Part shown: positions 1-64,000 of the stretch, in pieces
Layout of the letters: each line of letters starts with the position of its first letter
Position numbering within the stretch: position 1 is the stretch's first letter
NCBI GenBank assembly: GCA_902763805.1
Contig: CACWTN010000008.1
Coordinates: forward strand, 1 to 64,000
Direction: 5' to 3'
Length of the DNA: 64,000 nt
Source of the DNA: an uncultured bacterium
GTDB lineage: Bacteria; Cyanobacteriota; Vampirovibrionia; Gastranaerophilales; Gastranaerophilaceae
Notes under the pieces: model-generated
What the model saw: only the letters and a program-made list of their open reading frames with translations
Database searches by the model: none
What the model was told of the DNA's origin: nothing
Position numbers and translations under genes: made by a program

Positions 1-1
1 T

Positions 2-238
2 CCTGAAAGACTACAACTAAAAGGAATGCTTGCGGAGGCAAAAAAAAGCTTCCGTACAAAAGATACGGAAGCTTCAGGGTTAGTAATATTAATCCGTTCC
101 CTGCTTAATCCTTATGAAAGCACGTCTAAATTAGATGTGGAAAAGGCTTTAATAAGTATGCAGAGATTAAAAGACATTCAGGATGAAATGAAATCACTTG
201 ATACAAAAATAAAGAATTTGGAGTCTGAGCTTGAATAA
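2..238 (+). CDS. Phage coiled-coil protein, 5' end cut by window
   Basis: The reading frame is open from base 2 through the ATG at 26, and that ATG has no properly spaced ribosome site, so the gene probably begins left of the window. The visible C-terminal 79 residues end in a heptad-like stretch (KDIQDEMKSLDTKIKNLESE), suggesting a short coiled coil. Its place directly before the small terminase gene matches gp26-type proteins of Mu-like phages. It overlaps the TTG start of the next gene by 8 bases, so the two are probably translated together. No function can be assigned from sequence. Confidence 0.6.
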   Translation, partial: PERLQLKGMLAEAKKSFRTKDTEASGLVILIRSLLNPYESTSKLDVEKALISMQRLKDIQDEMKSLDTKIKNLESELE

Positions 239-677
239 CAAAGAATATCTACTAAACGAAGCACAGAGGTTATACATTTATGACCTTTATTCAATAGAAG
301 AAATTGCCGATAAACTTGATTTATCAACAAAAACTATTTGCCGATGGAAAGAAAAGCACGATTGGGAAAATAAAAAACAAAAATTTCTTAAATCTAAGCA
401 GTCATTTCACGAAGAGCTTTTTGAGTTTGCACGAAAGCTAATGAAAGACATCATGAGTGATATTGATGCAGGAGAAAAAGTTGATTCAGGAAGAATGTTT
501 GCCTTTTGTAAAATTTTGCCGATGTTCGTAAAAGTCAAAGACTATGAAGATATTGTTGCAAAGCGAGATAAAAAGGAAGCACCAAGTGGTTTAACGGCTG
601 ACATAATAGCAAAAATTGAAGAAGATATTTTGGGCATACCCCGAAAAATAGAAATTAAAGATGAAACCGACAACTAA
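231..677 (+). CDS. Small terminase-like protein (DUF1804 / Mu gp27 type)
   Basis: This 148-residue protein has an N-terminal helix-turn-helix at about residues 20-45 (YSIEEIADKLDLSTKTICRW), the DNA-recognition part expected of a small terminase subunit that selects phage DNA for packaging. It starts at TTG 231, with GGAG eight bases upstream and the preceding gene's stop codon overlapping the start. The large terminase begins 17 bases before its stop. Family assignment to DUF1804/Mu gp27 rests on the HTH, the size and the position next to the large terminase; the C-terminal half is too divergent to place by eye. Confidence 0.75.
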   Translation: MNNKEYLLNEAQRLYIYDLYSIEEIADKLDLSTKTICRWKEKHDWENKKQKFLKSKQSFHEELFEFARKLMKDIMSDIDAGEKVDSGRMFAFCKILPMFVKVKDYEDIVAKRDKKEAPSGLTADIIAKIEEDILGIPRKIEIKDETDN

Positions 678-2013
678 GAATTCGTTTTTTTTACCCTACC
701 AAATACGGTGGTTAGAAGATAATTCAAAAGTAAAGATATGGGAAAAGTCCCGAAGAATCGGAGCAACTTATGTCCAATCTTACGAAGATGTCAGGGACTG
801 CGTATATAAACGTGTCCCTGCTGTTTGGTTCTCATCCGCAGATGAATCAGCTGCGAGAGAATATATTGATTATTGCGAACAATGGGCGAAGCTTTTTGAT
901 ATAGCAACAAAATCTTATGGCGAAGTGATTATTGATGTTGAAAAAGACATCAAAGCCTACGTTATAGAATTTAAAAACGGATGCAAAATAAACGCACTAT
1001 CATCAAATCCTAAAGGTTTCCGTTCTAAAGGCGGAAAAGTCGTACTTGATGAGTTTGCATTTCATAAATCAGCGATGGAGCTTTGGAAAGCAGCACGACC
1101 ATGTATTACGTGGGGATATCCGTTAAGGATCCTTTCAACTCACAACGGACAAAACTGTCTTTATTACAAATTCCTCGACCAAGTTATGAAACACAAATTA
1201 AATTGGAGTCATCATAAAGTGCCGATACAACTTGCAGTTGAAGAGGGACTCGTTGATAAAATCTACGGCAGAGAAACCACGCCGGAGGAAAGACAGGAAT
1301 GGTTGGATGAAGTCTGCCGAGACTGTTTTGATGATTACACGTGGTTTCAGGAGTATTGCTGTATTGCTATTGACGAAGCCTGTGCATTTTTACCTTACGA
1401 TTTAATCGCAACTTGTGAAAAAACAGATATATTAAAACCGCTAGAGGATATTCAGGGCGATTTATATGTCGGAATTGATATCGGCAGACGAAAAGACTTA
1501 ACAGTTATATGGTGCGTGGAACGATTTGAAAACATGAAATACACACGAATGGTTAAGGTATTGGAAAAAACTCCGTTCCACATTCAATACGAAATAATAT
1601 CCGCAATATTAAAACATCCAAAACTCAGACGATGCTGTATTGACTCAACCGGCTTGGGTATGCAGTTAGCAGAACAAGCTGTCAGAGATTTCGGGCAATA
1701 CAGAGTTGAGGCAGTTATGTTTACCAACAAATCAAAAGAGGAAATGGCATACAACCTCAGAACAAATTTTGAAGATAAATCTGTCTTTATACCGGCGGAA
1801 CACGATATAAGAGAAGATTTACACTCAATTCGTAAAGTAACAACTAAGGCAGGGAATATACGCTTTGATGCCGAGACATCAGAAGTAAACGGACACGCTG
1901 ACCGCTTTTGGGCATTAGCTTTGGCACTTATATCCTGTTCCACTCCATATTCCCCTGTCGATATTTCAACAAGAAAAAAATACGAAACCTTAAAAATGAC
2001 AGAAGCCTTTTAA
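661..2013 (+). CDS. Large terminase subunit (Mu gp28-like)
   Basis: This 450-residue ATPase-nuclease packages phage DNA into the prohead. A Walker A-like segment lies at residues 28-36 (EKSRRIGAT), followed by a Walker B stretch ending in the acidic pair at 130-131 (VVLDEFAF). An RNase H-like nuclease start follows near residue 273 (GIDIGRRKDLTVIW). Length and motif order fit Mu-like gp28 terminases. The start overlaps the small terminase gene, with no strong ribosome site of its own. The 135 bases after the stop hold no gene. In Mu, portal and head genes follow here; in this phage the tail chaperone comes next. Confidence 0.92.
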   Translation: MKPTTKNSFFLPYQIRWLEDNSKVKIWEKSRRIGATYVQSYEDVRDCVYKRVPAVWFSSADESAAREYIDYCEQWAKLFDIATKSYGEVIIDVEKDIKAYVIEFKNGCKINALSSNPKGFRSKGGKVVLDEFAFHKSAMELWKAARPCITWGYPLRILSTHNGQNCLYYKFLDQVMKHKLNWSHHKVPIQLAVEEGLVDKIYGRETTPEERQEWLDEVCRDCFDDYTWFQEYCCIAIDEACAFLPYDLIATCEKTDILKPLEDIQGDLYVGIDIGRRKDLTVIWCVERFENMKYTRMVKVLEKTPFHIQYEIISAILKHPKLRRCCIDSTGLGMQLAEQAVRDFGQYRVEAVMFTNKSKEEMAYNLRTNFEDKSVFIPAEHDIREDLHSIRKVTTKAGNIRFDAETSEVNGHADRFWALALALISCSTPYSPVDISTRKKYETLKMTEAF

Positions 2014-2148
2014 AGGCTCTTAAAAATATCAGGTGCATAAATTTATACCCGACCGCACCTAAAAATTCAATACAGAGAAATTTAAACACTTTTTAAACGC
2101 TATTAAACGCACACTTTACTACCCCATTTTTTACAAGGAGGAAAATTT

Positions 2149-2457
2149 ATGTCAAAATCATTCACTTTATCAAACGGAAAAATTGCAAATGTGAGAAACG
2201 GAATCGGATACGATTTACTGCAAGCACAACAAAAAGCAAAGACTTCAGAAGAGATTCCTTATGCTCTTATTGCGGAACTAACTGAAATTGACGGACAAAA
2301 GTTAGTTTATGAAGACATCTTGGAATTGCCTCTTGAAGATGTCATTACTCTTCAAACTGCAATATCGGGAAAGTTACAAACCGAGAAAGTGCAGACAGTA
2401 AAACCAAAGGAGTACATCAAAACAGATGCTCCTGCATCCCCGACAGTCAGTCAATAA
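2149..2457 (+). CDS. Tail assembly chaperone (gpG/gpE-like short form)
   Basis: This 102-residue protein lies between the terminase and the tape measure gene and has an AGGAGG ribosome site eight bases before its ATG. The N-terminal part (FTLSNGKIANVRNGIGYDLL) and position fit phage tail assembly chaperones, which bind the tape measure protein during tail building. In many long-tailed phages this gene is read in two forms by a programmed -1 frameshift. The slippery heptamer G GGA AAG at 2367-2373 sits in the correct register, and an open -1 frame continues past this stop to 2597, so this entry is the unshifted product. Confidence 0.8.
   Translation: MSKSFTLSNGKIANVRNGIGYDLLQAQQKAKTSEEIPYALIAELTEIDGQKLVYEDILELPLEDVITLQTAISGKLQTEKVQTVKPKEYIKTDAPASPTVSQ
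2367..2373 (+). promoter_or_regulatory. Programmed -1 frameshift slippery site GGGAAAG
   Basis: Read in the chaperone frame the sequence is TCG GGA AAG, which fits X XXY YYZ with X=G, Y=A and Z=G. GGGAAAG is the heptamer known from the lambda G-T tail chaperone frameshift. The -1 frame is open from before this point to the TAA at 2595-2597. Confidence 0.75.
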
Positions 2458-2597
2458 TTCATCTGTGCAAGGTAACGGGATGGCAATATACGGAAATATG
2501 TAATATGCCAATCCCAACCCTAGCATACTGGTGCAGACAAACAATAAAATACACAAATCAATCAATGATTCAGGAATCTATTAATGAAACTTTTTAA
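2373..2597 (+). CDS. -1 frame extension of the tail chaperone (GT/E' part)
   Basis: This frame has no evident start of its own and would be reached by slippage at 2367-2373, adding 74 residues to the first part of the chaperone. The segment VTGWQYTEICNMPIPTLAYW resembles the second domain of tail chaperone fusions, in which a short helical segment with GW, MP and a terminal aromatic pair is common. In this family the T-like part usually contacts tail tube protein. The frame relation is exact (-1). The extension ends inside the next open region, 251 bases before the tape measure gene. Confidence 0.7.
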   Translation, partial: VTNRESADSKTKGVHQNRCSCIPDSQSIIHLCKVTGWQYTEICNMPIPTLAYWCRQTIKYTNQSMIQESINETF

Positions 2598-2765
2598 CCA
2601 TTTAATTGCAGGAATAAAAATACTATCAGGATTAATTGTTGGATACACAACATCGACTTTGATATTGATTTGTGGACTTAATATTGATTGTTGATTGTAA
2701 ATAACCTTTTGGTTAGCTGTTTTGTAATTTTGAGTCTGGTCATTCTGAATTTTAGTTACCCTCAT
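2562..2765 (-). CDS. Small minus-strand protein, unknown
   Basis: This is a 67-residue frame opposite to the late operon. It deserves a mention because AAGGAG lies six bases before its ATG and a TATATT-like -10 lies upstream, and because it fills the only sizeable plus-strand gap between chaperone and tape measure. It overlaps the last 36 bases of the frameshift extension. The sequence is rich in N, Q and I and has no recognised domain. It could be an independently expressed phage accessory gene or a chance frame. Confidence 0.35.
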   Translation of the reverse strand: MRVTKIQNDQTQNYKTANQKVIYNQQSILSPQINIKVDVVYPTINPDSIFIPAIKWLKSFINRFLNH

Positions 2766-2848
2766 GTGATCTCCTTTTTAATTTAATATAAAAATTTCGG
2801 TCACATTAAAATTTAATAATTGTTTTTTATTTACTGCGGATAAAAACT

Positions 2849-5392
2849 ATGCTTGAAAACATGATGAAAATTTCACTTACTCTCGTAGCCTTTGACAAAA
2901 TGTCAAGGGTAATTAAAGATGCAGTAAATAAATCTGAACAACAATTTGATGAATTACAAAAGAAAATCAGAGCAACTTCTGAATCAATAGATAAACTCGG
3001 GCAAAATATGGCAAAAGTCGGTGCCGGACTCACAGCAGCCGGCATGGGCTTTGCTTATAAACTCGGCATTACGGAAGCCATTCCCGAAGCACTTGCTATG
3101 GAACACCGACTTCGTGAATTAGGGAACGTGGGACAATTATCCGCAAAACAACTGGAAGAGATGGATAAAAGGCTTGGCGATATTTCCCGATATACAAACC
3201 AATTCAGAAGTGAAATATCTGAAGGTTTGAATGTTCTTGTTGCATCAGGTATTGCTCCCGAGGCCGCACTCGATTATATGAATGTAATCGGTAGAACTGC
3301 AACGGCAGCACAAGCAGAAATAGTTGATATTTCAAAGACGGCTTTTGCAGTTACGGATAACCTGAAAGTAAACGTTGCTGATTTGGGTAAAACTATGGAC
3401 ATCTTGGCACAAGCCGGTAAAGAGGGCAGATTTGAATTAAAAGATATGTCTGCTGCGTTCCCGTCTTTGACTGCCGGTGCTGCGATGTTAGGAATGAAAG
3501 GAATTCCTGCTGTCACTCAATTAGGTGCTGCTTTGCAAGTTGCAATGAAAGGTGCAGGTTCAGCTCCCGAAGCTGCCACAAACTTTGAAAGTTTCTTACA
3601 AAGTATTACATCTCCAATGGCAGTCAGAAGATTTGAAGAATTATATGGTGTAAATCTTCCGAAATTCTTAAATAGAGTTATTGCGGAGAATAAGGATCCT
3701 ATTGAGGAAATGGTCGTTTTAATCAATCAACTTACTCATGGTGATGTATTCGCTGTGTCAGAAATCTTCAGGAATAAAACAGACTTAAATTTCCTTAAAC
3801 CAATGATGCAAAACCTCGATGAATATCGGAGGATTAAAGATGCTGCCTTGAATGCAAACGGAGTAATGGATGAAGACTTTAACCATATGCTTGAAACAAC
3901 AAACGAGCAATTTAAACTCTTAAAAATCAACATGAAAGAGTTAGTCTTCCCATATATGCACGAACCTATTCAAAAATTGAATGAATGGTTAACCAAAATA
4001 AATCAGAATCCGGCATTACAAAAAGGTTTATTCTTCGGTGTAATCGGAACAATAGGACTCGGACTTTTACTGACTGGTGTCGGTACGGCAATAATGATTA
4101 TAGGAAAGTTTGTCGGTGCATACGGACAGGCTCTTGCAGGAATAAGAACCATTGCACCTAAAATAAAATTTTTGCTTGGTGATTTATTCCAATTTTTAAA
4201 CCTCCGTTCATTAAATATACGATTCTTAAACGGACAGGGCGGTTATTTAGGAGCATTCCTTTCAGATATAACACGACTCGATAAAGAAATGCGGAAAGCA
4301 ATTAAATCCGGCTTTTCTGATTTTGTAACTAATTTCAAAAATCTGCCGAAAACAATATCGCAGTCAGTTATAGCATTTAAGGATTGGACTGTTGCAGTTG
4401 TCAAAGGAATCCCTGCTGCGACAGTAAGAGGTTTAACGGCAATTAAAAACGGATTTTTAGGACTTCCCGGTATGATTAAAAATGCTCTTGTTGCATTCAG
4501 GACATTTTCTTTAACCCTCCTGACTTCTCCTGTTGGTTGGATAGCAGTTGCAATCGGAGCTGCTGCATTACTGATTTATAAATATTGGAAACCAATCACA
4601 GCATTTTTTAAAGGTGTATGGCAAGGACTTCGTGAGGGACTTCAACCGCTTATGCCGTTATTCAAAAGAATTGCTGATGCAATTTCCCCGATTCTTACCC
4701 CTATAAAAGCACTTATTGATTGGATTAAAAAGATTTTAAAACCAGTCGAGGACACAGGCGGTGCTGCCGAGAAGATGGGTGTCAGATTCGGTAAAGCCAT
4801 TGCCGATATTATTCTGAAGCTTACGGAATTAATTGCTAAAGTTTTTGAGTTTGGTAAAAAAATAGGCGATATGCTCGCTGACGGAATCTTATCAAAACGT
4901 GGAAGAACGCAGAACGCAATTGAACAACACGCACAAATTGTCAGAAACCATCTACCGCACTCTCCTGCAAAAGAGGGACCTCTTAAAGATTTGCATAAAG
5001 TAAAAATTATCGAAACTGTTGCATCAACAATGAAACCTCAACCACTTGTAGATGCAATGAATAAATCTTTAGAAGTAATTGCAAATCCGAATTTTAAGGC
5101 AACACCAAGATTTAATATTAATCCGATTCCGCAATTAAGAGTTATTCCGGCAACACAAAATATAATGACCACATCTTCCGTAAAACCAAAACAGACAAAA
5201 GAAACGGCAGAAAACAGGCAACCGAATAAATCTAATTCAACCAAATCAACAGTTATTAATTATAACCCCACAATATACCTCACAGGCAAAGAATCAAAAG
5301 AAGAATTTGCACAACTTCTGAAACAACACAAAAACGAGATTTTACGTTTAGTCCGAAATGAAGAAGAACGCAAGGAAAGAGTTAAATACTAA
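2849..5392 (+). CDS. Tail tape measure protein
   Basis: This is the largest phage gene here, 847 residues. It sets tail length and occupies the tail lumen. Residues 1-60 form a helical coiled-coil region. A TP901/Mu-type tape measure core follows at about 70-370 (EGLNVLVASGIAPEAALDYM and the conserved AFPSLTAGAAMLG region). Two hydrophobic segments, near 392-420 (GVIGTIGLGLLLTGVGTAIM) and 565-585 (VGWIAVAIGAAALLIYKYW), are usual in this family and may help DNA entry. The C-terminal 150 residues are polar and low in complexity. Its stop overlaps the gpU start (TAATG), showing translational coupling. Confidence 0.92.
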   Translation: MLENMMKISLTLVAFDKMSRVIKDAVNKSEQQFDELQKKIRATSESIDKLGQNMAKVGAGLTAAGMGFAYKLGITEAIPEALAMEHRLRELGNVGQLSAKQLEEMDKRLGDISRYTNQFRSEISEGLNVLVASGIAPEAALDYMNVIGRTATAAQAEIVDISKTAFAVTDNLKVNVADLGKTMDILAQAGKEGRFELKDMSAAFPSLTAGAAMLGMKGIPAVTQLGAALQVAMKGAGSAPEAATNFESFLQSITSPMAVRRFEELYGVNLPKFLNRVIAENKDPIEEMVVLINQLTHGDVFAVSEIFRNKTDLNFLKPMMQNLDEYRRIKDAALNANGVMDEDFNHMLETTNEQFKLLKINMKELVFPYMHEPIQKLNEWLTKINQNPALQKGLFFGVIGTIGLGLLLTGVGTAIMIIGKFVGAYGQALAGIRTIAPKIKFLLGDLFQFLNLRSLNIRFLNGQGGYLGAFLSDITRLDKEMRKAIKSGFSDFVTNFKNLPKTISQSVIAFKDWTVAVVKGIPAATVRGLTAIKNGFLGLPGMIKNALVAFRTFSLTLLTSPVGWIAVAIGAAALLIYKYWKPITAFFKGVWQGLREGLQPLMPLFKRIADAISPILTPIKALIDWIKKILKPVEDTGGAAEKMGVRFGKAIADIILKLTELIAKVFEFGKKIGDMLADGILSKRGRTQNAIEQHAQIVRNHLPHSPAKEGPLKDLHKVKIIETVASTMKPQPLVDAMNKSLEVIANPNFKATPRFNINPIPQLRVIPATQNIMTTSSVKPKQTKETAENRQPNKSNSTKSTVINYNPTIYLTGKESKEEFAQLLKQHKNEILRLVRNEEERKERVKY

Positions 5393-5814
5393 TGTTTGCA
5401 CAGTTAGGAGACATAAAATTTGAACTTATAACTTACTTTAACGGACTTAACGAAACTACCTCATACAACTTTGTCCAACACGACCGCATCGAAAATAAAC
5501 CTCTTTTGCAGTTCTTGGGCAAGAATCTTCAGGAAGAAGAAATCAGTTTGAATTTTCACAAAACGTTCTGTGTACCTGAAGATGAAATTAAAAAATTAAA
5601 GACGGCTGCGGATAAAGCATCCCCATTAAAATTCATCAAAGGAAATGGCGAATATGTCGGCATCTTCGTTGTTGAAGAAATAAAACAAACCACAGAACAG
5701 GCAAGTCCTGAAGGTGACTTAGTATCCGTTCAAATGGATGTCAGGCTGCGTGAGTATGCAGGACAAGTCAAAGAAGCAACAAACACTCAAAAAGGATTTA
5801 AGAAAAAAGCATAA
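5392..5814 (+). CDS. Tail terminator/tube-associated protein, P2 gpU family
   Basis: This 140-residue protein matches the P2 gpU type: an N-terminal MFAQLGDIKFEL followed by a central FLGKNLQEEEISLNFH and a VEEI strand before a charged C-terminus. In P2-like phages gpU caps the tail at the head-proximal end. It starts on the overlapping TAATG of the tape measure gene and ends on another TAATG with gpX, so three tail genes are coupled. The family call is by motif recognition and gene order (tape measure, U, X, D). Confidence 0.85.
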   Translation: MFAQLGDIKFELITYFNGLNETTSYNFVQHDRIENKPLLQFLGKNLQEEEISLNFHKTFCVPEDEIKKLKTAADKASPLKFIKGNGEYVGIFVVEEIKQTTEQASPEGDLVSVQMDVRLREYAGQVKEATNTQKGFKKKA

Positions 5815-6029
5815 TGACTGAATTTTACTCATACATTACAAAAGACAATGACCGATGGGATTTGATTTCAAACCAATTCTATAATACCCCGACACTTTAT
5901 GAAGAGATTATAAAAGCAAATCCCGATGTGAAAATTCTGCCTGTGCTTCCCTCCGGCATCAAATTAAAAATTCCGATTTTGGATGAATCAGAAACCATAA
6001 AGTTTGAACTTCCTCCTTGGAAAAAATAA
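5814..6029 (+). CDS. Tail protein X (LysM-like)
   Basis: This 71-residue protein resembles P2 gpX: a LysM-like fold with the pattern DRWDLISNQFYNTPTLYEEI then ANPDV and PSGIKLKIP. In P2-like tails it binds the gpD hub region. It is coupled to gpU by an overlapping stop and start. After it come 137 bases without a gene; that gap has an A-rich start and no clear hairpin, and its purpose is unclear. Confidence 0.88.
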   Translation: MTEFYSYITKDNDRWDLISNQFYNTPTLYEEIIKANPDVKILPVLPSGIKLKIPILDESETIKFELPPWKK

Positions 6030-6166
6030 GCAAAAAAAAAGCAATCGTTGAGGTCGAGTGCTAATACCTAAAATTTAAATGAAATTTATTGCATGCTCAT
6101 GCTACTCAAGTTTTCCATGACTTGCAACATGTTAAGACAAATATTTACAAACCCCGAAAGTGAAAA

Positions 6167-7135
6167 ATGTTAGTACCAATCTTTGAATTATTCTACGAAA
6201 AAAAGAACATAACAAAAGATGTGTCCCCGTATGTAACAAATATCGAATATACGGATTACGAACATGGACAGTCTGATGAACTTCAGATTACATTTGAAGA
6301 TTCAGAGAAACTTTGGCAGGGTTCTTGGCTTCCTACAAAGGGCGATTCGCTTCGTGCGTATATCGGTTATGAGGCAGAAAAACTTTTAAACTGCGGAACG
6401 TTTGAAATTGATGAGTTGGAATATTCTGCACCTCCTGATGAGATTATTGTAAAAGGACTTGCGACAGGAATTAAAAAACCGCTTCGTCAAAAGAATTCTG
6501 CCGGATATGAAAATAAAACTCTTAAACAAATTGCAAAGGAAATCGCTGACAGACAGGGATTAACTTTAGTTGGCAACATTGAAGATGTAAAAGTAGATAG
6601 AATCACACAAGATAAAGAACGTGATTTAACATTCCTTACTAAACTTGCCGAACAATACGGGTATATCTTCAAAGTCGCAGAGGGTAACTTGGTATTTTAT
6701 AATGTCCGGGAACTTAAAACTGCAAAATCCTCACAAATCTTTTATAAATCAGATTTAATAAGCATCAGCTTTAGAGAAAAAACCAGTCAAAAATATAAGG
6801 CGGTGCAAGTAAAATATTTTGATCCGAAGAAAAAGAAAACCTTAACGGCTTCTGCTAAAAACGAATCAGTTGTAAAAGGTGACACGCTAAAAATCACAAC
6901 AAGATGCACGAGTAAAAAACAAGCACTTGTTCAGGCTAAAGCTGCACTTGGTCGGTCTGACACAAAAATCGAGGGTTCGCTTGAATTTGTCGGTAATCCT
7001 TATTTAATTGCAGGATTAAATATTGAGATAAAAGGTGTCGGACATTTTTCAGGCAGATATCACATAACCGAAGCACGTCACGTTTTCGACAGGATTTCAG
7101 GATACAAAACTTATTGCGAGGTGGAATCGTGTTAA
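6167..7135 (+). CDS. Baseplate hub protein gpD (late control D family)
   Basis: This 322-residue protein corresponds to the P2 gpD/Mu gp44-type hub, the trimer from which tail tube and spike project. It shows the expected sequence of VEYTDYEHGQSDELQI-type strands near residue 30, KTLKQIAKEIADRQGL near 120, and the late conserved EITTRCTSKKQA-type region. The ribosome site is weak (GAAAGTGA). Its end overlaps the gpV start by seven bases, the usual D-V arrangement of P2-like phages. Confidence 0.88.
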   Translation: MLVPIFELFYEKKNITKDVSPYVTNIEYTDYEHGQSDELQITFEDSEKLWQGSWLPTKGDSLRAYIGYEAEKLLNCGTFEIDELEYSAPPDEIIVKGLATGIKKPLRQKNSAGYENKTLKQIAKEIADRQGLTLVGNIEDVKVDRITQDKERDLTFLTKLAEQYGYIFKVAEGNLVFYNVRELKTAKSSQIFYKSDLISISFREKTSQKYKAVQVKYFDPKKKKTLTASAKNESVVKGDTLKITTRCTSKKQALVQAKAALGRSDTKIEGSLEFVGNPYLIAGLNIEIKGVGHFSGRYHITEARHVFDRISGYKTYCEVESC

Positions 7136-7638
7136 GATTTGGAGTCGTTTCACAAATAGATGCAATAAACGTTTTGGCAAGAGTGAACTTTGGCGATGAT
7201 GATTCAACTTCGTTTTGGCTTCCTGTTCTTCAGACAAAAACACTCAAAGATAAATTTTATGTAATGCCGGATGTGGGCGAACAAGTTGCTTGTCTTATGG
7301 ATGAAAATTCAGAAGATGGTGTAATTCTCGGAGCAATTTATTCTGCGGAAGATAAACCGATTCTTCAATCCGAAAAAGAAATGGGAATCAACCTCGACTG
7401 CGAAGCATCTATTCACGCAAATAAAGAAGAGAAAACACTTACAGTTGTTTTTCAAAAAATGAAATTAATCGGTGACATTGAACACGATGGCAATTTGAAA
7501 AATACAAAAGGAATAAAATCCGATGCCGACATTACCGACAAAAAGTCCTCAATGCAAGATATGAGAAACACATATAACGGACACACTCATACCGGCAATA
7601 AAGGAAGTCCAACCTCATCCCCACATCAAAGTATGTAA
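7129..7638 (+). CDS. Baseplate assembly/spike protein gpV
   Basis: This protein of about 169 residues has an OB-fold-type start (LRFGVVSQIDAINVLARVNF) and the conserved VGEQVACLMDENSEDGVILG segment of phage gpV spikes, ending in a His- and Gly-rich tail (NGHTHTGNKG) typical of the metal-binding spike tip. I place the start at GTG 7129, which has GAGGTGG five bases upstream, rather than the TTG 15 bases earlier. It punctures the outer membrane in related phages. Confidence 0.87.
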   Translation: MLRFGVVSQIDAINVLARVNFGDDDSTSFWLPVLQTKTLKDKFYVMPDVGEQVACLMDENSEDGVILGAIYSAEDKPILQSEKEMGINLDCEASIHANKEEKTLTVVFQKMKLIGDIEHDGNLKNTKGIKSDADITDKKSSMQDMRNTYNGHTHTGNKGSPTSSPHQSM

Positions 7639-7671
7639 GGAAATAATAAAACGAAAGATATATTTACCCCA

Positions 7672-8031
7672 ATGACAAATTTAAATGAAATAACATACGT
7701 TGATTGGCAAGTAAAACTCAACACCATCGGTGATGTAGCAGAGGGTGTTGATGATATCAATCAATGCATCGCAATAATTCTTCTGACTCGTAAAGGTTCG
7801 GATCCGCAAAGACCGACCTTTGGTTCAGAACTATACAAATATGTTGATTACCCCGTCAACGAAGCAATTCCAAATATTATTCGTGAGACAACCGATGCCA
7901 TAAATCTTTGGGAAACACGAATTAAGGTTAATTCTGTATCCGCAGTAATTGACAGCACGAACATAACAATAAAAGTTGAATGGACTCTTAAGGATTCCAA
8001 TATATCAGCAACCGCAGAGGTAACATTATGA
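7672..8031 (+). CDS. Baseplate wedge protein gpW (gp25-like)
   Basis: This 119-residue protein belongs to the GPW/gp25 family, which joins baseplate wedge and tail sheath. The family core ITRKGSDPQRPTFGSEL is present as LLTRKGSDPQRPTFGSELY, followed by a conserved strand pair ending TLKDSNISATAEVTL. No clear ribosome site precedes the ATG, and 33 bases separate it from gpV. Its final ATGA overlaps the gpJ start, so J is coupled to it. Confidence 0.87.
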   Translation: MTNLNEITYVDWQVKLNTIGDVAEGVDDINQCIAIILLTRKGSDPQRPTFGSELYKYVDYPVNEAIPNIIRETTDAINLWETRIKVNSVSAVIDSTNITIKVEWTLKDSNISATAEVTL

Positions 8032-9137
8032 CAAATTTACCCGAACCGAATTTTATAGAACGAGATCCTGACACGATAATGAAAGCGTGGACAGAGCTTT
8101 ACGAAGCAAAATCAGGCAAAGTTTTACAACCGGCACAAATCGAAAAATTGATGATTGATGTCGGAGCATATCGTGAAACCATTCTTCGTATGGATATTCA
8201 GGAAACAGCAAAAAAGAATCTGTTAAGTTATGCTCCGCTTGATATTTTAAGACATATCGGAGAACCTTTGGGTGTTGAACAATTATCGGCTGACAATGCC
8301 GTTACAACATTAAAGTTTTATCTTGAAGAAGCATTGGATTTTGATTTTACAATTCCTGTCGGAACTGAAGTCGAAACAAAAGACGGACTTTATATATTCC
8401 AAACGACTGAAGATGTAATATTACTTGCCGGAATGACAGAAATTACAGTCGCAGCAGTCTGCCAAACTTCAGGAGCAGGAGCTAATAATTATGTTCTCGG
8501 TGCGATAAATAATTTAATTACACCTTTAAGTTATATCTCAAGAGTTGAAAATATAACTGTTTCAGGTGGCGGTGCTGATGATGAAGAAGCCGACAATTTA
8601 AGGGAACGAATCAGACAAGCTCCCGAAAAGTTTTCAAACGCAGGAAGTGTCGGTGCTTACGAATATCATACTTTATCGGCACATCAATCTATAACGGATG
8701 TTGCAGTTATAAGTCCGTCTCCCGGTGTCGTTAATATTTACCCTTTAACGAGTGAGGGGAATCCTACGGAAGAAGTCATAAATATTGTTCAGAATTATTT
8801 AAGTGACGATATGATTCGACCTCTTACGGATTATGTTCAGGTCATATCGCCTGAAAACATACAATTCAATATTGATGCAACAATTTGGCTTTTTAAAGAT
8901 GCCGATGTAACTTCTGTTAATACAACTATTGTGGCAAGAATGAAAGAATATAAACTGACTCTATCTGAAAAGTTAGGAAAAGATGTCGTTCAAACTCAGA
9001 TTATTGCCATATTAAACAGCATTTATGGTGTGTATAAAGTCAGATTAAACGCACCACAGGATATAATCGTTCAGACACATCAATGGGCGGAACTAAAGAA
9101 TTACAACATATCAATCGGAGGTTTCGCTGATGAATAG
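8028..9137 (+). CDS. Baseplate protein gpJ
   Basis: This 369-residue protein is a Baseplate_J member, part of the wedge in P2/Mu tails. Signs are the N-terminal helical region, the family's IPVGTEVETKDGLYIFQTTE core at about residues 110-130, the QTSGAGANNYVLGAINNL stretch, and the ERIRQAPEKFSNAGSVGAYE motif near 190-210. It overlaps gpW by four bases and gpI by eight, as expected for one translated tail block. Confidence 0.92.
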   Translation: MTNLPEPNFIERDPDTIMKAWTELYEAKSGKVLQPAQIEKLMIDVGAYRETILRMDIQETAKKNLLSYAPLDILRHIGEPLGVEQLSADNAVTTLKFYLEEALDFDFTIPVGTEVETKDGLYIFQTTEDVILLAGMTEITVAAVCQTSGAGANNYVLGAINNLITPLSYISRVENITVSGGGADDEEADNLRERIRQAPEKFSNAGSVGAYEYHTLSAHQSITDVAVISPSPGVVNIYPLTSEGNPTEEVINIVQNYLSDDMIRPLTDYVQVISPENIQFNIDATIWLFKDADVTSVNTTIVARMKEYKLTLSEKLGKDVVQTQIIAILNSIYGVYKVRLNAPQDIIVQTHQWAELKNYNISIGGFADE

Positions 9138-9651
9138 TCTTGCACAAATTAATGATACGAATTTAAAAATATTTGATGAAATCTGTGCTGAAAGGATTTC
9201 GGCAATAAATCTTGATGTTTTAAATCTTGCAAATATCGACACACTTCCATCTGATGCTCTGCCGCACTTGGCTGAACAATATCACATAACAGGGGAAGAG
9301 GGTTGGATATTTTGTAAGAATGAACAGGAAAAACGTGCGTTATTAAAAAAAGCAATAAAACTGCATAAATACAAAGGCACAAAGTTTGCGATAATAAGTG
9401 CTTTGAGTGCGTTGAATCTAAACTGCAACTTGGAGGAATGGTTTGAATACAATGGCGAGCCGTTTATGTTCCGAGTTTTTGTTGAGGTTCAGGAGGTCTT
9501 TGATTCTGACTTGGAGCAGCAGATTGTAAATATTATCAATGCACATAAAAATGTCCGTTCGTGGCTAGAAAAACTCACGATTGAATTATTCCGCACCTCT
9601 TATTACGGAATAGCCTCATGGATTTCAACAAGCGAGGAGGTGACCGTATGA
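9130..9651 (+). CDS. Tail protein gpI
   Basis: This 173-residue protein fits P2 gpI/Mu gp48-type baseplate proteins: LPSDALPHLAEQYHITGEEG, then KRALLKKAIKLHKYKGTKFA and a C-terminal VRSWLEKLTIEL. It links gpJ to the fibre proteins. It starts inside the end of gpJ, and its stop overlaps the fibre start (ATGA). Confidence 0.88.
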   Translation: MNSLAQINDTNLKIFDEICAERISAINLDVLNLANIDTLPSDALPHLAEQYHITGEEGWIFCKNEQEKRALLKKAIKLHKYKGTKFAIISALSALNLNCNLEEWFEYNGEPFMFRVFVEVQEVFDSDLEQQIVNIINAHKNVRSWLEKLTIELFRTSYYGIASWISTSEEVTV

Positions 9652-10334
9652 CAGCATCTGAAGAACAAATCTTTTATTCAGTTGTAACAGATATCGGAAT
9701 TGAAAAGATAAACGAAGCCTTGCAAACAGGCAAAAAAATAGATTTAAAATATATTGCTATCGGTGACGGCAATGGCGATTATTACGAGCCGACAGTAACT
9801 CAAACCGAACTTGTGAACGAAACATTTAGAGCAGAGATTTCCTCTGTAGATGAATTAACCGCACGAGCAAGAATTCCGTTTGATGTCGGAGGTTTTTATA
9901 TCCGAGAAGCAGGGATTTTTGATTCCGAGGATAATTTAATTCTTGTTTCAAAACAGCCTGAGACTTATAAACCGAGAGAAGAGCAAGCCGGATTTAAAGA
10001 TATATGGATGAAAATTCAACTCACAGGAATAAATCCGAATGCACTTATTTTAAAAATAGATCCCAACATTCAATTATGTACACTTGAACAATTATTAGAA
10101 TCAATACGAAGCCACAAGCATCCCGACTTGATGGCAATAAGAATATACGACACCAACAACACAGGCATAGTGGACACTTGCGAAGTCGTTGATGGTGGCA
10201 GATTCACAGATGAAGATGTCGAGTTGGATTTACCTGACGGAACACCTCAAAGAGTAATGAGTGCCACTATTTATGACAAAAACAACAATGGAATTGTTGA
10301 TAATGCAGAGAACATAGATGCCGGTGACTTTTAG
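9648..10334 (+). CDS. Tail fibre base protein gpH N-terminal type, with metal-loop repeats
   Basis: This 228-residue protein has the gpH/DUF3751 N-terminal domain (YSVVTDIGIEKINEALQTGK and FDVGGFYIREAGIFD), which anchors fibres to the baseplate. The start at 9648 has GGAGGTGA four bases upstream; a longer frame from 9618 lacks this. The C-terminal 60 residues contain two loops, DTNNTGIVD and DKNNNGIVD, that look like calcium-binding dockerin or thrombospondin-type loops, each followed by an acidic D(A/G)G segment. It is short for a full fibre, so the following two genes probably continue the fibre assembly. Confidence 0.82.
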   Translation: MTASEEQIFYSVVTDIGIEKINEALQTGKKIDLKYIAIGDGNGDYYEPTVTQTELVNETFRAEISSVDELTARARIPFDVGGFYIREAGIFDSEDNLILVSKQPETYKPREEQAGFKDIWMKIQLTGINPNALILKIDPNIQLCTLEQLLESIRSHKHPDLMAIRIYDTNNTGIVDTCEVVDGGRFTDEDVELDLPDGTPQRVMSATIYDKNNNGIVDNAENIDAGDF

Positions 10335-10364
10335 TAATACCCCAATTAAAGAAAGGAAACATTT

Positions 10365-11051
10365 ATGGGAAAAATTCAAATCAAACGTGGTTTGTCTACA
10401 AACCTACCAGCACATCCCGACTTGGGTGAAGTTCTTTACACCACCGATACAAAGAGATTTTATATCGGTAATGGTGCAGAAGCTGCTCCTACCGAGTTCG
10501 CCAATTTTGCTGAATTAGTAACAGCACTTAACGGAAAGGCATCCGCTGACCACACTCACTCAGCATCAGATTTTACAAACTTTAACGATTCTGTTGATGC
10601 AAGAATAACTGCACAAACAGGAACGACTGCCGGCAAAATTGTTGCTTTGGATGAAAACGGCAAAATTCCGTCAACATTGATTCCATCAACTTTCAAAGAA
10701 GCAGAAGTTTGTGCCGACATTGATGAAAGAGATACTTTGACACCATTTGCAGGATTACACGCATTTGTTATTGATGCATCAGATGATGCAACAGTAACTT
10801 CAGGTGGTGCTGAATATTTATACAATGGCACTCAATGGATAAAAATATCCGAACTTGAGGGTTTGGATGTTTCTGTAACTTGGGAAAACATTGGAAATAA
10901 ACCGACATTAGTAACAACACTTCTTGGTTTATCTGATACACCAAATACTTATGCAAATAATGCAGGAAAACTTCTTTGCGTAAACGCAGCAGGAACTGGT
11001 GTTGAATATACTGATCCATTTAGTGGCAATATTGATGGAGGTACGTTCTAA
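10365..11051 (+). CDS. Tail fibre protein with Mtd-type N-terminal domain
   Basis: The 228-residue product opens with IQIKRGLSTNLPAHPDLGEV and YTTDTKRFYIGNGAEA, the repeat found at the N-terminus of many phage fibres and of the Mtd receptor-binding protein. A central part with HTHSASDF is typical of trimeric fibres, and the end is GNIDGGTF. AAAGGA lies upstream of the ATG. The next gene starts two bases after the stop and begins with a related domain. No reverse transcriptase or repeat pair of a diversity-generating element is visible. Confidence 0.78.
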   Translation: MGKIQIKRGLSTNLPAHPDLGEVLYTTDTKRFYIGNGAEAAPTEFANFAELVTALNGKASADHTHSASDFTNFNDSVDARITAQTGTTAGKIVALDENGKIPSTLIPSTFKEAEVCADIDERDTLTPFAGLHAFVIDASDDATVTSGGAEYLYNGTQWIKISELEGLDVSVTWENIGNKPTLVTTLLGLSDTPNTYANNAGKLLCVNAAGTGVEYTDPFSGNIDGGTF

Positions 11052-11052
11052 G

Positions 11053-13005
11053 ATGTCCGCTACAAACATTAAGTTTAAGCGAGGGAATAAAGCAGACTTA
11101 CCAAAGTCTGCTCCCTCCGGGACACCTTTATGGTGTGAAGATTCCCACGAATTATATATGGGAACAGGAAATGGTGTTACAAAGGCATCAAAAAGTGATG
11201 TCGTTGATGACACAGAAAACGAATTAAGCCTGATGGGTGTCTCTGACAATGATTTAGCGACACTCAAAAGCGACTCTGCGATTACTATGCAGGGTGGCAT
11301 TTTAAAGGCATTACAATTTATCGGAAATTTAATCGGAAACGCAACTAATGATGGCGATGGTAACAATATTGTTGATACTTATGCTCGCAAAAGTGCAGTT
11401 CAATCAATAACTGATTCTCTTCCGAATTATCAATTAAAATCGGAAAAAGGACAAGCAAACGGATATGCTCCTTTAAATGCAAATTCAATAGTTTCCTATG
11501 ATTATCTTCCTGATGACATTGCAAACAAATCACTTTCAAACCTGAATACAACAGGCGAAGATAAGTTAAATACATCAAAAATGTACCTGACGGGTGATGC
11601 CTCATCGGATCCTACAGGCTACGCACAATTACTTGCCATAAAAAATGATGTTCTTGCAAAATCAATAATTGATGCAGCAATAAACAATGATTATTCAATT
11701 ATGGGTACTCCAAGTATCAATCAAGATATTGTTTCATTTACAGGCAATATGGATTGTATTGTAACAAACTTTTATTTGCCGGCTACAGTTACAAAATACA
11801 AAGTAATAATAAAATTTGTGGCAACTGCTGCGATGAAAGAACGTTCTAATTCTATAACAGGCAATTATTCGGGTTATAACGGAATGCGTTTACAATCACA
11901 GCCGAACGGATGTTTTATGGCTTACCACAACACCGAGAATAAAACAAACCCAAACGCAATGATTACTACATATCTTCAAACACCAGTTTTAGAATATTCT
12001 GCCGGTGATATTGTAACCTTAGAAACAGGATATAATTCGGAAAAAGGTTTTTACATAATTGCTTCTGCGAATGGTGAATCAGTCGAACAAAACTCTAATG
12101 CAGAGGGCTTTTGGTATAAAGATACAAATGTACCTTTAATAATTGGCAGAAGTGTTGGTAATTATTCAGATGATTATTATTTCAGCGGAAGTATTGATTT
12201 AAGCGAATTCAGATGTTATGTCGAAGACAGTTTAGTTTACGTTCCAAGCCTTCATATTCCTTGTATATCGCACAAAAATGGTGTAAAAATTGCTGATGTT
12301 CAATACGCAAGTAAAGTTGCTTTATTTAAGGAATATAAAGGTTATTCCCCATATTTTACCATTGATGAAGTTAATCATACATTTACTCTTCCAATGGGCG
12401 AAATATACGGAATGATTGATAAAAAAGCGAATATTGAACTTATTCCGATTAAACCTCTCGGTCAAACCATATCTTCTGCATTCCCGATAGAAGATAAAAA
12501 TTTGGCACTTTGTGACGGCTCAATCATAACTGCAACTAAGAACTTTACCGATTTTGTAGACAAAATGAAATATTACTATAACTTACATAATGAAACACTT
12601 ACTTGTTATACGGCACAGGATTTCTTAGGCGAGGAAGCACGAATCTACATAAAAGGTTCAATTTATTCAGGTACTAAATTTTATAAAGCTGATGGAACTG
12701 AATATACAGGAAGTGAATGGAAATTAAAAAGTGGAACTTACAACTACGAAATATATCACAATGATGATTTTGGAACTGAAACAAAAGCAACATATAGTCC
12801 CGATAAAAATGTAATTGTGCATAATTTACCCGAATTTATGGTTACAGAATCACAATGGCAGTCTTTGAACACAGCCAACGGAGAGTGCGGAAAGTTTGTT
12901 TATGACGAAAACAATAATACTGTCCGAATTCCGAATGTGAAAATATTTCGTGATAACTACAGCTTGGGCGAATACAAATACGTTGTTGTATCTCAATTAT
13001 TATAG
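11053..13005 (+). CDS. Large tail fibre / receptor-binding protein
   Basis: This 650-residue protein is probably the distal fibre. Its start at 11053 follows GGAGG and places a second Mtd-like domain at the N-terminus (NIKFKRGNKADLPKSAPSGT, LYMGTGNG). The middle (about 220-430) is beta-rich with a laminin-like layout (FTGNMDCIVTNFYLPATV, YYFSGSIDLSEFRCYVED). The last 170 residues include a tail-collar-like start (FPIEDKNLALCDGSIITATK) and a run ending in VRIPNVKIFRD. The longer frame from 10999 is rejected because it has no ribosome site. Host specificity is expected to lie in the C-terminal half. Confidence 0.8.
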   Translation: MSATNIKFKRGNKADLPKSAPSGTPLWCEDSHELYMGTGNGVTKASKSDVVDDTENELSLMGVSDNDLATLKSDSAITMQGGILKALQFIGNLIGNATNDGDGNNIVDTYARKSAVQSITDSLPNYQLKSEKGQANGYAPLNANSIVSYDYLPDDIANKSLSNLNTTGEDKLNTSKMYLTGDASSDPTGYAQLLAIKNDVLAKSIIDAAINNDYSIMGTPSINQDIVSFTGNMDCIVTNFYLPATVTKYKVIIKFVATAAMKERSNSITGNYSGYNGMRLQSQPNGCFMAYHNTENKTNPNAMITTYLQTPVLEYSAGDIVTLETGYNSEKGFYIIASANGESVEQNSNAEGFWYKDTNVPLIIGRSVGNYSDDYYFSGSIDLSEFRCYVEDSLVYVPSLHIPCISHKNGVKIADVQYASKVALFKEYKGYSPYFTIDEVNHTFTLPMGEIYGMIDKKANIELIPIKPLGQTISSAFPIEDKNLALCDGSIITATKNFTDFVDKMKYYYNLHNETLTCYTAQDFLGEEARIYIKGSIYSGTKFYKADGTEYTGSEWKLKSGTYNYEIYHNDDFGTETKATYSPDKNVIVHNLPEFMVTESQWQSLNTANGECGKFVYDENNNTVRIPNVKIFRDNYSLGEYKYVVVSQLL

Positions 13006-13013
13006 GAGGATTT

Positions 13014-13565
13014 ATGACATCACTCTCAAAAATCTGCCTCCATTGGACAGGCGGAAACAATTACCCTTGTAACAAAGACTTGGATTCATATCATTTTTGC
13101 GTTGATAAAGACGGCAAAATTTACCCCGGTGCATACTCGCCTGAAGATAATATAAATTGCCAAGATGGAATTTATGCTCGCCATTGCGGTGGCGGTAACA
13201 CAGGATGCATTGGTATATCTGCTTGCGGAATGAAAGGATTTACCGAAAAGAAAAAAGAATCGGTTTGTCCGCTTACACAACCGCAAATAGAATCAATGTG
13301 TTGTTTATCTGCTTATTTATCAAATAAATACGGCATTTTGATTAATGAAAAACAAGTTTTCACTCATTACGAATTTGACCGAAAAAGGCAAAAACCTGAA
13401 GGCAAAGTCGATATTATATATCTCTCATTTTTACCAAACTTACAAGTTGAACGTATTGGCGGATACTTACGCAATAAAATTGCGTGGTATAAGCAAAAAA
13501 TTCAACAAGGCAAATATATTTTAAAAAAGAAAGGAAATTATTATGAATTTATTTTTGCTAATTAG
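13014..13565 (+). CDS. N-acetylmuramoyl-L-alanine amidase endolysin
   Basis: This 183-residue Amidase_2/PGRP-type enzyme cuts the bond between N-acetylmuramic acid and the peptide stem, releasing phage. Zinc ligands fit His10 (CLHWTGG), His118 (VFTHYEFD) and Asp133 in the EGKVD segment. DSYHFCVDKDGKIY and NTGCIGISACG are typical of the family. A strong site (AGGAGG) precedes the ATG. No signal peptide is seen, so a holin is needed. The last 23 bases overlap the next gene, which begins with a hydrophobic stretch and may be that holin. Confidence 0.88.
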   Translation: MTSLSKICLHWTGGNNYPCNKDLDSYHFCVDKDGKIYPGAYSPEDNINCQDGIYARHCGGGNTGCIGISACGMKGFTEKKKESVCPLTQPQIESMCCLSAYLSNKYGILINEKQVFTHYEFDRKRQKPEGKVDIIYLSFLPNLQVERIGGYLRNKIAWYKQKIQQGKYILKKKGNYYEFIFAN

Positions 13566-13833
13566 TAATTGGAAAAACAGCGTTATATGGTTATTAATTC
13601 AACCATTCGTTTTAAAATTACTCCAAAAGAGAGTGCCGACCTCAATTACAAGATTATATGAGAACTTGGCAAAATACACTCAGCCGGCAATTGACAGTTT
13701 ATACAAATTAAAACAAAAAATAAAACTTACTCCGAATGAACTTGATGATTATTGCTTCGAGCAAGGTGTAACAGCGATTGAAACATTCGCACAATATTTA
13801 TTAGACGAAACCAAAAGACTCAGGAATATATAG
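13543..13833 (+). CDS. Small membrane-anchored protein, possible holin
   Basis: The 96-residue product has one hydrophobic segment at about residues 3-28 (ISNWKNSVIWLLIQPFVLKL), then a helical charged tail. It overlaps the amidase gene and has AAAGGAA upstream of its ATG. Position beside the endolysin suggests a lysis role such as holin or spanin helper, but only one membrane segment is clear and no family motif is recognised, so this is inference. Confidence 0.5.
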   Translation: MNLFLLISNWKNSVIWLLIQPFVLKLLQKRVPTSITRLYENLAKYTQPAIDSLYKLKQKIKLTPNELDDYCFEQGVTAIETFAQYLLDETKRLRNI

Positions 13834-13841
13834 GAGGAGCA

Positions 13842-14462
13842 ATGTATTGGCGTGATATTTTAAATGTGCAAAATGTGGAAAAAGGCTTCTTCCCATCGTC
13901 AAATAAATACGGAATACCTGATATTAAAGCGGATAAATTAGAAGTAAAAAATCTGATTCCGTATAGAGTTGATAAAAACCGAAACGGAACGGCACACTTC
14001 TTTTTAGATGACTATCGTTTTGAAAGATGTTGGAAGAACGCAGACTCTCAAATTGAAGAATTAAAAAAATATGACGGAGCATTGTCTCCTGACTTTTCAA
14101 TGTACACCAACTACCCACAGGCTTTTCAACTTTGGCAAGTTTATAGGAACAGATGGTGTGCTGCGTATTGGCAACTTCATGGAATCAAAGTCATCCCGAC
14201 AGTTAGTTGGTCGACTGAAGAAAGTTTCAAATATTGCTTTTTAGGAATTCCAAAAGGTTCAACTGTTGCAGTCGGAACTGTTGGAATATTGAATCACAAA
14301 GAATCTAAAATCCTCTTTATGCGTGGTTTTGAAGAAATGTTACAACAACTTGAACCAAGTGAGATTTTGATTTATGGAAACAAGTTGGCTGACTTAAACG
14401 GATATAAAAATATTCGGTGGTTTGAGCCGTACATGAACAAATTTATCAAGAAAGGAGTCTAA
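13842..14462 (+). CDS. DUF4417 protein
   Basis: This 206-residue protein looks like the DUF4417 family found in mobile elements: FFLDDYRFERCWKNAD early, LSPDFSMYTNYPQAFQLWQV in the middle and a strand IKVIPTVSWST, with an alpha/beta barrel-like pattern. Its biochemical role is not known. It has AGGAGG upstream and is followed directly, with an adenine gap of one base, by the first of three MGGRGSGG genes; members of DUF4417 often sit beside such genes, which is recalled rather than checked. Confidence 0.72.
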   Translation: MYWRDILNVQNVEKGFFPSSNKYGIPDIKADKLEVKNLIPYRVDKNRNGTAHFFLDDYRFERCWKNADSQIEELKKYDGALSPDFSMYTNYPQAFQLWQVYRNRWCAAYWQLHGIKVIPTVSWSTEESFKYCFLGIPKGSTVAVGTVGILNHKESKILFMRGFEEMLQQLEPSEILIYGNKLADLNGYKNIRWFEPYMNKFIKKGV

Positions 14463-14463
14463 C

Positions 14464-14832
14464 ATGGGCGGTCGAGGTTCAGGCGGAGGTCGTGGCGGTG
14501 GAGGTAGTTCTGCTCGTCTTCACGATGAAACAACAGAAAATCTAATTAACAGATTGGAAAATAATCTCGATTATATTAATCAAAAACTAAAGGATAATCC
14601 AACACCTAAAAAAGAACAAAGGTTAAAGGATGATGCAGCCGAGATAAAATACCAAATTGAATATTACAAAAAATCAGACAAAATAAAATACATCAATGAA
14701 CATGGCGGTTCAGACATTGACATTACTGATAGTTATTCAAGTAAAGAAATCGACAAAATGTACAGACAAGTACGCAATGGTAAAAAGATGAAAAAAGTCG
14801 GCTACGAATGGGTAGTTGACCATAATAGTTAA
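14464..14832 (+). CDS. MGGRGSGG-leader protein 1, unknown
   Basis: This 122-residue protein begins MGGRGSGGGRGGGG, an Arg-Gly-rich leader shared with the next two genes, then continues with helical, charged sequence (about residues 20-75) and a small C-terminal part ending YEWVVDHN. AAAGGAG lies upstream. The three genes share the leader at DNA level but not the rest, which looks like leader duplication joined to different bodies. RGG-like leaders can bind nucleic acid, but nothing here proves it. No function is assigned. Confidence 0.7.
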   Translation: MGGRGSGGGRGGGGSSARLHDETTENLINRLENNLDYINQKLKDNPTPKKEQRLKDDAAEIKYQIEYYKKSDKIKYINEHGGSDIDITDSYSSKEIDKMYRQVRNGKKMKKVGYEWVVDHNS

Positions 14833-14847
14833 TGAAAGGAGTCCAAC

Positions 14848-15507
14848 ATGGGCGGGCGTGGTTCAGGCGGAAGTCGTGGTGGCGGAGGCGGTGGTGCTGC
14901 TAAAAAAATTCCCACCGGCGAAGGCATTACGGACAAACAAGAATTAATAAATTTATATAACAGTATCTCAGGTAATTCTAATTTATCAATTGAACAACGT
15001 GTTCAAGCAATGCACGATATAAACGAAAGAATAAAAGAATTAGATGCAAAAAAAGCTGAAGATACGAAACAAAAAAGGCTTGATGCTCTTGCAAAAGCTC
15101 GTGCAAAACGTGCCGAGAATCTTAAAAACGGAATAAAACCTGAAAAGAAAGAAAAGAAACCAAGACAGAAAAAAGCAAAAATGTCTATGGATAGTACCGT
15201 TTCAGACCTTAAATATAACTTAAGGCGAGGTGTTGAATCAGACGGATATATTTCAAATTCTGATTTCAGGGTTGAAGATTATGGAAATTCCATAAGCGTT
15301 CAAATCAGATATTTAGGCAAATGGAAAAATCCATCTCACGCCCGTTATGAGGAAGATTACGATTGGCAAGAACTTCGTTCATCAAGCCGAAAACAAATAG
15401 ATAAAGTAGTTAAGAAATTATCAAAACAATCCGGCAGAAAAATCTCTTGGGGTGCAAGTGAAAAGAATTGGATTGATATTGATATACCGAAAATGAAAGG
15501 AGACTAA
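14848..15507 (+). CDS. MGGRGSGG-leader protein 2, unknown
   Basis: This 219-residue protein has the same leader, then a Lys- and Ala-rich helical linker (about residues 60-110) with many basic residues, then a C-terminal domain of alternating strands (FRVEDYGNSISVQIRYLG, DYDWQELRSSSRKQIDK, SWGASEKNWIDIDI). The C-terminal domain could be a separate globular unit; I do not recognise it. Its ribosome site (AAAGGAGTCCAAC) is nearly identical to that of the previous gene, supporting duplication of the 5' region. Confidence 0.7.
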   Translation: MGGRGSGGSRGGGGGGAAKKIPTGEGITDKQELINLYNSISGNSNLSIEQRVQAMHDINERIKELDAKKAEDTKQKRLDALAKARAKRAENLKNGIKPEKKEKKPRQKKAKMSMDSTVSDLKYNLRRGVESDGYISNSDFRVEDYGNSISVQIRYLGKWKNPSHARYEEDYDWQELRSSSRKQIDKVVKKLSKQSGRKISWGASEKNWIDIDIPKMKGD

Positions 15508-15510
15508 TAA

Positions 15511-16113
15511 ATGGGCGGTCGTGGTTCAGGCGGAGGTAAATCCGGCGGAGGCGGTGGTGCTTCCATAAAAAATAATGAAGTTAGACTTCGCAGCATAAAT
15601 GATATCTATCAGGAAAAATATTCTAAAATGACTGATGAAGAATTAAATCGGGCATTAATTAGTGCTAAAAATCAATTAAATAAAGAACAAGCAAAAGTTT
15701 TATATGAACAACAAAAACTTTCAAAAATGGTGGATGAATTTAAAGCAATGAAAGATACGGATCCCAAAGTTAATGAAAAATGGGAAGCTATTGATAAGCA
15801 AACTGCTGTTCTGAATGATGCACGTTCTCGATTGGATATCAGGTCTCAAGCATATTATCTAGGAATTAATGAAAAGCATAATGTCAGAGGCAAACAAACA
15901 ACAAAAGACATAAAAGGTATGACTGACGGACAATTAAACAGTTTTTATAATCGTTCCTACAATGAATTACACAAAGCACAAAGACAAGTTGAAAAAACAA
16001 AAAATCCTAAAACAAGAGAAAAATATCTCAAATTATTTAAAGAACACGATAATAATTTTTTAAGTGCAAATGAAGAACGATATAAACGTGGACTTGACGG
16101 CAAGGGCTGGTAA
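15511..16113 (+). CDS. MGGRGSGG-leader protein 3, unknown
   Basis: This is the third member of the set, 200 residues. After the leader (MGGRGSGGGKSGGGGG) it is almost entirely helical and charged, with two weakly similar segments, KMTDEELNRALISAKNQL and GMTDGQLNSFYNRSYNEL, so the body may hold a repeated helical unit. It starts three bases after the previous stop. No family recognised. The stop is followed at once by a leader repeat that recurs at 17783. Confidence 0.68.
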   Translation: MGGRGSGGGKSGGGGGASIKNNEVRLRSINDIYQEKYSKMTDEELNRALISAKNQLNKEQAKVLYEQQKLSKMVDEFKAMKDTDPKVNEKWEAIDKQTAVLNDARSRLDIRSQAYYLGINEKHNVRGKQTTKDIKGMTDGQLNSFYNRSYNELHKAQRQVEKTKNPKTREKYLKLFKEHDNNFLSANEERYKRGLDGKGW

Positions 16114-16180
16114 TTGTGTCCGAATGATACGAAATAGCAGAAAAGACTTTATTTTGTTTCACTTCCATTCGATGAATGTG
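16113..16180 (+). repeat. Leader repeat, copy 1
   Basis: Bases 16113-16136 match 17783-17806 at 22 of 24 positions and contain the dyad GTGTC-N5-GATAC. A second shared part, TCGATNAATGTG, lies about 50 bases on, and the ribosome site of the next gene follows. The arrangement is a common 5' leader or activator/operator region for the genes at 16207 and 17875. Whether it acts as DNA or RNA is open. Confidence 0.5.
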
Positions 16181-16206
16181 ACTGTAACAAAGTAAAGGAG
16201 GTCATT

Positions 16207-17007
16207 ATGACAGAAAAAATCACATTAGCAGAAGCTGTTAAATCAAAAGACAACTTCACAAAATTTATTGAACAAAACAAAGAGGAATGTATTAAGCAAG
16301 CACTTAAAGGCTTGGAATATCGTCCTGTTCAAATCACAATACCACAGATGACACCAAGTGCTGACGGATTATGCAGCGGACTCGGTGCATTCAAAGACGG
16401 ACAAAAGTGCTATGTGTTTTGGTTTATTAACAATGAAAAAGAAGAGATGTTGGAACTTGCAGAAAATTTAAACACAAGATTCTCAAAAATCTGCGGAATT
16501 TTTATTTTTAAACCTTGTTTAAACGAGGGTAAAACAGAGTTTAAATGCCTTTTAAAGCCTGAAGTTAATAAACGACAGCCGGTAAACACAAGAACTAAAG
16601 CAAAACTTCTACAATTTAAGTTGTGGGAATTATACAGAGATATTTGTGATGGAAGCGAATATCCTGATATGCAAGTAGCAGAAGCAAAATATCAACATTT
16701 TCAATATGTAAATATTCACACAAGCGGAATTCAGTTGATTCAAACAATAAACACGCAGAACGGATATGTTGCATCAGAATTAAGTATGCGTAGCCGAGAA
16801 AAATTCTTAAAATTAAAAGAACACAAAGATGAAATAGAAAAAGAAGTTGGCGAACTAATTTGGGATGATAATGAAAAGAATCAAACTGTAAAAATAAGAA
16901 AAGTATATCCGATTGATGTTTATGATTCTAAAAATCACAAAAAGGCTATTACAAAGCTGATTGAAATCGGTGCGGAACTCAAAGCAGTTGCTCATAAATA
17001 CATATAA
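16207..17007 (+). CDS. DUF4268-type protein
   Basis: This 266-residue protein matches the DUF4268 pattern: HTSGIQLIQTINTQNGYVAS then SREKFLKLKEHKDEIEKEVG, followed by ELIWDDNEKNQTVKIR. The N-terminal half (FKDGQKCYVFWFINNEKEEM) resembles a nuclease-like or DNA-binding partner region, but catalytic residues are not clear. DUF4268 proteins occur near restriction and defence genes, so a role in host competition is possible, not shown. AAAGGAGG precedes the ATG, and a repeated leader lies upstream. Confidence 0.65.
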   Translation: MTEKITLAEAVKSKDNFTKFIEQNKEECIKQALKGLEYRPVQITIPQMTPSADGLCSGLGAFKDGQKCYVFWFINNEKEEMLELAENLNTRFSKICGIFIFKPCLNEGKTEFKCLLKPEVNKRQPVNTRTKAKLLQFKLWELYRDICDGSEYPDMQVAEAKYQHFQYVNIHTSGIQLIQTINTQNGYVASELSMRSREKFLKLKEHKDEIEKEVGELIWDDNEKNQTVKIRKVYPIDVYDSKNHKKAITKLIEIGAELKAVAHKYI

Positions 17008-17056
17008 AACAGTTGGCTAATAGACAGGCAGATATAAAAAAAGATAGGATAAAAAA

Positions 17057-17311
17057 ATGAAGATAATTGTTAGGAATAGACGAAATTATAATGAAAAATA
17101 TGAATTAACTCTTGATGAATTTAAAGAAAAATTCAGAAACGAACTTACAACAGCAATTAATTCATACACGCATCAGCAGGAACAAAAGGATATGCTAAAG
17201 CCTCCGTTTATGCACACAAATCCTGATTATAAGCAAGACTTTTATCAGGATTTAAGGTGGAACTTCAACAATTACGCACCAACAAATTATTACATAGAAA
17301 AACAAATATAA
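17057..17311 (+). CDS. Small phage protein, unknown
   Basis: This 84-residue protein begins with a short beta strand pair (MKIIVRNRRNYNEKYELTLD) and then a helical region, ending in an aromatic, Asn-rich tail (WNFNNYAPTNYYIEK). GGATAAAA precedes the ATG. A strong rho-independent terminator lies nine bases after the stop. No family recognised. Confidence 0.6.
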   Translation: MKIIVRNRRNYNEKYELTLDEFKEKFRNELTTAINSYTHQQEQKDMLKPPFMHTNPDYKQDFYQDLRWNFNNYAPTNYYIEKQI

Positions 17312-17319
17312 TAGCGATA

Positions 17320-17353
17320 AAGGGGTTGAGATTTTCTCAATCCCTTATTTTTA
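17320..17353 (+). terminator. Rho-independent terminator
   Basis: AAGGGGTTGAGA pairs with TCTCAATCCCTT (one G-U pair) around a TTT loop, followed by ATTTTT. It ends the transcript of the genes at 16207-17311, so downstream genes need their own promoter or read-through. Confidence 0.85.
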
Positions 17354-17385
17354 AGCATTAAGTATGAAATTTTAAGGAGTAAATT

Positions 17386-17781
17386 ATGACAAATAATAAC
17401 GATTCACAAATATCAGATTTTGTAAAAAACCATTGTTCAAGAATGAACTGTATGGCTTGCGATTGCGGAGAACCGAATTTTTCTGATTGTAAATTTATCG
17501 ATGAAAAAGTGCAATACCAAAAAGCACTCGAAAAAATGAGAAATGCTAAATACACCATCGATTTTGAGGCAAAAATTGATGTTGCCGGTTCGGTTATTGT
17601 TCAGGCTGAAACTGAAGAAGAAGCAGTAAAAATAGCAAAACAAATAATAAAAAACAACTTGAATATAGAGGACTGTCTCATTGAATTAGGAGAGGAAAGC
17701 TATTCGGGTGATGATATTACACTTCGAGAGATAGGTAACCCCAAAAAATTGAATATAGTGAGTGCGATGTTGCTTGAATAA
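17386..17781 (+). CDS. Small Cys-rich phage protein, unknown
   Basis: This 131-residue protein has an N-terminal cysteine cluster (residues about 17-35, pattern C-x4-C-x2-C-x-C-x8-C in HCSRMNCMACDCG and FSDCKF) that could bind zinc or an Fe-S centre. A two-strand-helix unit follows (DFEAKIDVAGSVIVQAETEE, then EAVKIAKQIIKNN). AAGGAG lies seven bases before the ATG. Family not recognised. Confidence 0.62.
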   Translation: MTNNNDSQISDFVKNHCSRMNCMACDCGEPNFSDCKFIDEKVQYQKALEKMRNAKYTIDFEAKIDVAGSVIVQAETEEEAVKIAKQIIKNNLNIEDCLIELGEESYSGDDITLREIGNPKKLNIVSAMLLE

Positions 17782-17782
17782 C

Positions 17783-17851
17783 ATTGTGTCTGAATGATAC
17801 AAAATACTCTGAATGCGGTTGAAATATACTGCCACACAATCGATTAATGTG
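17783..17851 (+). repeat. Leader repeat, copy 2
   Basis: This is the second copy of the 24-base element at 16113, again with the GTGTC/GATAC dyad, followed by a likely extended -10 (TGAAATATACT) and the shared TCGATTAATGTG. ATTGTGT at 17783 is also fully complementary to ACACAAT at 17834; copy 1 does not keep that pairing. Confidence 0.5.
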
Positions 17852-17874
17852 TATGTAAACGAAAGGAGCTAAAA

Positions 17875-18099
17875 ATGGGCATTATGACAAACGAAAAAGA
17901 AGAAAGAAATTATCAAGCATTTATGAACGAACTTGAAAAAATATCAAAAAAATACGGAATCGGAATATCAGGATGCGGTGTATTTGATTATTGGGATGAA
18001 GATGGATTCAAAGAAATCAAATACAGAAAAGATTCCTCAAGCGGTGATTTAAGAATTGAAAAATTGATATTTTCAGATGGCACTTCATTAGACGATTAA
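17875..18099 (+). CDS. Small phage protein, unknown
   Basis: This 74-residue acidic protein has a helical first half and a GFKEIKYRKDSSSGDLRIEK strand region. GGAG is placed seven bases before the ATG at 17875; a second ATG at 17884 is also possible. It begins a block of three small genes that ends at the minus-strand terminator. Confidence 0.6.
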   Translation: MGIMTNEKEERNYQAFMNELEKISKKYGIGISGCGVFDYWDEDGFKEIKYRKDSSSGDLRIEKLIFSDGTSLDD

Positions 18100-18109
18100 G
18101 AGGCAGACA

Positions 18110-18340
18110 ATGATTGAATTAAACGGAATATATAAACTAAAACATATTATCGGTCCTGTGCATAATGATACAAGTGATTTTAAAGTTATCGGATTCAGCG
18201 AAGATAAAAAAGTTGTTGGATGCATAAAATTAAATGGCGAGGATGCCGGTGAGAGTTTTGTTTTTGAAACAAAATGTTTAATCGATCCTGAAAAACCTGA
18301 CGATATTTACTATGGCGAAATAATAAGAAAGAAAGGATAA
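18110..18340 (+). CDS. Small phage protein, unknown
   Basis: This 76-residue protein is predicted to be mostly beta (ELNGIYKLKHIIGPV, FKVIGFSEDKKVVGCIKLNG), the look of a small SH3- or OB-like barrel. It starts ten bases after the previous stop and four bases separate it from the next gene. No family recognised. Confidence 0.58.
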   Translation: MIELNGIYKLKHIIGPVHNDTSDFKVIGFSEDKKVVGCIKLNGEDAGESFVFETKCLIDPEKPDDIYYGEIIRKKG

Positions 18341-18344
18341 AACA

Positions 18345-18812
18345 ATGACAAAAACAGTATTAGGAAGTGAAAACACACAATACGGATTTTATGGAACTAT
18401 TTACAGTTACAATTCAGAAAAAGAAACAGAACGCAAGTGGGCAGAAGCATTTGAATTACTACTTAATTTATCAGGTCTGACTCCTGCTGAAATTAGAACT
18501 TATCTTGATAGCAGAAGTGGGAGAAAATTAGCAGACTGCTGCAACGACTCAAATGATGATGTAAAAGCAGTAATAATAAGAGAATATTTTAAATGGGTTG
18601 ATGATGATTTATTTGAATGCCGAGTTAAAGACCTTCAAAATATAAGCAGAATGTTATTCGGAACTGTAATGCACGATGATATTACAAATCAAGATGTAGT
18701 AATATTATGCGAGGGAACTAAAAAATATAGAAAAGAAAAATATTTCAAAGTTATTGATAAAAACGAAAACATATACATAACAAGAATGGATTTTTTAACA
18801 CCAAATGAATAA
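18345..18812 (+). CDS. Phage protein, unknown
   Basis: This 155-residue protein is the last rightward phage gene. GAAAGGATAAAACA precedes the ATG. The middle has helical segments (EAFELLLNLSGLTPAEIRTY) and the C-terminal part is beta-rich (DVVILCEGTKKYRKEKYFK, IYITRMDFLTP). No recognised domain. Its stop lies just before the hairpin that terminates the opposing early operon. Confidence 0.6.
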   Translation: MTKTVLGSENTQYGFYGTIYSYNSEKETERKWAEAFELLLNLSGLTPAEIRTYLDSRSGRKLADCCNDSNDDVKAVIIREYFKWVDDDLFECRVKDLQNISRMLFGTVMHDDITNQDVVILCEGTKKYRKEKYFKVIDKNENIYITRMDFLTPNE

Positions 18813-18842
18813 AAAAAGCTCCAAAGGTTCTGCCTTTGGAGC
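18811..18842 (-). terminator. Terminator of the early operon
   Basis: GCTCCAAAGG and CCTTTGGAGC form a perfect 10-bp stem with loop TTCTG. On the minus strand it is followed by a seven-T run, so it stops leftward transcripts. On the plus strand no T run follows. Confidence 0.88.
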
Positions 18843-18862
18843 GAAAGAAGTGATAAAATTTT

Positions 18863-19153
18863 TTAGTGTGCTTTGGAGATTTTTTTATTTATAATTTGTG
18901 AAACTTGTCTTTGCGTTAATTCGCATTGTATAGCAAGTTTTTTGAGCGAATTTCCTGTGCCATCATATTTATCGAGAATGTACCGTTCTATTGATTTTCT
19001 AAATGGTTGTTTCGGGATATAGATTGTTAAGCCTCTAAGTGCCATCATTATTCTTATTGCACATTCGATTCCGGCTTCTTCAACTATTGTTTTTAAATCT
19101 TCACCTTGTACATCCTCCGACTTTACATAGTTTTTCCATGGGGTGTTTTGCAT
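18863..19153 (-). CDS. Mor-type transcription activator
   Basis: This 96-residue protein fits the Mor/C family that switches Mu-like phages to middle or late transcription. Its beta segment GLTIYIPKQPFRKSIERYIL and C-terminal HTH (GNSLKKLAIQCELTQRQVSQ) are the family marks. Start chosen with GAGGAAAA before the ATG. It is the last early gene, placed 31 bases after a hammerhead ribozyme, so its mRNA would gain a 5'-hydroxyl end on cleavage. Probable targets are promoters of the rightward late genes, perhaps the dyads at 16116 and 17786. Confidence 0.85.
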   Translation of the reverse strand: MQNTPWKNYVKSEDVQGEDLKTIVEEAGIECAIRIMMALRGLTIYIPKQPFRKSIERYILDKYDGTGNSLKKLAIQCELTQRQVSQIINKKISKAH

Positions 19154-19184
19154 ATTTTCCTCTTCTTATATCTTGGGGTAATCT

Positions 19185-19250
19185 GGTCATCATCAGTTAG
19201 AGCTTTACTCTAAGACAGGAAGCTTGCACAGATAGCCTCCTGTTTCGACC
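19185..19250 (-). ncRNA. Type II hammerhead ribozyme, copy 1
   Basis: Read on the minus strand: GGTC, GAAA, a 10-bp stem III (ACAGGAGGCT/AGCTTCCTGT, one G-U), C17 at 19214, stem I (TTAGAG/CTCTAA, loop TAAAG), then CTGATGA, one extra T, and GACC closing stem II. All core residues of the hammerhead (CUGAUGA, GAAA, U16.1, H17) are present. Cleavage is expected between 19214 and 19213. The ends of the motif lie in stem II, defining type II. The extra T between A9 and stem II is unusual but shared with copy 2. It sits between the 90-residue gene and the Mor gene. Confidence 0.85.
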
Positions 19251-19252
19251 TT

Positions 19253-19525
19253 TTACTTTGCTTTTGCAAATTCTTTTTCTTGTTCAAGAGTTTCTTCAAG
19301 TTTTGATTTTGCTTTAGTTAATTGTTCAAGTGTTGCTTCTTTAGGTTTAACTTGTTCAATTAACTTGCCCATTTGATTCAAGTTATTCATAATCAGATGA
19401 ACTTCTTTTGGTTCTGTAATATATGCTTTAATTGCACAGTCAGCGATTTTAATTTTTAAATTCTCGACTTCAATCTGACATTCAAGAACCTGTCTGTTCA
19501 AAATATCTACTGCTAAATTACCCAT
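19253..19525 (-). CDS. Small coiled-coil early protein between two ribozymes
   Basis: This 90-residue protein has two helical coiled-coil stretches (about 10-35 and 55-90: TLEQLTKAKSKLEETLEQEK). AGGAGG precedes the ATG, placed just after ribozyme copy 2; the stop is two bases from copy 1. Cleavage at both ribozymes would leave this gene alone on a fragment of about 361 nt. No family recognised; the position fits the small unknown genes between gemA and mor in Mu-like phages. Confidence 0.7.
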   Translation of the reverse strand: MGNLAVDILNRQVLECQIEVENLKIKIADCAIKAYITEPKEVHLIMNNLNQMGKLIEQVKPKEATLEQLTKAKSKLEETLEQEKEFAKAK

Positions 19526-19545
19526 TTTAACCTCCTTTCTTGCTT

Positions 19546-19610
19546 GGTCATCATCAGTCAGAGCCTCACTCTGAGACAGCCGGCTTGGATCAGAGCCGAC
19601 TGTTTCGACC
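19546..19610 (-). ncRNA. Type II hammerhead ribozyme, copy 2
   Basis: This has the same architecture as copy 1. Stem III is ACAGTCGGCT/AGCCGGCTGT and stem I is TCAGAG/CTCTGA with loop TGAGG. Compared with copy 1, stem I changes one T-A pair to C-G and stem III changes two adjacent pairs with pairing kept, while the core GAAA, C17 (19575), CTGATGA and closing GGTC/GACC are unchanged. Cleavage is expected between 19575 and 19574. It starts at the stop codon of the upstream gene (the G of TAG) and ends about 20 bases before the next ATG, so it separates two coding parts of one operon. Confidence 0.87.
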
Positions 19611-19942
19611 TAATGCATGTTGGCGAACATTGGGGAATGCATATTTTCGATGGACTTTTTGATATCTTTTAATGCTTGATATTTTGCATCAAGTAGCTCT
19701 GTCTCTTTTTCATAAACGGCTGTTTGCTGCCAACAATCGCCATTACGTTTAGAATCTCTTCTTCGTGCTTCTGACTTTGAAAGTTGTTTATCCAATTCCA
19801 TCATTTCAAAATTGATAACACTTACAACTTCAGATATAACTTTGTCTTTTTTATTTAAATCAGAGATTTCCTCCATAAAAGTATCCTTTGTTATGTTTGA
19901 TATTGCATCCATTTCTGTTTCATCTTTTGTCATTGTTTCCAT
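19610..19942 (-). CDS. Small early phage protein, helical
   Basis: This 110-residue acidic, helical protein (DEISDLNKKD-type segment; ELLDAKYQALKDIKKSIE near the end). I start it at 19942, where GGAGAG lies six bases upstream; the frame extends to 19990 without a site. Its stop codon overlaps the first base of ribozyme copy 2. No family recognised. Confidence 0.65.
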   Translation of the reverse strand: METMTKDETEMDAISNITKDTFMEEISDLNKKDKVISEVVSVINFEMMELDKQLSKSEARRRDSKRNGDCWQQTAVYEKETELLDAKYQALKDIKKSIENMHSPMFANMH

Positions 19943-19961
19943 TAGTTCTCTCCTTTCAAAA

Positions 19962-20420
19962 TTAATTAGTATTAACATTTGTGCGGCCACACTTTTTTTC
20001 TTGATAATATTTTTTTATTTTTTGAATCATGTAAATAACATTGGTTGCTTGCTTTTTTGACAAGAATTTAATGTCTTCTAATTTAATCTTGTCTGATAAA
20101 AGCTCTCTCAATTTTTTCTGAGTTTCTTGGTCGTGATTATAATTATCCTCACGCCATAATCCCATAATGAAACGAAGTTGACTTGGGGTAGCCATATTTT
20201 CTCTATTACAGTCTTCGTATTTAAGTTGCATCTTCTCCCATAAATTAAGTGCAACAGCATTATCTTCAAGTTTATTTAAAAATATTGCTGCTTGCTTAAA
20301 ATTTAAATCTTTAGAACTTGAAACGCCATATCCTGAAAGCATTTCTCTGTATGTGCTTTCATCAATACCTAATCTGCTTTTTAGCATATGAATTCTTTTA
20401 ATTTGTGATTTCGATGCCAT
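19962..20420 (-). CDS. gemA: GemA-like protein (DUF1018, Mu gp16)
   Basis: This protein of about 152 residues has the DUF1018 marks: KRIHMLKSRLGIDESTYREM at the N-terminus and ATPSQLRFIMGLWRE in the middle. GemA of Mu affects gyrase and host gene expression; here only homology supports this. The frame is open to 20459, but the homologous region begins at MASKSQIK (20420), and the upstream part overlaps another small gene. No strong ribosome site is present, so translation may be coupled to the 57-residue gene that ends within its first codons. Confidence 0.8.
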   Translation of the reverse strand: MASKSQIKRIHMLKSRLGIDESTYREMLSGYGVSSSKDLNFKQAAIFLNKLEDNAVALNLWEKMQLKYEDCNRENMATPSQLRFIMGLWREDNYNHDQETQKKLRELLSDKIKLEDIKFLSKKQATNVIYMIQKIKKYYQEKKCGRTNVNTN

Positions 20421-20571
20421 AATATGTTTGTATATCCTCACGTTCCAAATTTCTTCCATGCTTTATTCCAAGCTGCACTCCCAAGATAAAGATGGATAAA
20501 CAAATAATAAAAGCGTATAAAACTTTTGGGTCGGAATCTAAAAATCTTAACGGCATTCTACTATTATGCAT
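20398..20571 (-). CDS. 57-residue single-pass membrane protein
   Basis: A small frame starting at 20571 with AAGGAG eight bases before the ATG, inside the end of the MuB-like gene. The product has one membrane segment (VLYAFIICLSIFILGVQLGI, about residues 17-36) with a short N-terminus and a charged 20-residue tail. It overlaps the start of gemA by 23 bases. Tight spacing on both sides in the early operon argues that it is real. Function unknown; early membrane proteins of phages often serve exclusion or host takeover, but nothing here shows that. Confidence 0.68.
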   Translation of the reverse strand: MHNSRMPLRFLDSDPKVLYAFIICLSIFILGVQLGIKHGRNLEREDIQTYYGIEITN

Positions 20572-20576
20572 TAGTA

Positions 20577-21464
20577 CTACTCCTTATCCATCAGCATCTT
20601 GGCAGTTTCCTTAACAATAGCCTCATCGACCTCAGCATTACCATTTATTGTGGCAACACTTAAGCTATTACTAATTAAATGTTCAAGTCTTCTTGTATTA
20701 CCTCTGCAAACACCAAAAAACACGTTTGCAAGGTCAGACTTTAGTCCGGCTCCGGCAATGATGTTTGTTACATCATTTTTAACAAGACCTTCTAAATTTT
20801 TTCTATACATAACTCTTGAGTAAAGTTGGTCATATTGATTTTGTCTTCCCCTCAAGTTCTGTAATAAAACCTCACGACCAATAAGAAGTAATCCTACTCC
20901 TGTTTTATCGTGGATTCTGCGAGTTAACTCTAATGCTTCTCTGCGTAAGTTTTCAGCCTCATCAATAATTATTAATCTTCCTGAACCAGTCATTTTTTCA
21001 ACAACTTCTTCCATAAGGTTATAAGCAGAACCTTTACATGAAAGTCCTAGTATTTTATGGAGTTCAAGTAACAAAGAACGAGCTGTATAACTATAATTGC
21101 TTTCTATTAAAATTGCATCAGGATATTTTTTTACATATTCTTTTGCTGCGATGGTTTTACCAAGTCCGGCATTACCAACACAAACACCAATTCTTCCACG
21201 AGTATGGCATAACTGTGCAATTTCTCTAACATATTGCATTGTTGATATTTCCACAATTGGCAACTGCCAAGCTGTACGACGTGCTTTTTCACGCTGTATA
21301 AAGTTTTTAATTTTTTCTGTAAGCTCTGTATTGTTACCTTTGTAGTATTTATTCTGCCATTGGCTAATTTGTGATTTAGAGACACAAAGTTCATCAGCAA
21401 CAAATTGTAAACTGATATTATATTTTTTTGTTAAATCTTTAAATTCTAAAATTATGTCATCCAT
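20577..21464 (-). CDS. MuB-like transposition ATPase (module A)
   Basis: This 295-residue AAA+ protein activates the MuA-type transposase and selects target DNA. An N-terminal HTH (about 14-40, KKYNISLQFVADELCVSKSQ) is followed by Walker A GNAGLGKT at 97-104 and Walker B LIIIDEAE at 164-171. A sensor region near LLLIGREVLLQNLRG follows. Length fits MuB (about 312). Its first codons overlap the transposase stop by eight bases. The C-terminal domain is the part that binds DNA and transposase in Mu. Confidence 0.9.
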   Translation of the reverse strand: MDDIILEFKDLTKKYNISLQFVADELCVSKSQISQWQNKYYKGNNTELTEKIKNFIQREKARRTAWQLPIVEISTMQYVREIAQLCHTRGRIGVCVGNAGLGKTIAAKEYVKKYPDAILIESNYSYTARSLLLELHKILGLSCKGSAYNLMEEVVEKMTGSGRLIIIDEAENLRREALELTRRIHDKTGVGLLLIGREVLLQNLRGRQNQYDQLYSRVMYRKNLEGLVKNDVTNIIAGAGLKSDLANVFFGVCRGNTRRLEHLISNSLSVATINGNAEVDEAIVKETAKMLMDKE

Positions 21465-23427
21465 TTACTACCACTCCTTTCATCTTTTCTTCTGCTTCAG
21501 CTAGGAGTTTGTCAGTCTCAAATAAGAATATTCTTCTTTCTTTTTGAGGTTTTGTAACGGACAACAAAGCTGATAAATCCTGCTTGCCGTACTCATCCAT
21601 CTCTTTCTTCTTAAGAACAGCCTTTTCCATATTTGTATTTGCGACTTTGGTGACACGAGGGTTGGATTCTTTTATAACCTGAGAATAAGCAGCCATATAA
21701 TTTTCACATTGTTCTGCTATATCTATTTCTCGTGTTTGTTGGATATAAGATTTTGTAACTTTAATATTACGTTTCTTTATAGCCATAGCAGTTTTAAATT
21801 CTTCTTTTGAAACTTTATCGGCATATAATGCAGCAACAGCTTCAACAGCAGTTACAGTCCCAACAAATTCTTCATTTTCAACTTTAAATGCCCAAGCCTC
21901 TTTGTAATTTTCAGGATCTCGTCTAAGATATACTTTTAATCCGGTATTGGCTATCATCCAATCAGACCAATAAGTAATGCCGAGTTGCCTATCCTGAATT
22001 CCATTTCTTCCAACTGTAAAATTGCGTGATGTACGCATACAAAACAATTTTAATGCATCGTGTGGAATAAAAACTTTTTCTTGATATTCTTTATTAAATA
22101 ACTCATCAGGACACATTCCGTTAAGATTTTTACCCTGAGATGGTCTTTTATTAAAAATATTAATAATAAAATTATCAAAGACCTTTTTTAAATCCGCAAA
22201 ATTCATTATAGTGCCTTGTTTGATTTTGTCTGCTAGAACTTCAGGTCTTTCAACAACATTCCCACCACGATAACCCACACAATGCTTTGATAACAATTCT
22301 TTAATCTTAAGAAAATCTCTTTCTATTGGCTTTGTTTGTGCATTATATGGTAAAGCAAAATTTACACCAACATTCAACTCATCAAGCATTGATGTTGTTC
22401 TTGATACATTAGAATCTATTTTTATTTTTCTTCTTCCGCCGGCAAAATCTTTGCAACGGTAGTCCTTACCATTATCAATAATTACATCATCAGGTAAACC
22501 ATATTTTTCAGCAGCATAATAAAAAGTTTGAAATATATGGTCAGAATTCGGACTTCCTGTTTGTAAATACCAACCAAGCCACTTGCCGGATTTATAATCT
22601 CGCCACGCAGTAACCCAAGGAAAAACAACATTGTTGTTTTCATCAAAGCAAGCTATATCTATTTGTGCGTGGTCAGAAACCCATACTTTGCCACAAGTTA
22701 TATTTGAATAATCTCTGTTAATATAACCACCATATTTTCTATTCCACGCACTTGCACCTTTTCTTGCTCTGTAAATTGCTTGTTTAGGGACTTCTTTTTC
22801 TAACTTTCTTAGAAAAGTTCTGTCACAGGGGAAATTGTATTTATTTATGCTATTATCACATCGCATAGCATAACCTAGTGTAGAATCCCAACAGGAACGT
22901 AATGAGGGAGAACCCTCAACTAAATATAAATTCTTAAAATAATCAAAATATTCATCTGCGATTTTTGATAACTTTGTAGTACCATATTTTGCTAATAAAC
23001 CTGATAAACCATTATCTTTGTATCTTTGTCGCATTCTCATTACTGAAGAATAAGTGGTTGATAAATCAGGATTTTCAGAATTCCAATTGTCAATATACTC
23101 AAATAATTCTTTACCTCTTAGTGTTCTTGTAGCCTTAACAATATATAAATACTTGTCAGCCTGAGCCTTTGCCCACTTTGGGGAATCAGAATAAGCAGTT
23201 TGTGGTTCAGCATCTGATTCATCATATAAATAAATATTTTGATAATATTCCGGCAAAGAATTAAAACTTATAAAATAAAAACATTTTTTATTTTTCTTTT
23301 CAACTTTATAATTGAATTCCGAATTTCTGCATTTATTTTTAACAGTTTTTTCACTTAAATTTAATAAGTTACAAACTTCATCAAGAGGCAGCCAATTAGG
23401 AGTATTTATTGCCAATGCTTCAGCCAT
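21457..23427 (-). CDS. MuA-like transposase (module A)
   Basis: This 656-residue DDE recombinase carries phage ends into target DNA. Residues 1-65 hold the Mu-type DNA-binding fold (PNWLPLDEVCNLLNLSEKTV). The catalytic core has Asp252 (KVWVSDHAQID), Asp318 (VIIDNGKDY) and Glu369 (QTKPIERDF), spaced as in MuA. A C-terminal beta-barrel and a basic tail, where MuB contact lies in Mu, complete it. Start at ATG 23427 overlaps the stop of the small HTH gene. All catalytic residues are present. Confidence 0.92.
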   Translation of the reverse strand: MAEALAINTPNWLPLDEVCNLLNLSEKTVKNKCRNSEFNYKVEKKNKKCFYFISFNSLPEYYQNIYLYDESDAEPQTAYSDSPKWAKAQADKYLYIVKATRTLRGKELFEYIDNWNSENPDLSTTYSSVMRMRQRYKDNGLSGLLAKYGTTKLSKIADEYFDYFKNLYLVEGSPSLRSCWDSTLGYAMRCDNSINKYNFPCDRTFLRKLEKEVPKQAIYRARKGASAWNRKYGGYINRDYSNITCGKVWVSDHAQIDIACFDENNNVVFPWVTAWRDYKSGKWLGWYLQTGSPNSDHIFQTFYYAAEKYGLPDDVIIDNGKDYRCKDFAGGRRKIKIDSNVSRTTSMLDELNVGVNFALPYNAQTKPIERDFLKIKELLSKHCVGYRGGNVVERPEVLADKIKQGTIMNFADLKKVFDNFIINIFNKRPSQGKNLNGMCPDELFNKEYQEKVFIPHDALKLFCMRTSRNFTVGRNGIQDRQLGITYWSDWMIANTGLKVYLRRDPENYKEAWAFKVENEEFVGTVTAVEAVAALYADKVSKEEFKTAMAIKKRNIKVTKSYIQQTREIDIAEQCENYMAAYSQVIKESNPRVTKVANTNMEKAVLKKKEMDEYGKQDLSALLSVTKPQKERRIFLFETDKLLAEAEEKMKGVVVNG

Positions 23428-23626
23428 TATTTTCTCCCAATTCGGTTTTTACCAAAGATAAAATATAATCATCAATCAAACTACAATTCCGTTTTCCATC
23501 AAGATGTAAACGAACGTAAGTGTCAGTAACGTGTACAGCACGAGCAATGTCTGTGGCTTTTAGGTTATAAAGTGCCATCAGAAATTTCAAGATAAGTCTT
23601 TTTTTGCAAAGATTACAATCGCACAT
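23420..23626 (-). CDS. Small HTH regulator (Ner-like)
   Basis: This 68-residue protein has a cysteine-rich N-terminus (MCDCNLCKKR) and a helix-turn-helix at about 25-48 (ATDIARAVHVTDTYVRLHLD). It is the first gene of the module A early operon. In Mu the equivalent position is held by Ner, which turns off early transcription. GAGGAAG lies seven bases upstream. A dyad symmetric operator-like element lies 14 bases further upstream, a likely binding site. Confidence 0.72.
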   Translation of the reverse strand: MCDCNLCKKRLILKFLMALYNLKATDIARAVHVTDTYVRLHLDGKRNCSLIDDYILSLVKTELGENNG

Positions 23627-23639
23627 AAAAACTTCCTCG

Positions 23640-23676
23640 CTTGGGGTATGATATATTGGATATATACATTACCAAG
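23640..23676 (-). promoter_or_regulatory. Early promoter/operator of module A
   Basis: An imperfect dyad runs from CTTGG to CCAAG, with TATGATATAT and ATATATACAT arms. On the minus strand TTGGTA and TATCAT are 16 bases apart, a sigma-70-like promoter lying within the dyad. Whether the small HTH protein binds it is inference. Confidence 0.55.
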
Positions 23677-23958
23677 CTAACCTATTTTTTGTATTTTCGT
23701 AATTCTCCATGTGGACACGCCTAACTGGATGGTTGCGAATCTAATTTAAAATCAGAACACAACTCTTTCAAAATAATTATAGTAAATTTATAAAATTATA
23801 AAAGAGCTGAAACTCTCTCCCTGTTCGGTTTCAGAACAAATGGTTCAATGTAAAATTATAAGATATTTTTAGATAATTTTATATAAAAAAATAGGTTGTA
23901 AATCTCAATAAAAAAATAAAAAATTGTTCGGTTTTTATGTTAAGAAATATTACAAAAA
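23677..23958. promoter_or_regulatory. AT-rich control region between modules A and B
   Basis: No gene is visible. The 10-mer TGTTCGGTTT occurs twice, at 23822-23831 and 23925-23934; the first copy continues as an inverted pair GTTC-N7-GAAC. These are candidate repressor sites. A single TTGCGAAT at 23733 echoes the right-end repeats but is not enough to mark a transposon end. No clear hairpin terminator follows the 219-residue gene. Confidence 0.4.
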
Positions 23959-24618
23959 TCATACTAATAGATTACTTAGAATAAAAAATCGTTCTTCAAA
24001 ATCTTTGTTTCTTTTCCAAATTGCTTCCGCAATTTTATGATGCATGTTTTTAAGTACGGAATTATGTGTAAGCTCTCTTGTTAAATAATAATATATCTTT
24101 TTATATTCTGCTCGGTCGTTTTTCGCCAAGTGTTCTTCTTCTGAAATAAAAGGTTTGGCTGATACAAACACCTGATTCTCGTACATGTATAAGTTAGCCA
24201 CCTTGCCTAAAAAAGTCGGATGTTTTGCAAACTGTGGCTTCTCGATGTAATATTTTTCTAATCTTTTATACTGCTCTTCATAAATTCTGCTGCGGAAATA
24301 TCTATAAAACTTTAAAACTTGCTCTGCTGCCATATCAATTTGGAATGCTACTTTATGAGCAGGAACTTCAGCACAATAACTTTTAATAATAAAATCAACA
24401 ATGTGTTCAGGATAATAATTCATAACAGAATCGCTGATATTTTCGGGGTTGGATTTATTATAGGTGTAAATACCTTTGTTTAAACATAGTTTATTCGCTA
24501 ATAAAAAGCTGTTTAAAATAGGTTTTAAATCTTCAGAATCAATTTCAGAAATCAGCAGTATCTCATCAAATGTAAATTTATCAAGTCTACGGCATAACTT
24601 TAAGATTTGGTCGTTCAT
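23959..24618 (-). CDS. Module B accessory protein, DNA-binding-like, unknown
   Basis: This 219-residue protein has an N-terminal winged-helix-like stretch (FTFDEILLISEIDSEDLKPI) and a second HTH-like segment in the middle (VPAHKVAFQIDMAAEQVLKF). The rest is helical and charged. It overlaps the module B ATPase by 32 bases, with AAAGGA upstream, so the three genes form one unit: transposase, ATPase and this. By position it could be a target-selection or regulatory partner like TniQ/TnsD in other transposons, but no such domain is recognised. Confidence 0.55.
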   Translation of the reverse strand: MNDQILKLCRRLDKFTFDEILLISEIDSEDLKPILNSFLLANKLCLNKGIYTYNKSNPENISDSVMNYYPEHIVDFIIKSYCAEVPAHKVAFQIDMAAEQVLKFYRYFRSRIYEEQYKRLEKYYIEKPQFAKHPTFLGKVANLYMYENQVFVSAKPFISEEEHLAKNDRAEYKKIYYYLTRELTHNSVLKNMHHKIAEAIWKRNKDFEERFFILSNLLV

Positions 24619-25294
24619 TTAAAAGTCCTTTCAATGTATTTTCGTCTATAATCTCGATTTGATTTGTTCTTGCAAGGTTTTCAATTTTATTAATAAGTTT
24701 GATTATTTGCCGGAACTGATTCTCTCGTCTTATAAGATATTCTATGCTGTCATCGGTAAATTTTATGTCTGACAATTCGTTTAGAATCAAGCGAATGTCG
24801 TTCTCATCAAATCGTTCAAATTTAAGACTTTTATAAATCCTGTCACAAAAATGTGGCAGTACAGAGAGCTTTTTCTCTATATTTTCCATCCCGACTAAAA
24901 CAAGCGGACACTTTGTTGTATCGTGTAAATCTCTCAAAGTTTCAATTATATTCTGCCGGAGTAAATAATCAATTTCATCCACAATAATTATTTTAGGATC
25001 CTTTATTAAAGATTTTTCTATTAATTCATAATTTGACTGCGAATGCCAACTTGCTGATATATCCAAATCTTCTGCCATTTTTGATAAAAGCCATCTTTCT
25101 GACATTCCACGAATTGCTCTGACATAAACCGCATCGTTCTTTGCTGCCCACCATTGAATCGTTTGTGTTTTTCCTAATCCATACTCGCCATACACCAAGG
25201 CTACCTTGGACATATTTGGCGGAAGATTTCTTAACTCTTCCATAAGTGCTGCGAACTTTTTCACGTTCTTTGTTTTGATAAATGTTTTTTTCAT
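24587..25294 (-). CDS. AAA ATPase of transposition module B
   Basis: This 235-residue ATPase lies directly after transposase B. Walker A is GEYGLGKT (36-43) and Walker B IIIVDEID (102-109); LVLVGMENIEKKL fits a sensor-1 region. Unlike the MuB-like protein of module A it lacks an N-terminal HTH, so it is shorter and of a different subfamily, nearer to TniB/IstB-like or B3-type phage ATPases. Its ATG overlaps the transposase stop, with GGAG seven bases upstream. Role: transposase activation and target choice, by family. Confidence 0.85.
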   Translation of the reverse strand: MKKTFIKTKNVKKFAALMEELRNLPPNMSKVALVYGEYGLGKTQTIQWWAAKNDAVYVRAIRGMSERWLLSKMAEDLDISASWHSQSNYELIEKSLIKDPKIIIVDEIDYLLRQNIIETLRDLHDTTKCPLVLVGMENIEKKLSVLPHFCDRIYKSLKFERFDENDIRLILNELSDIKFTDDSIEYLIRRENQFRQIIKLINKIENLARTNQIEIIDENTLKGLLNERPNLKVMP

Positions 25295-27300
25295 AAGTCG
25301 TCTCCATATATTGTTATGTACTCGTCACTTCTGATATAATCAGCAAGCCATTTTCTGTCTTCTTTATTTGTGCATCCGTTTTTCATCAGCCATTCAAATT
25401 TTTCATAATTATTCTCAAACAATGGTTTATTCATCTGCTCTTCACGAGGGGTAAGTTTGTGTTCTCGTTTCTTTTTCGGTTCTTTAAATCCTTCTATCTC
25501 TACCGGCGGATTATTCCGTTCAATTTCCAAAACCTCAAGAGCTTCCGCAGGATATATTTCCTTAACCATTTTCTCTACACGTTTGAGTCGCTGTTGTTGT
25601 TTTACATACTGTTCTTTGTATTCGTTATAATCTTTTACTGTGCCGAGAACACGTGCCATCGGATGTACTTTAGCAACTCTGTCAGCTACACATAAAAATT
25701 CGCCTTTTGTGGAATAAACATATATTTTAGTTAAATCAAACAGGCTGTATTTTATGTTTACTTTATCCCTGAGTCCGAGAAGCATATCGTGTCGATAATG
25801 CATATTTAGGAATGTAATTCCATGTTTGTTTATTGTTCTCTGCTGCGTTTCCATCATCAAATCATTTAATAATTCAATTGGAATATGTTGTTTTTCAGCT
25901 TTGCTTAAGACCTCTTTAATCGTCATATCAGGAACATTCGGACAGGGTTGAGAGTTATGAAACTCTATCCAACTATTAATATATTTAATTGCTTCTTCAA
26001 TGGTCGGAACATAATTTTGAGTTATTTTTTCATGTAATTTTCTGTGCAAATATTCGCCTCTATTCATACACGCAGGTTTATCGATAATCGAAACCCCTGT
26101 GTATGATGCCATTCCCTTTTCAAACTCTTCTTGGAATTCTAAAAAGAATCGTTCAATAACCTTTGAACGTGCATTGTAAGGTTTAGCAAAAACGGAGTGG
26201 ACACCTAAATTGGCATACACTCCGTTAAAGCCCTCCTCCTCGAAGTCACAATTTTGGAAGAACCTCGACTTAAAGGCTTTGCCATTGTCTTGGTAAACAA
26301 CTTTCGGAATCAAATCAAGATTAATAATTGCGTTTCGTAAAGCAGATGCAATACATTGAGTATTTTCAGACATCATTATTTCATAACCGACAAGTGCTGT
26401 AGACTTCCAATCTAAAAAACCGACAAGAGTTGCTCTCGCCGGTTTTCCTGTTAACGGATCCAAAACTTGGAAGTTTAATTTATGTCCGTCTGCCACAAAA
26501 ATATCCCCAACCTCAATTTTAGAAATATCTCTTTCAAGATATGCTTCCACATTATCGTGATATGCTTTCTTTCCGTCTCTTGCATAAGTCCATAAATCAA
26601 AGTGAGTATTTTTAAAATGTTCCGCAAATCTTTTGAAGGTCAAATCGCAAGGCAAATCTTGATATCCGCATTTTATTTTCAGATATGCTTTTGTAAGTTT
26701 TATTGCTTTGCCAAGTTTTAATCGGTGCGGATGCAATAAAAATGATAATAAAACCTTTTGCATCGTGTCATCAAGAATTGTATTGTATTCCATTGCTTTA
26801 GAATATTTATAATTCGGTGCTAAAACTTCTGCCGATTCACTTTGTTTATATTTACTAATCCACCGATGCAGAGTGCCGATTGAAATATTACCGACATAAT
26901 TATGTAATTTAGGAAGATATTGTCCGAGGTTAAATAATTCTAAAAATACCGCATCAGCCTCTTTATTAGTGCGATATTTTGACCTGAAGTTAAGAGCAGC
27001 TTTAACAATATCGCATCGTGCAAGTGCTGTTATTTTTGCACTCTCGGATTCAAAATTTTGTGGCTGACAATTTGCCGGAACGAGTGCTGTCGTTCCTGAG
27101 TACATCTGCGATAAAATTTCCTGAACATCAGCCTCTAATGTTGAATATAATATCTCGTAAGTTTCGCCACCATTAACTTTTACTTTCCGAGCAATATATT
27201 TACTGTTAGGTTTATTTATTTCCAACCTTAATGCTCGGTTACTTGTTAACCCTTTGGCTTTTGCCACGTCATTGATATTTACATAAAAATCGTTATTCAT
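25291..27300 (-). CDS. Second MuA-like transposase (module B)
   Basis: This is a 669-residue DDE transposase from the start at 27300 (MNNDFYVNINDVAKAKGL); an upstream ATG at 27354 would add 18 residues but lacks a ribosome site. An N-terminal Mu-type HTH is followed by the core with Asp271 (IFVADGHKLN), Asp338 (VVYQDNGKAF) and Glu383 (KVIERFF), and a Mu-type C-terminal barrel (RHDMLLGLRDKVNIKYSLFD). It differs strongly from transposase A, so the two are not recent duplicates. All catalytic residues are present and no frameshift is seen, so both modules may be functional. Confidence 0.9.
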   Translation of the reverse strand: MNNDFYVNINDVAKAKGLTSNRALRLEINKPNSKYIARKVKVNGGETYEILYSTLEADVQEILSQMYSGTTALVPANCQPQNFESESAKITALARCDIVKAALNFRSKYRTNKEADAVFLELFNLGQYLPKLHNYVGNISIGTLHRWISKYKQSESAEVLAPNYKYSKAMEYNTILDDTMQKVLLSFLLHPHRLKLGKAIKLTKAYLKIKCGYQDLPCDLTFKRFAEHFKNTHFDLWTYARDGKKAYHDNVEAYLERDISKIEVGDIFVADGHKLNFQVLDPLTGKPARATLVGFLDWKSTALVGYEIMMSENTQCIASALRNAIINLDLIPKVVYQDNGKAFKSRFFQNCDFEEEGFNGVYANLGVHSVFAKPYNARSKVIERFFLEFQEEFEKGMASYTGVSIIDKPACMNRGEYLHRKLHEKITQNYVPTIEEAIKYINSWIEFHNSQPCPNVPDMTIKEVLSKAEKQHIPIELLNDLMMETQQRTINKHGITFLNMHYRHDMLLGLRDKVNIKYSLFDLTKIYVYSTKGEFLCVADRVAKVHPMARVLGTVKDYNEYKEQYVKQQQRLKRVEKMVKEIYPAEALEVLEIERNNPPVEIEGFKEPKKKREHKLTPREEQMNKPLFENNYEKFEWLMKNGCTNKEDRKWLADYIRSDEYITIYGDDL

Positions 27301-27375
27301 CGTACTCACAGAATAACTCTGTGTGTGGAACAATGGAACACCACTTCCGAGCATTGTGTCGGTTTTGTATCAATT

Positions 27376-27414
27376 AAAAAAATAGAGTGGTAAATCACAT
27401 TTTACCACTCTATT
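27376..27414 (-). terminator. Rho-independent terminator after the 147-residue gene
   Basis: A 14-bp perfect stem (27381-27394 with 27401-27414, loop TCACAT) is followed on the minus strand by a seven-T run. It separates the upstream regulator-like gene from transposase B. Confidence 0.85.
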
Positions 27415-27431
27415 CAAATGCTACATTAAAA

Positions 27432-27875
27432 CTATATGCTGTATTCTTTTAATGCATCAGCAAGTTCCGTATCAGCATTGATTAAAATTTCCCCAAATAG
27501 TTGTTTGAGTTTCTTAAATTCCTCTCTTCCCTCTAGTTTAACAACAGCTAAGTTTGCACAATTTAAAATTAATCCTTGTAAAGCATCCATTAAGTCTTTA
27601 TCTTGTTCGGTTAACTTTTTATCATCCAACATTGGCTTTAATTCCATATTGCTTAAATTAAGAATCTCAGAAAATAAAATATTGAGTTCCTCTATTTTTT
27701 TGTCTTCATACTCAAAATTTCGATTTTTCTCTTCGTCAAAGGTCAATTTAAAACCTTTATCGGCAATTTGAATTATCCTATCAAGAATGCCAAGTGGAGA
27801 TGCGATTACGTCTTTTGACGCTTCCTCTACTGTTTGTGTAGTTCCAATTTGTGTGTTTTCAATAATTTCGTTCAT
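27432..27875 (-). CDS. Acidic helical phage protein, unknown
   Basis: This 147-residue acidic protein starts at 27875 with AAGGAGG six bases upstream; the frame extends to 27905 but without a site. It is mostly helical with repeated Leu-rich stretches (LNILFSEILNLSNMELKPML, and LKQLFGEILINADTELADAL, which resemble each other weakly). No DNA-binding motif is evident. Position between HU and transposase B, with its own promoter region and terminator, suggests separate expression. Confidence 0.62.
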   Translation of the reverse strand: MNEIIENTQIGTTQTVEEASKDVIASPLGILDRIIQIADKGFKLTFDEEKNRNFEYEDKKIEELNILFSEILNLSNMELKPMLDDKKLTEQDKDLMDALQGLILNCANLAVVKLEGREEFKKLKQLFGEILINADTELADALKEYSI

Positions 27876-27973
27876 ATTTACCTCCTTTTTTGAACACACA
27901 CACATTAGCTTGCAAGTGATTTTTTTTAAATAATATGTGTCAAATTCTTATCAATTAAAAAAGGCTTGCAAAC

Positions 27974-28005
27974 AAAAAAGCCGGGGTATAAAACCACCGG
28001 CTTTT
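27974..28005 (-). terminator. Terminator of the HU gene
   Basis: AAAAGCCGG pairs with CCGGCTTTT around a 12-base loop, followed on the minus strand by TTTTTT. It lies 17 bases after the HU stop. Confidence 0.82.
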
Positions 28006-28022
28006 GGAATTAAGAATAATTC

Positions 28023-28298
28023 TTATTTAGAAAGCAAAGATTTGAATGCTTTTCCTGCTGAGAATGATGGAACATTTTTAGCAGCGATTTTAAGTTCTTT
28101 TCCTGTTTGAGGGTTACGACCTTTTCTAGCATCTCTGTGTTTTCTTGAGAAAGTTCCGAAACCGACTAAAGTGATTTTTTCGCCTTTCTTAACTTGAGAT
28201 TGAATAGTATCAATAGTAGCTGATAAAATCATCCCTGCTTCTTTTTTAGAAACTTTTGTCTTTTTTGAAATTTCAGAAATTAACTCTTCTTTGTTCAT
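28023..28298 (-). CDS. hup: HU-family DNA-bending protein
   Basis: This 91-residue protein is a typical HU/IHF member: MNKEELISEISKKTKVSKKE at the start, VGFGTFSRKHRDARKGRNPQ (the DNA-gripping arm) in the middle and ending AFKSLLSK. Start at 28298 has AAAGGAG; a longer frame to 28439 is rejected, since it has no site and adds a hydrophobic stretch. It lies within the prophage if the end at 28,633 is right. Mu transposition needs HU, so a phage-carried copy fits. It may instead be a host gene beside the insertion. Confidence 0.92.
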   Translation of the reverse strand: MNKEELISEISKKTKVSKKEAGMILSATIDTIQSQVKKGEKITLVGFGTFSRKHRDARKGRNPQTGKELKIAAKNVPSFSAGKAFKSLLSK

Positions 28299-28393
28299 AA
28301 TAAACTCCTTTCTTAATATAAATATTATTATATATATTAAAAAAATAAAGCAAAATTTTTTAAAAATTTGCGTAAAAAATAGCCTCAAATTTT

Positions 28394-28633
28394 CAAAAGT
28401 CCTGTCCCAAAATTCGCAAAGTGTTGTCATTTCGCACACCGTTGCTAAATCCTTGCTACAAGAGGTTTTTTCAAAAGTCTAAAATTGGACAGCTTTGGGA
28501 CAGTTGGAGGACTTTCGCACTTGTCAAAAATTTATAATATCATTAACTTCCGACCGCTACAATCTACTGTTTATGCGAACTCTCCCAAAATTCGCAAACT
28601 GGTGTCATTTCGCAAAAGTCCTGTCAGAGTACA
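28394..28633. repeat. Repeat cluster at prophage right end
   Basis: Two 30-base repeats at 28406-28435 and 28584-28613 match at 28 of 30 positions, and CAAAAGTCCTGTC occurs at 28394-28406 and 28613-28625. TTCGCA occurs five times in this stretch and its complement once. Repeated asymmetric sites near an element end are typical of MuA/TnsB-type transposase binding. The outermost repeat is followed by GAGTACA ending at 28633, so the minus strand inward begins TGTACTCTGACAGG. The exact end is inferred. HU expression may also be controlled here. Confidence 0.62.
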
Positions 28634-28728
28634 GTTATAAAACAATTTTAAAATGGACTTAAATATACAGCCGTAGGGTAATGCGGGTTCGAATCCTGAT
28701 ATACAAAGCTTAAAAGTTGGTTGAAAAA
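28634..28728. pseudogene. Short flank with a possible tRNA 3' fragment (28682-28704)
   Basis: Just outside the proposed right end, ATGCGGGTTCGAATCCTGAT looks like a T-arm (GGGTTCGAATCC) with part of an acceptor. No matching 5' half is nearby. It may be a tRNA remnant cut by insertion or decay. Nothing else is visible here. Confidence 0.3.
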
Positions 28729-28815
28729 CGGAGAGAGGGGGATTCGAACCCCCGGTAGAGTTTCCCCTACAGCGACTTTCGAGATCGCCACCTTCAACCA
28801 CTCGGACATCTCTCC
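28729..28815 (-). tRNA. tRNA-Ser (CGA)
   Basis: The minus strand gives GGAGAGA paired with TCTCTCC as acceptor stem, a D-arm (CCGAGTGG), anticodon stem GCGAT/GTCGC with loop CTCGAAA and anticodon CGA, a long variable arm as expected for serine, and the T-arm GGGTTCGAATCCC. The discriminator is G, as in tRNA-Ser. CCA is not encoded. A frame called on this stretch is an artefact. Confidence 0.95.
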
Positions 28816-28857
28816 ATCCACTCGTTAATTATATCATTAACATATGTATTTTAAAAA

Positions 28858-30630
28858 TTACTTATTCCGTTGAAAAAATTTAGCAATATCTTTGTGTTCC
28901 AGTATCTTTGAAATCGGTCTGCCGTGCGGACAGGTGAAAGGTTGTTCGCAGCTTCGCCAATTACTGATTATTTCCTGCATCTGGAACATATTAAGATAAG
29001 TGTTTGCTTTTACGGCAGCTTTACACGAAGTTGTTATTAAAATCTTTTCTTCTATGTTATCGATATCCCCGGAGATGTGTTCCAGTATGTCAGCCAAAAT
29101 CTCTTTCGGCGGAACTTTTGATAATATCTGTGGGACTTTTCTGAATATTACTTCGTGGTCTGACATAAAGTCGATATCATAGCCAAACTTTAGTAATTTA
29201 TCCTTGTTTGTTTCCAGCAAATCTTTATCGCTTGGCGATACCTCAATCACGTCAGATATAAACAAAAGCTGACAGTCAATATTTTTTGCCTTTTTAAGCT
29301 GTTCGTAAATATATCTTTCCTCTGCAATATGCTGGTCTACAATTTCCAGTCCTTCTTCACGTTCTATAAGTATATATGTTTTTTTATACTGACCAATAAT
29401 AACATCTTCGTTTTCTTTTGCCGGTTCACTGATAATATTGCTTTGGGTAAAAGTTTGTTGAACAGGTGTTTTTCTGTAGTCATTAAAATACATAATTTCA
29501 GCATTTTCAGGTTTATTAACCTGAAAGATTGAACTTATATCTGATTCTGCAGGTACGTAAGCAGTATCATTTTCGTCATTGGTTTCATTAATATTATTAT
29601 TTACAACTTGTCTTACGTATGGTATATCGGAGGGTAATTCCTGTTTTATATTGCTTAAAGCTCCGTTAACTGCAGAATATATAAAGTTAAAAATCTGGTT
29701 AGGGTTTTTGTACCGAACTTCTTTTTTAGTAGGGTGGACATTTACATCGACGTCTTCCGGCGGAAGTTCAAGGTTAAGAATAATAAACGGATATCTGTTT
29801 CCGATAAGGTTTTTATACGCCGTGTCAACAGCTTTTTGGAATATCGGACACTTAACAACTCTTGAGTTTACATACATATAATAGTCTTTTTTGCTTGACC
29901 TTGTGTAATCAGGTGTGCTTACGTATCCTGATATTTTCAGTCCTGAAATTTTATCGGTTTTTAAAACTTCACGGAAGTTTTTATCAGTATTTTCGGAAAA
30001 GATTTCCTTTATTGTCTGGGCAGGGTTTCCCTGACCTGTTGTTTTGAGTGTAGTTTTACCGTTGTTCTTTAACTCAAAAGCAACGTTTGTATTTATGAGT
30101 GCAAGTGCCTGAATCAGTTCTGATATATATGCAAACTCTGTTTTTTCGCTTTTAAGGAATTTTAGTCTTACCGGAAGATTATAAAACAGGTCTTTTATAT
30201 CCATAATCGTACCGACGGCGCAGCCTGTTTTAACCTGTTTAACTTCCGAGTTTTCGCATTCAACTTTTACTCCTGAATCGAAATCAGCGGTTCTTGTTAT
30301 ACAAGTGAGCTTTGATATTGATATAATGCTTGCAAGAGCTTCTCCTCTGAATCCCATTGTTTTAACATTATATAAATCATCCCCTGTCTGAATTTTGCTT
30401 GTGGCATGCTTTGTAAAAGCCAAAATAATGTCATCGGGATGGATGCCCGAACCGTTATCGGCAACACGGATATTTCTGCATTCGTTTTCAATGTCAATGC
30501 TTATTCTGGTTGCACCTGCATCAACAGAGTTTTCAATAAGTTCTTTTACTACCGAATAAGGTCTTTCAATTACTTCACCGGCAGCAATTTGGTTAATTAC
30601 GTTTTTAGATAGCTGAATTATTCTCCCCAT
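28858..30630 (-). CDS. mutL: DNA mismatch repair protein MutL
   Basis: This 590-residue protein links mismatch recognition by MutS to strand removal. The GHL ATPase motifs are clear: IENSVDAGATRISI, VADNGSGI and KTMGFRGEALASI in the first 110 residues. The C-terminal domain carries the endonuclease marks DQHIAEERYIYE and CPHGRP, so this MutL probably nicks DNA itself, as in bacteria without MutH. The start at 30630 (MGRIIQLS) follows GAGGA; the frame runs further without a site. The middle linker is long and acidic. Confidence 0.95.
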   Translation of the reverse strand: MGRIIQLSKNVINQIAAGEVIERPYSVVKELIENSVDAGATRISIDIENECRNIRVADNGSGIHPDDIILAFTKHATSKIQTGDDLYNVKTMGFRGEALASIISISKLTCITRTADFDSGVKVECENSEVKQVKTGCAVGTIMDIKDLFYNLPVRLKFLKSEKTEFAYISELIQALALINTNVAFELKNNGKTTLKTTGQGNPAQTIKEIFSENTDKNFREVLKTDKISGLKISGYVSTPDYTRSSKKDYYMYVNSRVVKCPIFQKAVDTAYKNLIGNRYPFIILNLELPPEDVDVNVHPTKKEVRYKNPNQIFNFIYSAVNGALSNIKQELPSDIPYVRQVVNNNINETNDENDTAYVPAESDISSIFQVNKPENAEIMYFNDYRKTPVQQTFTQSNIISEPAKENEDVIIGQYKKTYILIEREEGLEIVDQHIAEERYIYEQLKKAKNIDCQLLFISDVIEVSPSDKDLLETNKDKLLKFGYDIDFMSDHEVIFRKVPQILSKVPPKEILADILEHISGDIDNIEEKILITTSCKAAVKANTYLNMFQMQEIISNWRSCEQPFTCPHGRPISKILEHKDIAKFFQRNK

Positions 30631-30712
30631 AAAATCCTCTTTTATAAGTTCATTATACTTCAAAATTTTGTTTAAGGTATAATGATTTTGTTAAAAGGGA
30701 GTATAAATATAA

Positions 30713-31852
30713 ATGGCAATAAAGCGAGAAAAAAATAAGAAAATAAAGGTAGCATTTCCTCACATGGGAACAATTTCGATAGCCTGGGCTGCAGGACTTC
30801 GTAAAATCGGAGTTGAGCCGTATGTTCCGCCTTATACAAGTAAGAAAACACTTTCCTACGGTACAAAAAATTCTCCTGAGGCAATATGTCTACCATATAA
30901 ACTTATTTTGGGCAATTTTATTGAGGCAATTGAGGGCGGTGCTGATTATGTCGCAATGATTACCTCTCCGGGAATTTGCAGATTAGGCGAATATGGCAAT
31001 AATATTTATACAACTCTGAAAGATTTGGGATACAAAGCTAATTATATTGAGCTTTCTTTGTATGACGGTATAAAAGGTTTGTACAAGTTCTTAAAAGAAA
31101 TATCAGGTAAGAATGATCCTATACTTATTTTAAGAGCAATAAATATAACGATAAGAAAAATATTTGTAATAGATGATTTGGACAGAGCTCTTTCATATTA
31201 CCGCGCAAGAGAGCTTAAGTATGGTGATGCGGAAAAAAATTACAAAAAGGCACTGAAAATTATAGATAAAGCTGATTCTACCCACGAACTCGCAAAAGCC
31301 TATGATTTGGCGCTGAAAGAAATAGAAAAGACAGAAATCGATGAAAACAGAGAGGTTCTGAATGTTGACTTAACAGGGGAAATATTCCTTGTAAATGATG
31401 AATTTTCAAACCAGAATATTGAACGTGAACTGGGCAGAATGGGAGTTCAGACAAGAAGAAGTTTAACAGTCGGAAGCTTTTTAAAGGATGCTATTATTCC
31501 TAAAGCGTTCCAGAATAAAGAAACTCACCTTCAGAGGGCGGAAAGAATGGCAAAACCTTATCTGATGCGTGATATAGGCGGTGATGCTCTTGAATGTGTT
31601 TCTGATGTGGTTTTTGCGGACGAAAAAGGCAAGGACGGTATTATTCACATATCACCGTTTACCTGTATGCCTGAGATTATGTCGCAGAACATTTTCCCGA
31701 CTATAAGAACAGAACACGAAATTCCGATTTTGCCTCTGATTATGGATGAACAAACCGGCAGAGCAGGCTATATTACACGTCTTGAAGCTTTTGTTGATTT
31801 GATGAGAAGAAAAAAACGCGCTAAAGAGGGAAAAAATAAAACCAGAATTTAA
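30713..31852 (+). CDS. CoA-substrate enzyme activase-related protein (DUF2229 type)
   Basis: This 379-residue protein belongs to the 2-hydroxyacyl-CoA dehydratase/activase-related group (COG3581-like): VAFPHMGTISIAWAAGLRKI near the start, SPEAICLPYKLILGNFIEAI, TSPGICRLGEYGNN, and SPFTCMPEIMSQNIFPTI near the end. The conserved cysteines could hold an Fe-S cluster. The true substrate in this group is largely unknown. It starts divergently from mutL, 82 bases apart. Its end touches an inverted repeat. Confidence 0.75.
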   Translation: MAIKREKNKKIKVAFPHMGTISIAWAAGLRKIGVEPYVPPYTSKKTLSYGTKNSPEAICLPYKLILGNFIEAIEGGADYVAMITSPGICRLGEYGNNIYTTLKDLGYKANYIELSLYDGIKGLYKFLKEISGKNDPILILRAINITIRKIFVIDDLDRALSYYRARELKYGDAEKNYKKALKIIDKADSTHELAKAYDLALKEIEKTEIDENREVLNVDLTGEIFLVNDEFSNQNIERELGRMGVQTRRSLTVGSFLKDAIIPKAFQNKETHLQRAERMAKPYLMRDIGGDALECVSDVVFADEKGKDGIIHISPFTCMPEIMSQNIFPTIRTEHEIPILPLIMDEQTGRAGYITRLEAFVDLMRRKKRAKEGKNKTRI

Positions 31853-31872
31853 TGTAACAATTTCGTTACATT
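31851..31872. promoter_or_regulatory. Perfect inverted repeat, possible operator
   Basis: AATGTAAC-N6-GTTACATT is a perfect 8-bp inverted repeat starting at the stop of the preceding gene and 87 bases before the next ATG. TGTAACA recurs at 46948-46977 before another gene, which hints at a shared regulator. Confidence 0.4.
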
Positions 31873-31958
31873 AAATTAATCAAAAGGCAATTTTCTTCTT
31901 TTACTTGTTTTATGTAAAGTACAAATAGTGTAGTAAATATAAGAAAGAAGGTTTTAAT

Positions 31959-32471
31959 ATGCCGGAAGTACAAAATGTAGGAACTGTAGATTACGCTCAA
32001 TATCAACCGTCACAAACAGCAGAAGCAGATTATACTCAATATGCGGAAGCTCCTGAAGTATACGATGAACATGCCGAACAAATGAAAGCTGCATCAAAAT
32101 CAAGAGCTGGGGCAAAAGCATTAGCAACGATAGCAATTGCATCTTTGGCTTTGTGGGGAGGTCACGCCTGGGGCAAAAAAGCTGCAGCTGCAGAAATTGA
32201 AAAAGCAAAAGATGCTGTAGCAAATTATCAAAAAGCACAGCAGGCAATGGCAGAAGCAGAAAAAATTGCAGATGAAAATGCAGGTAAGTTCTTTGGTAAA
32301 AACCGTGTCGGCAGAAATTTCTATGAAAAATTAAAAGAATTGTTCAGCCCTTTCAAAAAAGCTGCTGATGAAACAAAAGAAGAAGTTAAAGAAGGTGCTG
32401 AAAAAGCTGCAGATGATGTTAAAGATGCAGCTGAAGAATTGGCAGAAAAGGCATCTGATTCAGCTAAATAG
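31959..32471 (+). CDS. Membrane-anchored helical repeat protein, unknown
   Basis: This 170-residue protein has a Tyr- and Gln-rich N-terminus (QYQPSQTAEADYTQYAEAPE), one membrane segment near 53-70 (ALATIAIASLALWGG), a helical region, and a C-terminal run of Ala, Lys and Glu in 11-residue-like repeats (EGAEKAADDVKDAAEELAEK) that resembles LEA or apolipoprotein amphipathic helices. GAAGGTTTTAAT lies before the ATG. A bidirectional terminator follows. No family name is given. Confidence 0.68.
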   Translation: MPEVQNVGTVDYAQYQPSQTAEADYTQYAEAPEVYDEHAEQMKAASKSRAGAKALATIAIASLALWGGHAWGKKAAAAEIEKAKDAVANYQKAQQAMAEAEKIADENAGKFFGKNRVGRNFYEKLKELFSPFKKAADETKEEVKEGAEKAADDVKDAAEELAEKASDSAK

Positions 32472-32490
32472 ATTTAATAAACAAACAATA

Positions 32491-32519
32491 AAAAAGGCGG
32501 AGGTTTCTCCGCCTTTTTT
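32491..32519. terminator. Bidirectional terminator
   Basis: AAAAAGGCGGAG and CTCCGCCTTTTT form a long GC stem with loop GTTT. A and T runs on both sides let it end the plus-strand gene and the opposing nadK. Confidence 0.88.
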
Positions 32520-33300
32520 ATTGTTCAGGTGAAATTCCCCAGTGAAGTTTATTTCTTAATACCGAATAAAAATTATTGTTTTTAAGGAAAGCCAGTTTTG
32601 CTTTCTCAGGTGCAATATGTATAGATGTTTTTTCAACGCATTTTATTGTTTCAAATCCGTCTATGGATACCGATAATAAGTCATCGCTTGTTTTTACTGT
32701 AATGTGTTCTTTCGAAGGAACAACAAGCGGTCTTGCATTCAGTGTATGCGGACAAATCGGTACAATTACTATTGCATCAAGCTCAGGATGCAAAACCGGA
32801 CCGCCTGCCGAAAGTCCGTATGCGGTTGAACCTGTAGGTGTGGATATAATTATACCGTCTGCTATATAATCGCAGACAAATTTGCCGTTTATCTCCAAAA
32901 AGAACTTTGAAGTTCTGCTTGGGTTGCATCCCTTTATTACAAAATCGTTCAGTGCAATATGTCCGCCTGACTGAAGCATTATTCGGTCTTCTGTTGTATA
33001 TCGGTTTTCAAGAACGGCTTCAATAACTCCGTTAATATCGTTTACCCCTGCCTGCGCAAGAAATCCCAAACGCCCGACATTTATCCCCAGGACAGGAACT
33101 TTGTATTCCGAATAAAATCTTGCTGCTCTCAACAGAGTTCCGTCACCGCCGATTACGAATGTTATATCTCCGTAATTTTCCATTTTTTCCAGGTCAAAAG
33201 TCTGAAACTCAACCTGATAAGAGAGCAGACTCTGTTCAACTTTTTCGAGAGCCTTTTTATAATCAGGTATATATTTATTAAAGATTAAATTTATTCTCAT
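32518..33300 (-). CDS. nadK: NAD kinase
   Basis: This 260-residue NAD kinase makes NADP from NAD with ATP or polyphosphate. The family motifs GGDGTLLRAARFYS, LGINVGRLGFLA and TPTGSTAYGLSAGGPVLHP are all present, the last forming the substrate site. The length is short but within range. Its stop lies in the bidirectional terminator. A DUF151 gene starts divergently 66 bases upstream. Confidence 0.95.
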   Translation of the reverse strand: MRINLIFNKYIPDYKKALEKVEQSLLSYQVEFQTFDLEKMENYGDITFVIGGDGTLLRAARFYSEYKVPVLGINVGRLGFLAQAGVNDINGVIEAVLENRYTTEDRIMLQSGGHIALNDFVIKGCNPSRTSKFFLEINGKFVCDYIADGIIISTPTGSTAYGLSAGGPVLHPELDAIVIVPICPHTLNARPLVVPSKEHITVKTSDDLLSVSIDGFETIKCVEKTSIHIAPEKAKLAFLKNNNFYSVLRNKLHWGISPEQ

Positions 33301-33366
33301 ACGGTTAGATTATAGCACAGAATGAGATTTTATGCTAAAATAAGATAACAAACAGGGGAAGAGACG

Positions 33367-33876
33367 ATGATTGAAATGAAGGTAATGGGTATAGCACTTG
33401 ATGTGAGAACGAACTCACCTATTGTTGTACTTCATGATTTGGATAACAGAAAGGCTTTGCCGATTTGGATAGGGTCAGCTGAAGCAAGTGCTATTATAAG
33501 ATGTATTGAAGGACTTGTCGTTGCAAGGCCAATGACGCACGACCTTATAGCTAATCTTATTGAGAAAACAGGCTATGAGCTTGAAAAAATTGAGATAAAT
33601 AATGTTGAAAAAGAAACTTATTATGCAACATTGTTCCTCAAAAAAGGTGAAGAAGTTCTTGAACTTGATGCAAGACCAAGCGATGCTATTGCTATTGCTA
33701 TGAGATGTGATGCGCCGATTTTTGTTACGGCAAATGTTCTGATGAACGGTTCTGTATCGACTGATACTGCTAAAGATGCGGAAGAAGCTCAGGAATTTAA
33801 AGATTTTATACAAAATATTAAACCGTCTGATTTTGAAAAACTTATGAAGGGTAAACACGAAGAATCAGACCAATAA
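33367..33876 (+). CDS. Bifunctional nuclease domain protein (DUF151)
   Basis: This 169-residue DUF151 protein has the core PIVVLHDLDNRKALPIWIG, SAEASAIIRCIEGLVVARPM, then LDARPSDAIAIAMRCDAPIF. Family members from plants and bacteria have nuclease activity, but the cell role is unclear. A C-terminal acidic tail is added. The upstream site GGGGAAGAGACG is near the ATG. A 58-residue membrane protein gene follows. Confidence 0.85.
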   Translation: MIEMKVMGIALDVRTNSPIVVLHDLDNRKALPIWIGSAEASAIIRCIEGLVVARPMTHDLIANLIEKTGYELEKIEINNVEKETYYATLFLKKGEEVLELDARPSDAIAIAMRCDAPIFVTANVLMNGSVSTDTAKDAEEAQEFKDFIQNIKPSDFEKLMKGKHEESDQ

Positions 33877-33910
33877 TTAAATTTAATCAATCAACAGCGA
33901 GGAGGAGAGT

Positions 33911-34087
33911 ATGGTAGTATTAATCTCAACATTAACCGGAATTTTATTGGCATGTGTATTAACACTGTTATTTTATTGCCAGGTGCGCAAACGTTTTCTT
34001 TTTGCGTTCAGCCTGTGTGCGGCTCTTCTTATCGTTGTTGCTTTTATGGTAACGTGTGACGTTACGGTTGCGTATGCAGGAGGGTAA
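33911..34087 (+). CDS. 58-residue two-segment membrane protein
   Basis: This small frame has GGAGGAG just before ATG 33911. The protein has two hydrophobic segments (about residues 3-22, LISTLTGILLACVLTLLFY, and 31-50, FAFSLCAALLIVVAFMV) joined by a short basic loop CQVRKR, a hairpin-type membrane protein, ending VAYAGG. It lies between DUF151 and dapL, about 47 bases before the latter. No known family recognised. Confidence 0.6.
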   Translation: MVVLISTLTGILLACVLTLLFYCQVRKRFLFAFSLCAALLIVVAFMVTCDVTVAYAGG

Positions 34088-34134
34088 ATACTTATCCTGT
34101 GTCAGAGCAGAGGGAATGTGAGGAGTAAACAATT

Positions 34135-35304
34135 ATGAATATAAACTCAAATTATGATAATTTAGCGCAGAGCTATTTATTTTCAACAATTGCTAAAAAG
34201 GTGAATGAATATACTACAAATAATCCTGATAAAAAGGTTATAAGACTTGGTATCGGTGATGTTACTCTGCCTTTGTGTAAAGCGGTAACCGATGCGCTTC
34301 ACAAAGCGGTAGACGAAATGGGTGTTCAGTCAACTTTCAGAGGATACGGTCCTGAACAGGGATATGATTTTTTGCGCGAAGCAGTAAGAGGGTATTATAA
34401 ATCGCATAATGTTGATTTAGAGCTTGATGAGATTTTTATATCTGACGGTGCTAAAAGTGATTTGGGAAATATTCTTGACTTGTTTGCAAAAGACAATACG
34501 GTACTCGTTCCTGATCCTGTTTATCCCGTATATGTAGATACAAATACTATGGCAGGACGTGAAGTTAAATTTATCGATGCAAACGGAGAAAATGAGTTTC
34601 TTCCTTTGCCTGACAAAAGTATAAAAGCAGATATTATTTATATTTGTTCACCTAACAATCCGACGGGTGCCGTTTATAATAAAGAACAGCTTAAAGCGTG
34701 GGTTGACTATGCTCTTGAAAACAAAGCTGTAATCCTTTTTGACTCAGCTTACGAATGTTTTATTTCAGATGCAAATCTGCCTCGTTCAATTTATGAAATA
34801 GAAGGTGCAAAAGACTGTGCTATTGAGTTCTGTTCACTTTCTAAAACTGCCGGATTCACAGGTACGAGATGCGGATACACAGTAGTTCCGAATAATTTGG
34901 GTAAATTGAACAAAATGTGGGTCAGAAGACAGACAACAAAATTTAACGGGGTTCCTTATATTGTACAGCGAGGTGCGGAGGCTGTATTTACAGAAGAAGG
35001 GCAGAAAGAAATTGCGGTAAATATTGCTTATTATAAAGAAAACGCCAAACTGATTTCAGATACGCTGAAAGAATGTAATATTTGGCATGTTGGCGGTAAG
35101 CACTCTCCGTACATCTGGTTAAGATGCCCGAATGATATGAAATCCTGGGAATTCTTTGACTATCTGTTAGAAAATGCTCAGGTCGTCGGAACTCCGGGAG
35201 CAGGTTTTGGTAAAAACGGGGAAGGTTATTTCAGATTAACCTCATTTGGCTCAAAAGAAAATACTATGGAAGCGATGGAAAGGTTTAAAAAGCTTTTTAA
35301 ATAA
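34135..35304 (+). CDS. dapL: LL-diaminopimelate aminotransferase
   Basis: This 389-residue PLP enzyme makes LL-diaminopimelate directly from tetrahydrodipicolinate for lysine and peptidoglycan. The start (YLFSTIAKKVNEYTTNNPDK), FRGYGPEQGYDFLREAV and the PLP lysine at residue 237 (SLSKTAGFTGTRCG) are typical. DapL is common in cyanobacteria, plants and a few anaerobes, which supports the host call. A terminator follows closely. A possible promoter lies in the 50 bases upstream, but no site is certain. Confidence 0.95.
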   Translation: MNINSNYDNLAQSYLFSTIAKKVNEYTTNNPDKKVIRLGIGDVTLPLCKAVTDALHKAVDEMGVQSTFRGYGPEQGYDFLREAVRGYYKSHNVDLELDEIFISDGAKSDLGNILDLFAKDNTVLVPDPVYPVYVDTNTMAGREVKFIDANGENEFLPLPDKSIKADIIYICSPNNPTGAVYNKEQLKAWVDYALENKAVILFDSAYECFISDANLPRSIYEIEGAKDCAIEFCSLSKTAGFTGTRCGYTVVPNNLGKLNKMWVRRQTTKFNGVPYIVQRGAEAVFTEEGQKEIAVNIAYYKENAKLISDTLKECNIWHVGGKHSPYIWLRCPNDMKSWEFFDYLLENAQVVGTPGAGFGKNGEGYFRLTSFGSKENTMEAMERFKKLFK

Positions 35305-35306
35305 AC

Positions 35307-35335
35307 AAAAAGTCAGGGGTTATACCTGACTTTTT
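35307..35335 (+). terminator. Rho-independent terminator after dapL
   Basis: AAAAAGTCAGG pairs with CCTGACTTTTT around loop GGTTATA, with a T run after it. The flanking A run allows action in both directions. Confidence 0.88.
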
Positions 35336-35365
35336 ATTTATAGTTATGTTTTTTTAAGCTTGTGA

Positions 35366-35950
35366 TTATTTATGAAGTCTTGCTGTTTTTATGCTGTCAT
35401 TAATTCGAGTTCTTTCGTCTGCCATTCCTTTTTTGTACGCTTCATTTTGTTTTCCTGCCATTGTAATCAGGTTCCAATAGTGCGCAGAACCAACCAAATT
35501 GTTATAAATTCCATAATCATAGTCATTAGGAGCTTTGTCTCTTGATTTTATAAATTCTTCTGCATTTACATGCGTTGAATATTCATTTCTTGAATTTTCA
35601 ATAACATTCTCAGGAGAAAAAATTGTATCCAGTGGTGCTTTAAATTTTTCTTTTCTGAAAAAAATACCATTTGTACTATCTTGTATAACCTTCTGTCCTT
35701 TTATGTATGCTTCTTTTGCTTTTGCTTCAATCAGAAGGCTGTCCCAGTATGATATAGCTTCACCGTTATATTTATCATAATTTAATTGTTGAGATGCAAA
35801 TCGTTCAGCTTTCAGGAGTTCATCTCCGTTCAAATATTTAACAGCTTGTTCTTTCGCTTTGTTTTCATACTTAGGTTCAGAGCATGCTGAAAAAGCTCCT
35901 GCCATTATTGATGCTGAAATTAGTCCAAATGATACTTTTTTAATATTCAT
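35366..35950 (-). CDS. Putative lipoprotein
   Basis: This 194-residue protein starts with a lipoprotein signal (KKVSFGLISASIMAGAFSAC; lipobox AFSAC with Cys at about 22). The mature part is charged and helical, with YWDSLLIEAKAKEAYIKGQK and a weakly similar later segment near HYWNLITMAGKQNEAYKKG. These two YW...AY.KG stretches suggest a repeat. No family recognised. It precedes lpxK on the minus strand but is separated from it by 48 bases, so it may not be in that operon. Confidence 0.72.
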   Translation of the reverse strand: MNIKKVSFGLISASIMAGAFSACSEPKYENKAKEQAVKYLNGDELLKAERFASQQLNYDKYNGEAISYWDSLLIEAKAKEAYIKGQKVIQDSTNGIFFRKEKFKAPLDTIFSPENVIENSRNEYSTHVNAEEFIKSRDKAPNDYDYGIYNNLVGSAHYWNLITMAGKQNEAYKKGMADERTRINDSIKTARLHK

Positions 35951-35998
35951 AAATTATCCCTTTTGATATGTACTAAATAATTATATTTGTAAAACCTA

Positions 35999-37018
35999 TT
36001 AATTCAATATATCTTCGACAGGTACATTTGTCTTTAGTTTGAGAGCATAGATATTTGATTTGTTTAACAGTGCAAGTTTAACCGCGTCTTTTTCTGTGGT
36101 CACTATGTTCCCGCTTATGTTTTCAATGTCGTTTAATGAATATTGGTGATGGTCATCGAAAGTGATTTTATCTTTTATTACATAATCACCTTCCAGAAAG
36201 TTATAGAACTGTTCAGGCTGTCCTATGGCTGACAAAGCTGTAACTTCTGAGCCTTTTTCAAGGTGTTCGCCTGAGATAATATTGTATACGTAATCAGGTT
36301 CTGTTTTACAGATAATAGTTTTAACGCCCTGTTTTTTAGATATGATTTTAGCAAGTTTTTCTGCTCTTGAGTGGTCTTTGTTTTTGCTTACAATAACAAG
36401 TTTATCTAAACGTTTAAAACCTTCTGTTCCTTCTCTTAGAGGTCCTGCCGGAAGCAGATTTTCATTTCCGAACATTTTTTCCGAATCGGCAAGCACGATA
36501 TCCAAATCCCTGTGGAGTTTTCTGTGCTGAAATCCGTCATCAAGTATAATTTTGGTGCAGCCAAGCTGTTCAACTGCATATTTTGCGGCTTTGTATCTGC
36601 TTGAGCATGTTAATACCGCGCATCCGTCAAGATTTACGGCAAGCCAGTACGGCTCATCTCCTGCCATATCTGCTTTATAATATAAATTAATCCTGTCAGA
36701 TATTACGTGTACAATTTTGTTATTGAGTTTTCCGCCGTATCCTCTTGATATTATTGCGGGTTTCTCTCCTTTTTTAATAAAGTATTTTGCTATTTCTGCA
36801 ACAACCGGAGTTTTGCCTACTCCGCCTGTTGTAAAATTACCTACTGATATGACATAAGCATCGACTTTTTTAGGTTTCAGAATGCCGTTATCATATAAAT
36901 AATTTTTTAAACCGCTTGCTAAACCATAGAATAATGAACAAAATTTCAAAAGATTAAAAAGAAAACCTTTTGAGTTTTTGTTGTAATGTATTTTAGTGAT
37001 GGTTGTTTTAAGGTTCAT
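35999..37018 (-). CDS. lpxK: Tetraacyldisaccharide 4'-kinase
   Basis: LpxK (339 residues) adds the 4'-phosphate to lipid A precursor at the inner membrane. The P-loop GNFTTGGVGKTPVV lies near 60, followed by ISRGYGGKLN, and the conserved LDDGFQHRKLHRDLDIVL near 180. It starts immediately after the kdsB stop, so the two form an operon. It shows that the host makes lipid A and has an outer membrane. Confidence 0.95.
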   Translation of the reverse strand: MNLKTTITKIHYNKNSKGFLFNLLKFCSLFYGLASGLKNYLYDNGILKPKKVDAYVISVGNFTTGGVGKTPVVAEIAKYFIKKGEKPAIISRGYGGKLNNKIVHVISDRINLYYKADMAGDEPYWLAVNLDGCAVLTCSSRYKAAKYAVEQLGCTKIILDDGFQHRKLHRDLDIVLADSEKMFGNENLLPAGPLREGTEGFKRLDKLVIVSKNKDHSRAEKLAKIISKKQGVKTIICKTEPDYVYNIISGEHLEKGSEVTALSAIGQPEQFYNFLEGDYVIKDKITFDDHHQYSLNDIENISGNIVTTEKDAVKLALLNKSNIYALKLKTNVPVEDILN

Positions 37019-37822
37019 TTATCCCTCTATCATAGCCTTGAAACGATTAAAATCTTCTATTGTATCTATTCCTACCGGAACATTTTTTACAACCGCAACT
37101 TTGATTTTCATTCCATTCTGCAATGCTCTTAATTGTTCCAGACTTTCTGACATTTCATAAGTTGTCTGAGGAAGAGAAGTCATTTTGAAAAGTGATTCCT
37201 TTTTGTATCCGTATATGCCTAAATGTCCGTAAAATTTGGACTTGCCTTCGTTTCTTTCATAAGGAATTTTGGAACGGGAAAAATACATTGCATAATTATT
37301 AACGTCAAATATACATTTAACAAGGTTTGGATTGTTAACCTCATCCATGTCAGTAATTTCTCTTACAAGGGTTGAAATATCAGCCGTATCGTCTTCTACA
37401 ACACCTTTCCTTACAAGCTCAATGTTTTCAGGCTCAATTAGCGGTTCATCACCCTGAACATTTATAATGTAAGCTATTTCCGGATGTCTTTTTGCGACTT
37501 CCGCAATTCTGTCGCTTCCGCTTTTATGTTCTGACGATGTCATCTCAACTTCTGCCCCAAATTCTTTGCAGGCATTAAAGATACGTTCATCATCCGTTGC
37601 AATTATTACTCTGTCAATCCATTTGCATTTTATAGCTTTTCTCCAAACCCATTCTATAATATACTTTCCTCCTGCTTTCAATAACGGTTTTCCTTCCAGT
37701 CTTGAAGAACCGTATCGTGCAGGTATGATTATAGCGGTTTGTTGATTTGTTGTATCATTTGTATTTCCATATACTTCATATGGAATTTGATTAGAAATTA
37801 TTTTTTTTAAAAATCCAAACAT
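37019..37822 (-). CDS. kdsB: 3-deoxy-manno-octulosonate cytidylyltransferase
   Basis: KdsB (267 residues) makes CMP-Kdo for lipopolysaccharide. The nucleotide site IIPARYGSSRLEGKPL lies near residue 30, with INVQGDEPLIEPENI and YFSRSKIPYERNEG in the middle. The end (GIDTIEDFNRFKAMIEG) matches the family. About 25 extra residues stand before the core. Followed at once by lpxK; a methyltransferase gene lies eight bases upstream. Confidence 0.95.
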   Translation of the reverse strand: MFGFLKKIISNQIPYEVYGNTNDTTNQQTAIIIPARYGSSRLEGKPLLKAGGKYIIEWVWRKAIKCKWIDRVIIATDDERIFNACKEFGAEVEMTSSEHKSGSDRIAEVAKRHPEIAYIINVQGDEPLIEPENIELVRKGVVEDDTADISTLVREITDMDEVNNPNLVKCIFDVNNYAMYFSRSKIPYERNEGKSKFYGHLGIYGYKKESLFKMTSLPQTTYEMSESLEQLRALQNGMKIKVAVVKNVPVGIDTIEDFNRFKAMIEG

Positions 37823-37830
37823 TATTATCC

Positions 37831-38697
37831 CTACTTAGTCGCGTTAATAAATACAGCGTTTGTTCTTAACGAAATGGTTCTGCCTGTCAGATATTCATCA
37901 ACCTGAAGCATGTATTTTTCAACAGTCGGGAAGTCAAAATATTTCAAAAATCTTTCTTTTGTTGACGGCTGTGTCGGTGACGGCGGATTAATAAACCATT
38001 CCTGTACCATTCCCGGTTTTACAACGTAATTTGATTTAACTTCCTGAACCTTAACTTCCGGAATGCTGAATCCCGCAATTTCAAGGTTTGTTTTAATTGT
38101 ATTTTCATCAAAATTGCAAAGCGAATCAAGCGGATTATTCATGATTTCATTTTCAACATTTTTAAAGTCTTCATACTTTTCAATGTACATAGGGTCTAAA
38201 ATTTCCCAGAAACGTGTGTTTGAGCGAATTATAGGCTCGAATGCACAAAACTTGCCGCCGGTTTTCAAAACACGGTAAATTTCACTAATTGCGGGCTGTT
38301 TGTTAACAACGTGAACAAGAACAGAACGCATAATGGCTTTATGCACAGTGCTCATAGGTAATGCAATATGTTCAACAGGGCATTTTAAAAGTTCATATCC
38401 TTCTGTTATTCCCATTTCGTCCAGAACTTTCTTACAGTCATTGAGACAATCCTGAAACATGTCAGAAAAAATAACGTTTCCTTTGCATTCCTGAAGCTCC
38501 AATGCTTTAAAAGCCAGTAAGCCTGTTCCGCACCCAATATCTAAAACCGTTTCATTCGGCTTGATGTCCGCATAAACCAATATGACATCACGCACCGCTT
38601 CAAGCCAGCGCATGGTCTGTTCTATCATCTCAGGGGTTTGTCCTGCAAATCTGTTCTTTTTAAGCCATTGTGTCCAATTTTCGCATATTTCACTCAT
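37831..38697 (-). CDS. Class I SAM-dependent methyltransferase
   Basis: This 288-residue protein has the SAM motif VLDIGCGTGLLAFKALEL near residue 50 and the post-motif region VHVVNKQPAISEIYRVLKTG near 130-150, typical of UbiE/methyltransferase-11 enzymes. The substrate is not visible. It is the first gene of the group methyltransferase-kdsB-lpxK; it may act on a cell-envelope substrate, but that is only neighbourhood inference. Confidence 0.82.
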   Translation of the reverse strand: MSEICENWTQWLKKNRFAGQTPEMIEQTMRWLEAVRDVILVYADIKPNETVLDIGCGTGLLAFKALELQECKGNVIFSDMFQDCLNDCKKVLDEMGITEGYELLKCPVEHIALPMSTVHKAIMRSVLVHVVNKQPAISEIYRVLKTGGKFCAFEPIIRSNTRFWEILDPMYIEKYEDFKNVENEIMNNPLDSLCNFDENTIKTNLEIAGFSIPEVKVQEVKSNYVVKPGMVQEWFINPPSPTQPSTKERFLKYFDFPTVEKYMLQVDEYLTGRTISLRTNAVFINATK

Positions 38698-38767
38698 TAC
38701 AAATGTTCCTTCACACTAGGGATTACATTATATGATTATACTACAATATGGTGAAAGGGGCAATTAT

Positions 38768-38956
38768 TTACTTACTGGCTAATATCTTTGCAAAATCGAC
38801 TACATCTTTATTTGCCTGTTTTGGTGAATGTAAAAAAGCAAAATAGTTTGCCATCTGCATTTGTTGCTGGATATTTGTTTGCTTTTTGGATGCTTCGATA
38901 ATTTTTTTTGCTGCAGCTTGACTTACTTCTGATAAGTTGATGGTTGGTACTTGCAT
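38768..38956 (-). CDS. Small conserved-type protein, unknown
   Basis: This 62-residue helical protein (INLSEVSQAAAKKIIEASKK near the N-terminus). AAGGAG lies eight bases before the ATG. It lies between rpmA and the methyltransferase on the same strand. Gln- and Ala-rich; no known family. It may be expressed with rplU-rpmA. Confidence 0.6.
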   Translation of the reverse strand: MQVPTINLSEVSQAAAKKIIEASKKQTNIQQQMQMANYFAFLHSPKQANKDVVDFAKILASK

Positions 38957-39018
38957 AGTGTAAACTCCTTAAAAGACCGACAAACTCCCTTTAATAAGAG
39001 AGTTTGTCCGAAAATTTA

Positions 39019-39273
39019 TTATACTGCGTATACAGAAACTTGTTTTCTGTCACGTCTGTGCGGTTCAAATTTAACCTGTCCGTCAATTAATGCGAATAAA
39101 GTATCATCAGAACCGATGCCAACATTGTTACCCGGATGAATTTTGGTTCCTCTCTGGCGAACGATGATGTTGCCGGATTTAACCATTTCACCGCCGAATT
39201 TCTTAACGCCTAAACGTTTAGCTTCCGAATCACGGCCGTTACGGGTAGATCCCATACCTTTCTTATGTGCCAT
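39019..39273 (-). CDS. rpmA: Ribosomal protein bL27
   Basis: This 84-residue bL27 sits near the peptidyl-transferase centre. [40 protein letters not shown] and [16 protein letters not shown] match the family closely. No N-terminal extension needing protease removal is seen; the start is at MAHKKG. It lies 49 bases downstream of rplU, the usual order. Confidence 0.97.
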
Positions 39274-39322
39274 TTTATTTCTCCTTTAAATTAGTTTTAA
39301 TGTTCAATATCACAGATTTTAA

Positions 39323-39676
39323 TTATGCTTCTGCAGTTTCAGCTGCTTCTGCTTTTTTAGCTGCAGTTGTTCTGATTTTGTTAATCATAACTCTTGCAAA
39401 GCTTTGTCTGTGACCTTGTTTAAGTCTGTAACCTTTTTTAGGTCTTTGTTTGTAAACGATAATTTTCTTTGCACGGTCTGTTTTAAGAACAGTACCTTCA
39501 ACTTTAGCGTTAGCAACGTATGGCTGACCAACTTTTGATTTTTTGCCGTTAACAATCATAACAACTTTATCAAAAACAACCTTAGCGTCTTTTTCTTCGC
39601 CTAATAATTCAACGTCAACATAACGTCCTTCTTCTACCTGGTACTGTTTACCGCCTGTTTCGACTATTGCGTACAT
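39323..39676 (-). CDS. rplU: Ribosomal protein bL21
   Basis: bL21 of 117 residues. The start at MYAIVETGGKQYQVEEG (39676) follows AAAGGAAAAGACA; the longer frame upstream is untranslated leader. VNGKKSKVGQPYVANAKVEG and YKQRPKKGYRLKQGHRQSFA are typical. An Ala-rich C-terminus ends it. The 194 bases before the start likely hold the promoter and a leader that in other bacteria is controlled by L21; no fold is proved here. Confidence 0.96.
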   Translation of the reverse strand: MYAIVETGGKQYQVEEGRYVDVELLGEEKDAKVVFDKVVMIVNGKKSKVGQPYVANAKVEGTVLKTDRAKKIIVYKQRPKKGYRLKQGHRQSFARVMINKIRTTAAKKAEAAETAEA

Positions 39677-39870
39677 TGTCTTTTCCTTTCTTTTTCGGGA
39701 ACCGTAGGAGGGGGTAAATATGTTTTGGCTTGTCGTATAAATACCAGCCATCATCTTTACCTTTTCCCGCCGTTTAAACACGGCTAACCCATCTAATACT
39801 ATTTATATATTTTATTTTTAACACAAGCCCGATTTTACTGTCAAGCCTGATATTTAGTTTTGTTAAAAGA

Positions 39871-41556
39871 TTAAACAGCACCTATCTGAGCTTTTACTTC
39901 TTTTCTCTTTACCTTGTTTGTAGTTGTTCTCGGTAAAGTTTCACGTCTTATGATTAAGTTTGTCGGACGTTTGTATGGAGTTAATCTTTGCAAAAGTTCT
40001 TTAACATCTGCTCTTACAAGAGTTTCAATTTCTGCATCAGTTTTGTCATCATACAGGTAAGGTTTCGGAACTACTACTGCGACGACTTCTTCGGTACCGT
40101 CTTTTGCTCCGAAAGTTCTTTCTGCACCGAATACACAAACTTCTGCAAGGTATTCACTCTTTTCCAGAACAGATTCAACTTCTTCCGGAAGAACTTTTTT
40201 ACCGCCTGAGAGAACTATCATATTTTTGATACGGCCTGTAATGTAGATATGTCCGTCGTTACCGATTTTTGCAACGTCGCCGGTGTGGAACCAACCGTCA
40301 GGTTCAAGAACGGATGCTGTAAGCTCCGGCTGATTATGATATCCTTTCATTACAGAAGGTCCTTTTACAAGCAGTTCGCCTGTCTGAGGATCTGTTTTGT
40401 ATTTCCAGCTCTTATGCGGCTTACCGATAGAAGCGTAGTCGTTAATTTTGTCTGTATTTAATGCTACAACCGGACTTGTTTCGGTTAAGCCGTAGCCCTG
40501 ACAAACTTTTATACCGATTCTGTTAAAGAATATAGCTACGTTAACATCCATCGGAGCACCGCCTGACAGACAGCCCCAGAATTTCCCGCCAAATTGTCTG
40601 TGAAGGTCTCTGAACAGGAATTTTTTAATTCTTCCGAAACCTAAGAATTTTGCAATATAGTGGTATTTTATATCAAACCACCATTTGCCCAGCGGTGTAT
40701 ATTTGTTGATGCATTCAGCTTCCAACGTTGTTTTCAGCAGTTTTAAGAACGCAGGAACGATAATCATAAACTCAATTTCTTTATCTCTCATCATCTTTAA
40801 GATGTCTTTAGGTTTAAGGCTCTTTGTATAATATATAGAGTAACCAAAGTTAAGGAATGATGAGAAACCTACTGTCATTTCGAACATGTGGTTCATCGGA
40901 AGAATTGATAAAATTGATATTCTTCTGTTATCCGGAAGAATTTTATCAAAAGCGTATTTTGTGATTATAAGCTGTGATGTAATGTTTCCGAAAGTGATTT
41001 CTACACCTTTAGGTGCGCCTGTTGTACCTGATGTATAAATAATAAATGCGGTTGCTTTTCCGCTTCTTACTCTCCATTTTGCATCATAGATATCAGGGAG
41101 TTCATAAATATTCTTAATACCTTCTGCCTGGAATTTATCATCCATAACAAGAATTGTTTTAAGTGAAGGTATTTCATCTCTCAGCTGATATGCTTTATCC
41201 AGATAATTTTTTGATACAAGAATTACTGACGGTTCAGCATCAAGTAATATTGACTTAAGTTCGTATATTGTTAACTTGTTGTCCAAAGGAACCGTAATTG
41301 TACCGGCAAGAACTGATGCAAAAACGCATGCTCCGTATTCGGGTTTTGATTCCGATAATATAGCAAGTCTTTCGCCTTTAATAACGCCGATTTCTTCAAT
41401 TAAATATCTTGCAAGTTTACGTGAAAGAAGTCCCAAACCTTTGTAGGTAAGTTCTCTCCAGCCGTATTTACTGCGCATGCCTAGTGCAACACGACCTTCG
41501 TACTCTGATGATTTGTTTGCCAGTATTGACAGTAAGTGTTTATTTCTTGATTCCAT
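39871..41556 (-). CDS. Long-chain acyl-CoA/acyl-ACP synthetase-like AMP-ligase
   Basis: This 561-residue ANL enzyme activates fatty acids by AMP and then thioester transfer. The P-loop IIYTSGTTGAPKGVEITFGN, GYGLTETSPVVALNT and KNMIVLSGGKKVLPEEVE are clear. The C-terminal lysine region (LPRTTTNKVKRKEVK) completes the fold. No transmembrane N-terminus. Could supply acyl groups for phospholipid or lipid A. Confidence 0.88.
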   Translation of the reverse strand: MESRNKHLLSILANKSSEYEGRVALGMRSKYGWRELTYKGLGLLSRKLARYLIEEIGVIKGERLAILSESKPEYGACVFASVLAGTITVPLDNKLTIYELKSILLDAEPSVILVSKNYLDKAYQLRDEIPSLKTILVMDDKFQAEGIKNIYELPDIYDAKWRVRSGKATAFIIYTSGTTGAPKGVEITFGNITSQLIITKYAFDKILPDNRRISILSILPMNHMFEMTVGFSSFLNFGYSIYYTKSLKPKDILKMMRDKEIEFMIIVPAFLKLLKTTLEAECINKYTPLGKWWFDIKYHYIAKFLGFGRIKKFLFRDLHRQFGGKFWGCLSGGAPMDVNVAIFFNRIGIKVCQGYGLTETSPVVALNTDKINDYASIGKPHKSWKYKTDPQTGELLVKGPSVMKGYHNQPELTASVLEPDGWFHTGDVAKIGNDGHIYITGRIKNMIVLSGGKKVLPEEVESVLEKSEYLAEVCVFGAERTFGAKDGTEEVVAVVVPKPYLYDDKTDAEIETLVRADVKELLQRLTPYKRPTNLIIRRETLPRTTTNKVKRKEVKAQIGAV

Positions 41557-41645
41557 ATATACCTCTTCTTTATAACGGGATTAAATACCCTAATCTTTAA
41601 TTATACTATCATTAAAACATTATTTGTCAAAAATTACGCTGTTTG

Positions 41646-42602
41646 TTACATATTTTTCTTATCGGCTTTTTCTGCGAGAAATGTCGATATAAACGGAATT
41701 AGTGCATAGTATATTGTGCCCAGTATCAGAAACGGTTTTGCAATTCTGATACCCTGTATTTGTTTTTCGAGATTTTTGTCGGCTTGATTAATCCGTTTAA
41801 ACTTATCAATAAATTTTTCTGTCGGTTTATCAAGGATTTTATCTATTGTATATCCGCCTGCAATACTCAGCGCTGTTGATATGCCGGCATTATATAAAAG
41901 CGCTTTTTTTCTGTCATCCTGAATTTTGCTGCTTCTGTTAGCCTTAAACATAAACGCCAGTGTTGCAATAGTATCAGTTATTGCAGTAATATGCATCGGG
42001 AAATTTGTATCTTTGTATTTGTCTGCAAATTTGAGCATTCCCCTTCTGTTTAGTGTTTTTCCGATTCCTTTTGCGGTGTTTTCCGTTACACCGTGAAACG
42101 AAATGTTTTGTGATTTGTCTTGTTTTTTTTGTGAAAACATATCAACAATATAAGGCATTCCGCCTGCTGTCATAAATGCTTTCGGGATTGCAACAACGGA
42201 GGCTATACCCAGCTTAAACAACTGTGTTGCAAAAATATATCCTTTTGAGTTTATAAGCTCTTTTTCTTCATCTTTTAATTTTAAAATTGTACTTTTGTTC
42301 AGATATTTTTCGGGATTAGTATCAATTTTTTTTATGGAGCGTGCAAGCGGAACGGACAGAGCAAGCATTAAGCCGAAATTTATTAAGCTTGAAGTCACTG
42401 ATTTTGCGGCTGCAATTTTTCTGTTTTCTATATCAGTTTTTGGTGTGCACATTATTGAAAGAGGTCTGATTGCAGAAAATGCTACTGTTGCGGATGCACC
42501 AAAAAGCGCACCGTTAGAGGAAGCAAGTTCCAGTCCTTTTTTAACGGCTATACTTGTATAAATACTTCTGAATGAGATATCCCTGACGTTATCGATTTTC
42601 AT
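41646..42602 (-). CDS. Lineage-type membrane protein with ISFRS tag, unknown
   Basis: This 318-residue protein has MKIDNVRDISFRSIYTSI at the start; short tags of this kind (ISF or INF at about residues 8-16) recur in proteins of the Gastranaerophilales, as recalled from genomes of that group. Several hydrophobic segments follow (SSLINFGLMLALSVPLA, LFKLGIASVVAIPKAFM, SIAGGYTIDKI, LILGTIYYALIPFISTFLA). No recognised function. A promoter-bearing 50 bases lie between it and pnuC, which starts divergently. Confidence 0.68.
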   Translation of the reverse strand: MKIDNVRDISFRSIYTSIAVKKGLELASSNGALFGASATVAFSAIRPLSIMCTPKTDIENRKIAAAKSVTSSLINFGLMLALSVPLARSIKKIDTNPEKYLNKSTILKLKDEEKELINSKGYIFATQLFKLGIASVVAIPKAFMTAGGMPYIVDMFSQKKQDKSQNISFHGVTENTAKGIGKTLNRRGMLKFADKYKDTNFPMHITAITDTIATLAFMFKANRSSKIQDDRKKALLYNAGISTALSIAGGYTIDKILDKPTEKFIDKFKRINQADKNLEKQIQGIRIAKPFLILGTIYYALIPFISTFLAEKADKKNM

Positions 42603-42657
42603 TTTGTTATTTATAGGATAACATAGAATTGGATGTAAAGATAAACAGGTTTTGAGA

Positions 42658-43305
42658 GTGGATAATAAGTACGAAAAAATCGGAATAATTTTAATTTATG
42701 CGTTATTATTCTTTAATGCGTATGTTATGCATGATTCACGTATAGCAGTTGCTTCAGCTTTTTGTGGTATTACTTATACTATACTTGCAGGCAAAGGAAA
42801 TCCGCTATGTTATTTAATAGGACTTACTGGTTCTGCATTTTATGTATATTTGTCTTTTCTGAACGGATTTTGGGGCAATCTTCTTCTCTATGCACTGTAT
42901 TTTATCCCGATGCAGATAATTGGATTTTTTAAGTGGAATAAAAATCTTAAGCATGATAAGTACGAAATTGTTAAAACATGCCTTGATAAGAAGGAAAATC
43001 TTGTGTTATTTTCTGTGATTTTGTTTGTTTCTTTAATTTTTATGTTAATACTGTGGTATTTCGGAGATACAAATCCTGTTATTGACGCTTTAACGACAGT
43101 ATTTTCCGTTCTCGGCATGTATTTAACCGTAAGACGTGCAATAGAACAGTGGTATGTATGGGCGGGGGTAAATCTGTTGTCATTTGTCATGTGGCTTGCT
43201 ATTGCGGTTCAGGGCGAAAGAGTCTATTCCACTGTTTTAATGTGGCTTGTGTATTTTTTGCTTGCGGTCTATTTTTACAAACACTGGAAAAAAGAGTTAG
43301 CCTAA
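42658..43305 (+). CDS. pnuC: Nicotinamide riboside transporter PnuC
   Basis: This membrane protein (about 215 residues, seven hydrophobic segments) imports nicotinamide riboside. The PnuC signature is seen in GLTGSAFYVYLSFLNGFWGN, LYFIPMQIIGFFKWNKN and QWYVWAGVNLLSFVMWL. I prefer GTG 42658 as start, with AGG nine bases before, though TTG 42652 is possible. It ends overlapping bcp on the other strand. Together with nadK this fits a salvage route for NAD. Confidence 0.88.
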   Translation: MDNKYEKIGIILIYALLFFNAYVMHDSRIAVASAFCGITYTILAGKGNPLCYLIGLTGSAFYVYLSFLNGFWGNLLLYALYFIPMQIIGFFKWNKNLKHDKYEIVKTCLDKKENLVLFSVILFVSLIFMLILWYFGDTNPVIDALTTVFSVLGMYLTVRRAIEQWYVWAGVNLLSFVMWLAIAVQGERVYSTVLMWLVYFLLAVYFYKHWKKELA

Positions 43306-43737
43306 GTATTCGAGAACTTCGTCAACGTGTCCTTTTACTTTAACTTTTCGCCATTCTTTTTCAATATTTCCATCTTTATCAAGTACAAATGTCGAACGTT
43401 CAATCCCCATATATTTTCTGCCGTACATTGATTTTTCTTTCCATACACCGTACTTTTCTGCAAGTTTATGTTCGGGGTCTGATATAAGCAAAAAGTTTAA
43501 GTCGTGGTTCTCTTTGAACTTAATATGGCTTTTTACGGAATCGGGACTTACACCTATTACTGCTGCTTTTGTTGTTATGCGGTTAATATTATCTCTGAAA
43601 TCGCACGCTTCCTGAGTACAGCCTGAGGTATTATCCTTCGGGTAAAAATACAATACAATTCGTTGACCTTTATAATCATCAAGTGATACATTAACTTCTT
43701 TTCCTTCTGTATTAAGAGCTGAAAAAATTTCTTTCAT
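43297..43737 (-). CDS. bcp: Thioredoxin-dependent peroxiredoxin (Bcp/PrxQ)
   Basis: This 146-residue enzyme reduces peroxides. The peroxidatic Cys and the resolving Cys five residues on lie in NTSGCTQEACDFRDN. FYPKDNTSGCTQEAC and ERSTFVLDKDGNIEKEWR fit PrxQ. The start at 43737 follows AAGGAGG; the longer frame lacks a site. Its last 9 bases overlap pnuC in a convergent pair. Confidence 0.95.
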   Translation of the reverse strand: MKEIFSALNTEGKEVNVSLDDYKGQRIVLYFYPKDNTSGCTQEACDFRDNINRITTKAAVIGVSPDSVKSHIKFKENHDLNFLLISDPEHKLAEKYGVWKEKSMYGRKYMGIERSTFVLDKDGNIEKEWRKVKVKGHVDEVLEYLG

Positions 43738-43803
43738 ATATCCTCCTTTTCTCAGATTATACAAAATATTTTTTTATTATAAAATACCTTATGGGATATA
43801 AAA

Positions 43804-45165
43804 ATGACTAAAGACCTAACTCACGGAGAGCCGATAAAGTTAATGCTTATATTTTCGATACCTTTGTTAATCGGAAATATATTTCAGCAATTTTATAATA
43901 TAGCCGATATAATCATAGTCGGGAGAACTTTGGGTATGGATGCCCTGGCTGCAGTCGGTGCAGTATCTCCGTTGTTTTTTCTTATAATGTTTATAATTAT
44001 AGGTCTTACAAACGGCTTTGCGGTTATTACAGGACAGCGGTTCGGCGCAAAGGATTATGATGGAGTAAGGCGCTCATTTGCCGTTTCAACAATACTAAGC
44101 TATATTTTTACCATTATTTTTTCGTTAATTTGTTCACTCTTTTTAACGGGAATACTGAGGTTAATGAATGTTCCTGATGAAATATTCAGAGATGCATACC
44201 TGTACACGTTAATTTGTGTTCTAGGACTTGTTGTTACTAATTTTTATAATTTGCTTGCCAATATTATCCGTGCATTGGGTGATAGTTTAACGCCGTTGTA
44301 CGCATTGATTATTGCATCGGTTGCAAATATTATTCTGGCTTTGGTTTTTATTTTAAAATTCGGTCTGGGGGTCCCGGGTTCTGCCTTTGCGTTAATACTT
44401 TCTCAGGCGTTTTCAGGATTTTTATGCGCCGTTTATATTAAGTACAAAGTGCCTATACTTCATCTTTCAAAAGCTGACTGGAGTTTTTCAAAATCAGATT
44501 TGCCTTTTGCTGCAGAACATTTAAGGGTAGGTATCCCAATGGCGGTTCAGTTTGCTATCATCGGAACTGGAATATTAATTATACAGGCTGTATGTAACTC
44601 CTTTGGCTCTGATGTAATAGCGTCATTTACAGCATCGTTAAGAATAGAACAGATTGCGGTGCTGCCTATGGTAACATTTGGTGTTGCCGTTTCAACTTTT
44701 GTTGCTCAAAATTTCGGTGCAGGATATTATTCCAGAATTCGTACCGGGGTTAAAAAAGCCTCATTTATTAATTTTTGTCTGAGTGTTGTTATGGCTTTTA
44801 TAATGCATTTTTACGGAGCAGATATTGTTCGCTTGTTTATAGGAAGCGCAAATGAGAATATTATATCCCTTGCTCATTCTTATTTGTTCGTAAGTTCTTT
44901 GTTCTATTTCTTCCTTGCACAAATTTTTATATACAGAAATGCACTTCAGGGACTGGGACGTCCGCTTATTCCTGTTATTGCATCATCAGGTGAACTTATA
45001 GTACGTTCTCTTTGTGCGATTTATCTTGCCGGTATAATCGGATACTACAGCGTATTTTACGCAGGCCCGATTGCATGGGTCACGGCAGCACTTGTTGTTG
45101 CATTCGGATATTATTCGACTATTAATTCTTTTTTACGTAAAAAACAAAAAGAGATACGTGAATAA
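43804..45165 (+). CDS. MATE-family efflux transporter
   Basis: This 453-residue protein has twelve hydrophobic segments and MATE-type signs: EPIKLMLIFSIPLLIGNIFQ, NIADIIIVGRTLGMDALAAV, and a repeated half (VGIPMAVQFAIIGTGILIIQ, then FVAQNFGAG). It probably exports cationic compounds with H+ or Na+. It starts 66 bases from bcp, divergent from it. Substrate unknown. Confidence 0.93.
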   Translation: MTKDLTHGEPIKLMLIFSIPLLIGNIFQQFYNIADIIIVGRTLGMDALAAVGAVSPLFFLIMFIIIGLTNGFAVITGQRFGAKDYDGVRRSFAVSTILSYIFTIIFSLICSLFLTGILRLMNVPDEIFRDAYLYTLICVLGLVVTNFYNLLANIIRALGDSLTPLYALIIASVANIILALVFILKFGLGVPGSAFALILSQAFSGFLCAVYIKYKVPILHLSKADWSFSKSDLPFAAEHLRVGIPMAVQFAIIGTGILIIQAVCNSFGSDVIASFTASLRIEQIAVLPMVTFGVAVSTFVAQNFGAGYYSRIRTGVKKASFINFCLSVVMAFIMHFYGADIVRLFIGSANENIISLAHSYLFVSSLFYFFLAQIFIYRNALQGLGRPLIPVIASSGELIVRSLCAIYLAGIIGYYSVFYAGPIAWVTAALVVAFGYYSTINSFLRKKQKEIRE

Positions 45166-45171
45166 TTTATA

Positions 45172-46821
45172 TTATTCGAATAATTCATAAATTCTTGAAC
45201 GAATATCTTTTTCGTTCATTTCTTCCGTAATCTTGTTTAAATCAAGTGTCATTTGATAGTATTCAGCAGCAAGAGCTTTATCTCCAATTGCCTGATATGC
45301 TCTGCCCAGGTTAAAATAAGCCAGTGTGTAATTCGGGTTTATATCAATTGCATTTTTAAAGTATTCAACAGAACATTTTGGATCGCCGATACCGTCAAGG
45401 TAAACAACGCCAAGATTGTTTTGTGCAATTTCAAAATTAGGATTAAGTTCAATTGATTTGTGGAATGCTACGATTGATTCTTCAAGGTAATCTTTTTCCC
45501 AAAGAGCAAGACCTGCTTTTGCATAGCTCAGGAAGTTTTCAGGATCAACAGTAATTGCATCACAATATGTCTTTATTGCTTTATCAATTTCGTTTTGTGC
45601 GATGTACATATCTCCGAGCGATAGCTGTATATCAACATTGTTAGGATCAAGGACCATGCCCGCATTAAATGTTGCTTCAGCAGCCTCATAGTTTCCTTTT
45701 ACTTCAGCATAAATAGCGCCCAGTGCGTGACATACAATTGCAGTCCATTCTGCATCAGGGTTAAGTCTTATTGCTTCCTGATAGTATTCAATTGCATCAT
45801 CATAAAGTTCTGCTTTTATGTATGCGTAAGCAAGTGAGTTGTTATAGTATGGATTTTCAGGGTCGATAATCTGTGCCAGTTTGAATGCGCTTACTGCATT
45901 TATTTTATCTGATTTGTTCAGATATAAATGACCAAGCTCATAATAGATTTTGTCCATATCAATGCCGAATTCAAGTAATTCGGTATAGTAATCAATCGTT
46001 TCATCAATATTATCTGAAAAATATGTCTGATTGATTGTTGCAAGTTTAATTAAAACTTCTCTGTCAGACGGGTTAAGTTCGTGTGCTTTCTTGAAAAATT
46101 CAAGACTTGCTTCAATGTTATTGCATTCCAGCGATAAATCACCCATCTTCTGATAGAACAAATTACCCTGAGAAGTCTTTTCAAGTCCCTTTGTGTACGC
46201 ATCTAATGCTGACGGGAATAATTTCATTTTTTCAAAAGCTTCTCCAAGTGTTTTGTATGAAAATACCGAGAAGTCGTTTGCAAGGAATTTGCAAAACATT
46301 TTAATAGACGGGCAGTCCCACATAATCATCATGCTGCCGGAAAGTAGGTAGTATAAAAACTTAACAGTATCTTTTAATGTATTGCTGTGATTTTTGATTT
46401 TTGAAAATAAAAGTTTTGATAAAAACAATCTCGGTCTTGCAGAATTTGCACCGGCATTGTTTATAGCGATTTTAAACTCTTTTTCAGCTTCTTCCAAATC
46501 GCCGTTTAAACACAGAAAATATCCTGAGTAAATATGTGCATTTACATTTTTCGGCTCAAGAGAAAGAGCTGTTTTGCATTGTTCTAAAGCTCCGTCTACA
46601 GTGATTTGTCCCTTTAATAATAACAAGCTTGCAAGTCTGTAGTATGATTCACACATAGCAGGGTCTGCTTTGATAGCATCTACATAGCATTCAATAGCTT
46701 TTTCTAAATCGGATTCCTGCTGTTTTATAAGATAATTTTCATGAGCTGATCGTGCTTCTTCCAATAAGCCTTTTGCGTTTATACTGCCGGCTTTTATAGG
46801 GGTAACTAATGTATTTGTCAT
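45172..46821 (-). CDS. TPR-repeat protein
   Basis: This protein of about 549 residues is made of around ten to twelve TPR units (for instance ESYYRLASLLLLKGQITVDG; AYAYIKAELYDDAIEYYQEA; AQNNLGVVYLDGIGDPKCSV). Start at 46821 with GGAGAG before ATG. TPR arrays bind other proteins; partner unknown. No signal sequence. It ends seven bases after the MATE gene on the opposite strand. Confidence 0.88.
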   Translation of the reverse strand: MTNTLVTPIKAGSINAKGLLEEARSAHENYLIKQQESDLEKAIECYVDAIKADPAMCESYYRLASLLLLKGQITVDGALEQCKTALSLEPKNVNAHIYSGYFLCLNGDLEEAEKEFKIAINNAGANSARPRLFLSKLLFSKIKNHSNTLKDTVKFLYYLLSGSMMIMWDCPSIKMFCKFLANDFSVFSYKTLGEAFEKMKLFPSALDAYTKGLEKTSQGNLFYQKMGDLSLECNNIEASLEFFKKAHELNPSDREVLIKLATINQTYFSDNIDETIDYYTELLEFGIDMDKIYYELGHLYLNKSDKINAVSAFKLAQIIDPENPYYNNSLAYAYIKAELYDDAIEYYQEAIRLNPDAEWTAIVCHALGAIYAEVKGNYEAAEATFNAGMVLDPNNVDIQLSLGDMYIAQNEIDKAIKTYCDAITVDPENFLSYAKAGLALWEKDYLEESIVAFHKSIELNPNFEIAQNNLGVVYLDGIGDPKCSVEYFKNAIDINPNYTLAYFNLGRAYQAIGDKALAAEYYQMTLDLNKITEEMNEKDIRSRIYELFE

Positions 46822-46947
46822 ATTCTCTCCAACCAATAGATGATTATATTAATATACTCGGCACCGGATAATAAAACTTTAGTCAAAAACAGTGTAAATC
46901 ATCCATATATATTATTTTTAAATTTGTATTAAAAAATTTTTAAGATT

Positions 46948-46980
46948 TGTAACAAAATTTGTAACAAAATGTAACAATTT
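46948..46980 (+). promoter_or_regulatory. Triple TGTAACA repeat upstream of the 502-residue gene
   Basis: TGTAACA occurs three times at 46948, 46960 and 46970, spaced 12 and 10 bases, about one helical turn. This is a pattern expected of a cooperatively bound activator or repressor site. It lies about 80 bases before the ATG at 47058. The rest of 46822-47057 is AT-rich with no gene. Confidence 0.45.
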
Positions 46981-47057
46981 TAAGTTTTTATTAAAGTTTT
47001 TATGCGTTTATGCCGATAAACATACCAAAGGGACACTAAAAAAGGAAAGCGATTACA

Positions 47058-48566
47058 ATGGGTTTGGCAGCGTCACAAGTTAGATTCTTACAGTTAACTG
47101 ACCGAGATCATGACATCAGTCGGATGCTTCAGGGTCTCGCAAGCCAGAAAACTTCATTGGCTCGCGATATGAAAGGTGTTACGAGAGATTACCAAAAGGC
47201 ACTTTCTGCCAAGGTTATGAAGTGGTCAAACAATTCCGGTGTAACATATTCGGATTTAACCTATTCAACATTGATGAAACCGAATGAACTAAATCGCAAG
47301 AGTCCTGTTATGGTATCAGATTTATCCGGGAAAATTGTACTTGATAAAAAATATGCAAAGTACGCAGAATTGCTTGATTCTAATGGCGGAAATTGGAGCG
47401 GAGATATTAAAAATCAAATTCTCGCTGAGTTAACAGGTATTACGGTTGAGGATATTGATGGATTTTATAATGCTGTCGATGATGCAAATGCTGCGGCTGA
47501 AAAATTTGAAGAACTCAGAAATGATTTTGATAAGTGGAAATATATTCAGACCGAAAAAAATAAAGGCGGTACAAGGTTCCTTTCGACTGAAGATTATGCA
47601 AAACTAATTGGAACAATTAACGGAACCGATATTTCAGCACTGTACAAAAAGGCAGATAAAGGCAATTATGCTGTTTCAACAGATAGTGACATTCAGATAT
47701 TGGGCGAAGGTATTAAGAACAGCCTGAGCAAATATTTTATTGATGATGAAACTTATATCGGTGTTAAGGATAAAACTGCATTTGAAAATGCTTGTGATAC
47801 TTTCGTTCAGCACTATACAAGTCTTATTAACAATACATCAAAGAACGCTGATGAGATAAGAACAAATTATGGTGTCAACGGCAGAGCCGGAAATTGGACG
47901 ATTAATATTGCAGATGCATTCAAATTTATTATGTCAGCATATTCTGAAAACGGTTCTGTAGGTCAAAAGTCCATTGACGGATCGAATACTTTCCCGTTGC
48001 GTGATATGGATTCCGAAAACTGGCAAAGATGGTATGAAGAACTTAAAATAAGAAAAGAAGTAATGGATGAGGCCAGGGTTGAATATGATAAATACGTTGA
48101 TATTGCAAATAAGGCAATGACAGCAGATCAGGAAACAAGCCTTGATTATTATGATTTATTATTCCAGTCAATAGCCGATAACGGATGGGTTTGTGATGAA
48201 CAGATTGGAGATGCTGAGTATTTAAACCAAATGTTCCAGAATAACAGCTTTACGATTACGACAATCTCTAAAAATGATTGTTACGATGAAACTGCTGCAT
48301 CGAGTTTAAAAAATGTTCAATTCTATTATGATACAAGCCTTGCAATGGATTATGAAAATATTTTCATGGTAAGTGATTCTGATGTGAGAGAACAGGCTTT
48401 GGTTGATTATGAGTATAAAAAGAGTATAATAAGCGAAAAAGAATCAAGAATCGATCAGAGAATGAAGAATCTTGAAACAGAAAAGTCTGCTATCAAAAAG
48501 ATGATGGAAAGCATCAAGAAAATATCTGATGAAAATATTGAAAGAACAATGAATCTCTGGGGATAA
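47058..48566 (+). CDS. Lineage-type MGLAASQ protein, unknown
   Basis: This 502-residue, mostly helical protein starts MGLAASQVRFLQLTDRDHDI, and ends with a coiled-coil stretch (SRIDQRMKNLETEKSAIKKM). The opening MGLAASQ-(A/V)-R-(F/L)-L-x-L-T recurs, in memory, in many Gastranaerophilales hypothetical proteins, often as large families. The two helical ends resemble secreted filament or hook-type proteins, but no such identity is shown. A well-placed AAAGGAAAG precedes the ATG; three TGTAACA sites lie upstream. Confidence 0.72.
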   Translation: MGLAASQVRFLQLTDRDHDISRMLQGLASQKTSLARDMKGVTRDYQKALSAKVMKWSNNSGVTYSDLTYSTLMKPNELNRKSPVMVSDLSGKIVLDKKYAKYAELLDSNGGNWSGDIKNQILAELTGITVEDIDGFYNAVDDANAAAEKFEELRNDFDKWKYIQTEKNKGGTRFLSTEDYAKLIGTINGTDISALYKKADKGNYAVSTDSDIQILGEGIKNSLSKYFIDDETYIGVKDKTAFENACDTFVQHYTSLINNTSKNADEIRTNYGVNGRAGNWTINIADAFKFIMSAYSENGSVGQKSIDGSNTFPLRDMDSENWQRWYEELKIRKEVMDEARVEYDKYVDIANKAMTADQETSLDYYDLLFQSIADNGWVCDEQIGDAEYLNQMFQNNSFTITTISKNDCYDETAASSLKNVQFYYDTSLAMDYENIFMVSDSDVREQALVDYEYKKSIISEKESRIDQRMKNLETEKSAIKKMMESIKKISDENIERTMNLWG

Positions 48567-48642
48567 TTCTATTTTTGTGATATCCTAAATATATTGGCGG
48601 ATAATTAACGGTGTGTAGCCGTGTTTAAAAGGGATATTACAT

Positions 48643-50034
48643 ATGTTTGATTCATTATCTGATAAATTGCAGGATATTATAAAACGAACGGCAGGACAGA
48701 AAGAACTTACGCAGGATAACATGCAGGAAGCTCTGCGTGAAATAAGACGTGCTTTACTTGAGGCGGATGTTAACCTGAGGGTTGTTAAGGCTTTTATATC
48801 TAACATTAAGGATAAAGCAGAAGGTGAGAATGTCCTTTCAGGAGTTAATCCTTCTCAGCAGCTTGTTAAAATTGTGCATGACGAGCTTATTGAGCTTCTC
48901 GGTAAAGAAGTAAAACCGCTTGATTATTCAGGACATCCTAATCTGATAATGATGCTCGGACTTCAGGGAAGCGGTAAAACAACTTCTTCCGCAAAGCTTG
49001 CTGTAAAACTGAAAAAAGACGGCAGAAACCCGTTGCTTGTCGCCTGCGATGTATATCGTCCGGCAGCTGTTACTCAATTAAAATCTCTTGGAGAACAAAT
49101 CGGCGTAAATGTTTATTCTGAAGACGGACAGGATGTTCAGAAAATTATTGGTAATGCAATTAACTATGCAAAAGAGAACGGTTTCAATACACTTATCCTT
49201 GATACAGCCGGTCGTTTGCAGATTGATACGGATATGATGGCAGAGCTTCTTCTTATAGACAGAGTATTCCATCCTGCCGAAAAACTTTTGGTTATCGATG
49301 CAATGACAGGTCAGGAGGCTGTAAATGTTGCAGAAAATTTTGATGCTCAATTAGGTGTAACCGGGCTTGTCTTAACAAAATTAGACGGTGACTCTAGAGG
49401 CGGTGCTGCGTTAAGTGTTGTTTACTGTACGCAAAAACCTATTAAACTTACAGGTACTGGTGAGAAACTTAATGCACTTGAGGACTTCTATCCTGAAAGA
49501 ATGGCAACACGTATTTTGGGTATGGGGGATATTGTTTCTCTTGTAGAACGCGCTCAGGAGGTGTTTGATGAAAAATCTGCCCGTGAGATGGAAGAAAAAA
49601 TGTCTAAGGCAGAATTTTCATTCAATGACTTTCTGAAGATGCAAAAACAAATGAAAATGTTCGGTTCAATGGATAATCTGCTGGGTATGATTCCCGGACT
49701 CGGACTATCTAAAGACGACAGACAGCTTATATCGCATGAAGGCGAAAAACAGTTTAAACGAATTGAAGTGTTTATTCAGAGTATGACACCAGAAGAAAGA
49801 GAACACCCAGAACTTATGAACAGCTCCAGAAAGAAAAGAATAGCTGAAGGGTCGGGTATATCTCTGCACGATATAAATATCTATATTAAACAGTTTGAAC
49901 AAATGCGCACAATGATGAAGGGTATGTCTGATGTTAAGAAAAATATGGGTAAAATGATGGGAAAATTCGGCTCTGAAATGGGCGGAAAGCTGTCTATGCA
50001 TCAGATGATGAAAAATATGAGAAGATTCAAATAG
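48643..50034 (+). CDS. ffh: Signal recognition particle protein Ffh
   Basis: Ffh (463 residues) binds 4.5S RNA and signal peptides. The N-domain (ADVNLRVVKAFISNIK) is followed by GTPase motifs GLQGSGKTTSSAKLAV, LDTAGRLQID and LTKLDGDSRGGAALS, then the Met-rich M-domain (MMKGMSDVKKNMGKMMGKFG). Length is typical. Ends 21 bases before the next gene. Confidence 0.97.
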   Translation: MFDSLSDKLQDIIKRTAGQKELTQDNMQEALREIRRALLEADVNLRVVKAFISNIKDKAEGENVLSGVNPSQQLVKIVHDELIELLGKEVKPLDYSGHPNLIMMLGLQGSGKTTSSAKLAVKLKKDGRNPLLVACDVYRPAAVTQLKSLGEQIGVNVYSEDGQDVQKIIGNAINYAKENGFNTLILDTAGRLQIDTDMMAELLLIDRVFHPAEKLLVIDAMTGQEAVNVAENFDAQLGVTGLVLTKLDGDSRGGAALSVVYCTQKPIKLTGTGEKLNALEDFYPERMATRILGMGDIVSLVERAQEVFDEKSAREMEEKMSKAEFSFNDFLKMQKQMKMFGSMDNLLGMIPGLGLSKDDRQLISHEGEKQFKRIEVFIQSMTPEEREHPELMNSSRKKRIAEGSGISLHDINIYIKQFEQMRTMMKGMSDVKKNMGKMMGKFGSEMGGKLSMHQMMKNMRRFK

Positions 50035-50055
50035 GTAATAAAGGACAGAATATAT

Positions 50056-50436
50056 ATGAGAACCACAAAACTGACTTTGTCTGCAAGGTCTTATGAAAAA
50101 TCTTTATATCAGGAAATACAAAAATGCAAAAATCTGCCTATCGTTTCTATAAAAAGAATGTATGGTGACTTCGGTGTGGATATATTTGAAGGGAAGAAGC
50201 AGCTAACCATTCTTAGCGAAAAAGAAAAACACCCTAATCTTATGACCAGGATAGTAAGGTGGTTTACGGGAAATGCTCCTCTTGAATATGAAGAAGGGGA
50301 CTCTCTGTTGTATGTTGTATTCAAGTATATAGGAAATAAAAAAGCAGGTTTGGAAAAAGATATAGAAGCAAAATTCGGAGAGGAAGGAATCAAAAAACTT
50401 CGCTCGTTACAAAGATTGGGATATGTTGAAATATAA
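50056..50436 (+). CDS. Conserved-type protein, unknown
   Basis: This 126-residue protein between ffh and pth has no recognised family. It begins RTTKLTLSARSYEKSLYQEI and has a basic middle (LMTRIVRWFTGNAPLEYEEG) and an end resembling a small winged helix (KFGEEGIKKLRSLQRLGYVEI minus the last residue). In many bacteria rpsP follows ffh; here it does not. Likely operon member with ffh and pth. Confidence 0.68.
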   Translation: MRTTKLTLSARSYEKSLYQEIQKCKNLPIVSIKRMYGDFGVDIFEGKKQLTILSEKEKHPNLMTRIVRWFTGNAPLEYEEGDSLLYVVFKYIGNKKAGLEKDIEAKFGEEGIKKLRSLQRLGYVEI

Positions 50437-50454
50437 AATTTTAAGGAATTTGTA

Positions 50455-51000
50455 ATGAAACTTATAGCAGGATTAGGAAATATCGGAACTAAATATGTTT
50501 TTACAAGGCATAATGCAGGGTTTATGCTTGCAGACAGTATGGCGCTGAGTCTTGGATTAAATTTTTCCGAAAATTCAAAACTGAAGTGTTTTATCGCAAA
50601 AAATAATGACTATATTATAATAAAGCCTACAACGTATATGAATTTGTCGGGTGAAGCGGTAAGAGCTGTTGCGGACTATTATAAAATCGGGGTAAATGAT
50701 ATTTTGGTCGTTTATGATGATTTATCATTGGAGCTCGGTAAAATTCGTTTTCGCGCAAACGGTTCTGATGGCGGGCATAATGGGATAAAATCTGTTATTC
50801 AGCATATGGGGACTAAAGATATTGCAAGATTAAAAATCGGCATAGGTCCACAGCCAAACCTTCCTTCAGAAGTTTTTGTTCTTCAGAATTTTACAAAGGA
50901 AGAACTTGAAAAATTAAAAGAAACATTAACAATAGCAAAAGACGGAATTGTGTGTTATTTTACAAAAGGGATACAGGAAACCCAGAATAAATATAATTAG
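50455..51000 (+). CDS. pth: Peptidyl-tRNA hydrolase
   Basis: This 181-residue enzyme releases peptides stuck on tRNA. The catalytic His region GNIGTKYVFTRHNAGFML, KPTTYMNLSGEAVRAV, and the loop DGGHNGIKSVIQHMGT carry the key residues. It starts 18 bases after the preceding gene and has AAGGAATTTGTA upstream, so it is read with ffh. Confidence 0.95.
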   Translation: MKLIAGLGNIGTKYVFTRHNAGFMLADSMALSLGLNFSENSKLKCFIAKNNDYIIIKPTTYMNLSGEAVRAVADYYKIGVNDILVVYDDLSLELGKIRFRANGSDGGHNGIKSVIQHMGTKDIARLKIGIGPQPNLPSEVFVLQNFTKEELEKLKETLTIAKDGIVCYFTKGIQETQNKYN

Positions 51001-51020
51001 GGGTAAAGAGGTAAAAAGTT

Positions 51021-52310
51021 ATGAATACGGCAGAACAATTAGAACAAAGCGAAAAATATGAAGAAGCGTATGCTGAATATAAAAAATTATTGATGCATAA
51101 TCCGAATGACGTTGATTTGCTGACACGTATGGCTCACGTAGCTTTAATTATCGGGAAAAAAGAAGAAGCGAAACAAATTTATGCAAGAATTCTCGAGGTT
51201 GATCCGTCTAATATTATGGCACACGAGCAGCTGATTGATATATTTGTCGATGAGGATAAGTTTAAATATTATTTGCTTAGGGGAAATATGCACGCACTTC
51301 AGCAACAGATGAGTTATGCTAATAATGATTATAAAAAAGCTATATCTCATGCAAAGGATGCCGAGGAAGCACTGCCGGCAAGATATTTGCATGCAAGCCT
51401 GTGCGAAGGTCAGGAAAAGTATCAGGAAGCTATTGATGAGTATCTCCGAATAGCTGATGATGATGATAAAAATCCTATGGTTTATGTAAAACTTGCCGAA
51501 CTGTATGAAAAAACAGAAGGTATAATATCTGCCATTCAGACTCTTGAAAGAGGTAAAAAAGATAACGGATTTACTGAGTATGATGAAGTTCTTGCAGGGC
51601 TTTATATAAGAAATTCTCAGCCGGAGAAAGCACTTGCGATTACCAAAAATGAACTTACCAAGGCAAGAGCTCTCTTTGACATGGGTGATAACGACAGAGG
51701 GTATGAAGTGTTAATGGGAGTAAAGGATAAATGCGTAAATGAAAGTACATTTCATTCTCTGCTTGCCCAGTATTATTATCAGAAGAATATGTTTGAGGAA
51801 GCGTTTAAAGAGATTGATGAGTTTGAAAAACTTGCGCCGAACTCTCCTTTGATTTATCAAATGAGAGCGCTTATATATGAACAAAAGGAAGATGCGTTTA
51901 ATGAGCATATCAACTGGGGTAAATATAATATTTTACGAAATGATAAAGATGTAGCATTAAACGAATATATGACAGCATACAGATTTAATAATAAAGATGC
52001 AGATTTAATAGAAACAATAGCGGTTCTTCTTGAAAAAGAAGGTGATAAAACCAAAGCCAGCGAGTTTTATGAACGTTTGTATGACGTTGATAACAGAAAT
52101 ACGCTTGCGCTTGAAAAACTTATTGAGTTCAGAGATTCAATAGGTGATAGTTATGGTGCAAGAGAGTATATGGAAAAACTGAAAGGACTTGCCCCCGGAA
52201 ACAAGTATGTAGAAGATAATTATGAAAGAATACAAAATGGCGGCGGAAATGGCGGTGAAGGTATTCTCTCATTCTTAAAAAATATTTTCGGCAGTAAAAT
52301 GAGGGGATAA
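51021..52310 (+). CDS. TPR-repeat protein
   Basis: This 429-residue protein is built of TPR units (for instance YEEAYAEYKKLLMHNPNDVD near the start and EALKEIDEFEKLAPNSPLIY-type units later). A Gly-rich, basic end (GGGNGGEGILSFLKNIFGSK) may bind membrane or nucleic acid. No signal sequence. It starts 20 bases after pth, and its stop overlaps by TAAATG with the U32 gene start. Partner unknown. Confidence 0.85.
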   Translation: MNTAEQLEQSEKYEEAYAEYKKLLMHNPNDVDLLTRMAHVALIIGKKEEAKQIYARILEVDPSNIMAHEQLIDIFVDEDKFKYYLLRGNMHALQQQMSYANNDYKKAISHAKDAEEALPARYLHASLCEGQEKYQEAIDEYLRIADDDDKNPMVYVKLAELYEKTEGIISAIQTLERGKKDNGFTEYDEVLAGLYIRNSQPEKALAITKNELTKARALFDMGDNDRGYEVLMGVKDKCVNESTFHSLLAQYYYQKNMFEEAFKEIDEFEKLAPNSPLIYQMRALIYEQKEDAFNEHINWGKYNILRNDKDVALNEYMTAYRFNNKDADLIETIAVLLEKEGDKTKASEFYERLYDVDNRNTLALEKLIEFRDSIGDSYGAREYMEKLKGLAPGNKYVEDNYERIQNGGGNGGEGILSFLKNIFGSKMRG

Positions 52311-54089
52311 ATGAACAGAACTGAGCTTCTTGCACCTGCAAAAGATAAAGAAACTGCGTGTGCGGCAATAGACTGTGGCGCAGATGCGGTTTACATAGGC
52401 GCCTCATGCTATGGTGCAAGACAAAATGCCTGTAACTCACTAGAAGATATTAAAGCTGTTACTGAGTATGCGCACAGATTTTGGGCAAAAGTCTATGTTA
52501 CAGTGAATACAATTCTTACGGATGAAGAACTTCCAAGTGCTGTTGAACTTGTTAAGTCACTGGACAAAATCGGTGTTGATGCCGTTCTTATACAGGATAT
52601 GGGACTGTTGTCCGAATTGATAAAATTACAGTTACCCATACAAATTCATGCAAGTACACAGTGTGATAACAGAGAGCCTGAAAAAGTTAAATTCTTTAAA
52701 GAGTCTGGCTTATCAAGGGTTGTGCTGGCAAGAGAATTGTCGCTTGAACAAATTAAGAAAATTCATGAAGAAAATCCTGATATAGAACTGGAAGCATTTG
52801 TGCACGGTGCTCTTTGTGTGTCATACAGCGGACAATGCTATTTAAGCCAATATATTGGAGGACGTTCCGCGAACAGGGGTGAGTGTGCGCAGCCCTGCAG
52901 AAAACAGTACAAAGTTACCGATTCTGACGGTAAAGAGTACGATTATCCGTACCCTTTATGTTTAAAAGATTTTAATGCATCAAATGATATAAAGAAAATG
53001 ATTGAAGCAGGAGTTTTCTCTTTTAAAATCGAAGGCAGGCTTAAAGATGTTGCTTATGTTAAAAATGTTGTATCGTATTATCGTGAGCAGCTGGACAAAT
53101 ATTCCGAAAAAACTTCATCAGGAAAAAGTGTTTATCCTTACTCTCCTGATGTAGAAAAAAGCTTCAACCGCGGGTTTACAGACTATTTCTTGAACGGACG
53201 GAGAGAATGCTTTAATCCCTATTCACCTAAATCAAGGGGTAAATATTTAGGAAATGCTGTATCAGCAAAAGGGAATGCAATTTTTATAGAAACCGGCATG
53301 GAAATTAATCCTCAGGACGGACTGTGCTTTATAAGTAAAGGTAAGCTTGAAGGCTTTTTGGTAAATAAAGCGGAAAAGGTTAAAAACGGATATAATGTTT
53401 ATCCTAATAAACAAATTGATGTTAAAAAGGGTGAGAAGATATACAGAAATGCCGATGTAAAGTTTGAAAAAGAATTGCTTCAGCCGGTTAAGCGCCAAAT
53501 AGGGGTAAATATAACAGTTGAAAATAATAAGATATATCTTGAGGATGAGGATAAAGTATCTCTTATTGCGGATATAACAGAAACCGAACCTGCAAAAAAT
53601 CAGGAAAAAATGAATGAAACTTTTATAAAACAATTCTCAAAAACGGGTGAAACCTCTTTTTATATCAGGAGTTTTACACTTAAAACGGATGTTCCGTTTA
53701 TGCCTGTTAGTGAAATAAATCAATTAAGACGTGAATGCTTTGACAAACTTATGAAACGAAGGCTTTTGGTATATAAAAGAGAAGAACAAAAACCGTTGTC
53801 TTTTGCCAAGTTTTATAAAAGTGAACTTGATTACAGGGCAAATGTTCATAACAAAGAGGCTGAAGAATTTTACAAAAAATGTGGTTCAATTGTTAAAGAG
53901 TCGGGCTTGGAAAAACGCATGCCTGACCGCCAAATTGAATTGATGAGAACAAAACATTGTATAAAATATGCGCTCAATATTTGTAAATCACCAAAAACAC
54001 TGTTTTTAACAGACGAAAAAGGAGAGAAATATCCGTTGTTTTTTGATTGCAAAAATTGTGAAATGTCAGTACTGTCGCCAAAAAAATAG
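52311..54089 (+). CDS. U32-family peptidase-like protein
   Basis: This 592-residue protein has the U32 signature EAFVHGALCVSYSGQCYLSQ, then ANRGECAQPCRKQY, with four cysteines that in related enzymes bind an Fe-S cluster. The N-terminal TIM-like half (ELLAPAKDKETACAAIDCGA) is typical. Relatives include RlhA, which acts in RNA hydroxylation, and UbiU/V; the exact role is not decided. It has a C-terminal extension of about 120 residues, with the C-terminal part of U32_C type unclear. Confidence 0.88.
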   Translation: MNRTELLAPAKDKETACAAIDCGADAVYIGASCYGARQNACNSLEDIKAVTEYAHRFWAKVYVTVNTILTDEELPSAVELVKSLDKIGVDAVLIQDMGLLSELIKLQLPIQIHASTQCDNREPEKVKFFKESGLSRVVLARELSLEQIKKIHEENPDIELEAFVHGALCVSYSGQCYLSQYIGGRSANRGECAQPCRKQYKVTDSDGKEYDYPYPLCLKDFNASNDIKKMIEAGVFSFKIEGRLKDVAYVKNVVSYYREQLDKYSEKTSSGKSVYPYSPDVEKSFNRGFTDYFLNGRRECFNPYSPKSRGKYLGNAVSAKGNAIFIETGMEINPQDGLCFISKGKLEGFLVNKAEKVKNGYNVYPNKQIDVKKGEKIYRNADVKFEKELLQPVKRQIGVNITVENNKIYLEDEDKVSLIADITETEPAKNQEKMNETFIKQFSKTGETSFYIRSFTLKTDVPFMPVSEINQLRRECFDKLMKRRLLVYKREEQKPLSFAKFYKSELDYRANVHNKEAEEFYKKCGSIVKESGLEKRMPDRQIELMRTKHCIKYALNICKSPKTLFLTDEKGEKYPLFFDCKNCEMSVLSPKK

Positions 54090-54159
54090 TTTTAATAAAA
54101 CTTTACACATCATGTAAGGCATGCGCATGTGTTTATATTCTTCGTGATATAATTTTTAT

Positions 54160-55059
54160 ATGAAGTGTGGATTCGTAACAATATTAGGTCGTCCTAATGT
54201 TGGTAAGTCAACATTACTAAACCAGATTTTGGGACAGAAAATCGTTATCACAACAGATAAAGCACAGACGACCAGAAAACGTATAAAAGGGATTTTAACA
54301 GACGAAAACGGGCAGATAATTTTTGTGGATACTCCCGGTGTTCACCGTCCGTTAAATAAGCTTGGCGAATTTTTACTTGATGAAGCAAAAGTTGCGGTTC
54401 CTGATGCGGATTTAATTTTGTTTCTGGTAGACGGAAGCGAACCTGCGGGAAAAGGTGACAAATGGATTGCAGAAAATATTCTTAAAGGAGTAAATATTCC
54501 TGTTATTCTTGTAATGAACAAGCTTGATAAAATCAAGAACATGCAGAAAATTGAAGAAAATCTGATTAGTTATAAACTTCTTTTTGATGAAAATGTTCCT
54601 ATTGTCAGAATCTCTGCAAAAACAGGAAGAAATAAAGATACACTTCTGAGTAATATTTTAAAGAAGCTTCCCGAGGGTGAAAAATTATATCCTGATGATG
54701 TAGTTACGGAAGAAAGCATGCGCTCTGTTGCGGAAGAAATTATAAGAGAAAAAATCCTTATTAATACTCAGGATGAAATCCCTCATTCCGTTGCTATTAA
54801 GGTTGACAGGTATGAAGAAAGTGACGAGATAGACAGAATATATGCAACAATTTACTGTGAAACAAAAAGCCAAAAAGGTATATTAATCGGAAAAGGCGGT
54901 TCGCTTTTAAAAACTGTCGGAACGCAGGCAAGAGGAGAGTTGGAAGAAATTGTCGATAAAAAAGTATTCTTAGGGCTGGAAGTTAAAGTTGAAAAAGACT
55001 GGAGAAAGAAAGATAAGATTTTAAAAGATTTCGGGTACGTATCTCAGGAAAATCAGTAA
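54160..55059 (+). CDS. era: GTPase Era
   Basis: Era (299 residues) helps 30S subunit maturation. GTPase motifs GRPNVGKSTLLNQILGQK, DTPGVHRPLNK and VMNKLDK are present, with the KH domain at the end (IGKGGSLLKTVGTQARGELE). Starts at ATG 54160, after a hairpin-like stretch that may end the U32 transcript. Confidence 0.96.
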   Translation: MKCGFVTILGRPNVGKSTLLNQILGQKIVITTDKAQTTRKRIKGILTDENGQIIFVDTPGVHRPLNKLGEFLLDEAKVAVPDADLILFLVDGSEPAGKGDKWIAENILKGVNIPVILVMNKLDKIKNMQKIEENLISYKLLFDENVPIVRISAKTGRNKDTLLSNILKKLPEGEKLYPDDVVTEESMRSVAEEIIREKILINTQDEIPHSVAIKVDRYEESDEIDRIYATIYCETKSQKGILIGKGGSLLKTVGTQARGELEEIVDKKVFLGLEVKVEKDWRKKDKILKDFGYVSQENQ

Positions 55060-55139
55060 TATAGTTCTTAAGGACTAGCAAAATTTTAATTCAGAAGTTT
55101 AGTAATAATTAAATAAGCAGTATATAGGAGTTGTGTATT

Positions 55140-57410
55140 ATGAGAATCCAAAGTATTGGAAGTGAGTACAGTTTAAATAACAGACAAACTCAAAGAAAAA
55201 ATATTAATTTTGGAAGAGTTTTGGAAGAACACATGAGCTGGGGTGCCAGATATATTAAGGATAAGGGAAAAACTAACTTTAAGCTGTTTTCTTTTCCCGA
55301 TGCAAAGGCTGTATTTGTTGAAGTAGCAGATAAAGCATTGGTCGGACTTTCAAACATGAAGGAAAGAATTGTTAATGTGGCAGGCGTAGCAGGTGCCGCA
55401 CTTGCTATTACTAAAGTTACACCTAAGGATTCACAAACAGAATTATATCCAATGAAGCATACAGGTGACGGAGTTTATGAAGCAGTAAATATTGATGCAA
55501 AGCCTGATGATAAATACAGATTTATTGTTGTAACAAAAGATAATAACGTTAATCTTGTTAAAGACCCTTATGCCATGAAACAAGAAGATATAAACGGGTG
55601 GAGTTCCGTATATAACAGTACATATGAATGGAAAAATATATCATGGCTTAACGGACATGATACAAGAAGGATAGTAAGAAAACCTTCTGAACCGTTAAGA
55701 GGTTTGGAACGTCTTGTAATAAATGAAATTAATATTCCTACTCTGACAGAAAATGGTACTTTTGAAGCAGCAAAAGAGAAAATTGATTTGATTGCAGATA
55801 AAAAAATTGCGACTGCAATTGAACTTCTGCCTGTAGAAAATACCTATTCAATGCAATGGGGGTATGACGGTGTAGATAAATTTGCCGTAAATGAAAAACT
55901 TGGCGGAGCGGAAAAATTAAAAGAACTTATTGATTATGCTCACGGGAAAGGTCTTAACGTGATTATGGATATGGTGCCAAACCATATGGGACCTGACGGT
56001 GATTATCTCAGACAGACAGGACCTTATGAAAAGCTTACTCCCGGACAGTTTGGCGGTGAATTTAATTATGAAGGTCAGAACAACAGATATGTCCGTGACT
56101 GGATGGCTAATGCTGCTTTATGGTGGGCAGGGGAATTTAAAGTCGACGGATTAAGACTTGATATGACTAAATTATGCGGTTCTGATTATTTGTTAAAACA
56201 AATTGTTACAGAGGTAAATGAACATTTCCCGAGTGTATTTATAATTGCAGAGGATGGACGTGATAACAAGGAATCTATTACCCGTTATGATGAAAAGGCT
56301 GCTCAGAACGGTCATAAAGATAATCTTGATTTTATAGATACAGGTGTTGATTTCATTGCAAACAGAAATTGGTTTACAACTCCGGGAAATATCGGTTTTG
56401 ATTCCGAATGGGATTTCCCGCTGATGCATATTCTGAAAAAAGCCTTGCTTGAACCCGGGTCGAACTTGTTATCATCATTAGATGACAAACTCAAAGCTTC
56501 CCAGCACAGAGTTAAATACGCAATGAGCCACGACGAAATCGGAAACGAAGACGGTACAAGATTAATGGTAAAAGTAGTTGCAAGACACTTGGATTTGTTT
56601 AATAAAGTGGACGGCAGCTCTGATGCTGAAAAAGGACAAAAGGCTGCGCATGCAGGGCAAAAGCTTGCAGAACTTATTGTATCAAAAGATTTTGCAAAAT
56701 TATCTGATGAAGACTTGAAACAAGAAGAACGGGAAATCGGGTTAAATGCATTTATTAACAAAGATAGCCTTTGTGATGCCTTTAACACTGCTATTGCTAA
56801 ACAAAAACTTGCTCACGGAACTATAATGACAATACCCGGACCTAAGATGTATTTTCAGGGTGATGAAATTGCCGATTTATCATATTTTAAATTCTTCAGA
56901 GAATTTTCAGGTGAAAAAATAGACCGTGCAAAATCCGATGATTTAAAAAATGATATTATCGGTAAAAAAGGGTATGATACATTAGAAGAAATTGCAAGAC
57001 CTGATTCCATAGTCGGAAGGATTAAACCTCAGGGAATTTATAAAAATGTACAAAACCAGATGCGTACATTTAATATTGATTTGCGTGCAATTGTGGATGC
57101 AACACCTGCTTTAAAATCAGGTCAAATCGTGTCAACGTACAATGATAATAACCATAACGTTCACATACATCAGCTAAAGCTGGCTAATGAAGAAGTTCTG
57201 ATTATAAAAAATTACGGTCACGGTTTCCATGATAAGAATTACGAATATTACGGATTCCCTCAGAACAGCCAGTGGAAAGAAATCTTCTCAAGTGACGAAA
57301 AAGAGTATGGCGGCTCAGGATACAATAACAGAAGGGATGATGTGATTACAAATCTGAATCAGCACCTTTCTCTGGCGCCGTACAGCTTTATTATCCTTAA
57401 AAAAGTATAA
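55140..57410 (+). CDS. GH13 glycosidase/branching-enzyme-like protein with INFGR tag
   Basis: This 756-residue protein has the four GH13 regions near residues 277 (VIMDMVPNHMG), 340 (DGLRLDMTK, the likely nucleophile Asp), 369 (IIAEDGRD, acid Glu) and 463 (MSHDEIGNED). A beta-sandwich domain before the barrel (YRFIVVTKDNNVNLVKDPYA) resembles those of branching or trehalose-forming enzymes. The N-terminus carries a RKNINFGRVLEE tag. No signal peptide. Start at 55140 with GGAG ten bases before; the TTG at 55131 is less likely. Exact substrate not decided; glycogen-type alpha-glucan is most likely. Confidence 0.85.
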   Translation: MRIQSIGSEYSLNNRQTQRKNINFGRVLEEHMSWGARYIKDKGKTNFKLFSFPDAKAVFVEVADKALVGLSNMKERIVNVAGVAGAALAITKVTPKDSQTELYPMKHTGDGVYEAVNIDAKPDDKYRFIVVTKDNNVNLVKDPYAMKQEDINGWSSVYNSTYEWKNISWLNGHDTRRIVRKPSEPLRGLERLVINEINIPTLTENGTFEAAKEKIDLIADKKIATAIELLPVENTYSMQWGYDGVDKFAVNEKLGGAEKLKELIDYAHGKGLNVIMDMVPNHMGPDGDYLRQTGPYEKLTPGQFGGEFNYEGQNNRYVRDWMANAALWWAGEFKVDGLRLDMTKLCGSDYLLKQIVTEVNEHFPSVFIIAEDGRDNKESITRYDEKAAQNGHKDNLDFIDTGVDFIANRNWFTTPGNIGFDSEWDFPLMHILKKALLEPGSNLLSSLDDKLKASQHRVKYAMSHDEIGNEDGTRLMVKVVARHLDLFNKVDGSSDAEKGQKAAHAGQKLAELIVSKDFAKLSDEDLKQEEREIGLNAFINKDSLCDAFNTAIAKQKLAHGTIMTIPGPKMYFQGDEIADLSYFKFFREFSGEKIDRAKSDDLKNDIIGKKGYDTLEEIARPDSIVGRIKPQGIYKNVQNQMRTFNIDLRAIVDATPALKSGQIVSTYNDNNHNVHIHQLKLANEEVLIIKNYGHGFHDKNYEYYGFPQNSQWKEIFSSDEKEYGGSGYNNRRDDVITNLNQHLSLAPYSFIILKKV

Positions 57411-57447
57411 CTCAGTATGGAAGATGTCTTTGTGTTAAAATTCAGGT

Positions 57448-58698
57448 ATGAAGAAATTTTACCTGAAATCAATGGGATGCAAATCAAATCAGTTTGAAGG
57501 ACAGATAGTTGCCGAAAAACTCATCAGTAACGGTTATGTTCAGACGCATAAACTTGAAGACGCAGAGTTCTATATTCTGAATTCCTGTTCTGTTACTCAT
57601 AAAAGTGATAATGAAGCGATGTATTTACTTCGTCACGCTCATTCTGTCGGACTGAAAACTGTCCTGACGGGTTGTATTGCCCAAATTGAAAAACGTAAAT
57701 TACTTAATGAAGAATACATTGATTACGTATATGGTAATGAAGATAAGTTTAACCTTGCAGAATTTCTTGATGCCGAACAAAATTATGCCGTAAAAGACCT
57801 GATGACGGCAAATGAGTTTTATCCTGCGGTATTGAATGACACAACAAAAACGAGAATAAGTTTAAAAATCCAGGACGGATGCGATAACAGATGCTCATAT
57901 TGCGTTATTCCTTACGGGAGAGGCAAATCAAGAAGTGCTGAAATTGATTTTATTATTAACGAGATAAACCGCTATGCTGATAACGGGTATAAAGAAGTTG
58001 TTTTCACGGGTATTCACATAGGACAGTGGGGAAAAGAGTGGGGTAAATCTATTCTTGACCTTTTGGTACAGATAGAAAGAACAAAAATTCACAGATATCG
58101 TCTGGGGTCTTTAAATCCGCTTGAGATTACAAATGAGCTTTTGGACTTTTTGCAGAACAGTGAAAAATTCTGTCCGCATTTTCATTTGTCTTTGCAGTCA
58201 GCTTGTAACCGAACGTTAAAAAGAATGAACAGGCATTATACTTCAGAATTCTATCTGGACCAGATAGAAGACATAGTGTCACGCTTTGACAAACCGTTTC
58301 TGGGAAGTGATATTATTGCAGGATTTGCAGGTGAAACGGAAGAAGACTTTGAAACTACTGTTGAAAATCTTTTGAAATCAAAACTTTCAAAAATTCATGT
58401 TTTTCCTTATTCTGTGAGAAAAGGAACTCCTGCAGAAAAAATGAGCGGTCATTTGTCAGATGCGGTAAAACAAGAAAGAACTGATATTATAAAGAAAATA
58501 TCCGCAGATAAGTTAAGCGAATTTTTAAATCAAAATATTGGTTTAGAGCATGAAGTTTTAATCGAAAAACGACCTGATAAAAAAACAGGTTTGTATAAAG
58601 GTGTTACGGAAAATTATATTAATGTTTTTCTAAAAGACGGTGAGTTTAATACATTAAAAAAAGTCGTTCTTACAAAAGAGAATATTTTGTCCGTATAA
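57448..58698 (+). CDS. mtaB: tRNA methylthiotransferase (MtaB-like)
   Basis: This 416-residue radical SAM enzyme belongs to the MiaB/MtaB group that adds a methylthio group to modified A37 in tRNA. N-terminal cysteines (MGCKSNQFEG, NSCSVTHKSD, TGCIAQI) bind one Fe-S cluster, and the radical SAM site is DGCDNRCSYCVIPYGRGKSR. A TRAM-like tail ends it. The MtaB choice over MiaB rests on the overall look and length. Confidence 0.9.
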   Translation: MKKFYLKSMGCKSNQFEGQIVAEKLISNGYVQTHKLEDAEFYILNSCSVTHKSDNEAMYLLRHAHSVGLKTVLTGCIAQIEKRKLLNEEYIDYVYGNEDKFNLAEFLDAEQNYAVKDLMTANEFYPAVLNDTTKTRISLKIQDGCDNRCSYCVIPYGRGKSRSAEIDFIINEINRYADNGYKEVVFTGIHIGQWGKEWGKSILDLLVQIERTKIHRYRLGSLNPLEITNELLDFLQNSEKFCPHFHLSLQSACNRTLKRMNRHYTSEFYLDQIEDIVSRFDKPFLGSDIIAGFAGETEEDFETTVENLLKSKLSKIHVFPYSVRKGTPAEKMSGHLSDAVKQERTDIIKKISADKLSEFLNQNIGLEHEVLIEKRPDKKTGLYKGVTENYINVFLKDGEFNTLKKVVLTKENILSV

Positions 58699-58742
58699 AA
58701 ATTTATTTATGATAGAATATATTTATTGGAGTATAAAAGACT

Positions 58743-59024
58743 ATGATAACAATAAAAGATGTTGAACACGTAGCAAAATTGGCACGTTTAGAGCTTACGG
58801 AAGAAGAAAAAGAAAAGTTTACAAAACAGTTGGGTGACGTACTGAAACACGTTGATGCGATGAATGAGGTTGACACTTCTAATGTTGAACCGATGGCGCA
58901 TGCTATCGATTTTGTAAATGTTATGAGAGAAGATAAGGTTTATTACGAGCAAACTAAAGAAGAACTTATGAAAAATGCACCTGATGAAGAAAACGGATTT
59001 TTCAGAGTTCCGAAAATTAATTAA
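58743..59024 (+). CDS. gatC: Glutamyl-tRNA(Gln)/aspartyl-tRNA amidotransferase subunit C
   Basis: This 93-residue subunit has VEHVAKLARLELTEEEKEKF, LGDVLKHVDAMNEVDTSNVE and NGFFRVPKI, all typical. gatA and gatB are elsewhere. The start at 58743 has GGAG some ten bases before it. The 77 bases after its stop hold a putative leader of pyrG. Confidence 0.95.
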   Translation: MITIKDVEHVAKLARLELTEEEKEKFTKQLGDVLKHVDAMNEVDTSNVEPMAHAIDFVNVMREDKVYYEQTKEELMKNAPDEENGFFRVPKIN

Positions 59025-59105
59025 AATCGGGGTAAATATTTATTGGTTTATACTCACGTTCTGCATAGGAATGTGCGGTGAACTGTTTTTTATGGAGATT
59101 CAGCT

Positions 59106-60716
59106 ATGACAAAATATATTTTTATAACTGGTGGTGTAGTAAGTTCTTTGGGAAAAGGGATTATAGGTGCATCACTCGGTAAACTGTTGAGAGCAAGAGG
59201 CTTTTCTGTTGCTATTCAGAAGTTTGACCCGTATATAAATGTTGACCCGGGAACAATGAGCCCATTTCAGCATGGTGAAGTATTTGTAACCGATGACGGT
59301 GCTGAAACTGACCTTGATTTGGGACACTATGAAAGATTTATTGACTCAAACTTTTCTCAACTTAGCAGCGTAACTTCAGGAAGCGTTTACCAAACAGTTA
59401 TACAAAAAGAGCGCAGAGGAGATTATCTGGGCGGCACGGTTCAGGTTATTCCTCATATTACAAATGAGATTAAATCAAGAATTGTTAAAGCTCAAAAACA
59501 GTTTAAACCTGATTTTCAGATTATAGAAATCGGAGGTACGATAGGTGACATTGAAGGTCTGCCTTTTATTGAAGCGATAAGACAGTTTAAAACTGAAATG
59601 GGAATAGGTAATGCCATAAATGTTCACTGTACATTACTTCCGTATCTTCAGACTTCTGGTGAACTTAAGACAAAACCTTCACAACACAGTGTTTCTGTTT
59701 TGAGAAGTTACGGCTTGCAGCCGGAAATCCTTGTTTGCCGCACTGCAAAAGCTATTCCGAAAACAGAAAAAGAAAAGCTGGCTCTGTTCTGCTCTGTTGC
59801 AAAAGATGCTGTTATAGAATGCAGAGATATGAAAAGTATTTATGAAGTTCCGCTTGCACTTGAAGAACAAAATTTTGCAAATGTTGTTCTTAAACTTTTG
59901 CAGACACCTGAACAAAAACCTGATTTAACTGCCTGGACAAAACTTGTTGAAAGAATAAATCATCCCAAGGCATCTATAAAAATTGCAATCGCAGGTAAAT
60001 ATACAAAGCTTTCGGACGCTTATATCTCTGTTGTTGAATCTATTAAACACGCAGGATACTCTGATGAGGTTAAGACTGAGATTAAGTGGATAAACTCTGA
60101 AGAATGTCTTGACTGGGATAATTGCAAAGAGTTAATGAAAGATGTTGACGGTGTAATTGTTCCTGGAGGTTTTGGAATTAGAGGAATTGAAGGTAAACTG
60201 AACGTAATCAGATATGCAAGAGAAAATAATGTTCCGTTCCTGGGAATTTGCCTTGGTATGCAGTGCGCGGTAATTGAATATGCAAGAAATGTTGCAAAAA
60301 TCCAGGGTGCTAACTCAACCGAGTTTGATGAAAATGCAGTTAACCCTGTAATCGACCTTATGCTTGAACAAAAGAACGTAAAAGGTTATGGTGCAACAAT
60401 GCGTTTGGGTGCTTATGATTGTCATCTTAAGAAGGGTACTAAAGCTCATGAGGTATACGGTTCTTCTAAAATATCCGAACGTCACAGACACAGATATGAA
60501 GTTAATACAGACTATATTGAACAATTAAAGAAAGCCGGTTTGGTATTTTCAGGTATGTCGCCTGACGGTATGCTCTCTGAAATAGTTGAGCTTCCTGATT
60601 TGGATTGGTTTGTTGCTTCTCAGTTCCATCCTGAGTTTAAATCAAGACCTGAAAGACCTCATCCTTTGTTCAAGGGTTTAATTGATGCGGTCGTTAAACA
60701 AAAAAATCTCGATTAG
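59106..60716 (+). CDS. pyrG: CTP synthase
   Basis: This 536-residue enzyme makes CTP from UTP. The synthetase domain opens [20 protein letters not shown] and holds [20 protein letters not shown]; the glutaminase half has [10 protein letters not shown] and the nucleophile Cys in [10 protein letters not shown], with [15 protein letters not shown] near the end. Complete. A convergent hypothetical gene overlaps its stop. Confidence 0.97.
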
Positions 60717-61117
60717 ACATCTTTTCCTGCAATAATTCTTTGGTAAAGTCTGTTGTTAGGGGCGTTGTTACTGAGTTTTACTATCATCTCTAATCCGAAT
60801 CTTACAGGTTTTATGTTCCTGAATGCAGGAAACATGAAGGGTTCTGATTCTATATAGTCAGACAATTTTTGAGGGAATTTAACCCCCTTTTTTGGAGTAT
60901 ATGTCGTAAAAACTGCTATCGGGTATCCTTCAGGATGCATCTGAAGCTCGAATTTTATACGTTTTGTGAGATATGCATTATCAATTCGTTTTCTTGCAAA
61001 ATTTAATTTATCAAAGCGATTTGTGTCAATTGCGTGTTGTACAACACTTTTTAAATCATCTGTATAAAAGAACTTGGCTCTGTATGAAGGCGAATAATTA
61101 TTAGTCGTGATTAGCAT
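60713..61117 (-). CDS. Lineage-type protein, unknown
   Basis: This 134-residue basic protein begins with [19 protein letters not shown], similar in layout to short N-terminal tags seen in other proteins of this window. Basic and beta/helical mixed; [20 protein letters not shown] in the middle. AAGGAG lies before the ATG. Family not recognised. Its end overlaps pyrG by four bases, convergent. Confidence 0.65.
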
Positions 61118-61163
61118 ACAAAAACTCCTTATATTTATGTAAAACTCATAAATATATAATTTG

Positions 61164-61916
61164 CTAGCTTAATCGTAAAAACGCCTCAATTTTAGCTTTT
61201 ATTGAGCCTGATGCATAATCATCTATATCTATGTATAATCCGTTATATTTATCTGCAAGATATTTTGCAAGCTGAGCTTTTGAGCAAAATGCCTGAGCAT
61301 AGAAAACTGTCGGAACATTTGGATTAACATACATTTCCAAATCTAAATCGGCAGGAGTTCCCGCCTCGACGCATCTTGTCCAGCCGTAAACGTGTGTTGT
61401 ATCAGGAAATAATTTGAGTGTTTCCAAATCATTAGGAGGAACTCCCCAAAAACCCGGTGTAAATTGCGGATTCGAAGAATTGTTGTTTTCAGGTATCAGC
61501 GCGGGTTGATAAGTTGTAATTGCCGGATGTATTATATTTGCGGTAATCAGTTGTATTTTGTCATATAGCGGTAAATTACTCTTGCATATTATTATTTCTT
61601 TTTTGTTATCGGTTTCTTCGTATATTGTTGTAATAACATTAAATCCCATATCCGTAAGTATCTTTGACGCAAACCAGCCGCTGTCGCACTTGTCTTTGCC
61701 GATAGGTGCGATAATTAAATCAGGCTTAAGAAACATTGTATTATCAATAATATTTTTTATGATTTTACAATAAGATTCAGGAAGAATATTTGTTTTCGGA
61801 TAACCAAAATCAATATCCAAATCAATCCATTCCGCATTTGGGTATTTTTCTTTTGTTTCTTCAATTATGTCAGGTCTTGGATATCCCCAAAAACCTATTT
61901 TCTGTACATTTTTCAT
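61164..61916 (-). CDS. Protein with internal duplication, unknown
   Basis: This 250-residue protein contains two related openings: IGFWGYPRPDIIEETKEKYP near residue 8 and PGFWGVPPNDLETLKLFPDT near 152, each followed by a strand with a WIDLDI or VYGWTRC-type end. The two halves suggest an internal duplication of an alpha/beta domain. No catalytic signature recognised. No membrane segment. It starts divergently from the TSCPD gene. Confidence 0.62.
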   Translation of the reverse strand: MKNVQKIGFWGYPRPDIIEETKEKYPNAEWIDLDIDFGYPKTNILPESYCKIIKNIIDNTMFLKPDLIIAPIGKDKCDSGWFASKILTDMGFNVITTIYEETDNKKEIIICKSNLPLYDKIQLITANIIHPAITTYQPALIPENNNSSNPQFTPGFWGVPPNDLETLKLFPDTTHVYGWTRCVEAGTPADLDLEMYVNPNVPTVFYAQAFCSKAQLAKYLADKYNGLYIDIDDYASGSIKAKIEAFLRLS

Positions 61917-62002
61917 AAGCTTTATGATATCACAAAGATACGTTTATTTGAAAAATATTTGCTCAGTGTGATATAATTTTGTTGTTAAGAAAAGGAGTAT
62001 AT

Positions 62003-62308
62003 ATGAGCGATAATATTGAAATAAAAGAAAATGACGGATTTGATGAAGTACGTTTTCAGCCAAGCGGTGTATGCAGTAAGTTGATGGTTCTGAAAATAAA
62101 AGATAATAAAATTGCTGATATGGAAACTGTCGGAGGCTGCAGCGGTAACTTAAAAGGTATCGGTTCTCTTGTAATAGGTATGGATATAAATGAGGTTATA
62201 AAAAGACTTCAGGGACTTCCGTGCGGAAGCAGACCGACAAGCTGTCCTGACCAATTATCTATAGCTTTAAAACTGTATCTTGAACACAAATCAACAGTTG
62301 CAGTATAG
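62003..62308 (+). CDS. TSCPD-domain protein
   Basis: This 101-residue protein matches the TIGR03905/TSCPD type: VCSKLMVLKIKDNKIADMET, VGGCSGNLKGIGSLVIGM and GSRPTSCPDQLSIAL. Such domains occur alone or at the end of ribonucleotide reductases; the free form has no proven role. Three conserved cysteines are seen (CSK, GGCSG, CPD; a fourth in LPCGSR). Start at 62003 with AAGGAG upstream. Next gene 11 bases on. Confidence 0.85.
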   Translation: MSDNIEIKENDGFDEVRFQPSGVCSKLMVLKIKDNKIADMETVGGCSGNLKGIGSLVIGMDINEVIKRLQGLPCGSRPTSCPDQLSIALKLYLEHKSTVAV

Positions 62309-62319
62309 GGGTGTAGGAT

Positions 62320-63309
62320 ATGCATAATATTACATTGATAAAGGGTGACGGCATTGGGCCTGAAATATCAGATGCTGTTTTGAGGATTATTAAAGCTGCA
62401 GGGGTTGAAATTAACTGGGATATACAGACTGCCGGTGCAGATGTTATAGAACAAGAAGGAGTGCCTTTACCGCAAAGAGTTCTTGATTCTGTTAAAAAGA
62501 ACAAAGTTGCACTTAAAACCCCAGTAACTACACCTATCGGAAAAGGATTCCGTTCGGTTAACGTTCAGTTAAGAAAAGAACTTGATTTGTACGCAAATTT
62601 AAGACCCTGTTATAATCTGCCTAATGTTAAAACAAGGTATGAAGGTGTAGACGTAGTTGTTGTAAGGGAAAATACCGAAGATTTGTATGCGGGAATCGAA
62701 CGACAGGTTGATGAGGATACCGCTGAAAGTATTAAAATAATTACCCGTGCGGCATCAGAGAGAATTGCAAAATTTGCATTTGATTATGCGGTTAAAAATA
62801 ACAGAAAACTTGTTACTGTTGTTACAAAAGCAAATATATGCAAACTTTCAGACGGTCTGTTCTTGGAAAGCGCAAGGAAGGTTGCAGAAAATTACGATAT
62901 ACCGCTTAAAGAGATTTTAGTCGATAACTGTTGTATGCAGCTTGTTCAAAATCCAAATCAGTTTGATGTTTTACTTCTTCCGAACCTGTACGGAGATATA
63001 GTTTCAGATTTATGCGCAGGGCTTATTGGCGGTCTTGGTGTTGCACAGGGAGCAAATATAGGAAAAGATTATGCCGTATTTGAACCCGTACACGGTTCTG
63101 CTCCGGATATTGCAGGACAAAATAAAGCTAACCCAACGGCTATGCTTATGTCTGCTATAGAAATGCTGAATTATATCGGAGAACAGGAAGCCGGTAAAAG
63201 AATTAAAACAGCATTATTTAAGACGCTTGAAAATAATATAAAGACTGCCGATTTGGGCGGAAATGCTTCCTGCAGTGATTTTGCTGATGCAATAATCAAG
63301 GCTCTTTAA
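62320..63309 (+). CDS. Isocitrate/isopropylmalate dehydrogenase family protein
   Basis: This 329-residue dehydrogenase has GDGIGPEISDAVLRIIKAAG near the start, ENTEDLYAGIERQVDEDTAE in the middle and NLYGDIVSDLCAGLIGGLGV with EPVHGSAPDIAGQNKANPTA late. This is the NAD-dependent isocitrate dehydrogenase look, though 3-isopropylmalate dehydrogenase cannot be ruled out by eye. It is likely co-transcribed with the TSCPD gene and ends before a terminator. Confidence 0.85.
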   Translation: MHNITLIKGDGIGPEISDAVLRIIKAAGVEINWDIQTAGADVIEQEGVPLPQRVLDSVKKNKVALKTPVTTPIGKGFRSVNVQLRKELDLYANLRPCYNLPNVKTRYEGVDVVVVRENTEDLYAGIERQVDEDTAESIKIITRAASERIAKFAFDYAVKNNRKLVTVVTKANICKLSDGLFLESARKVAENYDIPLKEILVDNCCMQLVQNPNQFDVLLLPNLYGDIVSDLCAGLIGGLGVAQGANIGKDYAVFEPVHGSAPDIAGQNKANPTAMLMSAIEMLNYIGEQEAGKRIKTALFKTLENNIKTADLGGNASCSDFADAIIKAL

Positions 63310-63375
63310 GGAATGTAAAACCTTCCTTTACTTTGAAGCATCTTTTTGTTATAATGTCTTTGTGAATAGTTTCTT

Positions 63376-63410
63376 AAAAAAGAACGGTCATTGGTTACCC
63401 GTTCTTTTTT
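63376..63410 (+). terminator. Rho-independent terminator
   Basis: AAAAAAGAACGG pairs with CCGTTCTTTTTT around an 11-base loop. It separates the dehydrogenase from rimP-nusA. Confidence 0.88.
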
Positions 63411-63443
63411 ATTTTAAGGATTACCTTAAAGAACCGGAGGCTT

Positions 63444-63926
63444 ATGAAACAGGACATTAACAGACACGAAGTATTGGAAAAAATTACACCGCTCATAGAG
63501 AATACGGCTATGAGATTTGGGTACATTCCGATAGAAATTGAGTTTATTAAAGAAAATCACCGTTGGTTTCTGAGAATATATTTGTATTCAAAAGAAAAAG
63601 ATGTAACGCTTGATGATTGCGAAAACGTAACACGTTCTCTTAATGATTTTCTTGATGAGTTAATTCCTGTAAAGTATTATCTTGAAGTTTCATCTCCCGG
63701 ATTAGAAAGAAAATTCAAATCAAATAAGGAGTTTGTTTATTTTCAGGGCAGAAGAATAAGCCTTAAACTCAGAGAACCGTTAGAAGGTGAAACGGAAAAA
63801 ATATTTAAAGGTGAAATTATTAACTGGGACGACAATGAAGGTTTAACATTCCTTCGCTTTGATGACGGTGAAGAACTTCATATCCCTAAAGATAATATTC
63901 AATCGGCAAAATTATACATTGATTAA
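63444..63926 (+). CDS. rimP: Ribosome maturation factor RimP
   Basis: RimP (160 residues) aids 30S assembly. LRIYLYSKEKDVTLDDCENV, YYLEVSSPGLERKFKSNKEF and the C-terminal SH3-like domain (GEIINWDDNEGLTFLRFDDG) are typical. CCGGAGG lies six bases before the ATG. nusA follows in the usual order. Confidence 0.95.
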   Translation: MKQDINRHEVLEKITPLIENTAMRFGYIPIEIEFIKENHRWFLRIYLYSKEKDVTLDDCENVTRSLNDFLDELIPVKYYLEVSSPGLERKFKSNKEFVYFQGRRISLKLREPLEGETEKIFKGEIINWDDNEGLTFLRFDDGEELHIPKDNIQSAKLYID

Positions 63927-63950
63927 TAATAAAAAAGAAAGGATAAAATT

Positions 63951-64000
63951 ATGATTAAAATCGGAACGGCGCTGTTTGAAGCGTGTGAAGAACTCGAAAG
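63951..64000 (+). CDS. nusA: Transcription factor NusA, 5' end only
   Basis: The window ends 50 bases into this gene. The visible residues MIKIGTALFEACEELE match the NusA N-terminus and the rimP-nusA order is conserved. AAAGGATAAAATT precedes the ATG. Confidence 0.8.
   Translation, partial: MIKIGTALFEACEELE

Follow-up and report, generated by a model that had tools for sequence, protein, structure and literature searches.

The locus examined here raises the question of what the two similar elements are that stand between early-operon genes of a Mu-like prophage, and what they would do to the transcript that carries them. Both lie on the minus strand of a 64,000-nt stretch of DNA, the whole of which is referred to below as the window. 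An initial annotation, made from the letters alone, had read positions 19185-19250 and 19546-19610 as type II hammerhead ribozymes, and our re-reading of the sequence bears out both the coordinates and the order of the motifs. We term the upstream element copy A (19546..19610) and the downstream element copy B (19185..19250); each was recognised by its motif, its fold and a covariance-model match. Read from 19610 to 19546, copy A is GGTC-GAA-A.CAGTCGGCT/AGCCGGCTG.T-C-TCAGAG/CTCTGA-CTGATGA-T-GACC. Copy B, read from 19250 to 19185, has the same layout, with CAGGAGGCT/AGCTTCCTG as stem III and TTAGAG/CTCTAA as stem I.

In copy A, the two strands of stem II occupy 19610-19607 (5') and 19549-19546 (3'), followed on the 5' side by GAA at 19606-19604 and by stem III (19603-19594 / 19585-19576); C17 is at 19575, stem I (19574-19569 / 19563-19558) carries the loop UGAGG, and the core CUGAUGA (19557-19551) is followed by an extra U at 19550. 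The corresponding positions in copy B are 19250-19247 and 19188-19185 for stem II, 19246-19244 for GAA, 19243-19234 / 19224-19215 for stem III, 19214 for C17, 19213-19208 / 19202-19197 for stem I with the loop UAAAG, 19196-19190 for CUGAUGA and 19189 for the extra U. Both copies thus have a stem III of ten pairs (the A15.1-U16.1 pair counted in), a stem I of six pairs and a loop I of 5 nt, and in both the core (C3-UGANGA9, G12AA14, A15.1-U16.1 and H17) is complete. The cleavage sites given in the initial annotation, 19575/19574 and 19214/19213, are the right ones for cleavage predicted 3' of C17 in each copy. Its reading of the core as GGTC, GAAA, CTGATGA and GACC was accurate, but it overlooked the single extra U that both copies hold between A9 and stem II (CUGAUGA-U-GACC). 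On folding, the three-way junction was both the minimum free energy and the centroid structure of each copy, with z-scores of -2.6 to -3.5, and in the sequence and the predicted fold stem II is open while stems I and III are closed by loops, which is the type II topology. The two copies differ by two-sided changes in stem I (one pair, U-A to C-G) and in stem III (two pairs), with the core fixed. Judged by sequence, both elements are type II hammerhead ribozymes.

It should be considered that the standard model does not recognise them. A run of the Rfam hammerhead II model had been proposed with the initial annotation, which took a lack of hits to any hammerhead model together with a lack of cleavage to speak against its reading, and indeed the Rfam scan of the window at the gathering cut-off gave no hammerhead match, nor did a scan at E<=10 of the 801 bases around the elements; neither copy reached the gathering cut-off of RF02276, which is 37 bits. 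We regard this as a blind spot of RF02276 rather than as a refutation: relatives whose core is canonical go undetected by Rfam as well, and in other phages RF02276 picks up the pseudoknot form but no member of the short-loop subclass described below. The RF02276 model itself holds only two pairs in stem II and treats the extra U plus position 10.1 as an insert, a design that may account for some of its low sensitivity.

To obtain a model independent of the window, we used viral contigs, which were scanned with a pattern consisting of the core with the extra U and no stem sequence beyond the flanking pairs. In at least 80 viral loci, a script found at least 134 type II-like structures with stems I, III and II closed. 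Two forms can be told apart among these. The long-loop form allows pairing between loop I and the 3' tail and is reported by Rfam as RF02276; the short-loop form drew no report from Rfam in any locus scanned. A covariance model, R1, was then trained on 20 viral sequences of the short-loop form, none of them taken from the window. In this training set 100% of cells pair and 13 of the 17 pairs change on both sides, and none of 500 shuffles reached the observed covariation. R1 scored copy A at 65.5 bits (E 9e-19) and copy B at 65.0 bits (E 1.3e-18), with no further match at E<=10 in the 64-kb window and a next-best match of only 12.4 bits across the 1.96-Mb genome.

Relatives within the host's own order, Gastranaerophilales, show the same behavior. 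A genome-wide pattern scan yielded five relatives, of which three carry the label Gastranaerophilales or Cyanobacteria and the other two are rumen genomes. R1 matched in 39 of 286 Gastranaerophilales genomes. Across 61 aligned R1 matches, mainly from Gastranaerophilales, 99.2% of cells were paired and 13 of 17 pairs presented two-sided changes. Within the core, nearly all variation fell on two positions where hammerheads tolerate change, N7 (U or C) and H17 (C, with a single A). The extra U is absent from nearly all Gastranaerophilales relatives, whose core is canonical, and present in a few sequences, among them both window copies. The closest relative (L086) carries both copies in the same places as the window and differs from it by two-sided changes, U-A to C-G in stem I of copy A and G-C to A-U in stem III of copy B. 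The claim that the paired changes are covariation and not chance is therefore upheld by the fold, by the scores of the window-free model and by the compensatory changes in orthologues.

The short-loop form can be described as a subclass, with a 6-bp stem I capped by a UNANG pentaloop, a stem II that is usually of 4 bp and a near-invariant A before stem II. Among 92 distinct members the pentaloop letters are U (92), N, A (90), N and G (87), a conservation that is somewhat inflated, as the loop was fixed in part of the sampling patterns. The base before stem II was specified in no pattern and is A in 99 of 100. That this A is a mere by-product of a stop codon was considered and rejected, as it persists at loci whose stop codon lies at a distance of 7-9 nt. 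A complement of at least 4 nt between loop I and the tail is present in 7 of the 92 pentaloop members, as against 78 of 91 long-loop members; in the window copies the longest complement between loop I and the 3' tail is 2 and 3 nt, and no pseudoknot is visible. This pattern suggests that the UNANG loop may contact the end of stem II, at the near-invariant A, in place of a pseudoknot. The subclass shares with the type II hammerheads of RF02276 (PMC3088659) the core, the three stems, the open stem II, cleavage after GUC (here predicted) and the occurrence of several copies between genes of a prophage operon, and many phage type II hammerheads also carry a U between A9 and stem II. The RF02276 members differ in their longer loop I, whose pairing with the 3' tail is common although not universal. 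Since Rfam does not see this subclass, counts of hammerheads in gut phages are probably too low.

The surroundings of the elements are those of a Mu-like early operon, with MuA, MuB, GemA and Mor homologues on one strand. In the order of transcription on the minus strand, these are a MuA-like transposase (21457..23427; phrog_310, E 2e-84), a MuB-like transposition ATPase (20577..21464; phrog_296, E 5e-72), a gp16-like GemA (19962..20459; PF06252, E 7.3e-11), orf110, which has no assigned function (19610..19942) and whose stop codon shares one base with the start of copy A, then orf90, a gene of about 90 aa between the two ribozymes (19253..19525), and, directly downstream of copy B, mor (18863..19153), a transcription activator of the Mor family (PF08765, E 8.5e-07; late transcriptional activator in PHROG). 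Directly after mor, a hairpin followed by a T run (18818..18842, minus strand) resembles an intrinsic terminator and is the predicted end of the operon. The ribozyme elements themselves were also considered as terminators, and this was rejected, with no T run found 3' of either. Together with the compensatory changes in orthologues, this gene content supports the earlier assignment of type II hammerheads to a Mu-type early operon. The placement is, however, less novel than the initial annotation claimed, as PMC10085705 mentions an enrichment of bacterial hammerheads and twisters around the genes of Mu-like phages.

With the early operon of phage Mu, the window operon shares the genes A, B, gemA and mor, the Mor family and the position of mor as the last gene before a terminator; it differs by being predicted to be cut before orf90 and before mor, and by a second MuA/MuB-like pair upstream. 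To our knowledge, no ribozyme occurs in phage Mu itself. Mor activates the middle promoter of Mu (PMC4390567).

Nearly all of the Gastranaerophilales loci retrieved have the element on the operon strand in the interval from gemA to mor, directly before mor. For a count that does not depend on the ribozyme, the order was searched with MuB, which gave 48 full-length-like places (E below 1e-25), 3 of them running off the contig and 45 testable. An R1 match was found downstream of muB in 37 of these 45 prophages, and damaged copies in two more, one entering a run of N inside the element and one interrupted by an insertion. The remaining 6 gave no copy, and in 2 of these 6 mor is more than 4 kb away; as these prophages do without it, the hammerhead is not essential to the phage type. 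In one locus (L210, 5500-5760, minus strand) an insert of about 90 bases, whose ends are hairpin-like, splits stem I of the hammerhead before mor in its 3' arm, and in another (L209, about 5880-5960, minus strand) the same gap before mor holds no hammerhead but a perfect hairpin (GTGCAGGGAAAATTCCCTGCAC). A search of viral contigs with Mor alone found no relative. Among the Mu-like contigs of IMG/VR, which were collected with a MuA alignment, the close relatives (L221-L230) repeat the placement and the more distant ones are mostly without it. One more distant Mu-like phage (L245, 9669-9739, plus strand) has a hammerhead II of the Rfam-recognised pseudoknot type about 100 nt before mor, that is, the other subclass in the same place. 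The phage collection, searched with GemA, gave one weak partial match, and so holds no isolated phage close to the window prophage.

The second copy travels with a gene. We found 15 loci with two elements about 350-390 nt apart and one gene of about 90 aa between them, and orf90 and the second ribozyme co-occur in all 15. Detectable orf90 relatives are found almost only in such two-ribozyme loci; none was detectable in single-element loci, except on one contig, which breaks off within the gene, short of where a second copy would lie. The elements also fit tightly between genes, starting about -3 to +9 nt from the upstream stop codon and mostly ending 9-38 nt before a start codon led by a Shine-Dalgarno (SD) sequence. 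For 54 phage members without detectable Mu genes, the sense strand has the upstream stop in 39 and the downstream SD and start in 34, compared with 9 and 3, respectively, in the antisense control. A single contig, IMGVR_UViG_3300032897_000001 (loci L058, L026 and L016), contains at least 8 short-loop hammerheads in about 9 kb, between small genes.

We consider it probable that these are cis-acting, self-cleaving type II hammerheads that cut the early polycistronic mRNA and release separate orf90 and mor messages, a reading that agrees with the motif, the covariation, the operon strand, the tight fit between stop codon and ribosome-binding site and the conserved position before mor, all of which are observed directly. 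Each copy would cut after C17 (19575 and 19214, minus strand), and the early transcript would yield an upstream piece (muA-muB-gemA-orf110), an orf90 RNA of about 361 nt and a mor RNA of about 400 nt that would end at the terminator after mor. Because stems I and III are closed hairpins in the type II topology, the 3' end created by each cut would carry hairpin III and the 5' end hairpin I; standing alone, their calculated energies are -14 to -16 kcal/mol for hairpin III and -5 to -7 kcal/mol for hairpin I. With their ends thus protected, the separate messages would allow Mor, and Orf90, to be made and to decay independently of the transposition genes. The host genome encodes RNase E/G and RNase Y, and RtcB was not found in this 99.7%-complete genome by a search that was positive in 9 of 14 control genomes; re-ligation is therefore unlikely, and end protection could matter. 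Type II ribozymes without a pseudoknot can be slow. Prophage hammerhead arrays have been shown to cleave, and of core insertions some reduce activity strongly while others do not (PMC3088659). For the window copies, we infer cleavage, its rate with the extra U and its effect on stability and timing.

The cutting might instead be conditional, depending on a ligand, a protein or the last ribosome to clear the stop codon, and decide whether mor is expressed. Such a regulated switch, which we consider unlikely, agrees with the position before the activator being kept across divergent phages, and with the start of the element within a few bases of the upstream stop in nearly all loci, so that stem II and GAAA would lie beneath a terminating ribosome. 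However, no aptamer-like domain is appended, stem III having only a short loop, and predicted SD accessibility is hardly altered by cleavage. An unmasking of the ribosome-binding site by the cut was likewise unsupported by folding, the mean unpaired probability of the SD going from 0.61 to 0.61 and from 0.69 to 0.75. One specific form, rather unlikely in our view, is a ribozyme gated by translation: as it begins at the upstream stop codon, terminating ribosomes would hold it unfolded, and it would cut, and free the mor message as a separate unit, only when translation of the early genes slackens. If true, this would link the early-to-middle switch of the phage to translation.

It is decidedly unlikely that the elements are catalytically dead double hairpins, kept to stabilize the RNA or to insulate genes. 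The perfect simple hairpin at the same place in L209, which lacks the hammerhead, and the core insertion of the window copies would agree with this, but a hairpin needs no catalytic core, and the core is held in nearly every relative while the stems are free to vary. An element acting at the DNA level, be it a site bound by Mor, MuA or a repressor or one used in recombination, adjoins a regulator gene as one might expect, and recombination between the near-identical copies could drop orf90; it is nonetheless highly improbable, as the DNA varies while three RNA helices keep their pairing, the conserved letters are those of the hammerhead core, and the same element is found in phages without a detectable Mu gene. 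Barely credible, too, is an excised orf90 RNA circularised through its 5'-OH and 2',3'-cyclic phosphate ends, since, although two hammerheads flank one short gene as in the retrozymes that yield circles, the host genome gave no RtcB gene and circular products of prophage hammerheads were looked for and none found (PMC3088659).

Perreault et al. (2011, PMC3088659) described type II hammerheads located between prophage genes, among them tandem arrays around ardA and around small genes in the prophages of A. tumefaciens, A. caulinodans and C. scindens, and the role of bacterial hammerheads was called open in 2017 (PMC6155905). In the ardA-type arrays, as here, two or more copies bracket small genes, and cleavage of such arrays was shown on transcripts of about 2 kb; they differ in that the flanked genes are reported as not constant, while here the same regulator lies downstream in most related prophages. 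The hammerheads and twisters of PMC10085705, for which that paper cites earlier work, come from genomes of this kind and have the same broad link to Mu-like genes; the exact position before mor, the subclass and the Gastranaerophilales series were not found in the papers covered. Our literature search, which covered the Mu association through the statement in PMC10085705, found no description of a pseudoknot-free UNANG subclass, of a fixed position directly before mor or of the bracketed orf90. The association of hammerheads with Mu-like genes is thus already published, and what we did not find reported is the pseudoknot-free subclass and the fixed mor position. According to the literature, the genes that bacterial hammerheads flank are small, not conserved and without a known function; with the same regulator behind a hammerhead in many related phages, and one further gene accompanied by a second copy, a definite function, the release of the mor and orf90 messages, becomes testable.

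Some further features of the prophage were noted. The second MuA/MuB-like pair makes a tandem arrangement at 20577-27354 (minus strand), with 25291-27354 and 24587-25294 as one pair and 21457-23427 and 20577-21464 as the other; both pairs are present in many related prophages of the order, and two transposase modules within one Mu-like phage look unusual. At 18345-18863, the early operon (minus strand) and the structural module (plus strand) converge at the terminator after mor, unlike the layout of phage Mu, which runs in a single direction. In three of the genomes (G104:C3, G163:C33 and G264:C107), the MuB frame was counted as 359 aa with one in-frame TAG, which could reflect readthrough, recoding or the stop-to-stop count of the search.
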